This document shows positions 1 to 32,912 of a stretch of DNA of 32,912 bases, one piece after another. Every line of letters begins with the position of its first letter. The first letter of the stretch is position 1. The DNA is from Actinomycetota bacterium (GTDB lineage: Bacteria > Actinomycetota > Nitriliruptoria > Nitriliruptorales > Nitriliruptoraceae): NCBI GenBank assembly GCA_019348115.1, contig JAHWKB010000009.1, positions 1 to 32,912 on the forward strand, written 5' to 3'. The notes beneath the pieces were generated by a model that worked only from the letters and a program-made list of their open reading frames with translations, searched no databases and was not told the DNA's origin. A program made the translations under genes and the position numbers.

Positions 1-905
1 TCGACGGCGAGCTCGTCGACTGGGACGACGCGAGGATCCACGTCCTCACGCCGACCCTGCACTACGGCTACGGCGTCTTCGAGGGCATCCGGTGCTACGG
101 CACCGACCGCGGGCCGGCGGTGTTCCAGCTCCTGCCGCACACCGACCGGCTCCTGCGCTCGGCGCGCCTGTACCCCCCGCTCGACGAGTCCCCGTACACC
201 TCCCAGGACCTCGCGGACGCCATCGTGGGGCTCATCCGCGCGAACGGGCACGAGGCCGGTTGCTACATCCGCCCGACGATCATCCTGGGCTACGGCGAGA
301 TGGGCCTCAACCCGCTCCCCAGCGAGCCGCAGGTGATCATCGCGACGTGGGAGTGGGGCACCTACCTCGGTGAGGAGGCCCTGGTCAACGGCGTCAAGGT
401 GATGTTCAGCTCGTACCGACGCATCGGCAAGAACACCATCCCGCCGGCGGGCAAGGCCAACGGCCAGTACCTCAACAGCTCGCTCGCGAAGGTCGAGGCG
501 CTCCGCGCGGGCTACGACGAGGCCATCATGCTGTCGGAGGACGGCTACGTCGCCGAGGGCACCGGGGAGAACATCTTCATCGTCCGCGACGGCGTGATCT
601 CCACCCCGCCGCTGTCCGACGGCCCGCTCGGAGGCATCACCCGCTCGAGCGTGATCCAGATCGCGCGCGACCTCGGCCTCGAGGTCGTCGAGGAGCACCT
701 CGTCCGCAGCGACCTCTACCTGTGCGACGAGGCCTTCCTCACCGGCACCGCGGCCGAGCTCACCCCGATCGCGACCGTCGAGGGACGCAAGGTCGGGTCC
801 GGGACGCGCGGGCCGGTCACCGAGAAGGTGCAGTCCACGTTCATGGATGCCATCCGCGGCAAGGTCGACCGCTACAAGGACTGGCTCACCTACGTCAACG
901 AGTAG
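1..905 (+). CDS. ilvE: Branched-chain amino acid aminotransferase, 5'-truncated by window edge
   Basis: Transfers the amino group between glutamate and the 2-oxo acids of Leu, Ile and Val, the last step of branched-chain amino acid synthesis; a cytosolic fold-type IV PLP enzyme. The frame is open from base 3 and gives 300 visible residues to TAG at 903-905. By comparison with E. coli IlvE about 11 N-terminal residues lie outside the window. Diagnostic stretches are LHYGYGVFEGIRCY near the visible N-terminus, the PLP-lysine segment PPAGKANGQYLNSS (Lys about visible residue 151), SEDGYVAEGTGENIF, and FLTGTAAELTPI near the C-terminus. The ATG/GTG starts offered by the ORF track at 92 and 120 are internal. 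Its neighbour citramalate synthase lies downstream, so isoleucine synthesis is a shared theme. A hairpin follows the stop. The family assignment is secure; choice of ilvE over D-amino acid transaminase rests on the overall IlvE-like motifs. Confidence 0.95.
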   Translation, partial: DGELVDWDDARIHVLTPTLHYGYGVFEGIRCYGTDRGPAVFQLLPHTDRLLRSARLYPPLDESPYTSQDLADAIVGLIRANGHEAGCYIRPTIILGYGEMGLNPLPSEPQVIIATWEWGTYLGEEALVNGVKVMFSSYRRIGKNTIPPAGKANGQYLNSSLAKVEALRAGYDEAIMLSEDGYVAEGTGENIFIVRDGVISTPPLSDGPLGGITRSSVIQIARDLGLEVVEEHLVRSDLYLCDEAFLTGTAAELTPIATVEGRKVGSGTRGPVTEKVQSTFMDAIRGKVDRYKDWLTYVNE

Positions 906-973
906 GCGGCGGGTCCGCGGCGGGACGGTCGATCGCATCGGGACGCGCTGGCCCGGCGCGTCGGACCGCCGCG
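906..973 (+). terminator. Nested hairpin after ilvE, probable terminator
   Basis: GACGCGC (942-948) pairs perfectly with GCGCGTC (956-962) around a 7-nt loop. This sits inside a wider arm pair GCGGCG(G)GTCC (from 907) and GGACCGCCGC (963-972) with one bulged base. There is no T-run, so it is a weak intrinsic terminator by classical rules, but the position directly after the ilvE stop fits. Confidence 0.35.
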
Positions 974-1009
974 GCACGGAACGAGGGCCGCTCGGTCCGA
1001 GGAGTGACC

Positions 1010-1984
1010 ATGGCGAGCTGGCAGGCTGAGGTCGTCAAGCGCAGCTTCGTCGCCGGCCTCAAGGCGCAGCGCTTCCTCGTCGGGGACATCGACCCCGAGG
1101 CTCCCGAGGAGGACATGGAGGCGTTCGCCCTCAAGCTGCGCGAGCAGATGGAGCTGGCCACCGCGTACGTGCCTCGCGGGCGCGACATCACCGTGCGCGA
1201 GGTCGACGAGCCCACACCCGCCGAGTGGGTGCGCTCGGAGCGGGCCCAGGAGGACCGGGTGATCCTCCACCTCCACGGCGGCGCCTACCTGATGGGATCC
1301 CCCCGGACCCACCGGGGCATGGCCTCGGCCCTGTCGCGCGTCGCCCGCGCGCGGGTGGTCGTCCCGGACTACCGCCTCGCGCCGGAGCACCGGTTCCCCG
1401 CCGCGCTCGAGGACTCGATGGCGTGGTACCGCCACCTCCTGGACCAGGGTGTGGACCCGTCCCGCTTCGCGGTCTCCGGCGACTCCGCCGGGGGCGGGCT
1501 GGCCGTCGCGGTGATGCTCGAGGCCAAGCGCGAGGGACTGCCGCTACCCGCCTGCTACGTCGGCATGTCGCCCTGGACCGACCTCGCCGGCACCGGCCGG
1601 TCGATGACCGAACGCGCCAGCCGTGACCCGTGGCTGCGCTCCGACCTGGTGCCGACCGCCGCGCGCGGCTACGCCGGCGACCACCCGCTCGACGACCCGC
1701 GCATCTCCCCGCTGTACGGCGACCTCGCCGGCCTGCCGCCGATGCTGGTCCACGCGGGCACCGAGGAGATCCTCTGGGACGACGGCCGCCGGCTGGTCGA
1801 GCGCGCCCGCGAGGCCGGTGTGGACGCGTCCTTCGGCTCCTTCGAGGGGATGTGGCACGTCTTCCAGGCCTTCCCCGGTCTCCCCGAGACGCGCTCCGCG
1901 CTGCGCGAGATCGGGGCGTTCGTGCGCCGCCACACCACCGAGCACGCGGACGCCGGCGCCCGGGCCCGGACGTCCGCCGCCTGA
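1010..1984 (+). CDS. Alpha/beta hydrolase, hormone-sensitive-lipase (HSL) family esterase
   Basis: Probable carboxylesterase of the HSL/Abhydrolase_3 group; 324 residues, usual for the family. Visible motifs in order: oxyanion-hole HGGA at residues 89-92 (family HGGG), the nucleophile elbow GDSAGG with Ser159, the acidic region AGTEEILWDD (Glu252/253 in place of the more usual Asp) and the catalytic His in MWHVFQ (His283). ATG at 1010 is chosen because GAGGAG lies five bases before it; the longer ORF in the track (from 722) runs back inside ilvE in another frame. No signal peptide is seen, so it is likely cytosolic. The N-terminal 70 residues form the cap region common in the family. Substrate cannot be told from sequence. 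The next gene begins 80 bases downstream. Confidence 0.88.
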   Translation: MASWQAEVVKRSFVAGLKAQRFLVGDIDPEAPEEDMEAFALKLREQMELATAYVPRGRDITVREVDEPTPAEWVRSERAQEDRVILHLHGGAYLMGSPRTHRGMASALSRVARARVVVPDYRLAPEHRFPAALEDSMAWYRHLLDQGVDPSRFAVSGDSAGGGLAVAVMLEAKREGLPLPACYVGMSPWTDLAGTGRSMTERASRDPWLRSDLVPTAARGYAGDHPLDDPRISPLYGDLAGLPPMLVHAGTEEILWDDGRRLVERAREAGVDASFGSFEGMWHVFQAFPGLPETRSALREIGAFVRRHTTEHADAGARARTSAA

Positions 1985-2064
1985 CGGGGATCCGACGGGC
2001 AGGAGGTCCGTTCCCGGGCGTCGAACAACGCGTCATCCCCGCTCCCCTCCGGACCGGATACGCG

Positions 2065-3486
2065 ATGTCCCTGTCCCGCCGCGACTTCCTCGCCCGCTCC
2101 TCCTCCGCCGGCGCGCTCCTGCTCGCGCCCGGCCTCACGAGCCGCGGCAGCGTGCTCGACCTCCCGCTCGGCACGAGCACCGAGGACGGCGCCGCGCGCG
2201 AGTCGGTGCTGATGCGTGGGTGCAAGCTCGTCCACGCCGACATGCACAACCACACGCTGCTGAGCGACGGCGCCGGCGACCCCGACCTGGCGTTCGCGTC
2301 GATGCGCGACCACGGCCTCGACGTCGCGGCGCTGACGGACCACGCCACGGTCAGCAAGGGGCTGCCGCGGTCCATCTGCGCCGACAGCACCGACTGCCAG
2401 AGCATCATCGGCATCAACGAGGGCAGTTGGGCGCGCACCGGCGAGCTCGTCCAGACGGCCTACGAACCCGGGGAGTTCGTCGCGATCCGTGGCTTCGAGT
2501 GGAGCTCGCCGTCGCTCGGGCACGTCAACGTCTGGTTCTCCGACACCTGGACCGACCCGTTGCACACCGGTGGCGCGGGCACGGGCGAGGGTGCCGGCCA
2601 GTTCCTCCACGACGAGTTCAGCTACGACGACCACTCGATCCCCGACGAGCTGGCCGCCGCGATCAACGACGCCGTCTCGCGACACGGCGCGAACGCAGGC
2701 ATGCGGCTCTTCTACGAGTGGCTCACCGCCGACCCGTCGCGGCCCGTCCTCGGGGGCGGCGCGGACGGCATCGCCGGGTTCAACCATCCCGGACGGGAGG
2801 TCGGCCGCTTCGGCTACTTCGCGTTCGACCCCGCGCTGCGCGACCGCCTCGTCAGCCTCGAGGTGTTCAACCGCAAGGAGGACTACCTCTTCGAGGGGAC
2901 CGACAGCGGCGTCGAGTCGCCCATCGTGCAGTGCCTCAACGCGGGCTGGCGTCCCGGGCTCCTCGGGGTCACCGACGAGCACGGCACCAACTGGGGGAGC
3001 GACGCCGGCAAGGGCCGCGGCGGTCTCTGGGTCACCGAGCTCACCCGTGAGGGCGTCCGGGAGGCGCTCGAGGCACGCCGGTTCTTCGCCACGAACCAGG
3101 CGGGCCTGCGGCTCGCCGTCGTCGGGCGGTCCGGGCCCAGCACGGCCGCGATGGGGTCGACGCTGCCGCACACCGCCGGCGAGGTGCTGCTCCGGGTGGA
3201 CCTCGACGGGGGCGCGGGGCTGCAGGGCCGTGAGCTCGGCGTCCAGGTCCTGACCGCCGGGAGCTTCCTCCCCGAGGTCGCCGACCAGGACACCGTCATC
3301 CTCGACGGGTCGGGTCGCCCGTTCACCTTCCGCGTCCCCGTCGACGTCGCCGAGTCGCCGTACCTCATCGTGCGGATCACGGATCCGTCGCAGCCCGCCG
3401 ACCGCCGTGCGACCGGCCTCCTCGCATCCCTCGGCAAGGCCATCGCCTACGCGAGCCCGATCTACCTCGAGGCCGCGACCGCCTGA
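2065..3486 (+). CDS. Tat-exported PHP-domain metallohydrolase (CehA/McbA-like)
   Basis: Predicted secreted metal-dependent phosphoesterase-type hydrolase of 473 residues. The N-terminus MSLSRRDFLARSSSAGALLL is a textbook twin-arginine signal, which means the protein folds and loads metal before export. PHP metal-ligand motifs follow: HADMHNHT with His61 and His63, LSDG (Asp68), LTDHA (Asp92-His93), FNHPGRE in the middle, and GVTDEHG further on. The last 120 residues look like a beta-rich accessory domain and carry no PHP motif. ATG 2065 is the only start that keeps the Tat motif at the N-terminus; the track ORF from 1630 is a shadow of the preceding gene. CehA/McbA enzymes of this type cleave carbamates or phosphoesters, but substrate here is unknown. 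The fold is well supported, the reaction is inference. Confidence 0.82.
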   Translation: MSLSRRDFLARSSSAGALLLAPGLTSRGSVLDLPLGTSTEDGAARESVLMRGCKLVHADMHNHTLLSDGAGDPDLAFASMRDHGLDVAALTDHATVSKGLPRSICADSTDCQSIIGINEGSWARTGELVQTAYEPGEFVAIRGFEWSSPSLGHVNVWFSDTWTDPLHTGGAGTGEGAGQFLHDEFSYDDHSIPDELAAAINDAVSRHGANAGMRLFYEWLTADPSRPVLGGGADGIAGFNHPGREVGRFGYFAFDPALRDRLVSLEVFNRKEDYLFEGTDSGVESPIVQCLNAGWRPGLLGVTDEHGTNWGSDAGKGRGGLWVTELTREGVREALEARRFFATNQAGLRLAVVGRSGPSTAAMGSTLPHTAGEVLLRVDLDGGAGLQGRELGVQVLTAGSFLPEVADQDTVILDGSGRPFTFRVPVDVAESPYLIVRITDPSQPADRRATGLLASLGKAIAYASPIYLEAATA

Positions 3487-3545
3487 GCCGCTACCGTCCG
3501 CAGGCTGGCGTGGGGCACGGGTCCGCTCGCCGGCGGAGCGAGGCG

Positions 3546-4769
3546 ATGGGCAAGGACGTGGACCGGCTCGAGCTGCGCACGGTCACCGAGGACGAGTTCC
3601 GGGCCTGGCACCGCAGCGTCGGGATGAACTTCGGCTCGGAGCCGACGCCTGCGGCGACCGCCAGGCGGCGGCCGGTGTTCGAGCTCGACCGCTGCTTCGC
3701 GGTCTTCGACGGCGAGCGCATCGTCGCGAACAGCGGCGTCTTCTCGTTCGACGTGTCGCTGCCGGGGGGATCCCGGCGACCGTGCGCCGGCGTGACGACC
3801 GTGGGCGTGGCCTCCGACTGGCGCCGTCGCGGCCTCCTCGGCCGGATGATGCGGACGATGCTCGACCAGGCTCGTGAGCGGCAGGAACCGTTCGCCGCGC
3901 TCTACGCGTCGGAGGCGACCATCTACGGGCGCTACGGCTTCGGCATCGCGGCGCCGCACGTCGAGGTGGTCGCGGACACGGTCCGCGCCCGCATCGAGCG
4001 GCCCATCGGCACCGACGACGTGGCGCTCCTCGACGTGCCGGGCGCGCTGGCGTCGTTCCCGCCGGTCTTCGACGCGGCGCGGCACCAGCGCGGCGGGATG
4101 ATGTCGCTCGACGCGTGGTGGAAGCCGTGGCTCGAGAACGACGAGCCCGACGAGCGCGACGGGTACAGCCCGCGCTTCCTCGCCTCGGTGCCGGGCCGCG
4201 GCTTCGCCATCTACCGCTGGAAGGAGCACTTCGACCACATGACCCCGAGCGGGGACGTCGAGGTGACGATGCTCGTGGCGACCGACCCGGAGGCCGAGTC
4301 CGCCCTGTGGGAGTTCGTCTTCTCCATCGACCTCACGGTGAAGGTCCGGTCCTTCATGCGGCCCCCGGACGACGCGCTGCTGCACCTCGTGGACAACCGC
4401 GCGGTCGTCCGTGACACCGGCTCCGAGCACCTCTACCTCCGGCTGGTCGACCTCCCGGAGGCGCTGACGGCGCGGGCGTACGCCGCCGACGGCGAGGTGG
4501 CCTTCACGGTGACCGACGCGAGCTGTCCCTGGAACGCGGGGACCTGGAGGCTCCAGGTCGTCGACGGGACCGCCACGTGCGAGAAGGTCGACGGCCACGG
4601 GGACGTCGCGTTGGACGTCGCCGAGCTGGCGTCGATCACGCTCGGCGGCGTCCGCCTCGACCACCTCGTCCGGGGACGCCGCGCCGAGGCCCGGCGCCCG
4701 GAGGTCGTGCCGACGGTCGACCACATGTTCGCCACCGAGCGCGCCCCGTGGAACCCGTTCGAGTTCTGA
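3546..4769 (+). CDS. Eis-family GNAT N-acetyltransferase
   Basis: Acetyl-CoA-dependent N-acetyltransferase related to mycobacterial Eis (COG4552): an N-terminal GNAT domain, a second GNAT-like domain and a C-terminal sterol-carrier-like domain; 407 residues against about 402 for Eis. The acetyl-CoA loop is VGVASDWRRRGLLGR at residues 86-100. The segment ASEATIYGRYGFG places Tyr127 at the position of the Eis general acid Tyr126. The protein ends in NPFEF, so the C-terminal Phe carboxylate that Eis uses as a catalytic base is also present. ATG 3546 is chosen for GGAG seven bases upstream; the GTG at 3510 has no such site. A TACCGT -10-like box lies at 3492-3497. Eis acetylates aminoglycosides and proteins; the substrate of this homologue is not known. 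Confidence 0.87.
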   Translation: MGKDVDRLELRTVTEDEFRAWHRSVGMNFGSEPTPAATARRRPVFELDRCFAVFDGERIVANSGVFSFDVSLPGGSRRPCAGVTTVGVASDWRRRGLLGRMMRTMLDQARERQEPFAALYASEATIYGRYGFGIAAPHVEVVADTVRARIERPIGTDDVALLDVPGALASFPPVFDAARHQRGGMMSLDAWWKPWLENDEPDERDGYSPRFLASVPGRGFAIYRWKEHFDHMTPSGDVEVTMLVATDPEAESALWEFVFSIDLTVKVRSFMRPPDDALLHLVDNRAVVRDTGSEHLYLRLVDLPEALTARAYAADGEVAFTVTDASCPWNAGTWRLQVVDGTATCEKVDGHGDVALDVAELASITLGGVRLDHLVRGRRAEARRPEVVPTVDHMFATERAPWNPFEF

Positions 4770-4790
4770 CGCCGGCGGCCTGCCCGGCGC

Positions 4791-5357
4791 TCAGCGCAGC
4801 TCGCCGGGGAGGAGCCCCCACACGTGGACGTCGGCCCGCTCCGCCGGGAACCCGGCGACAGCGGTCAGGGGGAACGCCGATCGGCGCGTGCCTTCGAGGG
4901 TGAAGCCCAGACGCGCCGCGAGCGCGTTCGACGCGGGGTTCGCGGTCACGGCCTCGAGCTCGAGCCGCGCGAGCCGGAGGTCGTCGAAGCACCACCGGCA
5001 GAGGAGGCGCGCGGCCAGGGTCGCCGTGCCACGACGCCGCGCCTCCGGTGCCATCCAGTACCCGACGGAGCCGTAGCCGTCCTGGGGGTGGATGCCGAAG
5101 CCGACGCACCCGACGGTCGCGCCCTCGGACTCGACGAGGAGGGGAGCGCCCCGGCCGCTGTCGATGGCCTCCCGCGCCATCTCGACGAAGCCCTCGGCGT
5201 CGCTGCGTCGGTACGGCGACGGGACGCGCGTGAACCGCTGGATGTCCGGGTCCTGGCAGATCTCGGCGATGCGCTCGACGTCGTCGTGCGTCGGCGGGCG
5301 GAGCACGACCTCGCCGGTCGCGAAGTGCGCGGGGATCTCGAGACGCGTGTCGCTCAC
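4791..5357 (-). CDS. GNAT acetyltransferase, RimJ/RimL-like
   Basis: N-acetyltransferase of the Acetyltransf_3 type, 188 residues, usual size. It opens with the family pattern VVLRPPTHDDVERI, has a glycine/arginine acetyl-CoA loop in YWMAPEARRRGTATLAARLL, and closes with NPASNALAARLGFTLEGTRR, the classic 'N-x-x-S-x-x-x-x-x-x-x-G-F' end of RimJ/RimL proteins. GTG 5357 is preferred over the longer track ORF because GGAGG lies seven bases before it. The gene is convergent with the Eis-like gene, with only 21 bases between stops. RimJ/RimL modify ribosomal protein N-termini, but most homologues act on unknown small molecules or proteins. Confidence 0.86.
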   Translation of the reverse strand: MSDTRLEIPAHFATGEVVLRPPTHDDVERIAEICQDPDIQRFTRVPSPYRRSDAEGFVEMAREAIDSGRGAPLLVESEGATVGCVGFGIHPQDGYGSVGYWMAPEARRRGTATLAARLLCRWCFDDLRLARLELEAVTANPASNALAARLGFTLEGTRRSAFPLTAVAGFPAERADVHVWGLLPGELR

Positions 5358-5488
5358 CGGGGCACCTCCCCTCGGAGTGGCACCGTCGCATGCGCGAGGT
5401 CGCGGCGCCACCCGGGGACGAGCCGCGGCGGCGGCGCGACCCCGCCGGTCGGTCCTGGCCCACGGCGCGTGGCCGACCGGTGGGCCAC

Positions 5489-5494
5489 TACCGT
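5489..5494 (+). promoter_or_regulatory. Putative -10 box for dodecin
   Basis: TACCGT fits the actinobacterial TAnnnT -10 pattern and stands about 55 bases before the dodecin start. No clear -35 box is seen. Confidence 0.3.
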
Positions 5495-5548
5495 CGGGAC
5501 GGCGCGCCCGGCCTCCCCGTGCGCGCGCCCGCTCCAGAGGAGGAACCC

Positions 5549-5761
5549 GTGTCCCACGTCTACAAGAAGATCGAGCTCGTCGGCTCGTCCCGCGACGGCG
5601 TCGATGACGCCATCCGCCGTGCGATCCGCAAGGCCGGCGAGTCCATGCGCAACCTCGACTGGTTCGAGGTCAAGGAGATCCGCGGCTGGATCCAGGACGG
5701 CGAGGCGCAGCACTTCCAGGTGACGCTGCAGGTCGGCTTCCGCATCGGTGACGACGAGTAG
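5549..5761 (+). CDS. Dodecin family flavin-binding protein
   Basis: Small (70 residues) dodecin, which assembles as a hollow dodecamer that stores flavin (FMN, riboflavin) and in bacteria buffers free flavin. The sequence SHVYKKIELVGSSRDGVDDA followed by LDWFEVKEIRGWI and QHFQVTLQVGFRI matches the dodecin beta-alpha-beta-beta layout and closely resembles the mycobacterial protein. The Trp of LDWFEV is the residue that stacks with flavin in dodecins. GTG 5549 is chosen by the AGAGGAGGAA tract a few bases upstream and because it gives the exact family length; the track start at 5390 is too long. Stand-alone gene with its own -10-like box. Confidence 0.93.
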   Translation: MSHVYKKIELVGSSRDGVDDAIRRAIRKAGESMRNLDWFEVKEIRGWIQDGEAQHFQVTLQVGFRIGDDE

Positions 5762-5775
5762 CTGACCTCGGAGGT

Positions 5776-5804
5776 TTGTCGGGCGTCCGGGGCGGCCGTA
5801 CCCT
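5776..5804 (+). promoter_or_regulatory. Promoter of the cimA leader transcript
   Basis: TTGTCG at 5776-5781, a 17-base spacer and TACCCT at 5799-5804. This is the best -35/-10 pair I see in the window and would start RNA near 5811, about 210 bases before the cimA start codon, leaving room for a regulatory leader. Confidence 0.5.
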
Positions 5805-5856
5805 CGGACTGCTCCCGACGGCACCCGCCCGGGGGCGCGAGCGACCTGGATCACCG

Positions 5857-5940
5857 ATGACCGTCCCGACGACCGCCGCCTCCCGCCCCGCCGGGGACGA
5901 CGTCGCGCGCGCGATCATCGGCATTCCCCCGCTCCCGTAG
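5857..5940 (+). CDS. Putative isoleucine leader peptide upstream of cimA
   Basis: A 27-codon ORF from ATG 5857 to TAG 5938-5940, too short for the ORF track. The peptide ends RAIIGIPPLP: codons ATC ATC GGC ATT stand four to nine codons before the stop, so three of the last eight residues are isoleucine, in a very GC-rich setting where ATT is a rare codon. The downstream gene makes citramalate, the committed precursor of isoleucine. The stop codon lies inside a long hairpin (5929-5966). This is the layout of a ribosome-mediated attenuator. The ribosome-binding site is weak (a GGAT about eight bases before the ATG), which lowers confidence. Function is inferred from arrangement only. Confidence 0.5.
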   Translation: MTVPTTAASRPAGDDVARAIIGIPPLP

Positions 5941-5966
5941 CCGGCTGCGCCGGGCTGCGGGAGCGG
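5929..5966 (+). promoter_or_regulatory. Attenuator hairpin overlapping leader stop codon
   Basis: CCGCTCCCG (5929-5937) pairs perfectly with CGGGAGCGG (5958-5966). Pairing continues inward with a T-G wobble, AGCC with GGCT, and GGC with GCC around one bulged G, leaving a 3-nt loop: about 17 pairs. The left arm covers the last four leader codons, so a ribosome stalled at the Ile codons (5914-5925) would block it. No T-run follows. The heptamer GCTCCCG of the left arm is also present at 5811-5817 near the predicted RNA 5' end and could compete for the right arm. Confidence 0.55.
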
Positions 5967-6021
5967 CCCGGTCACACGGTCCACCTCCGTCCGCCCGGCG
6001 TCCGAACCTCGAGGACGACCT

Positions 6022-7674
6022 GTGAGCGACGCCCACCTACCCACGACGGGGGAGGCGGCCCGGCTGTCGGCCGGACTCGCGCTCTACGACACGACGCTGC
6101 GCGACGGCACCCAGCGCGAGGGCGTGAACCTCTCGGTCGAGGACAAGCTGAAGGTCGCTCGCCGCATGGACGCGCTCGGCATCCACTACATCGAGGGCGG
6201 CTGGCCGGGCGCGAACCCCAAGGACACCGAGTTCTTCCGCCGCGCCGCGGCGGGTGAGCTGTCGCTCGGCCACGCGACGCTCACCGCGTTCGGCATGACC
6301 CGGTCGTCGCGCTCGACGGCGGAGGACGACCCCCTGCTGCAGGCGCTCGTCGACGCCCGGACCGACGTCATCTGCCTCGTGGGGAAGTCCTGGGGCTACC
6401 ACGTCGACGAGGCGCTCGGCGTCCCGCGGGAGACCAACCTCGCGATGGTGGCGGACTCGATCGCGCACCTGGTGTCGCTCGGCAAGCGCGTGTTCTTCGA
6501 CGCGGAGCACTTCTTCGACGGCTACGCGCGGGACCGGAACTACGCCGTGGACGTCGTCACCGCCGCGGCCGAGGCCGGCGCCGAGGCGGTCGTCCTCTGT
6601 GACACCAACGGTGGGGCCATGCCATGGGACGTCGTCGAGATCGTGCAGCGCTTCGTCCGTGACCTGCCGTGCGACGTGGGCCTGCACTTCCACGACGACG
6701 GGGGCTGCGCGGTGGCGAACTCGATGCTCGGGATCGAGGCCGGCGCCGTGCAGGTGCAGGGGACCGCCAACGGCCTCGGCGAGCGCTGCGGCAACGCCAA
6801 CCTCTTCACCGTGATGGCGGACCTGCAGCTCAAGCGCGGCCTGCGGCTCGTCCGCCCCGACCAGCTCGAGCGCCTCACCGAGGTGAGCCACGCCGTCGCC
6901 GAGATCTGCAACCAGGCGACGCCGGCGATCGCGCCCTACGTCGGGCACACCGCGTTCAGCCACAAGGCCGGGCTCCACGCGAGCGCGCTCGCCAAGGCGC
7001 CGGACATGTACCAGCACATCGCGCCCGAGGACGTCGGCAACGCGCAGCGGCTCGTCGTGAGCGAGCTCGCCGGCCGCTCCAACATCGTGCTGAAGGCCAA
7101 GGAGTTCGGGCTCGCGATCACCGACGAGCAGGCCGTCGCCGTGCTCTCCGAGGTCAAGCGCCGCGAGGCGGTGGGCTGGACCTACGAGGCGGCCGACGCG
7201 TCGTTCGAGCTGCTGCTGCGACGCACCACCGGGCTCCTCGCGCCGGAGGACGAGCCGTTCCAGAGCCAGCACTACCGGGTGTCGGTCGGCGGCGGCCGCG
7301 GACGCCCCGCGGTCGGCCCGGACGCCGGCGAGGCCGACGGTCCCGCCGAGGCGATCCTGTCGGTGCTGGTGGACGGCCAGCGCCGGCTCGGCGCCGGCGA
7401 GGGCAACGGTCCCGTCGACGCGCTCGACCACGCCTTCCGCAACGCCGTGAACGGCACCTGGCCGTCGCTCGACGCCATCCACCTCTCGGACTACAAGGTG
7501 CGCGTCCTCGAGTCGTCGCACGGGACCGACGCCGTCACGCGGGTGCTCGTCACCTCGACGGACGGCACGGGCACGTGGGACACCGTCGGGGTGCACCCGA
7601 ACATCGTCGAGGCGTCCTGGCTGGCGCTGTCCGACGCCTACACCCACGCCATCCTCCGCCCCCGCTGGGGCTGA
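6022..7674 (+). CDS. cimA: (R)-citramalate synthase
   Basis: Condenses pyruvate with acetyl-CoA to citramalate, the first step of the threonine-independent route to isoleucine. The protein has 550 residues. An N-terminal HMGL-like TIM barrel carries YDTTLRDGTQREGV, CDTNGGAMPWDV, the metal-binding LHFHDDGGCAVAN and the GLGERCGNANL loop. A C-terminal LeuA-type regulatory domain begins after residue 400 and ends near RPRWG; in this family it binds the feedback inhibitor. The pattern YIEGGWPGANPKDTEFF near the N-terminus is typical of the CimA branch (TIGR00977), not of 2-isopropylmalate synthase. GTG 6022 follows GAGGA by six bases. A promoter, leader ORF and hairpin lie just upstream, suggesting control by isoleucine supply. 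The FAH-family gene starts 24 bases later, likely in the same transcript. Confidence 0.92.
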   Translation: MSDAHLPTTGEAARLSAGLALYDTTLRDGTQREGVNLSVEDKLKVARRMDALGIHYIEGGWPGANPKDTEFFRRAAAGELSLGHATLTAFGMTRSSRSTAEDDPLLQALVDARTDVICLVGKSWGYHVDEALGVPRETNLAMVADSIAHLVSLGKRVFFDAEHFFDGYARDRNYAVDVVTAAAEAGAEAVVLCDTNGGAMPWDVVEIVQRFVRDLPCDVGLHFHDDGGCAVANSMLGIEAGAVQVQGTANGLGERCGNANLFTVMADLQLKRGLRLVRPDQLERLTEVSHAVAEICNQATPAIAPYVGHTAFSHKAGLHASALAKAPDMYQHIAPEDVGNAQRLVVSELAGRSNIVLKAKEFGLAITDEQAVAVLSEVKRREAVGWTYEAADASFELLLRRTTGLLAPEDEPFQSQHYRVSVGGGRGRPAVGPDAGEADGPAEAILSVLVDGQRRLGAGEGNGPVDALDHAFRNAVNGTWPSLDAIHLSDYKVRVLESSHGTDAVTRVLVTSTDGTGTWDTVGVHPNIVEASWLALSDAYTHAILRPRWG

Positions 7675-7698
7675 GAGGCCGACCGCCGAGGAGACGAC

Positions 7699-8490
7699 GT
7701 GCCGCGCATCGTCCGGTTCTCCGGGCCCACCGGCCCCCGCTACGGGATCGTGGAGGGGACGGAGGTCGCGGTCATCGAGCCGCACCCCTTCGGTCCCCAC
7801 GGCCCGACGGGGGAGCGGGTGCCGCTCGAGGGGCTGCAGCTCCTCGCGCCGGTCATCCCGAGCAAGATCGTGTGCGTCGGGCGGAACTACGCCGACCACG
7901 CGTCGGAACTCGGCAACGAGGTCCCCGCGGAGCCGCTGCTGTTCACCAAGCCGGCGACGGGGGTGATCGGTCCGGGGCAGGCCATCCAGTACCCGCGCGA
8001 CCTCACCGACGAGGTCCACCACGAGGCCGAGCTGGCCGTGGTGATCGGGGCGATCCTGTCCCGGGTGACCCCGACCGAGGCGCGTCGCGGCATCTACGGG
8101 TTCACCGCGGCGAACGACGTGACGGCCCGCGACCTGCAGAACCGCGACGGGCAGTGGACGCGGGCGAAGGGCTTCGACACGTTCTGCCCACTGGGTCCCG
8201 CGATCGCGACGGACATCGACCCGCACGACGTCGGCGTCCGCTGCCTCGTCAACGGCGAGGTGCGCCAGGACGGCTCCACGAGGGATCTCGTCTTCGACGT
8301 GCCGACGCTCGTGTCCTACATCTCGCAGGTGATGACGCTGCTGCCCACCGACGTCGTCCTGACCGGCACGCCGGCGGGCGTCGGGCCCGTCGAGCCGGGC
8401 GACGTCGTCCGCGTCGAGATCGACGGCATCGGGGCGCTCGAGAACCCGGTCGTCGAGCGGTCGCGTCCCGTGGACCCCGCGGCGAACTGA
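7699..8490 (+). CDS. Fumarylacetoacetate hydrolase (FAH) family protein
   Basis: FAH-fold hydrolase, isomerase or decarboxylase acting on 2-oxo acids; 263 residues, normal for the short bacterial form (about 250-265). Visible family motifs: [13 protein letters not shown], the metal-ligand stretch [13 protein letters not shown] (two Glu ligands), [14 protein letters not shown] (Asp ligand), [11 protein letters not shown] and [18 protein letters not shown] 7699 has GAGGAGA directly upstream. It follows cimA by 24 bases and is probably co-transcribed. In mycobacteria a homologue also sits in the leucine/gltX neighbourhood, so this linkage is old. Exact substrate (acylpyruvate, oxaloacetate, or a homoprotocatechuate intermediate) cannot be decided. 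Confidence 0.88.
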
Positions 8491-8497
8491 AGCCGCC

Positions 8498-8947
8498 TCA
8501 GCTCGTGTTCCACCAGAGAACGCCGTTGAGGAGCGTCGCGTAGGCGACCCAGAGCCCGTAGGGGAGCAGCAGGAGCGCACCGAGCCGTGAGCGCTGCCAG
8601 AACGCGGTGATGGTCGAGAACACGGCGATCAGGAGCAGCACGAGCACGATGAGGCCGAGGAGGACGTCCTCCATGCCGAAGAACACCGGCACCCAGGCGG
8701 CGCCCAGGAGCAGCTGGAGGACCCAGAGGTTCAGGGCGCCCTTCGACCCCTTCCACCCCCACTGCCGCCACACCACCCAGGCGGCGAGCGCCTGCAGCAG
8801 GTAGAGGAGTCCGAGGACCGGCGCCAGCACATCGGCCGAGGGCGCGAAGCCGGGCAGCTCGAGCGAGCGGTAGTACGTGGTGGGGTCGTCGCCCTGCCAC
8901 CGGATGCCGGCGTACGCGGCGGCGGCCGTGGCGAGCAGGAACCCCAC
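8498..8947 (-). CDS. TspO/MBR family membrane protein
   Basis: Five-helix membrane protein of the tryptophan-rich sensory protein/translocator family, which binds porphyrins and related ligands. Family features: LPGFAPSADVLAPVLGLLYLL, then LNLWVLQLLLGAAWVPVFFG, and the end LPYGLWVAYATLLNGVLWWN. Coordinates use the first canonical start (GTG 8947; 149 residues). That start cuts into the first helix. In the same frame a CTG at 8998 follows a perfect GGAGG by five bases and would give a 166-residue protein beginning LTARDDTRSPTGEILGLVGF with a complete first helix; I think this is the true start. The gene is convergent with the FAH-family gene, seven bases apart. Its ligand and role here are unknown. 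Confidence 0.82.
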   Translation of the reverse strand: MGFLLATAAAAYAGIRWQGDDPTTYYRSLELPGFAPSADVLAPVLGLLYLLQALAAWVVWRQWGWKGSKGALNLWVLQLLLGAAWVPVFFGMEDVLLGLIVLVLLLIAVFSTITAFWQRSRLGALLLLPYGLWVAYATLLNGVLWWNTS

Positions 8948-9138
8948 GAGCCCGAGGATCTCCCCGGTGGGCGAGCGGGTGTCGTCGCGGGCGGTCAGCT
9001 GGTCCTCCGTCGTCGGGTCCGCCCAGCGTCACCGACCGTGAGCGCGGGGGCTACCGACGGACGGGCGGCGATCGGGTTGCCGCTGCGGCCGGCGACCGTG
9101 CAGGCTCTCGGGGTCGTCGCCGGTGAGGAGGTCGCCCC

Positions 9139-9486
9139 GTGGAGATCTGGCACAACCCGCGCTGCTCGAAGTCCCGCGAGACGCTGTCGCTCCTCGAGGA
9201 CGCCGGTGTCGAGCCGACCGTCCGCCGCTACCTCGACGACGCCCCGACCGTCGACGAGCTCGACGACGCCCTGCGCCGGCTCGGGATGGAGCCGTGGGAG
9301 CTCGCCCGCACGAAGGAGCCGGTCGCCGAGGAGCTCGGCCTCACGGACTGGGACCACGACCGGCAGCGCTGGCTCCAGGCGATGGTCGAGCACCCCGTCC
9401 TGATCGAGCGGCCCATCGTCCTCGCCGACGACGGCCGCGCCGCCCTGGGGCGTCCTCCCGGCGCCGTGCTCGACCTCCTCCGCTGA
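9139..9486 (+). CDS. ArsC/Spx family thioredoxin-fold protein, likely glutaredoxin-type arsenate reductase
   Basis: 115 residues with the ArsC pattern: WHNPRCSKSRETL at the N-terminus, where Cys9 occupies the catalytic position, a central VRRYLDDAPTVDEL, and ERPIVLADDGRAALGRPPGAVL at the end, matching the substrate-binding Arg-Pro segment and the GRPPE-like tail of ArsC and YffB proteins. GTG 9139 has GAGGAGG seven bases upstream. No arsenic regulator or transporter is nearby, so a general thiol-redox role like that of YffB is equally possible. A long inverted repeat follows the stop within 15 bases. Confidence 0.83.
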   Translation: MEIWHNPRCSKSRETLSLLEDAGVEPTVRRYLDDAPTVDELDDALRRLGMEPWELARTKEPVAEELGLTDWDHDRQRWLQAMVEHPVLIERPIVLADDGRAALGRPPGAVLDLLR

Positions 9487-9499
9487 ACCCCCGAACAGT

Positions 9500-9542
9500 T
9501 TGCAGCGACTTGCTTCGGCCAAGACGAAACAAGTCGCTGCAA
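9500..9542. repeat. 13-bp perfect inverted repeat (hairpin) between arsC-like gene and pseudogene
   Basis: TTGCAGCGACTTG (9500-9512) and CAAGTCGCTGCAA (9530-9542) are exact reverse complements. After one mismatch, TTCG and CGAA add four more pairs around a 7-nt loop. It is clearly richer in A/T than its surroundings. No T-run follows on either strand, so it may be a terminator for the ArsC-like gene, an operator, or a repeat element associated with the DUF559-type remnant. Confidence 0.7.
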
Positions 9543-9619
9543 GCTCCGCGGGTGTGGTCGTCCACAGCGTGGCGCGTGCCGGCGTCCCTCCCCCGGCGAC
9601 GTCGCGGCAGGCTGGCCGC

Positions 9620-10432
9620 ATGGACGACACCACCACGCCGACAGCTGCCCAGCTCCGTGACGGAGCGACATCGCTGCAGGTCCTGCTCGCGCTGAGCGCC
9701 GCCACCTACGGGTGGTTCCGCAGCGTCGACGCACGGGCCAGAGGCGTGCGGCCGAGCACGCTCAGCTGGTTCCCGCGGCCGCGGGATCATCGAGTCGCCG
9801 CGGAGAGGGATCAACCGCCTCACGGCTGCCCCCGACGCGTGGGAGGGCAGGGCGCTCGCGGCACTCTGGTCGGCGGGGAACGGGGCGGCTCTCGGTCGCT
9901 TCGCTGCGCTCCGGTTGTGGGACCTGTGGAAGGGCGACGCCCACATCGACGTCGTGGTACCGCGGTCCCGGGTCGTGACGGGTTGCACCATTCCGATCCG
10001 CACCCACGTCCGGCTGCGTCGGCAGGACGTGGTTCCCCACGGCGTCTTCCGCGTGACGTCGATCGCGTTCACGATCTGCGACCTCGCGGCGGTCGTGACG
10101 GAGAAGGAGCTCCTGCCCCTGGCCGACCGTGCCATCGCGTCGGCGCACATGACCCTCGATGACCTCCGCGAGATGGTCGACCGCTTCCGCGAGATGCCGA
10201 CCACCGCCGCCGCTACCTGGACTTCGCGTGGGAGCGCTTCCGGATCGCGGTGGACATCGACCTCCACCCGTCGCACGGGACGACCCTCGGCCGTCGGGAG
10301 GACGGTCACCGGCAGAACGCGCTCGTGCTCGCCGGCTGGACCGTGCTGCGGTTCGATCTCGCTGACCTGATGACGCGGCCCGACCAGGTGCGGGAGACCG
10401 TCGCGCGCGCTCTGGCGAACGCCGCAGGCTGA
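9620..10432 (+). pseudogene. Decayed DUF559-type (endonuclease-like/AbiEi-related) gene
   Basis: Remnant of a protein family common in actinobacteria: an N-terminal helical domain and a C-terminal DUF559 restriction-endonuclease-like domain. Three pieces in different frames align in order. Frame 2 from ATG 9620 gives LQVLLALSAATYGWFRSVDA; frame 0 from about 9783 gives GIIESPRRGINRLTAAP through VTSIAFTICDLAAVV; frame 2 again from about 10208 gives RRYLDFAWERFRIAVDIDLH through LVLAGWTVLRFDLADL. So there is a one-base insertion near 9777-9783 and, near 10200, a frame change with apparent loss of the roughly 40 residues that normally link the two domains. The acidic residue pattern of the nuclease core also looks eroded. 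Not functional unless the assembly is wrong here. Confidence 0.72.
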
Positions 10433-10434
10433 CT

Positions 10435-10450
10435 TCCAACTCCGGTTGGA
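10435..10450 (+). terminator. Small hairpin after the pseudogene
   Basis: TCCAAC and GTTGGA pair around a TCCG tetraloop directly after the last stop codon of the decayed gene. It is A/T-richer than its surroundings and lacks a T-run. It could insulate purB from upstream transcription. Confidence 0.35.
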
Positions 10451-10509
10451 GAGCCGGGCGAGGGGTGTGCGACGATCGGGGGGTCCGTGCCCCCGCCGTG
10501 GAGTGGTCA

Positions 10510-11940
10510 GTGGAGTCGTCCGGGATCCCGAACGTGCTCGCCGAGCGGTACGCGAGTCCCGCGATGGCCGGCATCTGGTCGCCGGCGGCCAAGGTCGCGT
10601 CCGAGCGACGGTTCTGGCTCGCCGTGCTCCGCGCCCAGCGCGACCTCGGGGTCGACGTCCCGGACGGGGTGATCGAGGCCTACGAGGCGGTCGTCGACGA
10701 GGTCGACCTCGCCTCCATCGCGGCGCGCGAACGCGTCACCCGGCACGACGTCAAGGCCCGCATCGAGGAGTTCTGCGCCCTCGCCGGCCACGAGCACGTC
10801 CACAAGGGGATGACGTCCCGGGACCTCACCGAGAACGTCGAGCAGCTGCAGGTCCGCTCGTCGCTCGTGCTGGTCCGCGACCGCATGGTCGCGACCCTCG
10901 CCCTCCTCGCCGAGCTCGCCGCCCGGCACGCCGAGACGGTGATGGCCGGTCGGAGCCACAACGTGCCGGCCCAGGCGACGACGCTCGGCAAGCGCTTCGC
11001 CAACGCCGGCGAGGAGCTCCTCCAGGCCTACCGCCGCCTCGACGAGCTCGTCGCCCGCTACCCCCTCCGCGGCCTCAAGGGCCCCGTCGGCACGCAGCAG
11101 GACGCACTCGACCTGCTCGAGGGCGACCTCGACCGCCTCGACGAGCTCGAGCGCCGGATCGCCGACCACCTCGGCTTCGCGGCCCGGCTCGACGACGTGG
11201 GCCAGGTCTACCCCCGCTCGCTCGACCTCGACGTCGTCTCGGCGCTCGTCCAGGCGGGGAGCGGGCCGGCGAACCTCGCGCGCACCATCCGGCTGATGGC
11301 GGGCCAGGAGCTCGCGACCGAGGGCTTCAGGCCGGGGCAGGTCGGCTCGTCGGCCATGCCGCACAAGATGAACTCGCGCTCGTGCGAACGGGTGAACGGC
11401 TTCGCCACCATCCTGTCCGGCCACCTCACGATGGCCTCCGGCCTCGTCGGGGACCAGTGGAACGAGGGCGACGTGTCGTGCTCGGTGGTCCGCCGGGTGA
11501 TGCTGCCGGACGCGTTCCTCGCCATCGACGGGCTGTTCGAGACCTTCCTCACCGTGCTGCTCGAGTTCGGCGCCTACCCCGCCGTCATCGCCCGCGAGCT
11601 CGACCGGTACCTGCCGTTCCTCGCCACCACGAAGGTGCTGATGGCGAGCGTCAAGGCGGGGGCCGGCCGCGAGGCCGCGCACGAGGCCATCAAGGAGCAC
11701 GCGGTCGCGGTGGCGCTCCGGATGCGCGAGGAGGCGGCCGACACCAACGACCTCTTCGACCGTCTCGCCGGCGACGACCGCATCCCGCTCGACCGCGCGC
11801 GGCTCGACGACCTCCTCGCCGAGCCGCTCAGCTTCGTCGGTGCCGCCCCGCGTCAGGTCGAGCGGTTCGTCACCCGGGTGGCGGAGGTCGTCGACACCCA
11901 CCCGCAGGCGGCGCGCTACCGGCCAGGCGACATCCTCTAG
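10510..11940 (+). CDS. purB: Adenylosuccinate lyase
   Basis: Catalyses two beta-eliminations in purine synthesis: SAICAR to AICAR plus fumarate, and adenylosuccinate to AMP plus fumarate. 476 residues, matching the long mycobacterial type (about 472). The N-terminus IPNVLAERYASPAMAGIWSP matches that type. Further motifs are HVHKGMTSRDLTENV (residues 96-110), AGRSHNVPAQATTLGKRF with His150 and the fumarase/ASL signature GSSAMPHKMNSRS (279-291) holding the catalytic serine. GTG 10510 is preferred since GGAG stands six bases upstream and the protein then begins four residues before the conserved IPNVL; the track starts at 10465 and 10498 are less likely. No other purine gene is adjacent. Confidence 0.95.
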   Translation: MESSGIPNVLAERYASPAMAGIWSPAAKVASERRFWLAVLRAQRDLGVDVPDGVIEAYEAVVDEVDLASIAARERVTRHDVKARIEEFCALAGHEHVHKGMTSRDLTENVEQLQVRSSLVLVRDRMVATLALLAELAARHAETVMAGRSHNVPAQATTLGKRFANAGEELLQAYRRLDELVARYPLRGLKGPVGTQQDALDLLEGDLDRLDELERRIADHLGFAARLDDVGQVYPRSLDLDVVSALVQAGSGPANLARTIRLMAGQELATEGFRPGQVGSSAMPHKMNSRSCERVNGFATILSGHLTMASGLVGDQWNEGDVSCSVVRRVMLPDAFLAIDGLFETFLTVLLEFGAYPAVIARELDRYLPFLATTKVLMASVKAGAGREAAHEAIKEHAVAVALRMREEAADTNDLFDRLAGDDRIPLDRARLDDLLAEPLSFVGAAPRQVERFVTRVAEVVDTHPQAARYRPGDIL

Positions 11941-12050
11941 GACCCATCCCGCCGACGGTGGGCCCGGTCACCAGGCCAGAGCCGCTCATCCGCAGGTCGT
12001 TCCCCCATCCTGTGGGTGCGGCGACCCGCCGCGGCGACAGAGGAGCCTCC

Positions 12051-12947
12051 ATGGACACCGACACCGACACCGGCCGCCGCCCGAGTGGCTCCGCCGCGCG
12101 CCGCTCGCCCGCGCCGATCGCCGTCACCGGGGCCACGGGCCAGCTCGGTGGACGCATCGCGCGCCGGCTGGCGAGCGCCGGGATCGAGCAGCGACTGCTG
12201 GTCCGGGACGTGTCGCGTGCACCGCAGCTGCCCGGCGCCGAAGCCGCGCGCGCCCCCTACGGCGAGGGAGACGCCGTCCGCCAGGCGCTGACCGGCGTCC
12301 CGATCGTGCTGATGGTGTCTGGATCGGAGGCAGCGGACCGCGTCGAGCAGCACCGGACGTTCATCGACGCCGCCTCGGACGCGGGCGTGGAGCACCTCGT
12401 CTACATCTCCTTCTCCGGCGCGGCGCCCGACGCCACCTTCACCCTGGCTCGCGACCACTGGGCGACCGAGGAGCACATCCGCGCACGGGACCTGCCCGCG
12501 ACGTTCCTGCGCGACAACCTGTACCTCGACATCCTGCCGGACCTCGTCGGCCCCGACGGCGCCATCCGCGGACCCGCCGGGGACGGCCGGGTCGCCGCGG
12601 TCGCACGCGACGACATCGCCGACGCCGCGGTCGCCGTCCTCCGCGACCCAGGGGCACACGACGGGCAGGCCTACGAGCTGACGGGACCGGAGGCGCTGTC
12701 GCTCGCCGATGCAGCCGCCCGCCTGAGCGCGATCGCGGGGCGCGCCGTCACCTACGTGGAGGAGAGCCTCGACGAGGCCTACGCCTCCCGTGCGAGCTAC
12801 GGCGCCCCCGACTGGCAGCTCGACGCCTGGGTGTCGACCTACCTCGCGATCGCCGACGGCTCCCTGTCCACCGTCACCACGGCGATCCCCGATCTGACGG
12901 GCCACCCGGCCAGGACGCTCGAACAGGCGCTGCGCCCGCATCCGTGA
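12051..12947 (+). CDS. NmrA/QorB-like atypical SDR (NAD(P)-binding) protein
   Basis: 298 residues with an N-terminal Rossmann fold: IAVTGATGQLGGRIARRL at about residue 23, LLVRDVSRAP after the second strand, and HLVYISFSGAAPDATF in the central sheet. This is the NmrA-like group, which includes quinone reductases such as QorB and redox-sensing proteins; the classical Tyr-x-x-x-Lys pair is not seen. The start ATG 12051 has GAGGAG five bases upstream. The first codons encode DTDTDTG, from a GACACC repeat, and are probably disordered. It starts 110 bases after purB in the same direction. Exact substrate unknown. Confidence 0.83.
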   Translation: MDTDTDTGRRPSGSAARRSPAPIAVTGATGQLGGRIARRLASAGIEQRLLVRDVSRAPQLPGAEAARAPYGEGDAVRQALTGVPIVLMVSGSEAADRVEQHRTFIDAASDAGVEHLVYISFSGAAPDATFTLARDHWATEEHIRARDLPATFLRDNLYLDILPDLVGPDGAIRGPAGDGRVAAVARDDIADAAVAVLRDPGAHDGQAYELTGPEALSLADAAARLSAIAGRAVTYVEESLDEAYASRASYGAPDWQLDAWVSTYLAIADGSLSTVTTAIPDLTGHPARTLEQALRPHP

Positions 12948-12984
12948 GCACCGGGTCGCGGGGATGGCCGAGCCGACCCGCCGT

Positions 12985-12990
12985 TACGAT
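12985..12990 (+). promoter_or_regulatory. Putative -10 box for gltX
   Basis: TACGAT fits the TAnnnT pattern with a favourable A at position 5 and lies about 36 bases before the gltX start. Confidence 0.4.
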
Positions 12991-13026
12991 GCGGCGCCCC
13001 CTCGCCGAGCCACCGAAGGTCCCTCC

Positions 13027-14619
13027 GTGCCGTCGACCCCCCGTGTCCGCTTCGCTCCCGCCCCGTCGGGCTGGCTCCACGTCGGGAGCGTCCGGACGGC
13101 GCTGTTCAACTGGCTCCACGCCCGCGCGAACGACGGCGTCGCGATCTTCCGCATCGAGGACACCGACGCCTCGCGGGCGACCGAGGAGTCCATGGACTCG
13201 ATGCACGACGCGATGGCGTGGCTCGGCCTCGACTGGGACGAGGGCGTGCGCGCCGGCGGGGCGTACGGGCCCTACCGGCAGTCCGAGCGCAAGGAGCTCC
13301 ACCGCGCCGTGGCACGGCGCCTCGAGGAGGCCGGCGTGCTGTACCGCGACGAGCGCACCGCGGAGGAGCTCGAGGCCTGGCGGAACGAGCGCCGCGCCGC
13401 CGACCTCGCGCCGATCGTGAAGCGCTCGACGACGCCCGGCCCCGCGGGGGACGACCGCACCGCGACCCTCCGCCTGCAGCTGCCGGAGGAGGGCACGATC
13501 ACCGTCACCGACCTCGTCCGCGGTGACGTCACCTGGGACTGGTCGCACGAGTCCGACCCCGTGCTCGTCCGCTCCAACGGCGACGTCACCTACCCGCTCG
13601 CCAACTCGGTGGACGACATCGCCCAGGGCGTCACGCTCGTCTGCCGGGGCGAGGACCTGCTGTCGGTGACCCCGCGGCAGGTCTTCCTCTACGACCTCCT
13701 CACGCGCGACGGCCTGATCGACGACGCGCTCGCCGAGGTCGGCCTCCCCGCCCGCGAGCCGGACTGGACGCGGCCGACCGAGTTCGCGCACCTGTCGATG
13801 ATCGTCGGGATGGACCGCAAGAAGCTGTCGAAGCGCCACGGGTCCGTCTCGATCCAGGAGTTCGCCCGCAAGGGGTTCCTGCCCGAGACGATCGTGAACT
13901 ACCTCGCGCTCCTCGGCTGGGGCCCGGAGGACGGCCGCGAGCGCCTCGACCGCGACGAGCTCGTCGCCGCCTTCGGCTTCGACCGCGTGAGCCGCTCGGC
14001 CGCCGCCTTCGACACCGACAAGCTCACCGCCTTCAACGGCGAGCGCATCCGCGACCTCGACGAGGACGAGCTCGCCGACCGGCTCGTGCCCTACCTCGAC
14101 GGCACCTACCCGCCGTCGAACCCGGACACCGAGGACGACGCCCCCGACCACGAGGGTGGACCGGTCGCCGACTGGGAGCCACTCGTCTCGTCCCCGCCGA
14201 GCGCCGAGGAGCGCGCGACCCTCCGCGGCCTCGTGCCGCTCGTGCAGGAGCGGATGCAGCGCCTCGACGAGGTCCAGCGCTACGCGCCGGCGTTCTTCGT
14301 CGACGAGCTGACCCTCGAGCCCGCGAGCGTGCAGAAGGTCCTCGGCAAGGCCGGCGCCGCCGACGTCCTCCGCGCCGCCCACCGCGAGCTGCAGGCCCTC
14401 GACGACTGGACCGCCGAGGCCATCGAGGGGGCGCTGCGCCCACTCGCCGACGAGCTCGGGATCGGCTTCGGCAAGGTCGCCCAGCCCGTCCGTGTCGCCG
14501 TCACCGGCTCGCAGGTGAGCCCGCCGCTGTTCGAGTCCATCGAGCTGATGCCGCGGCAGCGCGTGCTCGACCGGATCGAGGCCGCCATCCCCGTGGCCGA
14601 GGACGCCGGCGCCGGCTGA
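13027..14619 (+). CDS. gltX: Glutamyl-tRNA synthetase
   Basis: Class I aminoacyl-tRNA synthetase that loads glutamate on tRNA-Glu; 530 residues. The HIGH-type motif is PSGWLHVGS (13-21), followed by FRIEDTDASR (41-50), and the KMSKS-type motif is KLSKR (266-270) in GMDRKKLSKRHGSVS. The C-terminal anticodon-binding half is present. It is about 40 residues longer than typical bacterial GluRS; a proline- and acid-rich stretch at about 360-392 (YPPSNPDTEDDAPDHEGGP) accounts for much of this and looks like a flexible insertion. GTG 13027 has GAAGG upstream and starts just before the conserved N-terminal strand; the track ORF is 21 codons longer without support. Genes for tRNA-Gln and tRNA-Glu lie 0.8-0.9 kb downstream. 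As in most actinobacteria it may also load tRNA-Gln for later amidation; that is inference. Confidence 0.95.
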   Translation: MPSTPRVRFAPAPSGWLHVGSVRTALFNWLHARANDGVAIFRIEDTDASRATEESMDSMHDAMAWLGLDWDEGVRAGGAYGPYRQSERKELHRAVARRLEEAGVLYRDERTAEELEAWRNERRAADLAPIVKRSTTPGPAGDDRTATLRLQLPEEGTITVTDLVRGDVTWDWSHESDPVLVRSNGDVTYPLANSVDDIAQGVTLVCRGEDLLSVTPRQVFLYDLLTRDGLIDDALAEVGLPAREPDWTRPTEFAHLSMIVGMDRKKLSKRHGSVSIQEFARKGFLPETIVNYLALLGWGPEDGRERLDRDELVAAFGFDRVSRSAAAFDTDKLTAFNGERIRDLDEDELADRLVPYLDGTYPPSNPDTEDDAPDHEGGPVADWEPLVSSPPSAEERATLRGLVPLVQERMQRLDEVQRYAPAFFVDELTLEPASVQKVLGKAGAADVLRAAHRELQALDDWTAEAIEGALRPLADELGIGFGKVAQPVRVAVTGSQVSPPLFESIELMPRQRVLDRIEAAIPVAEDAGAG

Positions 14620-14643
14620 CCCGGGATGGGCGCGTACGACCTC

Positions 14644-14671
14644 GCTCGGAGCACGAGCCGTGCCTCCGAGC
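14644..14671. terminator. Bidirectional hairpin between gltX and DsrE-like gene
   Basis: GCTCGGAGCAC and GTGCCTCCGAGC form an 11-pair stem with one bulged C and a 5-nt loop, centrally placed in the 75-base gap between two convergent genes. Lack of T-runs is common in such GC-rich genomes. It would serve both strands. Confidence 0.55.
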
Positions 14672-14694
14672 TCGTGGGCGACGTCGGGACCCCG

Positions 14695-15063
14695 TCAGTA
14701 GTTGAACGTCAACGCGCCGCCGGCGGTGAACTCGTAGACCGACGGAGCGCCCTTGACCTCGGCGTTGTCGACCCACTCCGCGTCCTGGAGACCGTGCGTC
14801 TTCACGCACACGGGGCAGGCGTAGAAACGTCCACCCCGCTCGATGTACTCGGCGTGGAGGTCGACGATGGAGGGAGCATCGGGCACGTGCACGCCGTCGA
14901 CGTAGCCCTTCGTGGCGATGTACACGCCGTTCTTGGTGAGCCACATCAGCGCCTGCTTGCCGGCCCGCAGCGCCTCCACGCCCATGAGGTAGCCGATCAG
15001 CACCGCCTCCGGATCGTCGTCGCCGTGGGTCTGGCCGATCACGACCTTGTCGTCCCCTGCCAT
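14695..15063 (-). CDS. DsrE family protein
   Basis: 122-residue DsrE/DsrF-like protein, a fold used in sulfur relay and peroxiredoxin-like proteins. It begins KVVIGQTHGDDDPEAVLIG, has GVEALRAGKQALMWLTKNGVYIA in the first half, and a Cys pair in FYACPVCVKTHGL (Cys83 and Cys86) at the position where family members often carry a functional cysteine. It ends ALTFNY. ATG 15063 has AGGAG seven bases upstream; the track ORF continues into noncoding sequence. It is divergent from the tRNA genes and convergent with gltX. Specific partner unknown; no dsr, tus or sulfur-oxidation genes are in the window. Confidence 0.83.
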   Translation of the reverse strand: MAGDDKVVIGQTHGDDDPEAVLIGYLMGVEALRAGKQALMWLTKNGVYIATKGYVDGVHVPDAPSIVDLHAEYIERGGRFYACPVCVKTHGLQDAEWVDNAEVKGAPSVYEFTAGGALTFNY

Positions 15064-15400
15064 CTCTTCGCTCCTCGTGTGGTGTGGCGCTCGCCTGGCT
15101 GCCATGCGGTCGGCCGCGCGTGCCGCCGTCCCGTAGGACGCCGATCGCGATCGGAGGCTTGCGTTGCATCCGTCACCGCGCGCTGTGCGCCGGCGCACTC
15201 TGCCACGGCGCTCGGGACGGGGCCCGGCGCACCGGTGCGCCCCGTCCACGCAGCGCACGGGAGCGAGCACCGAGGTGGTGGCCTGCGCAGCCCCTCGGTA
15301 CCGTCCGCCGCCCGGCAGGATTCCCCGGCTGGATCGCCCCGTCGTCACGGATCGCGGTTCGCCAGACCTCTCCCTTGGTCGCTAGCATCCTGCCTGCCCT
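15064..15400. other. 337-base intergenic region with three 14-bp palindromes
   Basis: No convincing ORF. It must hold the promoter of the DsrE-like gene (minus) and of tRNA-Gln (plus). Three perfect 14-bp palindromes stand here: CCGATCGCGATCGG at 15141-15154, GTGCGCCGGCGCAC at 15185-15198 and GCGCACCGGTGCGC at 15227-15240. The last two share the half-site GTGCGC and their centres are 42 bp apart. They may be operator sites; chance in GC-rich DNA is possible. Confidence 0.5.
15383..15388 (+). promoter_or_regulatory. Putative -10 box for tRNA-Gln
   Basis: TAGCAT, 13 bases before the mature tRNA 5' end, fits a -10 box (TAnnnT). The TTCGCC about 19 bases upstream is a poor -35 candidate. Confidence 0.4.
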
Positions 15401-15472
15401 TCGGGGGTGGTGTAATCGGCAACACGACTGGTTCTGGTCCAGTTATTGAGGGTTCGAGTCCTTCCCCCCGAG
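15401..15472 (+). tRNA. tRNA-Gln(CTG)
   Basis: Cloverleaf folds well. Acceptor arms TCGGGGG and CCCCCGA, anticodon stem ACTGG/CCAGT with loop TTCTGGT and anticodon CTG at 15434-15436, T arm GAGGG-TTCGAGT-CCTTC with one G-T pair. The discriminator is G. CCA is not encoded, so it must be added. It reads codon CAG, the main Gln codon in such a genome. The antisense strand gives a meaningless ORF reading EGLEPS. Confidence 0.95.
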
Positions 15473-15521
15473 CTTGCACGGACCGGAGCCGCTTCCGTAC
15501 GCTCCGCGCCCATCCCCACTT

Positions 15522-15597
15522 GCTCCCGTCGTCCAGCGGCCTAGGACGCCGCCCTCTCAAGGCGGTAACGAGGGTTCAAATCCCTTCGGGAGTACCA
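15522..15597 (+). tRNA. tRNA-Glu(CTC)
   Basis: Acceptor arms GCTCCCG and CGGGAGT (first pair G-T), anticodon stem CCGCC/GGCGG with loop CTCTCAA and anticodon CTC at 15556-15558, T arm GAGGG-TTCAAAT-CCCTT. Discriminator A followed by an encoded CCA (15595-15597), unlike the tRNA-Gln 50 bases upstream. It reads codon GAG. The two tRNAs are likely made as one transcript and both are substrates related to the nearby gltX product. Confidence 0.95.
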
Positions 15598-15599
15598 AC

Positions 15600-15633
15600 G
15601 AGGGCCCGCATCGCTTCCGCGCTGCGGGCCTTC
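15600..15633 (+). terminator. Terminator of the tRNA-Gln/tRNA-Glu transcript
   Basis: GAGGGCCCGCA and TGCGGGCCTTC pair over 11 positions with one G-T pair, 12-nt loop, followed by the moderately T-rich GCTGTTCC. It starts three bases after the tRNA-Glu CCA. Confidence 0.7.
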
Positions 15634-15654
15634 GCTGTTCCTGCTGTCCGGGGA

Positions 15655-15718
15655 CGGTGGGGCAGGTCCCTGCGGGCACTCCGAACACACGGTCGGCCCT
15701 ACGGGACCTACCCCACCG
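15655..15718. repeat. 64-nt long hairpin between tRNA-Glu and dapE
   Basis: CGGTGGGGCAGGTCCC (15655-15670) pairs with GGGACCTACCCCACCG (15703-15718): 16 positions with one C-A mismatch. Inside the 32-nt loop GGGC and GCCC add four pairs. It lies beyond the tRNA terminator in the convergent gap before the dapE stop. It may be a bidirectional terminator, a REP-like element or a structured RNA; I cannot tell which. Confidence 0.6.
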
Positions 15719-15779
15719 GCCCCTGGCTTTCCGGCTCTCCCCGCCGCGCGGTGCTCGGTCTGGGCCACTGCGTCCTGGG

Positions 15780-16865
15780 TCAGGTGGTGCGCGTGAGGAA
15801 CCTGTGGAGCTGGTGGTAGGCGGCCTCGAGGGCGGCCACGGGGACGTACTCGCCGCGCTGGTGGGCTTGGCTGGTGAGGCCGGGGCCGTAGTTGACGGCG
15901 GGGACGCCGAGCTGGGCGAACCGGGCGACGTCGGTCCAGGCCTGCTTGCCGGCGAGGGGGGCGTCGACGGCGGTGACGAACGCCTCGAGGACCGGGGTGC
16001 CGAGCGAGGGCGGGGCCGGGGGAGCGCGATCGACGATCTCGACGGCGGCGCGGTCGCCGACGAGGTCGCGCAGCTCCTGCTCGGCCTCGTCGAGCGTCCG
16101 TGACGGGGCGAAGCGGAAGTTGAGGTTCACCGTGAACCGGCCCGGGATCACGTTCCGGGCGTTGTCCGTCGACGCCTGGGTGGCGGACCACACGTCGCGG
16201 TAGGTGATGCCGTCGACCTCGACCTCGCGCGGGGCGAGCTCGTGGAGCTGGGCGAGGAACGCCCCCGCCTTGGTGAGCGCGTTCTCGCCGTGCCACGGGC
16301 GGGCGCTGTGGGCCTGCGTGCCCTCGAAGGTCAGCGTCGCGTGGAGCCCGCCGAGGCAGCCGGCCTGGACCTCCCCGTCGGTCGGCTCGAGGATGACGGC
16401 GAGGGCCGCGTCGCGTAGCCACGGCACCGTCTCGAGGACGTCGGCGAGCTCGTTCCCCTCGTCGGGTCCCTCCTCGCCGGCGTAGAGCACGAGCGCGAGG
16501 TCGTAGGGCGACGACGCGCGGAGCTCCGCGTCCTCGAAGCAGGCCATCGCGACGACGTTCCCGGCCTTCATGTCGGAGGCCCCCCGCGCGATCACCACGT
16601 CGGTGCCGTCGAGCGTCCCCACGCGCGGCTCGCGGTCGTCGTCGGTGGGCGGGACGACGTCGAGGTGGCCGACCAGCAGCACGAGCGGACGCTCGCCACC
16701 GGCACGCCCGACGACGACCGAGTGCCCGACCCGCTCGACCTCCTCGCCGAGCGGCTCGTAGCGCGCCACGACGGCGTCGGCGATGGGGCCCTCGCCCCCG
16801 GTCACGCAGACGTGGGAGCAGTGCTCGAGCAGGCGCTCGACGAGGTCCTCCGCGGTGGCGGGCAC
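15780..16865 (-). CDS. dapE: Succinyl-diaminopimelate desuccinylase
   Basis: Zinc-dependent M20-family amidohydrolase that removes succinate from N-succinyl-LL-diaminopimelate in lysine and peptidoglycan-precursor synthesis; 361 residues. Metal and catalytic motifs: LLVGHLDVVP with His67 and Asp69, ARGASDMKAG with the bridging Asp98, YAGEEGPDEGNEL with the catalytic Glu131/132, LEPTDG with Glu160 and the late His in SQAHQRGEYVP. The lid/dimerisation domain spans about residues 170-280. GTG 16865 begins one base after the dapD stop codon (TGA at 16869-16867), so the two genes are translationally coupled. Some actinobacterial paralogues cleave other N-acyl amino acids, but the dapD neighbour makes DapE the best call. 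Confidence 0.93.
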   Translation of the reverse strand: MPATAEDLVERLLEHCSHVCVTGGEGPIADAVVARYEPLGEEVERVGHSVVVGRAGGERPLVLLVGHLDVVPPTDDDREPRVGTLDGTDVVIARGASDMKAGNVVAMACFEDAELRASSPYDLALVLYAGEEGPDEGNELADVLETVPWLRDAALAVILEPTDGEVQAGCLGGLHATLTFEGTQAHSARPWHGENALTKAGAFLAQLHELAPREVEVDGITYRDVWSATQASTDNARNVIPGRFTVNLNFRFAPSRTLDEAEQELRDLVGDRAAVEIVDRAPPAPPSLGTPVLEAFVTAVDAPLAGKQAWTDVARFAQLGVPAVNYGPGLTSQAHQRGEYVPVAALEAAYHQLHRFLTRTT

Positions 16866-16866
16866 C

Positions 16867-17907
16867 TCAGTCGTTGGCGTGGAGCGCGGCGTTCAGCCCG
16901 CCCCACGTCGTGCCCTCGCGCTGGAGCACCTCGATGCCGCCGGTCTGGGAGTTCCGCCGGAACAGCAGGTCCGACCGTCCCGACAGCTCCGCCGCCTTCG
17001 CGACCTCGCCGTCGGGGAGCGTCACGCGCATGCCGCCCGTGATGTAGAGGCCGGCCTCGACCACGCAGTTGTCCCCGAGCGAGATGCCGATGCCGGCGTT
17101 GGCTCCGAGGAGGCAGCCGTCGCCGATGGAGATGACCTCCTTGCCGCCGCCGGAGAGCGTGCCCATGATCGAGGCCGAGCCGCCGACGTCGGAGTGGTCG
17201 CCGATCACGACGCCGGCGGAGATGCGGCCCTCGATCATGGCGCTACCGAGCGTGCCCGCGTTGAAGTTGCAGAAGCCCTCGTGCATGACGGTGGTGCCCT
17301 CGGCGAGGTGCGCCCCGAGGCGGACGCGGTCGGCGTCGGCGATCCGCACGCCGGACGGGACCACGTAGTCGGTCATCCGGGGGAACTTGTCGACGCCCGA
17401 CACGCGGACCGCGATGCCGCGCGCCCGCAGCGCCAGCCGCAGATCCTCGAAGCCCTCCGGGTCGCAGGGCCCGAGATCGGTCCAGACGACGTTGTTGAGC
17501 ACGCCGAAGGCCCCGTCGAGGTTGGCGCCGTGCGGTCGGATGAGCCGGGCGGACAGGAGGTGCAGCCGCAGGTAGGCGTCGTGCGCGTCGGCCGGTGGCT
17601 CGGAGAGGTCGTCGACGACCGTGACGACGATCCGTCGCTCCGTGCGCGTCAGCGTGTCGGCGGCCGCGGCGCCGCGCAGGGCGGACACGACGCGGTCGAG
17701 GTCCCCGTCGAGCGGCGTGTCGGCGGGGAGGTCGCGCGTGCCCGCGCCGCCTCCGAGCTCGCGCAGCGCGTCGACGGCGCCGGGGTCGAGCGTGAGGTGC
17801 GGGTACCAGGTGTCGAGCACCTTCCCGCCGGGCGTGCCGGTCGCGAGCCCGACGCCGGCGGCGGGGCCGCGGTGGGGGGTGTCCTGGCTCGTCGTCGGGC
17901 TCGTCAT
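16867..17907 (-). CDS. dapD: Tetrahydrodipicolinate N-succinyltransferase, actinobacterial type
   Basis: Transfers succinyl from succinyl-CoA to tetrahydrodipicolinate, the first step of the succinylase branch to diaminopimelate. 346 residues, slightly longer than the mycobacterial enzyme (about 317), the excess being a Ser/Thr-rich N-terminal tail. The C-terminal half is a left-handed beta-helix of hexapeptide repeats with VRLGAHLAEGTTVMHEGF, AMIEGRISAGVVIGDHSDVGG and SIMGTLSGGG, which match the mycobacterial sequence closely. ATG 17907 is chosen; GAAGGA lies 11 bases before it, a little far. The track ORF to 18168 runs antisense into the PopT-like gene. A TAGGGT -10-like box on this strand lies at 17947-17942. 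Operon with dapE downstream. Confidence 0.94.
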   Translation of the reverse strand: MTSPTTSQDTPHRGPAAGVGLATGTPGGKVLDTWYPHLTLDPGAVDALRELGGGAGTRDLPADTPLDGDLDRVVSALRGAAAADTLTRTERRIVVTVVDDLSEPPADAHDAYLRLHLLSARLIRPHGANLDGAFGVLNNVVWTDLGPCDPEGFEDLRLALRARGIAVRVSGVDKFPRMTDYVVPSGVRIADADRVRLGAHLAEGTTVMHEGFCNFNAGTLGSAMIEGRISAGVVIGDHSDVGGSASIMGTLSGGGKEVISIGDGCLLGANAGIGISLGDNCVVEAGLYITGGMRVTLPDGEVAKAAELSGRSDLLFRRNSQTGGIEVLQREGTTWGGLNAALHAND

Positions 17908-17941
17908 CGGGGGATGGGTCCTTCGCTGGCGGTCGACGACA

Positions 17942-17947
17942 ACCCTA
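17942..17947 (-). promoter_or_regulatory. Putative -10 box for dapD-dapE
   Basis: TAGGGT on the minus strand, 35 bases before the dapD ATG, in the divergent gap with the DUF368 gene. No clear -35 box. Confidence 0.35.
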
Positions 17948-18000
17948 GGCCAGGCGCCTCCCGTCGCCGGCGGCCACGGTGGCCGCGAGGGCAGGTGGGC

Positions 18001-18006
18001 TACCGT
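18001..18006 (+). promoter_or_regulatory. Putative -10 box for DUF368 gene; leaderless transcript
   Basis: TACCGT ends seven bases before the ATG at 18014, so transcription would start at or next to the A of the start codon. No ribosome-binding site is seen before the ATG, which agrees with a leaderless mRNA. Confidence 0.45.
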
Positions 18007-18013
18007 CCGCGCC

Positions 18014-19042
18014 ATGGACCAGCAGCCCACCCCTCCCGCCTCCGGCGCCGGCAGCGACGCTCGGTCGACCGCCTCGTCCGCCACCGCCGAGGTCGATCCG
18101 GCGCTCGTCGAGCGACCCGACGAGGCGGCGTTCGCGCGGCAGCCGTTCGGCGTCCGCACGATGCTCACGACCTACGCGAGCGGGTTCCTGATGGGCTCGG
18201 CCGACCTCGTCCCCGGCGTCTCGGGTGGCACCATCGCGCTCGTCGTCGGCATCTACGAGCGGCTCGTCGCGAACATCCGCCAGGGTTCGCGCGCCGCGTC
18301 ACTGCTCGTCCGGGGCTCCGTTCCGGACGCCATCCGGGCGCTCCGCTTCGTCGAGTGGTCGTTCCTGCTGCCGCTCCTCGCCGGCGTGCTCTCCGCCGTC
18401 GTCGTCCTCGCCCGGACCCTCGAGCTCCTCCTCGAGACCCGCCCCGTCGAGCTGTCGGCGGTCTTCTTCGGCCTCATCGTCGGGAGCGTCGTCGTCTCGG
18501 CGACGGAGCTCCGGGAGTGGTCGGGGCGGATCCTCGCCATCATCGTCGCGAGCGCCGCGGTCACGTTCCTGGGTCTCGGGCTGCGCAGCGGCCGGTTCGA
18601 GGAGCCGAGCCTCCTGATCGTGCTGTTCGGCGGCGCGCTCGCGATCTGCGCCATGATCCTCCCCGGCATCTCCGGGTCGTTCATCCTGCTGATGATCGGT
18701 CTCTACGAGTACGTGCTCGGAGCCGTGAGCGCGCGCGACCTCGCGGTGATCGGCGTGTTCGGCCTCGGCACCGTGATCGGGCTCGGCTCCTTCTCGACCC
18801 TCCTCAACTGGCTCCTCCGCGAGTACCGCGAGGTGGTCCTCGCCGTGCTGATCGGGCTGATGGCGGGCTCGCTGCGCGTGCTGTGGCCCTGGCCGGAGCA
18901 GCCGGACGGGGTGGGCAACACGGCGCTGGGCGCCCCCGTGCCGTCCCAGCTGCTGCCGGCGCTCGGGCTCGCGGTCCTCGGGGCGGTCGTCGTCGTGCTG
19001 GTCGCCCTCGTCGCCCGGAGCCTGTCCGAAGCGGACGACTGA
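18014..19042 (+). CDS. DUF368 membrane protein, PopT-type undecaprenyl-phosphate transporter
   Basis: Polytopic inner-membrane protein of 342 residues. DUF368 (PopT) proteins are one of two known families that flip undecaprenyl phosphate back to the inner leaflet for cell-wall synthesis. The first 45 residues are polar and low in complexity. The signature is repeated as in an internal inverted repeat: SADLVPGVSGGTIALVVGIYERL (PGVSGG at 67-72) and AMILPGISGSFILLMIGLYEYVL (PGISGS at 217-222). About eight hydrophobic segments follow. The gene sits between dapD-dapE and dapC, all serving peptidoglycan precursor supply, which fits. It starts at ATG 18014 without a Shine-Dalgarno site, probably leaderless. 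Only 15 bases separate it from the convergent dapC. Confidence 0.9.
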   Translation: MDQQPTPPASGAGSDARSTASSATAEVDPALVERPDEAAFARQPFGVRTMLTTYASGFLMGSADLVPGVSGGTIALVVGIYERLVANIRQGSRAASLLVRGSVPDAIRALRFVEWSFLLPLLAGVLSAVVVLARTLELLLETRPVELSAVFFGLIVGSVVVSATELREWSGRILAIIVASAAVTFLGLGLRSGRFEEPSLLIVLFGGALAICAMILPGISGSFILLMIGLYEYVLGAVSARDLAVIGVFGLGTVIGLGSFSTLLNWLLREYREVVLAVLIGLMAGSLRVLWPWPEQPDGVGNTALGAPVPSQLLPALGLAVLGAVVVVLVALVARSLSEADD

Positions 19043-19057
19043 GCCCGTCCGCTCGCC

Positions 19058-20236
19058 TCAGCCGGGGAGGCGGCCGGCCTCGATGGCGTCGCGCCAGCGG
19101 ATGACCGCGGCGCGGCAGCCCTCGACGGTCGGGACGAGCGCGAGCCGGATCCACCCGGTCCCGGCAGGCCCGAACGACCGGCCGGGCGAGGCCACGATGC
19201 GCTCGAGGAGGAGCGCCTCCGCGTAGGCGGCGTCGTCGCCGCCCGGGGCACGGAACCACACGTAGAACGTGGCGTCGCTCCCGGACACCTCGATGCCGGC
19301 GTCGTCGAGGAAGCCGAGGATGACCTCGCGCTTGGCCTGGAAGACCGCACGCCGCTCGTCGACGTGGGTCTGGTCCCCGTAGGCCGCGACGGCCGCGTCC
19401 TGCACGAAGTCCTGCGCCGCGGTCCCGAGGTTCGGACGCAGGAGCTTCAGCCGCCGGATGAGCTCGGGGTCACCGATCATCCCGCCGGCGCGGTAGCCGG
19501 TCATCCCCGAGCGCTTCGACAGCGACACGAACGCGAGCAGGTTCGTGAGGTCGCCGTCCGCGCAGACCTCGAGCGCGGAGGGCTGCGGGTGGTCGAACCA
19601 GATCTCCTGGTAGCACTCGTCGGAGCAGAGGAGGATGTCGTGCTCGCGCGCGACGTCGAGCTGGCGGCGGTAGTAGTCGAGGTCCGCCGTCGCGCCCGTC
19701 GGGTTGTGGGGGTAGTTCACCCACGCGATGCAGGTCTCCGCGAGGACGTCGTTCGGGAGCTCCGCGAGCTCCAGGCGCCACCCGCGCTCCGCCGTGAGCG
19801 TCACGGGGTGGGACCGGCCGCCGGCGAAGAGCGTGCCGCGGTCGTAGACGGGGTAGCCCGGGTCCCCCCAGACCACGCGGCGCTTCGGGCCCGCCGGATC
19901 CACGACGGCGAACGGGAGGTGGAAGATCGCCTCCTTCGAGCCCGCGCTGGGGAGCACGTTCGTGTCGGGGTCCACGGTGACCCCGTGCCGGCGCTCGAGC
20001 CATCCCGCGATCGCCACGCGCACCGACCGCTTCCCGGCGGCTGTGGGGTAGCGGCTGACCGGTCCGAGGCCGTCGACGAGTGCCTGGCGGATGAAGTCCG
20101 GGGTGGGCTCGTCGGGGTCGCCGATCGAGAAGTCGTGGAGCGGACCGCCGTCGACGCGGAGCTCGTTGGCGAGGTCCTGCAGCCGTGCGAGGGGGTAGCC
20201 GCCGAGCTCGGCGAACGCGGGGTTGATCGTCACCAT
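19058..20236 (-). CDS. dapC: N-succinyl-LL-diaminopimelate aminotransferase
   Basis: PLP-dependent class I/II aminotransferase, 392 residues, predicted to convert N-succinyl-2-amino-6-oxopimelate to N-succinyl-LL-diaminopimelate. Motifs: SIGDPDEPTP near the N-terminus, LPSAGSKEAIFHLP (about 95-108), WVNYPHNPTGA (172-182), SDECYQEIWFD and the PLP lysine in SLSKRSGMTGYRAG (Lys241). The NYPHNPTGA and SKRSGMTG forms are those of actinobacterial DapC. ATG 20236 follows GGAG by about ten bases; the track ORF start at 20311 overlaps the upstream gene. The dapD and dapE genes nearby support DapC over general aspartate aminotransferase. It lies 28 bases after the DinB-like gene on the same strand. Confidence 0.92.
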   Translation of the reverse strand: MVTINPAFAELGGYPLARLQDLANELRVDGGPLHDFSIGDPDEPTPDFIRQALVDGLGPVSRYPTAAGKRSVRVAIAGWLERRHGVTVDPDTNVLPSAGSKEAIFHLPFAVVDPAGPKRRVVWGDPGYPVYDRGTLFAGGRSHPVTLTAERGWRLELAELPNDVLAETCIAWVNYPHNPTGATADLDYYRRQLDVAREHDILLCSDECYQEIWFDHPQPSALEVCADGDLTNLLAFVSLSKRSGMTGYRAGGMIGDPELIRRLKLLRPNLGTAAQDFVQDAAVAAYGDQTHVDERRAVFQAKREVILGFLDDAGIEVSGSDATFYVWFRAPGGDDAAYAEALLLERIVASPGRSFGPAGTGWIRLALVPTVEGCRAAVIRWRDAIEAGRLPG

Positions 20237-20264
20237 GCGGTGTCCGCTCCTGGTCGGCCGGGGC

Positions 20265-20759
20265 TCACTCGCCCACCAGCCCGTCGATGTGCTCGCGGAA
20301 GATGTCGGCATGGCCGGCGTGCCGCGCCGTCTCCCGGATCATGTGCACGAGGACCCAGCGCAGGGACGTCGGCCGGCGCTCACGGGCGCACAGCTGGCCG
20401 AGGTCCGACGCCGCGGCCACGACGGCATCGGACGCGGCGCACTCCTCGCGGTAGAACGCGATGACGTCCTCGGCGGACCATCCCGGCGGCAGCTGGAAGT
20501 CGGCGTCGGGGACCTCGTCCGACCAGGGCAGCTCCACGTCCTCGCCGGCGAAGGCCCACCGGAACCAGAACCGTTCCGTGTACGCGAGGTGCCGGACGAC
20601 GCCGAGGAGGTCGAGGCCGGAGGCGGTCGCCGTGCCGATCGCGATGTCGCGGTCGACCCCGCTCGCCTTGTGGACGACGGCGCTGCGCAGCCACGCGAGC
20701 GTCGCGGTCAGCACGGTCCGCTCGTCGGCGTCGCGCGGCACGACGGGACGTTCGGTCAC
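20265..20759 (-). CDS. DinB-like (DUF664) four-helix protein
   Basis: 164-residue member of the DinB/DUF664 fold, a four-helix bundle that binds a metal through three histidines and includes thiol-dependent transferases. Key pieces: LLGVVRHLAYTERFWFRWAF holds the first His, and LVHMIRETARHAGHADIFREHIDG near the C-terminus supplies the others. TSLRWVLVHMI is a standard DUF664 segment. GTG 20759 has GAGAGGA five bases upstream. Divergent from serB and placed 28 bases before dapC, so the two may share a transcript although the functions are not obviously linked. In actinobacteria such proteins may use mycothiol; that is inference. Confidence 0.88.
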   Translation of the reverse strand: MTERPVVPRDADERTVLTATLAWLRSAVVHKASGVDRDIAIGTATASGLDLLGVVRHLAYTERFWFRWAFAGEDVELPWSDEVPDADFQLPPGWSAEDVIAFYREECAASDAVVAAASDLGQLCARERRPTSLRWVLVHMIRETARHAGHADIFREHIDGLVGE

Positions 20760-20849
20760 GACGGTCCTCTCGGCTCGGCGGCGGGCGGCGGGCGGTGCCC
20801 CGGGAGGACGCTAGCGCCGGCGTCCGGCGGGCAGCCCCACCCACGTCGG

Positions 20850-20855
20850 TAGTCT
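20850..20855 (+). promoter_or_regulatory. Putative -10 box for serB; leaderless transcript
   Basis: TAGTCT ends eight bases before ATG 20864 and there is no Shine-Dalgarno site between them. This predicts a transcript that begins at or very near the start codon. Confidence 0.4.
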
Positions 20856-20863
20856 CGCCCGTC

Positions 20864-22093
20864 ATGAGCGGACCGCGAACCATCCTCGTCCACGTCACCG
20901 GACGCGATCGCCCGGGCATCACCGCGGGCCTCCTGCGGGTGCTCGCCGGCGCCGACGTCGACGTCTACGACATGGAGCAGGTCGTCGTCCGTGAGCGCCT
21001 CACCCTCGACATCCTCATCGCGGTGCCGCAGGGCAACGACGTGCTGAAGGAGCTGCTCTTCTACGGGTGGGAGTCGGGCATCTCCCTCGACTTCGAGGTC
21101 GTCGAGGACACGAGCGCCCGCGCCGGCCTGGCGCGATGGGCCGTGACCATCATCGGGCAGCCCCTGGGCCCCGCCGCGCTCGAGGCGGCGACCCGGGCGA
21201 TCGCGGACGGCGGCGGCAACATCGACCGCATCGCCCGTCTGTCGCGCTACCCGGTCGTCTGCTACGAGTTCGTCGTCGTGGACGGTGCGGTGGACGCGAT
21301 GCGCTCGAACCTCGTCGCGGTCGCGGTCGAGCACGGCATCGACATCGCCATCCAGCCCGAGTCCCTCGAACGTCGGGCGAAGCGGCTCGTCGTCATGGAC
21401 GTCGACTCGACCCTCATCCAGGACGAGGTCATCGAACTCCTCGCCGACGAGGCCGGCTGCGCCGACGAGGTGCGGGCCGTGACCGCCGCGGCGATGGACG
21501 GCGAGCTCGACTTCGAGACGTCGCTCCGACAACGCGTCGCGCTCCTCGAAGGGCTCGATGTCGCCGCGCTGGACCGCGTCCGGGACCGCATGCGCCTCAC
21601 GCCGGGCGCCCGCACGTTCGTGCGGACCCTCAAGCGCATCGGGTTCAAGGTGGCGATCGTCAGCGGCGGGTTCACCCCTTTCACGGATGCGTTGCAGCGG
21701 GAGCTCGGTCTCGACCACGCCGTGGCGAACGAGCTCGAGATCGTCGACGGCCGCCTGACCGGGCGGCTCGTGGGCCCGATCGTCGACCGTGCCCGCAAGG
21801 CCCGGATCCTCGAGGAGATCGCCGCGGCGGAGGGCTTCTCCACCGACCAGGTGGTGGCGGTCGGGGACGGCGCGAACGACCTCGACATGCTGGCCGCCGC
21901 CGGTCTCGGCATCGCCTTCAACGCCAAGCCCGTCGTCCGGGAGGCCGCCGACACGAGCCTGTCGTTCCCGTACCTCGACGCCATCCTGTTCGTGCTCGGG
22001 GTGCGCCGGGAGGACGTCGAGCGTGCCGACCTGTCCGACCCGACGTTCGTGAAGGACGGGCTCATCCCGGTCCCGGGGACCCCTCCGGTCTGA
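20864..22093 (+). CDS. serB: Phosphoserine phosphatase with N-terminal ACT domains
   Basis: HAD-family phosphatase that hydrolyses O-phosphoserine in the last step of serine synthesis; 409 residues, like mycobacterial SerB2. Residues 6-80 (ILVHVTGRDRPGITAGLLRVL) form one ACT domain and about 92-165 a second, degenerate one (WAVTIIGQPLGPAALEA); such domains bind serine or other amino acids as feedback effectors. The HAD core begins with VVMDVDSTLI (nucleophile Asp179, acid Asp181), then VSGGFTPF, and ends with VGDGANDLDMLAAAG. ATG 20864 matches the family N-terminus; no ribosome-binding site but a -10-like box immediately upstream. Its last 32 bases overlap the convergent tandem-GNAT gene. Confidence 0.95.
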   Translation: MSGPRTILVHVTGRDRPGITAGLLRVLAGADVDVYDMEQVVVRERLTLDILIAVPQGNDVLKELLFYGWESGISLDFEVVEDTSARAGLARWAVTIIGQPLGPAALEAATRAIADGGGNIDRIARLSRYPVVCYEFVVVDGAVDAMRSNLVAVAVEHGIDIAIQPESLERRAKRLVVMDVDSTLIQDEVIELLADEAGCADEVRAVTAAAMDGELDFETSLRQRVALLEGLDVAALDRVRDRMRLTPGARTFVRTLKRIGFKVAIVSGGFTPFTDALQRELGLDHAVANELEIVDGRLTGRLVGPIVDRARKARILEEIAAAEGFSTDQVVAVGDGANDLDMLAAAGLGIAFNAKPVVREAADTSLSFPYLDAILFVLGVRREDVERADLSDPTFVKDGLIPVPGTPPV

Positions 22094-23123
22094 GCTCGAG
22101 CTCGTAGACGTCGGTCCGTCTCGCGATGCGCATGCCGGCGCGCTGGTACAGCTGCGCGGCCCCGTCGAGGGTGACGTCGTCGATCTCGAGGCCGACCCGG
22201 CGCAGCCCACGCGCGGCGAAGGCCGAGAACGCGGTCCGCAGGAGCCGAGTCGCGATCCCGCGACGCCGCCACGCGGGGACCACCGCGAGGTCGCGGATGT
22301 AGCCCATCTCGGGGTCGTCCGGCATGCCCGCCCGGGTCAGGCACACCCCGACGACCTCGCCGTCGGGCACGGTCTCGGCGAGGAACCACAGCGTCGGGTC
22401 GACGTGCTCCTCGTGCTCGATGGCGATGTAGCGCCAGTCCTCGAACGACTGCGGCTCGTGGGCCCAGTGGTCGGCGAACCCCGCTTCGTAGGCATGCCAC
22501 ACCGCCTCGTCGTCCTCGCCGAGCACGAACCGTCGGATGCGCACCGACGAGCGGACCTCCGGCGGCGGCGGTGGGTCGTCGAGGTCCAGCCGCATGTCGA
22601 GGAAGTGCCGCACCGGCCGGAAGCCGGTCCGCTGGAAGAGCGCGCGTCCCCGGTCGTCGGCGTCGGGGAGGCTCGTGCGGAGCGCCACCCGGTGCTCTCC
22701 CGGGACCTCGTCGGCGGCGGCCAGCGCCCGGGCGATCGAGCGGCGGAGGAAGAAGGTGCCGATGCCGCGCCCGGTGGCCGAGGGGTGCACGCGGGCGTCG
22801 AGGTAGAGGTCGAGCTCGCCCGTCCAGGGGTCGACGTCGGCCGAGAACTCGGCGTAGCCGATGACCGCGGCGCCCCCGTCGGCGACGAGTGCCGCGCCCC
22901 CGTCGGCGACCGTCCCGTCGGTCCACTCGGCGACCAGCGTGTCCTCGAACCGGTCCGGCTCGAGCCACCGGTGGTGGATGTCGTCGCGCTGCCAGATCGC
23001 CGCACCGATGCGGTCGAGCGAGCACGCGTTGTAGAGGGCGAGGACCGCGTCGAGGTCATCCCACCGGGCCCGGCGGACGGCGACGCCCGCCGGCGGCCCT
23101 GGTCCCTCCCGGCTCGCGTCCAT
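22062..23123 (-). CDS. Tandem-GNAT acetyltransferase (MshD-like layout)
   Basis: 353 residues with two GNAT domains in a row, the layout of mycothiol synthase MshD and many unassigned actinobacterial enzymes. Domain 1 (about 15-190) has LDARVHPSATGRGIGTFFLRR as acetyl-CoA loop; domain 2 (about 195-350) has IRDLAVVPAWRRRGIATRLLRTAF and the end LYQRAGMRIARRTDVYELEL. Domain 2 looks better conserved. Within domain 1 the segment VADGGAALVADGGAAV comes from an in-frame 24-bp tandem duplication. ATG 23123 is kept. The 3' end overlaps serB by 32 bases in convergent orientation. MshD is possible but the sequence does not prove it; another small-molecule acetyltransferase is as likely. Confidence 0.84.
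   Translation of the reverse strand: MDASREGPGPPAGVAVRRARWDDLDAVLALYNACSLDRIGAAIWQRDDIHHRWLEPDRFEDTLVAEWTDGTVADGGAALVADGGAAVIGYAEFSADVDPWTGELDLYLDARVHPSATGRGIGTFFLRRSIARALAAADEVPGEHRVALRTSLPDADDRGRALFQRTGFRPVRHFLDMRLDLDDPPPPPEVRSSVRIRRFVLGEDDEAVWHAYEAGFADHWAHEPQSFEDWRYIAIEHEEHVDPTLWFLAETVPDGEVVGVCLTRAGMPDDPEMGYIRDLAVVPAWRRRGIATRLLRTAFSAFAARGLRRVGLEIDDVTLDGAAQLYQRAGMRIARRTDVYELELRPEGSPGPG
22870..22917. repeat. 24-bp tandem duplication inside the tandem-GNAT gene
   Basis: GCGCCCCCGTCGGCGAC occurs at 22870-22886 and again at 22894-22910, a 24-bp period that duplicates eight residues (VADGGAAL, VADGGAAV) in frame. Confidence 0.8.
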
Positions 23124-23297
23124 GTCCCCCCGGTCTCCCTCGTCGCCGCGCGGTCTACCAGGTCCGCTGCGGGCGGCCCGCGATCCCGCCCCGAGAGGCC
23201 GGTGAGCCGTCCGCTACGCTCCGCTACCGCTCCGGCACGCGTTCGCCGCCGGTCCGGCGGCAGCCGGGGGAGGGCTGGGAGAGCAGTGGGGGATGGC

Positions 23298-23534
23298 GTG
23301 ACCGATCGGGACGGTCCGGCCGACCAGGGGATGGTCGACGCCGACGACTTCCTCGGCTTCACCACCCGCCTCCGGGAGGCACACGGTCGCGTCGACGCCG
23401 CGAAGGTGTCGCGCGAGCAGAAGGGGCGGCTCCAGCGGCGGCTCATCACCATCGCGGACATGGGCCACCGCGACCTCGAGCAGGCGGGTGAGCTCCTGCG
23501 TCGCCTCGAGGCCGAGCTCGACCGCCGCTCGTAG
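23298..23534 (+). CDS. Small hypothetical helical protein (78 aa)
   Basis: Not recognised. The 78-residue product is charged and predicted to be mainly helical: VDADDFLGFTTRLREAHGRV, then KVSREQKGRLQRRLITIADM and a final AGELLRRLEAELDRRS that could form a coiled coil. GTG 23298 is used, with the purine run GGGGGAT just before; GTG 23286 in the same frame is a possible alternative. The reading frame follows a plausible GC-rich codon pattern and a TACGCT -10-like box stands at 23215-23220. The gene is divergent from the tandem-GNAT gene and 75 bases before the ART-like gene, so the two may be co-expressed. No Cys, no membrane segment. Confidence 0.55.
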   Translation: MTDRDGPADQGMVDADDFLGFTTRLREAHGRVDAAKVSREQKGRLQRRLITIADMGHRDLEQAGELLRRLEAELDRRS

Positions 23535-23570
23535 CGCCACGGGGCCGTGGGGGGCCCGGGGCCCCGCGGC

Positions 23571-23576
23571 TATCCT
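23571..23576 (+). promoter_or_regulatory. Putative -10 box for the 23610 gene
   Basis: TATCCT, 34 bases before GTG 23610, fits the actinobacterial -10 pattern. Confidence 0.35.
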
Positions 23577-23609
23577 CGGCCGCCACCCCCACCCGCCCGA
23601 GGATCCGTC

Positions 23610-24413
23610 GTGCCCCGAGTCCCCGTCTACCACCTCACCCCGCTCCGTCGGCTGCCGCTGATCGAGGAGGAGGGGCTCCGCACGCGCGCCGACCTGTCGG
23701 ACCTCCTGGGCCCCATCGGTGAGCTCGACGAGCGGGCGCCCGGGACGTTCGGGCACGGCAAGCGCGTCTCCGCCTTCCTGGATCTCGCCCACGCGAAGAC
23801 GACCACCGACGAGCACGGAGCGGGCCTCGTCTCCTTCACGGTCGACCCCGCGAAGGCGCTCGCGGCCCCGGCCTCGGCCCGCATGGGCGGCGACGTCGCC
23901 GCGTACTGGGAGGCGGCCCGGCCCCTCAAGGCATGGCTCGACGAGGGCGACGCCCCGACGGACCTCGAGGTGCACCAGAACGTGCCGGTCCGGTCCAAGT
24001 TCCTGCACATCCACGCGCCGCTCGTGGGACCCGAGGAGCTCGGCGACTACGCGCCGCTCGTGGACGCGGTGGCGGACGAGGACCGGCTGTCCGCCAAGGC
24101 GCTCATGCATCTCGCGGTCATCGCCTGCGAGGCCGACTTCGCCTCCGCCGACTGGTACGCGGCGTGCGCGCTCGCGTGGCGCGAGAGCGAGGACCCGGAA
24201 CGGCTCGTCCGCGAGCTGGTCGAGACCGACCCGGACAAGGTCGCGTCGGCCGCGCTCGCCGAGTACGGCACCCTGGCGCCGGACGCCACGGCGCGGCTGC
24301 GGACGGTGCTCGACGAGACCCGGGCGTGGGCCGACGAGAACGGCCTCGAGCACGGGCGTGGGCTGTTCGCCCGCACCGCGCTGGTCCTCGACCAGCTCCC
24401 CGCGCACGCGTAG
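23610..24413 (+). CDS. Unassigned protein, possibly ADP-ribosyltransferase-like fold
   Basis: 267-residue protein that I do not assign to a known family. The N-terminus VPVYHLTPLRRLPLIEEEGLRTR resembles the opening of DarT/DUF4433 and other ADP-ribosyltransferase-fold proteins (a Y-H-x-T followed by a helix ending in G-L). KRVSAFLDLAHAKTT could be the second motif, and TDLEVHQNVPVRSKFLHIHAPL (Glu120) resembles the strand with the catalytic Glu. This H-x-E match is by eye and weak. The C-terminal half (about 140-267) is helical and charged and may be a separate domain. GTG 23610 has GAGGA six bases upstream. No obvious antitoxin or macrodomain partner is next to it; the small 23298 ORF precedes it and a cold-shock-like gene converges on it. 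Confidence 0.72.
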   Translation: MPRVPVYHLTPLRRLPLIEEEGLRTRADLSDLLGPIGELDERAPGTFGHGKRVSAFLDLAHAKTTTDEHGAGLVSFTVDPAKALAAPASARMGGDVAAYWEAARPLKAWLDEGDAPTDLEVHQNVPVRSKFLHIHAPLVGPEELGDYAPLVDAVADEDRLSAKALMHLAVIACEADFASADWYAACALAWRESEDPERLVRELVETDPDKVASAALAEYGTLAPDATARLRTVLDETRAWADENGLEHGRGLFARTALVLDQLPAHA

Positions 24414-24501
24414 GCCGCGAGGAGGACGGCACGTCGACCGAGGACGGCGCGCTCCACCGCCGGCCGGCGTCGACGAACCGACGCGCCGAGGGAGCCTCGT
24501 A

Positions 24502-24714
24502 TCAGAGCGAGACGATGTTGAGGTTGGTGACGCGCTCGTCGTCGCCGTCGCTGGAGAGCTCGAACCGGACGCGCTGACCGAGCCGCAGCTCGCGCAGGCC
24601 GGAGGCCGCGAAGGCCTCGCGGTCCACCGGGTGCTCGGCGAGCCGATCGTCGAGCACGACCGCCGTCCACGTGCTCGGGTCGAAGCTCTTGACGGTGCCC
24701 TGCGGCATCGACAT
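24502..24714 (-). CDS. Degenerate cold-shock-domain protein
   Basis: 70-residue single-domain protein with the outline of CspA: GTVKSFDPSTWTAVVLDD at the N-terminus, AFAASGLRELRLGQRVRFEL in the middle and VTNLNIVSL at the end. The RNA-binding aromatic motifs RNP1 (KGFGFI) and RNP2 (VFVH) are not preserved: TWTAVVL and EHPVDR stand in their place. So the OB fold is probably kept but binding of RNA as in CspA is unlikely. ATG 24714 is used, with GGAG four bases upstream; ATG 24708 in the same frame gives an equally good spacing of ten. A TATCCT -10-like box is at 24743-24738. It is convergent with the ART-like gene. Confidence 0.8.
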   Translation of the reverse strand: MSMPQGTVKSFDPSTWTAVVLDDRLAEHPVDREAFAASGLRELRLGQRVRFELSSDGDDERVTNLNIVSL

Positions 24715-24737
24715 CTCTCTCCATCGGGGACGCGCGG

Positions 24738-24743
24738 AGGATA
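24738..24743 (-). promoter_or_regulatory. Putative -10 box for the cold-shock-like gene
   Basis: TATCCT on the minus strand, 23 bases before ATG 24714. Confidence 0.35.
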
Positions 24744-24864
24744 GCCGTCGGCCTGCGACGCCCCGTGCTCGACCGGATGGCGGCGAGCGCCGCCACCGCG
24801 CTCGGACGGAGGTCCCCTCGCGGTCACGGCGTCCGGGGCACACTGCGCCCCCGAGGAGGTGCCT

Positions 24865-25521
24865 GTGGACTTCGAGCCGTTCGTCCGTCTGCTGGTCGCC
24901 GCTGCCCTGACCTCGTTCATCGGCCTCGACCGCGAGCTCCGCGCGAAGCCGGCGGGACTGCGGACGAACATCGTCGTCGGCATCGCCACGGCGGCCTTCG
25001 CCTACGCCGGCGCGCTCGGGTTCATGGGCGGTGACCCCACCCGCGTGGCGGCACAGATCGTGTCCGGCATCGGTTTCCTCGGCGGCGGGGCGATCTTCGC
25101 CTCGGCCGGGAAGCCGCACGGGCTCACGACCGCGGCCGCGCTGTGGGGGTCGGCCGCCATCGGCCTCGCGGCGGGCATCGGTGAGTACTCGATCGCGCTG
25201 GCGGTCGTCGTCGTGACGCTCCTCACCCTGTGGCCGCTCGACCTCGTCGCGCAGCGGGCCCTGGCGGGCCGCGTCCGGCACGACGTCCGCATCCTCGTCG
25301 TGCTCGAACGGCTCGACGCGCTCCCCCTCGTGCAGCGGCGGCTCGCCGCGATGCCCGTCGACGTGCACGACCTCGAGCTGCGCACCCTGCGGGACGACCT
25401 CGTCGTCGAGCTGACGCTGGCCGGTCGCGTCGCCGAGGTGTCGCGCGCCGCGGACATGGTCGAGACCCTCGACGGCGTCCGCCTGGTGGCACGCCAGCTC
25501 CACGAGCGCCAGGACGACTGA
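24865..25521 (+). CDS. MgtC/SapB family membrane protein
   Basis: 218 residues: an N-terminal MgtC domain with four or five membrane helices and a C-terminal cytosolic domain of about 85 residues. MgtC signatures: TSFIGLDRELRAKPAGLRTNIVVGI, QIVSGIGFLGGGAIFA and HGLTTAAALWGSAAIGLAAG. Family members support growth at low magnesium and in macrophages, or act as modulators of transport; the basic role in environmental bacteria is uncertain. GTG 24865 is preferred because GAGGAGG ends five bases before it; the track start GTG 24859 overlaps that site. Its TGA overlaps the ATG of the next gene by one base (TGATG), so the two are coupled. Confidence 0.9.
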   Translation: MDFEPFVRLLVAAALTSFIGLDRELRAKPAGLRTNIVVGIATAAFAYAGALGFMGGDPTRVAAQIVSGIGFLGGGAIFASAGKPHGLTTAAALWGSAAIGLAAGIGEYSIALAVVVVTLLTLWPLDLVAQRALAGRVRHDVRILVVLERLDALPLVQRRLAAMPVDVHDLELRTLRDDLVVELTLAGRVAEVSRAADMVETLDGVRLVARQLHERQDD

Positions 25522-26057
25522 TGGCGTCCCGGCCCCCGGAGCTCGAGACGACGCTGCCGGACGGGACGCGCGTCCGCTTCCGCCCGATCGGCGTCGATGA
25601 CACCCAGCTGCTGCGCGAGGGGATCGGCCGCCTGTCCGAGCGGTCCCGGCGGCTGCGCTTCCACAGCGCGGTCACCAGCCTGTCCGACGCGCAGCTGCGG
25701 CACCTCGTGGACGTCGACCACCACGACCAGGAGGCGCTCATCGCGGACGTCCTCCTCGGCGACGAGTACGTCGGCGTCGGGGTAGCGCGCTACGCCCGCG
25801 CGGCGCCGGACGACGGCGTCCCGGAGTTCGCGATGGTCGTCGAGGACGCCTGGCAGGGCCGCGGCGTCGGGCGCCTGCTCCTGCGCGCCCTCTTCGCGGC
25901 CGCGCGGCGCAACGGCTTCGAGCGGCTGACGGCCGAGGTGCTGGCGGAGAACGACCGCATGCTCCGGCTCCTGCGCGAGGAGGCCGGCGCCGTCACGCTC
26001 CGGCGCGACGGATCCGCCTTCCACGTCACCCTGGAGCTGCCGCCTCGGCAGGGTTAG
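25521..26057 (+). CDS. GNAT family N-acetyltransferase
   Basis: 178-residue acetyltransferase. It opens TTLPDGTRVRFRPIGVDDTQLL, continues LSERSRRLRFHSAVTSLSDAQL and HLVDVDHHDQEALIADV, a pattern seen in the acetyltransferase part of protein acetylases such as Pat and its relatives. The acetyl-CoA loop is VVEDAWQGRGVGRLLLRALF. ATG 25521 overlaps the stop of mgtC, which implies translational coupling. A protein-lysine acetylase role is plausible, but no cyclic-nucleotide domain is attached. The stop codon overlaps that of the convergent cofC. Confidence 0.87.
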   Translation: MASRPPELETTLPDGTRVRFRPIGVDDTQLLREGIGRLSERSRRLRFHSAVTSLSDAQLRHLVDVDHHDQEALIADVLLGDEYVGVGVARYARAAPDDGVPEFAMVVEDAWQGRGVGRLLLRALFAAARRNGFERLTAEVLAENDRMLRLLREEAGAVTLRRDGSAFHVTLELPPRQG

Positions 26058-26707
26058 CCCGCCGCCTCGAGCCGGGTCGCGATCGACCGGAGGAACGCCG
26101 ACGTCGCCACACCCAGTGGCCCCCGGGTCAGCGCGGTCACGTCGGCCCAGGTGTCCACGTCGCCGGCGAACCCAGGGAGCTCCACGCGGACGGCGGCCAT
26201 GCCGGCGGCGCGCGCCCGCGCGAGGTGGCGCGCGCCCGATGCCGGGCCGTAGGCCGTCCGGATGGCGTCGGACGGCCGGCGCAGCAGCCCGCCGGTGCCA
26301 CCGTCCTCGGTCGGTGCGACCGCGACCGCGGCGTCGGTCGCGAGCAGGCCGTCCACCTCGGTCGGGGTGAGGCGGGGGAGGTCCGCGGCGACGACGAGCA
26401 GCTCGGGGACGGGGCCGAGCTGGCACGTGGCGGCGGCGAGTGCGCCGTCGAGGCCGTGCGTGGTCGGCGGGTCGAGGAGCACGTCGAGGCCGAGCGCACT
26501 CGCCGCCGCCGCGGCCGGGGCCCCGCTCGCCACCACCACGATGCGCTCGACCGCCGAGGCGAGGAGCGACGACGTCACGTCGGCGAGCATCGCGCCGGAC
26601 AGGGCGGCACGCTCCTCGCGCGTCAGCTCGGTGGCGAGGCGCGACTTGCCCTCGCCGGGGGAGCGCAGGGGCACGAGCGCGAGCGTGCCGCCGCGCCCTC
26701 CATCCAC
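26054..26707 (-). CDS. cofC: 2-phospholactate/phosphoenolpyruvate guanylyltransferase (coenzyme F420 synthesis)
   Basis: Nucleotidyltransferase that couples GTP with 2-phospholactate or, in mycobacteria (FbiD), phosphoenolpyruvate, to build the side chain of coenzyme F420; 217 residues. The N-terminal signature LALVPLRSPGEGKSRLATEL with Lys/Arg near residues 20-23, then RAALSGAMLADVTSSLL, the internal LVVAADLPRLTPTEVDGLL and VAPTEDGGTGGLLRRP are all typical. GTG 26707 is used, with GGGAG about eight bases upstream. It lies divergent to gpsA, as does its mycobacterial counterpart near gpsA and ddlA. Presence implies the organism makes F420; other F420 genes are not in the window. Confidence 0.91.
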   Translation of the reverse strand: MDGGRGGTLALVPLRSPGEGKSRLATELTREERAALSGAMLADVTSSLLASAVERIVVVASGAPAAAAASALGLDVLLDPPTTHGLDGALAAATCQLGPVPELLVVAADLPRLTPTEVDGLLATDAAVAVAPTEDGGTGGLLRRPSDAIRTAYGPASGARHLARARAAGMAAVRVELPGFAGDVDTWADVTALTRGPLGVATSAFLRSIATRLEAAG

Positions 26708-26768
26708 CGGTCCTGCTCCCGTCGGTCCCGCGGCGCAGGCTACTGCGGCGGGTGCGGGGGGCCGCCGC

Positions 26769-26774
26769 TAACGT
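26769..26774 (+). promoter_or_regulatory. Putative -10 box for gpsA
   Basis: TAACGT, 36 bases before the gpsA GTG, fits the TAnnnT pattern. Confidence 0.3.
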
Positions 26775-26809
26775 CGGCGCGGTCCGGGGACACGGCGAGG
26801 GAGGTCAGG

Positions 26810-27823
26810 GTGTCGAAGGTCGCGGTGATGGGCTCGGGATCGTGGGGGACGGCCTTCGCGCTGATGTGCCAGGACGCCGGTCAGCGGACCGTCCTGTGGG
26901 CACGCCGCCCCGAGGTCGCCGACGAGATCAACGAGCAGCACACCAACGCGGACTACCTCCCGGACATCGAGCTCCCCGACGGCCTCACCGCCACCTCGGA
27001 CCCGGAGGAGGCCCTCGCGGACGCCGAGCTGGTGGTGCTCGCCATCCCGTCCATCGGCATCGGCGAGCAGATCGACCAGTGGGGCGGTGCCATCGGCGAG
27101 GACGCCACCCTCGTCAGCCTCATCAAGGGCGTCGACGTCTCGAGCCGTCGCTTCGGCAGCGAGGTCATCGCCGACTCGCTCGGCTGCGACCCCGACCGCG
27201 TGGTCGTCGTGACCGGCCCCAACCTCGCCAAGGAGTGCGCGCAGCGGCTGCCGTCGGCGACCGTCGCCGCGTCGCCCGACGCGACCCGCGCCGAGCAGGT
27301 GCAGGATGCCGTCATGGCGCCGTACTTCCGCGTCTACACGAACCTCGACAAGGTCGGCGTCGAGATCGGCGGTGCCGTCAAGAACGTGGTCGCGCTGGCG
27401 GCCGGCATCGCCGAGGGCATGGGGTTCGGCGACAACACCAAGGCGATGGTCATCACCCGCGGGCTCGCCGAGATGCAGCGGCTCGGCGTGGCGCTCGGCG
27501 GCAAGCCACTGACGTTCTCCGGACTCGCCGGCGTCGGCGACCTCGTCGCCACCTGCACGTCGCCGAAGTCGCGCAACCGGACGGTCGGCGAGAAGCTCGG
27601 CCAGGGCATGAAGCTCGACGAGATCATCGACCAGATGAACATGGTCGCCGAAGGGGTGAAGTCCTCGAAGGCCATCGTCGACCTCGCGGAACGCGCCGGC
27701 GTGGAGATGCCCATCGCGGAGGGCGTCGTGCGTGTGGTCCACGACGACCTCGACCCCGGGATCATGGTCAAGGAGCTGATGGCGCGCGACGCCAAGCCCG
27801 AGATCTACGGCATGGACCGCTAG
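26810..27823 (+). CDS. gpsA: NAD(P)-dependent glycerol-3-phosphate dehydrogenase
   Basis: Reduces dihydroxyacetone phosphate to sn-glycerol 3-phosphate for phospholipid synthesis; 337 residues, normal. The Rossmann motif is VAVMGSGSWGTAFALM (residues 4-19), then VSLIKGVD with Lys106, VVTGPNLAKECAQRLPSATV, and GGAVKNVVALAAGIAEGMGFG with catalytic Lys191. The last third (TRGLAEMQRLGVALGG, LAGVGDLVATCTSPKSRNR) is typical. GTG 26810 has GGGAGG five bases upstream. Only one base pattern is odd: its TAG stop shares bases with the stop of the convergent glycosyltransferase gene. Mycobacteria also keep gpsA close to cofC/fbiD and ddlA; here ddl lies 4 kb away after four other genes. Confidence 0.95.
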   Translation: MSKVAVMGSGSWGTAFALMCQDAGQRTVLWARRPEVADEINEQHTNADYLPDIELPDGLTATSDPEEALADAELVVLAIPSIGIGEQIDQWGGAIGEDATLVSLIKGVDVSSRRFGSEVIADSLGCDPDRVVVVTGPNLAKECAQRLPSATVAASPDATRAEQVQDAVMAPYFRVYTNLDKVGVEIGGAVKNVVALAAGIAEGMGFGDNTKAMVITRGLAEMQRLGVALGGKPLTFSGLAGVGDLVATCTSPKSRNRTVGEKLGQGMKLDEIIDQMNMVAEGVKSSKAIVDLAERAGVEMPIAEGVVRVVHDDLDPGIMVKELMARDAKPEIYGMDR

Positions 27824-29187
27824 CGGTCCTCCGCGATCCACACGTCGAGCCGGTCGACCTCGACGACGCGGTAGCCCCCGTCGGCGCGGAGCCGTCCCTC
27901 GAGGTCCCCGATGTCGCGCCTCCCGGTGACCTTCGGATCGAGCACGACGACGTCCGCCGGCAGCTCCGGCACCACCTCGAGGTGCGGGGCGTGGAAGAGC
28001 AGGACGCGCGGGTAGCCGTGGACGAGGACGGTCGCGGGTCGCCGGTCGAGGTCCCGGAGGAGCTCGGCGACCGCGCGGTAGTCGGTGCTCCCGCGGGTCG
28101 CCGTGTGCGTGACCGTGAGCGCCGACACCACGACGAGGACGCCCACGACGACGGTCGCCGCCCCACGCCCCAGGGTGCCACGGCCCGCGAGCGCCCGGAT
28201 CCCCAGGACCGCCAGCGCCACCGTCTGGGGCAGCCACAGGAAGCGGTAGTGGGGGAGGACCAGGGCGCCGGCGGCGACGACGATGGCGGGGAACACGACC
28301 GCCGCGACGAGCACCGTGCGGAGGTCCTCCCGGGCGCGGGTGGACACCACCCCGACGATGGCCGACACCGTCAGCACGACGGTGAGGACCGAGCCGTCGT
28401 CCCGCCACTGGTACGCCCAGGGGGCCCACCACGGGGCCGCGTCGTAGGCCCGGGCGCGGATCACCACCGGATGCCCGAGCGCCCGGTGGTCGGCCTGCAG
28501 CGAGAAGGTGCGGACGAGCGCCTCGATCGCGTCGCCGCCGAAGACGACCGTGAAGGGCAGCAGGAACCCGACGACCACGGCGACGCCGAGGACCGCCCAC
28601 CGCAGGACGACCGTGCGAGGCCGGCGGTCCTCGACGAGGAGCGGCACCAGCCCGAGCGCCGGAGCGAAGAGCAGCCCCGGCAGCTTCGCGGCCCCCGCCA
28701 GCCCGAGGAGGGCCCCGGCGCCGACGAGCCAGCGCAGCCGCCGGTCGTCCGTCCACCGGGCGGCGGCGACGAGCGCGAGGACCGCGATCGCCGTGGCGAC
28801 CGGATCGAGCATCCCGTAGCGGTCGAGCTTGTCGAAGCCGCCGAGCGGCTGGTCGAGCGCACGGAGCGCGTGCGGCAGCCCGGCCCAGGCGGCCGCGGCG
28901 GCGAGGCCCCAGTGCCGCTCGCCCGTCGCGCGTGCCACCAGCAGATGGAGGCCCACGAGGATCGCGACGCCGGCGAGGACCGCGACGAGCCGCACGGCGA
29001 GCAGGGGGTCGGGGACGACCTCCTGCGCGAGGCCGAACAGCAGCTTCGCGAGCGGCGGGTGCTCGGCGTTCAGCGTCGCGTCCCCGGCGACGAGCGCCGC
29101 GCCCACCCGGAGGTAGACGACCTCGTCCGGCAGCGCGCTCGCCGATCCGAGCCCGGGGAGGTAGGCGAGCGCGGTCAGCAGCGCCAC
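27820..29187 (-). CDS. GT-C glycosyltransferase, PMT/ArnT-like (family 39)
   Basis: Integral-membrane glycosyltransferase that would use a polyprenyl-phosphate sugar donor on the outer face of the membrane. The first loop has PDEVVYLRVG, the acidic motif of GT-C enzymes, followed by NAEHPPLAKLLFGLA, the His-Pro-Pro-Leu-x-Lys motif of protein O-mannosyltransferases, and DKLDRYGMLDPVATAIAV. About ten hydrophobic segments follow and a short C-terminal soluble part ends YRVVEVDRLDVWIAEDR. The start is uncertain. GTG 29187 is the first canonical codon in frame, but it cuts the first helix, which begins about ten residues earlier; an ATC at 29247 preceded by GAAGGG would give a full helix. Acceptor (protein or lipid) unknown. 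Convergent with gpsA, sharing stop bases. Confidence 0.8.
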   Translation of the reverse strand: MALLTALAYLPGLGSASALPDEVVYLRVGAALVAGDATLNAEHPPLAKLLFGLAQEVVPDPLLAVRLVAVLAGVAILVGLHLLVARATGERHWGLAAAAAWAGLPHALRALDQPLGGFDKLDRYGMLDPVATAIAVLALVAAARWTDDRRLRWLVGAGALLGLAGAAKLPGLLFAPALGLVPLLVEDRRPRTVVLRWAVLGVAVVVGFLLPFTVVFGGDAIEALVRTFSLQADHRALGHPVVIRARAYDAAPWWAPWAYQWRDDGSVLTVVLTVSAIVGVVSTRAREDLRTVLVAAVVFPAIVVAAGALVLPHYRFLWLPQTVALAVLGIRALAGRGTLGRGAATVVVGVLVVVSALTVTHTATRGSTDYRAVAELLRDLDRRPATVLVHGYPRVLLFHAPHLEVVPELPADVVVLDPKVTGRRDIGDLEGRLRADGGYRVVEVDRLDVWIAEDR

Positions 29188-29273
29188 GACCCCGGCGCCG
29201 GCCAGCTCGGCCGGCGCCCAGGTCGTGGCGGGTCCGCGGTCCCCGATGGCGGGCCGCCCTTCAGCGGGGTGGG

Positions 29274-30197
29274 CTACTCGAACGAGATGCCGAGGGCCTG
29301 GACGATCTTGCCGGTCTGCTCCATCACACCGGACGTGAACTCGGCCGAGCCCTCGCCGATGTCGACGCGCATGATCTCGTCCCACTTGTCGGCGACGTCG
29401 TCCGGGGAGAAGGCGCCGTCGAACGTCGCGCCCTGGCCCTCGACGATCGCGACGCGGGCGATGTAGCCACCGCCCACCGAGAAGATGCGACCGGTCTCGG
29501 TGCAGGTCTCCGACGACAGGTAGGCCACGAGCGGCGAGACGTTCTCGGGCTCGAGCGCCTCGAGGAGCTGCGGCGGCATGATGTCCTCGGTCATGCGCGA
29601 CGCGGCGACCGGCGCGATCACGTTGGCGTTGATGCCGTACTTCTGGCCCTCGTGGGCGAGCGTCCGGGTGAGGCCCGCGATGCCGAGCTTCGCCGCCGAG
29701 TAGTTCGCCTGCCCGAAGTTGCCGTAGAGGCCGGAGCCCGACGTGGTGTTCACGACGCGGCCGTAGTTCTGGTCGCGGAAGTGCGACCAGGCCGCCATCG
29801 TCACGTAGAACGTGCCGTAGAGGTGGACCTTGAGGACGAGGTCGAGCTCCTCGGGCGTCAGCTTCGCGAACGACTTGTCGCGGAGGATGCCGGCGTTGTT
29901 GATGACGATGTCGACCCTGCCGAAGGCCTCGACCGCGTCGTCGACGATGCTCTTCGCGCCCTCGAGGTCGGCGACCGACGCGTAGTTCGCGATGGCCTCG
30001 CCGCCGTTGCTCGTGATCTCCTCGACGACCTGGTCGGCCATCTCGGAGCCGCCGCCCTCGCCGGCGCGGTTGCCTCCGAGGTCGTTGACGACGACCTTGG
30101 CGCCGCGGCTCGCGAGCAGGAGGGCGTGGCTCTTGCCGAGCCCGCCCCCGGCGCCGGTCACGACGGCGACGCGTCCATCGAAGTTGATCTCTGCCAC
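29274..30197 (-). CDS. SDR family dehydrogenase, MFE-2-like 3-hydroxyacyl-CoA dehydrogenase
   Basis: Short-chain dehydrogenase of 307 residues whose sequence is that of the dehydrogenase module of peroxisomal multifunctional enzyme type 2 (HSD17B4). Motifs: VAVVTGAGGGLGKSHALLLA, VVVNDLGGNRAGEGGG (insertion typical of this group), INNAGILRDKSFAKL, the catalytic Ser/Tyr/Lys in TSGSGLYGNFGQANYSAAKLG. Likely oxidises 3-hydroxyacyl-CoA or a steroid with NAD. After residue 220 the protein has SPLVAYLSSETCTETGRIFSVGGGYIARV and a C-terminal extension. GTG 30197 has GGAGG five bases upstream. A TAGCCT -10-like box lies on this strand at 30248-30243. Divergent from the PLP gene. Confidence 0.9.
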   Translation of the reverse strand: MAEINFDGRVAVVTGAGGGLGKSHALLLASRGAKVVVNDLGGNRAGEGGGSEMADQVVEEITSNGGEAIANYASVADLEGAKSIVDDAVEAFGRVDIVINNAGILRDKSFAKLTPEELDLVLKVHLYGTFYVTMAAWSHFRDQNYGRVVNTTSGSGLYGNFGQANYSAAKLGIAGLTRTLAHEGQKYGINANVIAPVAASRMTEDIMPPQLLEALEPENVSPLVAYLSSETCTETGRIFSVGGGYIARVAIVEGQGATFDGAFSPDDVADKWDEIMRVDIGEGSAEFTSGVMEQTGKIVQALGISFE

Positions 30198-30242
30198 GGG
30201 ATCCTCCAGGTCGCTGGTACATCGGTGTGTCTCTCGGCTGGC

Positions 30243-30269
30243 AGGCTAGTCGCGGTGCGGACGTACCCT
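30243..30269. promoter_or_regulatory. Divergent -10 boxes for the SDR and PLP genes
   Basis: TAGCCT on the minus strand (30248-30243) for the SDR gene and TACCCT on the plus strand (30264-30269) for the PLP enzyme gene. Each stands about 35 to 45 bases before its start codon. -35 boxes are not clear. Confidence 0.35.
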
Positions 30270-30302
30270 CCGCCCCGACCATCGACCCACCAGGAGCCTC
30301 CC

Positions 30303-31508
30303 GTGGAGCCCCGTCCGCCCGCCCCCGAGGGGGGCTTCGCCACCCGCGCCGTCCACGCCAGCCTGGCCGTCCCCGACGTCGCGCAGCAGCCGCTGTCGCC
30401 GGCGATCTGGCCCACGACGACCTGGGCCGTCGACGATGCCGACGAGCTCGGCGACCTCCTCGAGGACCGCCGCGCGGGCTACGTCTACGCGCGCTACGAC
30501 AACCCGACCGCGACGACGCTCCACGCCGCGGTCGCGAGCCTCCACGGCGCCGAGGCGGCGTGGTCCCACGCCTCCGGGACGGCCGCGATCCACGCGCTCC
30601 TCGAGGCGGCCCGCGCCGGTGGGCGCGTGGTCGCGACCGAGCGCATCTACGGCGGGACCCTGACGCTCCTGCGGCGGCTCGCCCGCGACGCCGGCTGGCC
30701 CGTCACCCACCTCGACCTCTCCGACGTCGGCCGGCTCGCCGACGAGCTCCCCGAGGACACGACGGTCCTCTACGCCGAGACGATCGCCAACCCCTCGACG
30801 GCGGTGCTCGACCTCGCCGCCCTCGCCGAGCTCTGCCGCGACCGGGGGATCGCCTTCATCGTCGACAACACCTTCGCGTCGCCCTACCTCTGCCGGCCGC
30901 TGGAGCTGGGGGCGACCGCCGTCGTCGAGTCCGGCACGAAGTACCTCGGTGGGCACGCCGACCTCGTCGCCGGCGTGATCGCCGGCGCCACCGACCTCGT
31001 CGCCGAGGCGCGGCGTGCCACCTACGAGTTCGGCGGTTCGCTCGGCCCGTTCGAGGCGTGGCTCCTCGTCCGGGGCATCCAGACCCTGCACCTGCGCGTC
31101 CGCGAGGCCAGCCGCAACGCGGCCGTCGTCGCCGAGCTCCTCGCCGGCGCCGACGGGGTCACGGACGTGCGCTACCCCGGGCTCGCGGACCACCCCGACC
31201 ACGAGGTCGCCGTACGCCAGTTCGGCGGACGCGGCTTCGGCGGGGTGCTGTCCTTCGACGCCGGCACCCGCGACCGTGCGCGGGACTTCGCCGGCGCGTG
31301 CCGCATCTTCCAGCGCGCCGTGAGCCTCGGCGGGACGCACTCCCTCGTGATCCACCCCGGCAGCACGAGCCACCGCCAGTTGACCGATGACGAGCTCCGC
31401 GCCGGGGGTGTCGCACCTGGCACGGTGCGGCTGTCCGTCGGCATCGAGGACGCCGACGATCTCCGCGAGGATGTGGCGGCGGCGCTCGCGGCCATGCAGG
31501 CTGGGTGA
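30303..31508 (+). CDS. Cys/Met metabolism PLP-dependent enzyme (gamma-synthase/gamma-lyase family)
   Basis: PLP enzyme of the cystathionine gamma-synthase/gamma-lyase family, 401 residues. Motifs: GFATRAVHAS at the start, GYVYARYDNPTATTL with Tyr62 and Arg64 contacting PLP phosphate, SHASGTAAIHALL, AETIANPSTAVLDL, VDNTFASPYLCRPLELGA and the PLP lysine in ESGTKYLGGHAD (Lys213), then SLGGTHSLVIHPGSTSH near the end. GTG 30303 has AGGAG six bases upstream; the large track ORF starting 28932 is an antisense shadow of the glycosyltransferase and SDR genes. Cystathionine gamma-synthase, gamma-lyase, methionine gamma-lyase and O-acetylhomoserine sulfhydrylase cannot be told apart with certainty. No met or cys genes are beside it. 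Confidence 0.88.
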   Translation: MEPRPPAPEGGFATRAVHASLAVPDVAQQPLSPAIWPTTTWAVDDADELGDLLEDRRAGYVYARYDNPTATTLHAAVASLHGAEAAWSHASGTAAIHALLEAARAGGRVVATERIYGGTLTLLRRLARDAGWPVTHLDLSDVGRLADELPEDTTVLYAETIANPSTAVLDLAALAELCRDRGIAFIVDNTFASPYLCRPLELGATAVVESGTKYLGGHADLVAGVIAGATDLVAEARRATYEFGGSLGPFEAWLLVRGIQTLHLRVREASRNAAVVAELLAGADGVTDVRYPGLADHPDHEVAVRQFGGRGFGGVLSFDAGTRDRARDFAGACRIFQRAVSLGGTHSLVIHPGSTSHRQLTDDELRAGGVAPGTVRLSVGIEDADDLREDVAAALAAMQAG

Positions 31509-31554
31509 GCGAGCGCCCGCGACGACGGACCGACACGACGGCAGGAGCACCACG

Positions 31555-32685
31555 GTGGCGTTGAGCAGCGTCAAAGACGATCTCACACAGGCGAAGAAGC
31601 GCGTCCTGATCCTCTTCGGCGGACGGTCGAGCGAGCACCAGGTCTCGTGCCTGTCCGCCCGCTCGGTCCTCCGCGTCATCGACCGCGACCGCTACGACGT
31701 CCTGCCCGTTGGCATCACGCGCGAGGGTCGCTGGGTCCTGACCGACGGCCAGATCGAGCCCGAGCCCGGCGAAGCGCTCCCGCACGTCGCCGACGACGGC
31801 TCCACGGTGTCGCTCATCCGCACCCGCAAGGGCCCGATGCTGGTGCGCTTCGACGGGGACCGCTACGAGGAGATCGGCGCCGTCGACGTCGCCTTCCCGG
31901 TCCTCCACGGTCCGTACGGCGAGGACGGCACCGTGCAGGGCTTCCTCGCGACGGTGGGCGTGCCCTACGTCGGGGCGGACGTGACGTCGTCGTCGGTCGG
32001 CATCGACAAGCGTGCGATGAAGAACGCCTTCAAGGCCCGTGGCCTGCCCCAGATCCCCTACCTCGCGATCCGTCGCGAGCGGTGGGACACCGACCGCGGC
32101 GAGGTCCTCGACGACCTCGAGGGCGCGCTCGACTACCCCATGTTCACGAAGCCGGCGCGCCAGGGCTCGTCGATCGGCATCACGAAGGCGGCCGACCGCA
32201 GCGAGCTCGAGGCCGGGCTCGACGAGGCGTTCACCTACGACCGGTCGGCGATCGTCGAGGAGGGGGTCCGCGCCCCACGTGAGCTCGAGGTGGGCGCGCT
32301 CGGCAACCGCGACGTCGAGATCACCGCGCCCGGCGAGATCGTCCCGAGCCACGAGTTCTACGACTTCGAGGCCAAGTACCTCGACGCCTCCGAGCTCCGC
32401 ATCCCCGCCGAGGTGTCCGACGAGATCGCGCGGCGCATGGACGAGATCGCCCGGCAGGCCTACCTGGCGATCGGTTGCCGGGGCATGGCGCGCATCGACT
32501 TCTTCCTCTCGGACGAGACCGGCGAGCTCTACATCAACGAGATCAACACGATCCCCGGCTTCACGCCGGCGTCGATGTTCCCGCAGCTGTGGGAGGCCGA
32601 GGGGCTCGCCTACCCCGAGCTCGTCGACCGGCTGCTCGACCTCGCCCTCGAGGCGGCGACCAGCGACGAGAACTACGCCCCCTGA
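31555..32685 (+). CDS. ddl: D-alanine--D-alanine ligase
   Basis: ATP-grasp ligase that joins two D-Ala to form the terminal dipeptide of peptidoglycan; 376 residues, close to mycobacterial DdlA (373). Visible: VLILFGGRSSEHQVSCLSA (Glu27-His28 of the first D-Ala site), LHGPYGEDGTVQGFL, VPYVGADVTSSSVGIDK, YPMFTKPARQGSSIGITKA of the ATP-grasp domain, RIDFFLSDETGELYINEINTIPGFTPASMFP holding the metal-binding Asp/Glu/Asn. The first 15 residues are a polar extension. GTG 31555 has AGGAG seven bases upstream. It begins 46 bases after the PLP gene. Together with dapD, dapE, dapC and the PopT-like gene it makes peptidoglycan precursors the main theme of the window. Confidence 0.95.
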   Translation: MALSSVKDDLTQAKKRVLILFGGRSSEHQVSCLSARSVLRVIDRDRYDVLPVGITREGRWVLTDGQIEPEPGEALPHVADDGSTVSLIRTRKGPMLVRFDGDRYEEIGAVDVAFPVLHGPYGEDGTVQGFLATVGVPYVGADVTSSSVGIDKRAMKNAFKARGLPQIPYLAIRRERWDTDRGEVLDDLEGALDYPMFTKPARQGSSIGITKAADRSELEAGLDEAFTYDRSAIVEEGVRAPRELEVGALGNRDVEITAPGEIVPSHEFYDFEAKYLDASELRIPAEVSDEIARRMDEIARQAYLAIGCRGMARIDFFLSDETGELYINEINTIPGFTPASMFPQLWEAEGLAYPELVDRLLDLALEAATSDENYAP

Positions 32686-32703
32686 GCGACCGGTGTCGCG
32701 TGG

Positions 32704-32912
32704 CTACAGCCGCACGACCGGACAGGTGAGCGTGCGCGTGATGCCGTCGATGGCCTGGATGCGCGAGACCACCATGCGGCCGAGCTCGTCGACGTTGTCG
32801 GCCTCGGCCTGCACGATCACGTCGTAGGGCCCGGTCACGTCGTCGGCGGCGGTCACGCCGGCGATCCCGGCCGCCTCCATCGCCACGTCGTGGGCGCGGC
32901 CCACGTCGGTCT
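32704..32912 (-). CDS. Stand-alone Lrp/AsnC ligand-binding (RAM) domain protein, 5'-truncated by window edge
   Basis: Only the C-terminal part is in the window. The visible sequence TDVGRAHDVAMEAAGIAGVTAADDVTGPYDVIVQAEADNVDEL followed by RMVVSRIQAIDGITRTLTCPVV is the alpha-beta RAM domain that binds amino acids in Lrp/AsnC regulators. The frame continues past the GTG at 32904 to the window edge, so the track start is not the real one; a complete stand-alone protein of this type has about 75 to 80 residues, which leaves few residues missing. If it is that type there is no DNA-binding domain, but a full regulator cannot be excluded from what is visible. Convergent with ddl, 18 bases between the stop codons. 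Confidence 0.85.
   Translation of the reverse strand, partial: TDVGRAHDVAMEAAGIAGVTAADDVTGPYDVIVQAEADNVDELGRMVVSRIQAIDGITRTLTCPVVRL

Follow-up and report, generated by a model that had tools for sequence, protein, structure and literature searches.

A candidate isoleucine-sensing leader in front of the citramalate synthase gene in Nitriliruptoria

Citramalate synthase is an entry enzyme of isoleucine synthesis and serves a threonine-independent route. In the stretch of DNA analysed here (the window; 32,912 nt from a draft genome of family f1 within the class Nitriliruptoria, of which our sample included 66 genomes), the citramalate synthase gene cimA is preceded by a short leader that was originally predicted to contain a leader peptide and a hairpin responding to isoleucine. 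Does this leader sense isoleucine, and by what steps might it act on the gene behind it?

The cimA locus and its leader ORF

All features below lie on the forward strand. The gene behind the leader (6022-7674; GTG start, with GAGGA at 6011-6015) is, as judged by homology, a true citramalate synthase. Its product scores 590.7 bits with TIGR00977 (E 1.9e-177; cut-off 450) and carries HMGL-like and LeuA_dimer domains. As a threonine-dehydratase-like gene is also present in most genomes, cimA need not be the sole route to isoleucine. Two small genomes of genus g11 (G011 and G022; 96-97% complete) matched the threonine dehydratase family only weakly, and cimA may be the sole isoleucine entry in these. 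Just upstream of the leader lies a dodecin gene (5549-5761; PF07311 E 1.1e-27, NF043052 above cut-off).

The promoter-like pair named in the original prediction is present in the window at 5776-5804, with TTGTCG at 5776-5781, a spacing of 17 nt and TACCCT at 5799-5804; a generic sigma-70 scan did not call this pair as a promoter. At the matching place most relatives of the same family (f1) have a promoter-like TCGACA-N18-TACNGT, and leaders of family f5 have TTGNNN-N17/18-CACACT, 7-10 nt before the start of the leader ORF (uORF). The uORF is predicted to be leaderless in most f5 genomes, given the CACACT-like hexamer so close to its start codon, and in most f1 relatives it is preceded by a Shine-Dalgarno-like sequence. 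Its frame, its start and its Shine-Dalgarno or leaderless layout are kept across the leaders compared; its translation is predicted.

The 27-codon ORF at 5857-5940 proved to be as originally described. It reads MTVPTTAASRPAGDDVARAIIGIPPLP and ends in AIIGIPPLP before the stop codon, and its putative control region, ATC ATC GGC ATT (5914-5925), places isoleucine codons at 5914-5919 and 5923-5925, that is, at codons -8, -7 and -5 from the stop. These codons are also kept in relatives, as an in-frame run across 42 Nitriliruptoria leaders: 41 of the 42 have isoleucine at codon -5, 38 have it at -6, 34 at -7 and 10 at -8. In the last 12 codons of these leaders, 139 of 504 in-frame codons are isoleucine, compared with 4 and 0 in the other two frames. 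Codon -4 is isoleucine in 0/42 leaders, although the hairpin described below imposes nothing there, and we offer no explanation for this.

The same element stands before cimA in 28 of the 29 genomes of this family whose cimA upstream sequence is assembled, a count that leaves out six genomes without cimA or cut at the cimA 5' end. The isoleucine codons near the ORF end are followed mostly by x-x-L-P-stop, running into CGCTCCCGTAGCCGG-loop-CCGGGCTGCGGGAGCGGCCCGG, and outside this block of ORF end and hairpin the same-family leaders are dissimilar. Such recurrence in frame and in register puts these features well beyond chance. The one same-family exception is G002 (L007, L083), in which cimA lacks the element and lies close behind dodecin.

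Competing partners of one strand

A hairpin of roughly 17 pairs had been proposed at 5929-5966, its left arm covering the last four codons and the stop. We find this hairpin (H1) with 17 pairs and -34.8 kcal/mol when folded alone, but its left arm, segment A (5929-5945), spans the last three codons, the stop codon and 5 nt. The right arm is segment B (5949-5966), the strand that appears to switch partners. A 66-nt segment with H1 has a fold z of -3.1, equalled by 2 of 200 shuffles. In 42 leaders (40 distinct rows) aligned to a covariance model, 96.7% of H1 cells are standard pairs, and two-sided changes occur at 5 pairs in 12 cells (shuffle mean 3.3 cells); of 500 shuffles, none reached the 12-cell count and one reached the pair count. 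That alignment was made by a model fitted to H1 and so is biased toward H1, and an earlier MAFFT alignment gave the same picture. The pairing, which the original prediction expected to covary, is thus held by compensating changes.

Where the LP-stop end of the peptide becomes LL-stop, the left arm changes from CTCCCG to CTCCTG, and in L066 the right arm carries the matching CAGGAG. That the peptide end of L066 changes from LP to LL with the pairing intact suggests that the pairing is kept rather than the peptide. We also considered the conserved LP-stop end as an arrest peptide and rejected this, since the LL-stop end of three f5 leaders shows that it is not required.

It could be argued that a chance hairpin has met chance isoleucine codons in a very GC-rich intergenic region. 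Hairpins arise easily in GC-rich DNA, and the whole 211-nt leader has a z of only -1.5. However, 42 leaders repeat the arrangement in frame and in register, with covariation, and this conservation refutes the reading; we give it practically no weight.

Strand B has further partners downstream. The inner part of B and segment C, directly 3' of B, can form an alternative hairpin, H2 (5949-5972), which pairs 5949-5956 with 5965-5972 around the loop GCGGGAGC and is formed in 42/42 leaders. As H1 and H2 share the bases of B, they are mutually exclusive. The H2 stem is CCGGGC/GCCCGG in f1 and, for example, GGUGCCGGC/GCCGGCACC in f5. With their own arms the mean H2 energies are -17.4 (f1) and -18.3 (f5) kcal/mol, compared with -11.1 and -13.0 kcal/mol when arms are exchanged between the clades; the arms thus compensate between clades. 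Permutation of the H2 3' arm reached the native mean in 0/5000 trials over all leaders and in 0/5000 within f5. Within f1, where the arms are nearly invariant, there was no covariation signal for H2 (1236/5000 permutations reached the native mean). A second downstream partner is segment D (5984-6000), which is C-rich and complementary to B. In 37 dissimilar leaders, B and the 60 nt after C gave a mean duplex energy of -25.4 kcal/mol, against -22.6 for permuted B, with 0/300 permutations as good; B against windows of the cimA coding sequence gave -20.8 kcal/mol.

The original prediction had looked upstream for a competitor of the right arm, naming the heptamer GCTCCCG. This copy is indeed present at 5811-5817, but a copy of at least 6 bases lies near the RNA start in only 2 of 41 leaders, so its role as competitor does not hold up. 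The conserved competitors for B are located downstream, namely H2 (42/42 leaders) and segment D. Pairing of the uORF Shine-Dalgarno sequence (region 1) with A was likewise rejected as too weak, with a mean z of -0.8 in f1 and +0.1 in f5. On these pairing patterns, a switch between A:B and pairing of B with downstream sequence is very likely.

A protein- or metabolite-binding RNA, with the short ORF incidental, would also explain why the stem sequence is conserved beyond what pairing alone needs. However, the conserved bases are the ones that pair alternately, the isoleucine codons are strictly in frame, the ORF start either follows a Shine-Dalgarno-like sequence or lies at the predicted 5' end of the RNA, and no Rfam family, T-box and known riboswitches included, matched the leader at E values up to 1. 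We regard a binding RNA as very improbable.

The position of the ribosome and the polarity of the switch

The choice between these exclusive structures depends, by computation, on where the ribosome stands. In our stall model the front of the ribosome lies 12 nt downstream of the A-site codon's first base, in keeping with what is generally known of ribosome footprints. In this model the downstream partners of B were preferred in 20 of 42 leaders with the A-site at -7, in 27 at -6, in 39 at -5 and in all 42 at -3 or later; in the leader of the window itself the switch falls between -6 and -4. A stall at a conserved isoleucine codon flips the fold in 38/41 leaders for -5 and in 16/34 for -7. The conservation of isoleucine climbs toward -5 in the same order as the flip. 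The masking of the left arm on which the original prediction rests thus holds computationally for a stall at -5 and partly at -6, but not at the first isoleucine codon.

As the isoleucine codons sit on the threshold of the flip and are most conserved at -5, these computations favour, for stalls near A, the polarity in which the stalled ribosome masks A. With enough charged Ile-tRNA, the ribosome would finish the uORF and leave, A would pair with B, and transcription would end before cimA, either U-independently or by Rho acting on a freed C-rich stretch. With scarce Ile-tRNA, the ribosome would wait at the isoleucine codons next to A (-5, -6) and mask A, B would pair downstream, and cimA would be transcribed. 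We lean toward this polarity, in which an isoleucine stall turns cimA on, with modest confidence.

A is masked, too, while a ribosome occupies the stop codon, and the stall-masks-A polarity therefore needs prompt release. It follows that the polarity might be reversed and resemble that of trp: a stall at the first isoleucine codon would leave A free and H1 would be the antiterminator, and a ribosome at the stop codon would give H2 or B:D as terminator. Such a ribosome (edge at about +12) hides the whole of A and reaches up to B, since B begins 10-17 nt past the stop throughout the leaders, and H1 still competes well with a ribosome at Ile -7. A Pro-stop end, kept in most leaders, might slow release, which we also count for the reversed polarity. 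However, isoleucine is most conserved at -5, the position at which a stalled ribosome abolishes H1 in almost every leader; H2 and B:D are also without a U-run; and once the ribosome is released, H1 is more stable than H2 (-34.8 compared with -21.9 kcal/mol in the window leader). We therefore consider the reversed polarity unlikely, although it deserves weight.

The output step: termination or translation

If an isoleucine stall turns cimA on, how would the off state be imposed? No U-run follows H1 or H2: in 42 leaders the next 8 nt contain on average 0.5 T after H1 and 1.4 T after H2. A terminator scan found no terminator on the cimA strand, so that the label of a plain intrinsic terminator is not justified for H1. 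By contrast, the ilvB leaders of Nitriliruptoria carry tails rich in T, with a mean maximum of 3.9 T in 8 nt (20 leaders, including two mis-parsed ones scored 0). The spacer at 5973-6008 is C-rich and G-poor and is a possible Rho entry region. The 55 nt after H2 average 43.5% C, 30.6% G and 14.4 YC steps in 42 leaders, compared with 34.3%, 37.3% and 8.0 for the cimA coding sequence, a composition that fits Rho entry without being proof of it. The computed openness of the C-rich stretch did not differ between the two states (0.34 and 0.33, p 0.13), and we accordingly rejected a change in downstream openness as proof of Rho.

Alternatively, the leader might hide or open the cimA ribosome-binding site with no early end of transcription. 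The missing terminator-like U-run would suit such a translational switch, as would the slightly greater openness of the cimA start region under a stall (mean unpaired 0.42 compared with 0.38, p ~0.0009). However, this difference is tiny and many leaders do not show it, 76-161 nt separate the uORF stop from the chosen cimA start codon, and no conserved pairing with the cimA Shine-Dalgarno sequence was seen in the leaders compared. As the computed effect is small, we rejected hiding of the ribosome-binding site; translational control is disfavoured by the modelling, and we hold a purely translational switch to be improbable.

Premature termination is the probable output, and we infer that the off step would be U-independent or Rho-dependent termination. 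According to one review, Rho predominates in mycobacteria, and the studies that it cites on U-less terminators disagree (PMC12288462). A fuller scheme can be imagined, a U-less leader attenuator, ancestral to the class, that determines how strongly the citramalate route runs and in which B hides or frees a C-rich Rho site according to the isoleucine stall; taken as a whole, this scheme is speculative and we would not bet on it.

Distribution and relation to known attenuators

By sequence comparison, the arrangement is kept across the class Nitriliruptoria. Wherever loci were comparable, strong model matches lay upstream of cimA and once per genome, except for two genomes in which a different gene follows the element. 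In a search of 397 Actinomycetota genomes, class members included, the covariance model found nothing strong outside the class (best E 0.0024), and among the matches listed by an exact-pattern scan of public genomes, strong ones (E < 1e-7) occurred in at least 10 records, from Nitriliruptoria. There was some diversity within the class. The f3 element is not in front of cimA; in two f3 genomes (L071:1253-1966 in G055, and L073 in G042) the same leader element, with an ORF ending in FALIIRSVT, precedes a 197-aa protein that has no family match at E 0.001 and to the eye resembles an ACT-domain regulator. In f4 (L078-L081), the cimA leader ORFs end IIR.. and a different hairpin set follows (CUGGUGC..GCACCAG).

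Among 50 cimA loci from other actinobacterial groups, at least six have an isoleucine-containing short ORF in front (L273, L274, L278, L279, L284 and L289), and a GC hairpin whose tail is rich in T comes next in at least five of them; these six were chosen by pattern and by eye rather than by a statistical test. One such leader ORF reads MVAMPQQTSTNVPFIIIP. With an element kept across the class and canonical versions before cimA elsewhere, control by a leader may be a general feature of cimA in the phylum.

Taken together, we are confident from the conserved sequence features that this is an isoleucine-sensing leader acting on cimA. That it works as a ribosome-mediated attenuator of the U-less kind is reasonably probable: this reading draws on the in-frame isoleucine codons, the covariation of H1, the arm-matching of H2, the complementarity of B to downstream sequence, the order of the flip and the U-tailed isoleucine leaders before cimA in other actinobacteria. 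Against it we count that the missing U-run leaves no recognisable intrinsic terminator and that a ribosome at the first isoleucine codon (often -7 or earlier) leaves H1 possible.

In the trp type of attenuation of E. coli, one strand pairs upstream or downstream according to the position of the ribosome, and the proposed behavior of B is alike in this respect. Unlike E. coli trp, no separate U-tailed terminator was found, and arm A overlaps the stop codon.

A known relative is the Corynebacterium ilvBNC leader, described as the ilvB-II motif by Narunsky et al. 2023 (PMC10272879), who cite Morbach et al. 2000. Both have a leader ORF with branched-chain codons overlapping a hairpin, and alternative pairing. 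A leader peptide without a ribosome-binding site is likewise found in ilvBNC and predicted in the f5 cimA leaders. However, the Corynebacterium leader serves ilvB, has mixed Ile/Val/Leu codons and ends in a clear U-tailed terminator; the ilvB-II motif (before ilvB, with P1, P2 and a U-run on P2) does not describe the cimA leader, from which gene and U-run set it apart.

Actinobacterial amino-acid attenuators are known to use leader peptides, often leaderless, as described in PMC8079986 and in Seliverstov et al. 2005 (PMC1262725). In the parts consulted, Seliverstov et al. 2005 name ilvB, leuA, leuS, trp, trpS, cys and ileS and not cimA, and the text of the S. lividans re-annotation (PMC8079986) mentions neither cimA nor citramalate. 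The cimA leader resembles leuL1 and trpL2 of S. lividans, attenuators without a U-run (PMC8079986), and differs from the listed actinobacterial attenuators in that its control codons are isoleucine only. In the open-licence literature we found no paper on a leader peptide or attenuator of citramalate synthase, although a report in a subscription journal is possible. What would be new here is an isoleucine-codon leader-peptide attenuator before cimA, a variant of known attenuation in a poorly studied class.

A further comparison is with the ilvB leader of the same genome (G000:C302, L220), whose ORF ends in TTIVVRSVVLVR and is followed by a hairpin and then by a CCTCCC/GGGAGG terminator-like hairpin. 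Both leaders have a short ORF followed by a hairpin, the ORF ending in Val/Leu/Ile codons in the case of ilvB; what sets the ilvB leader apart from that of cimA is the separate CCTCCC/GGGAGG terminator, which carries a T-rich tail in most relatives. U-less cimA and mostly U-tailed ilvB attenuators within one class offer a natural comparison for the debated question of whether actinobacterial RNA polymerase stops at U-less hairpins or needs Rho (PMC12288462).
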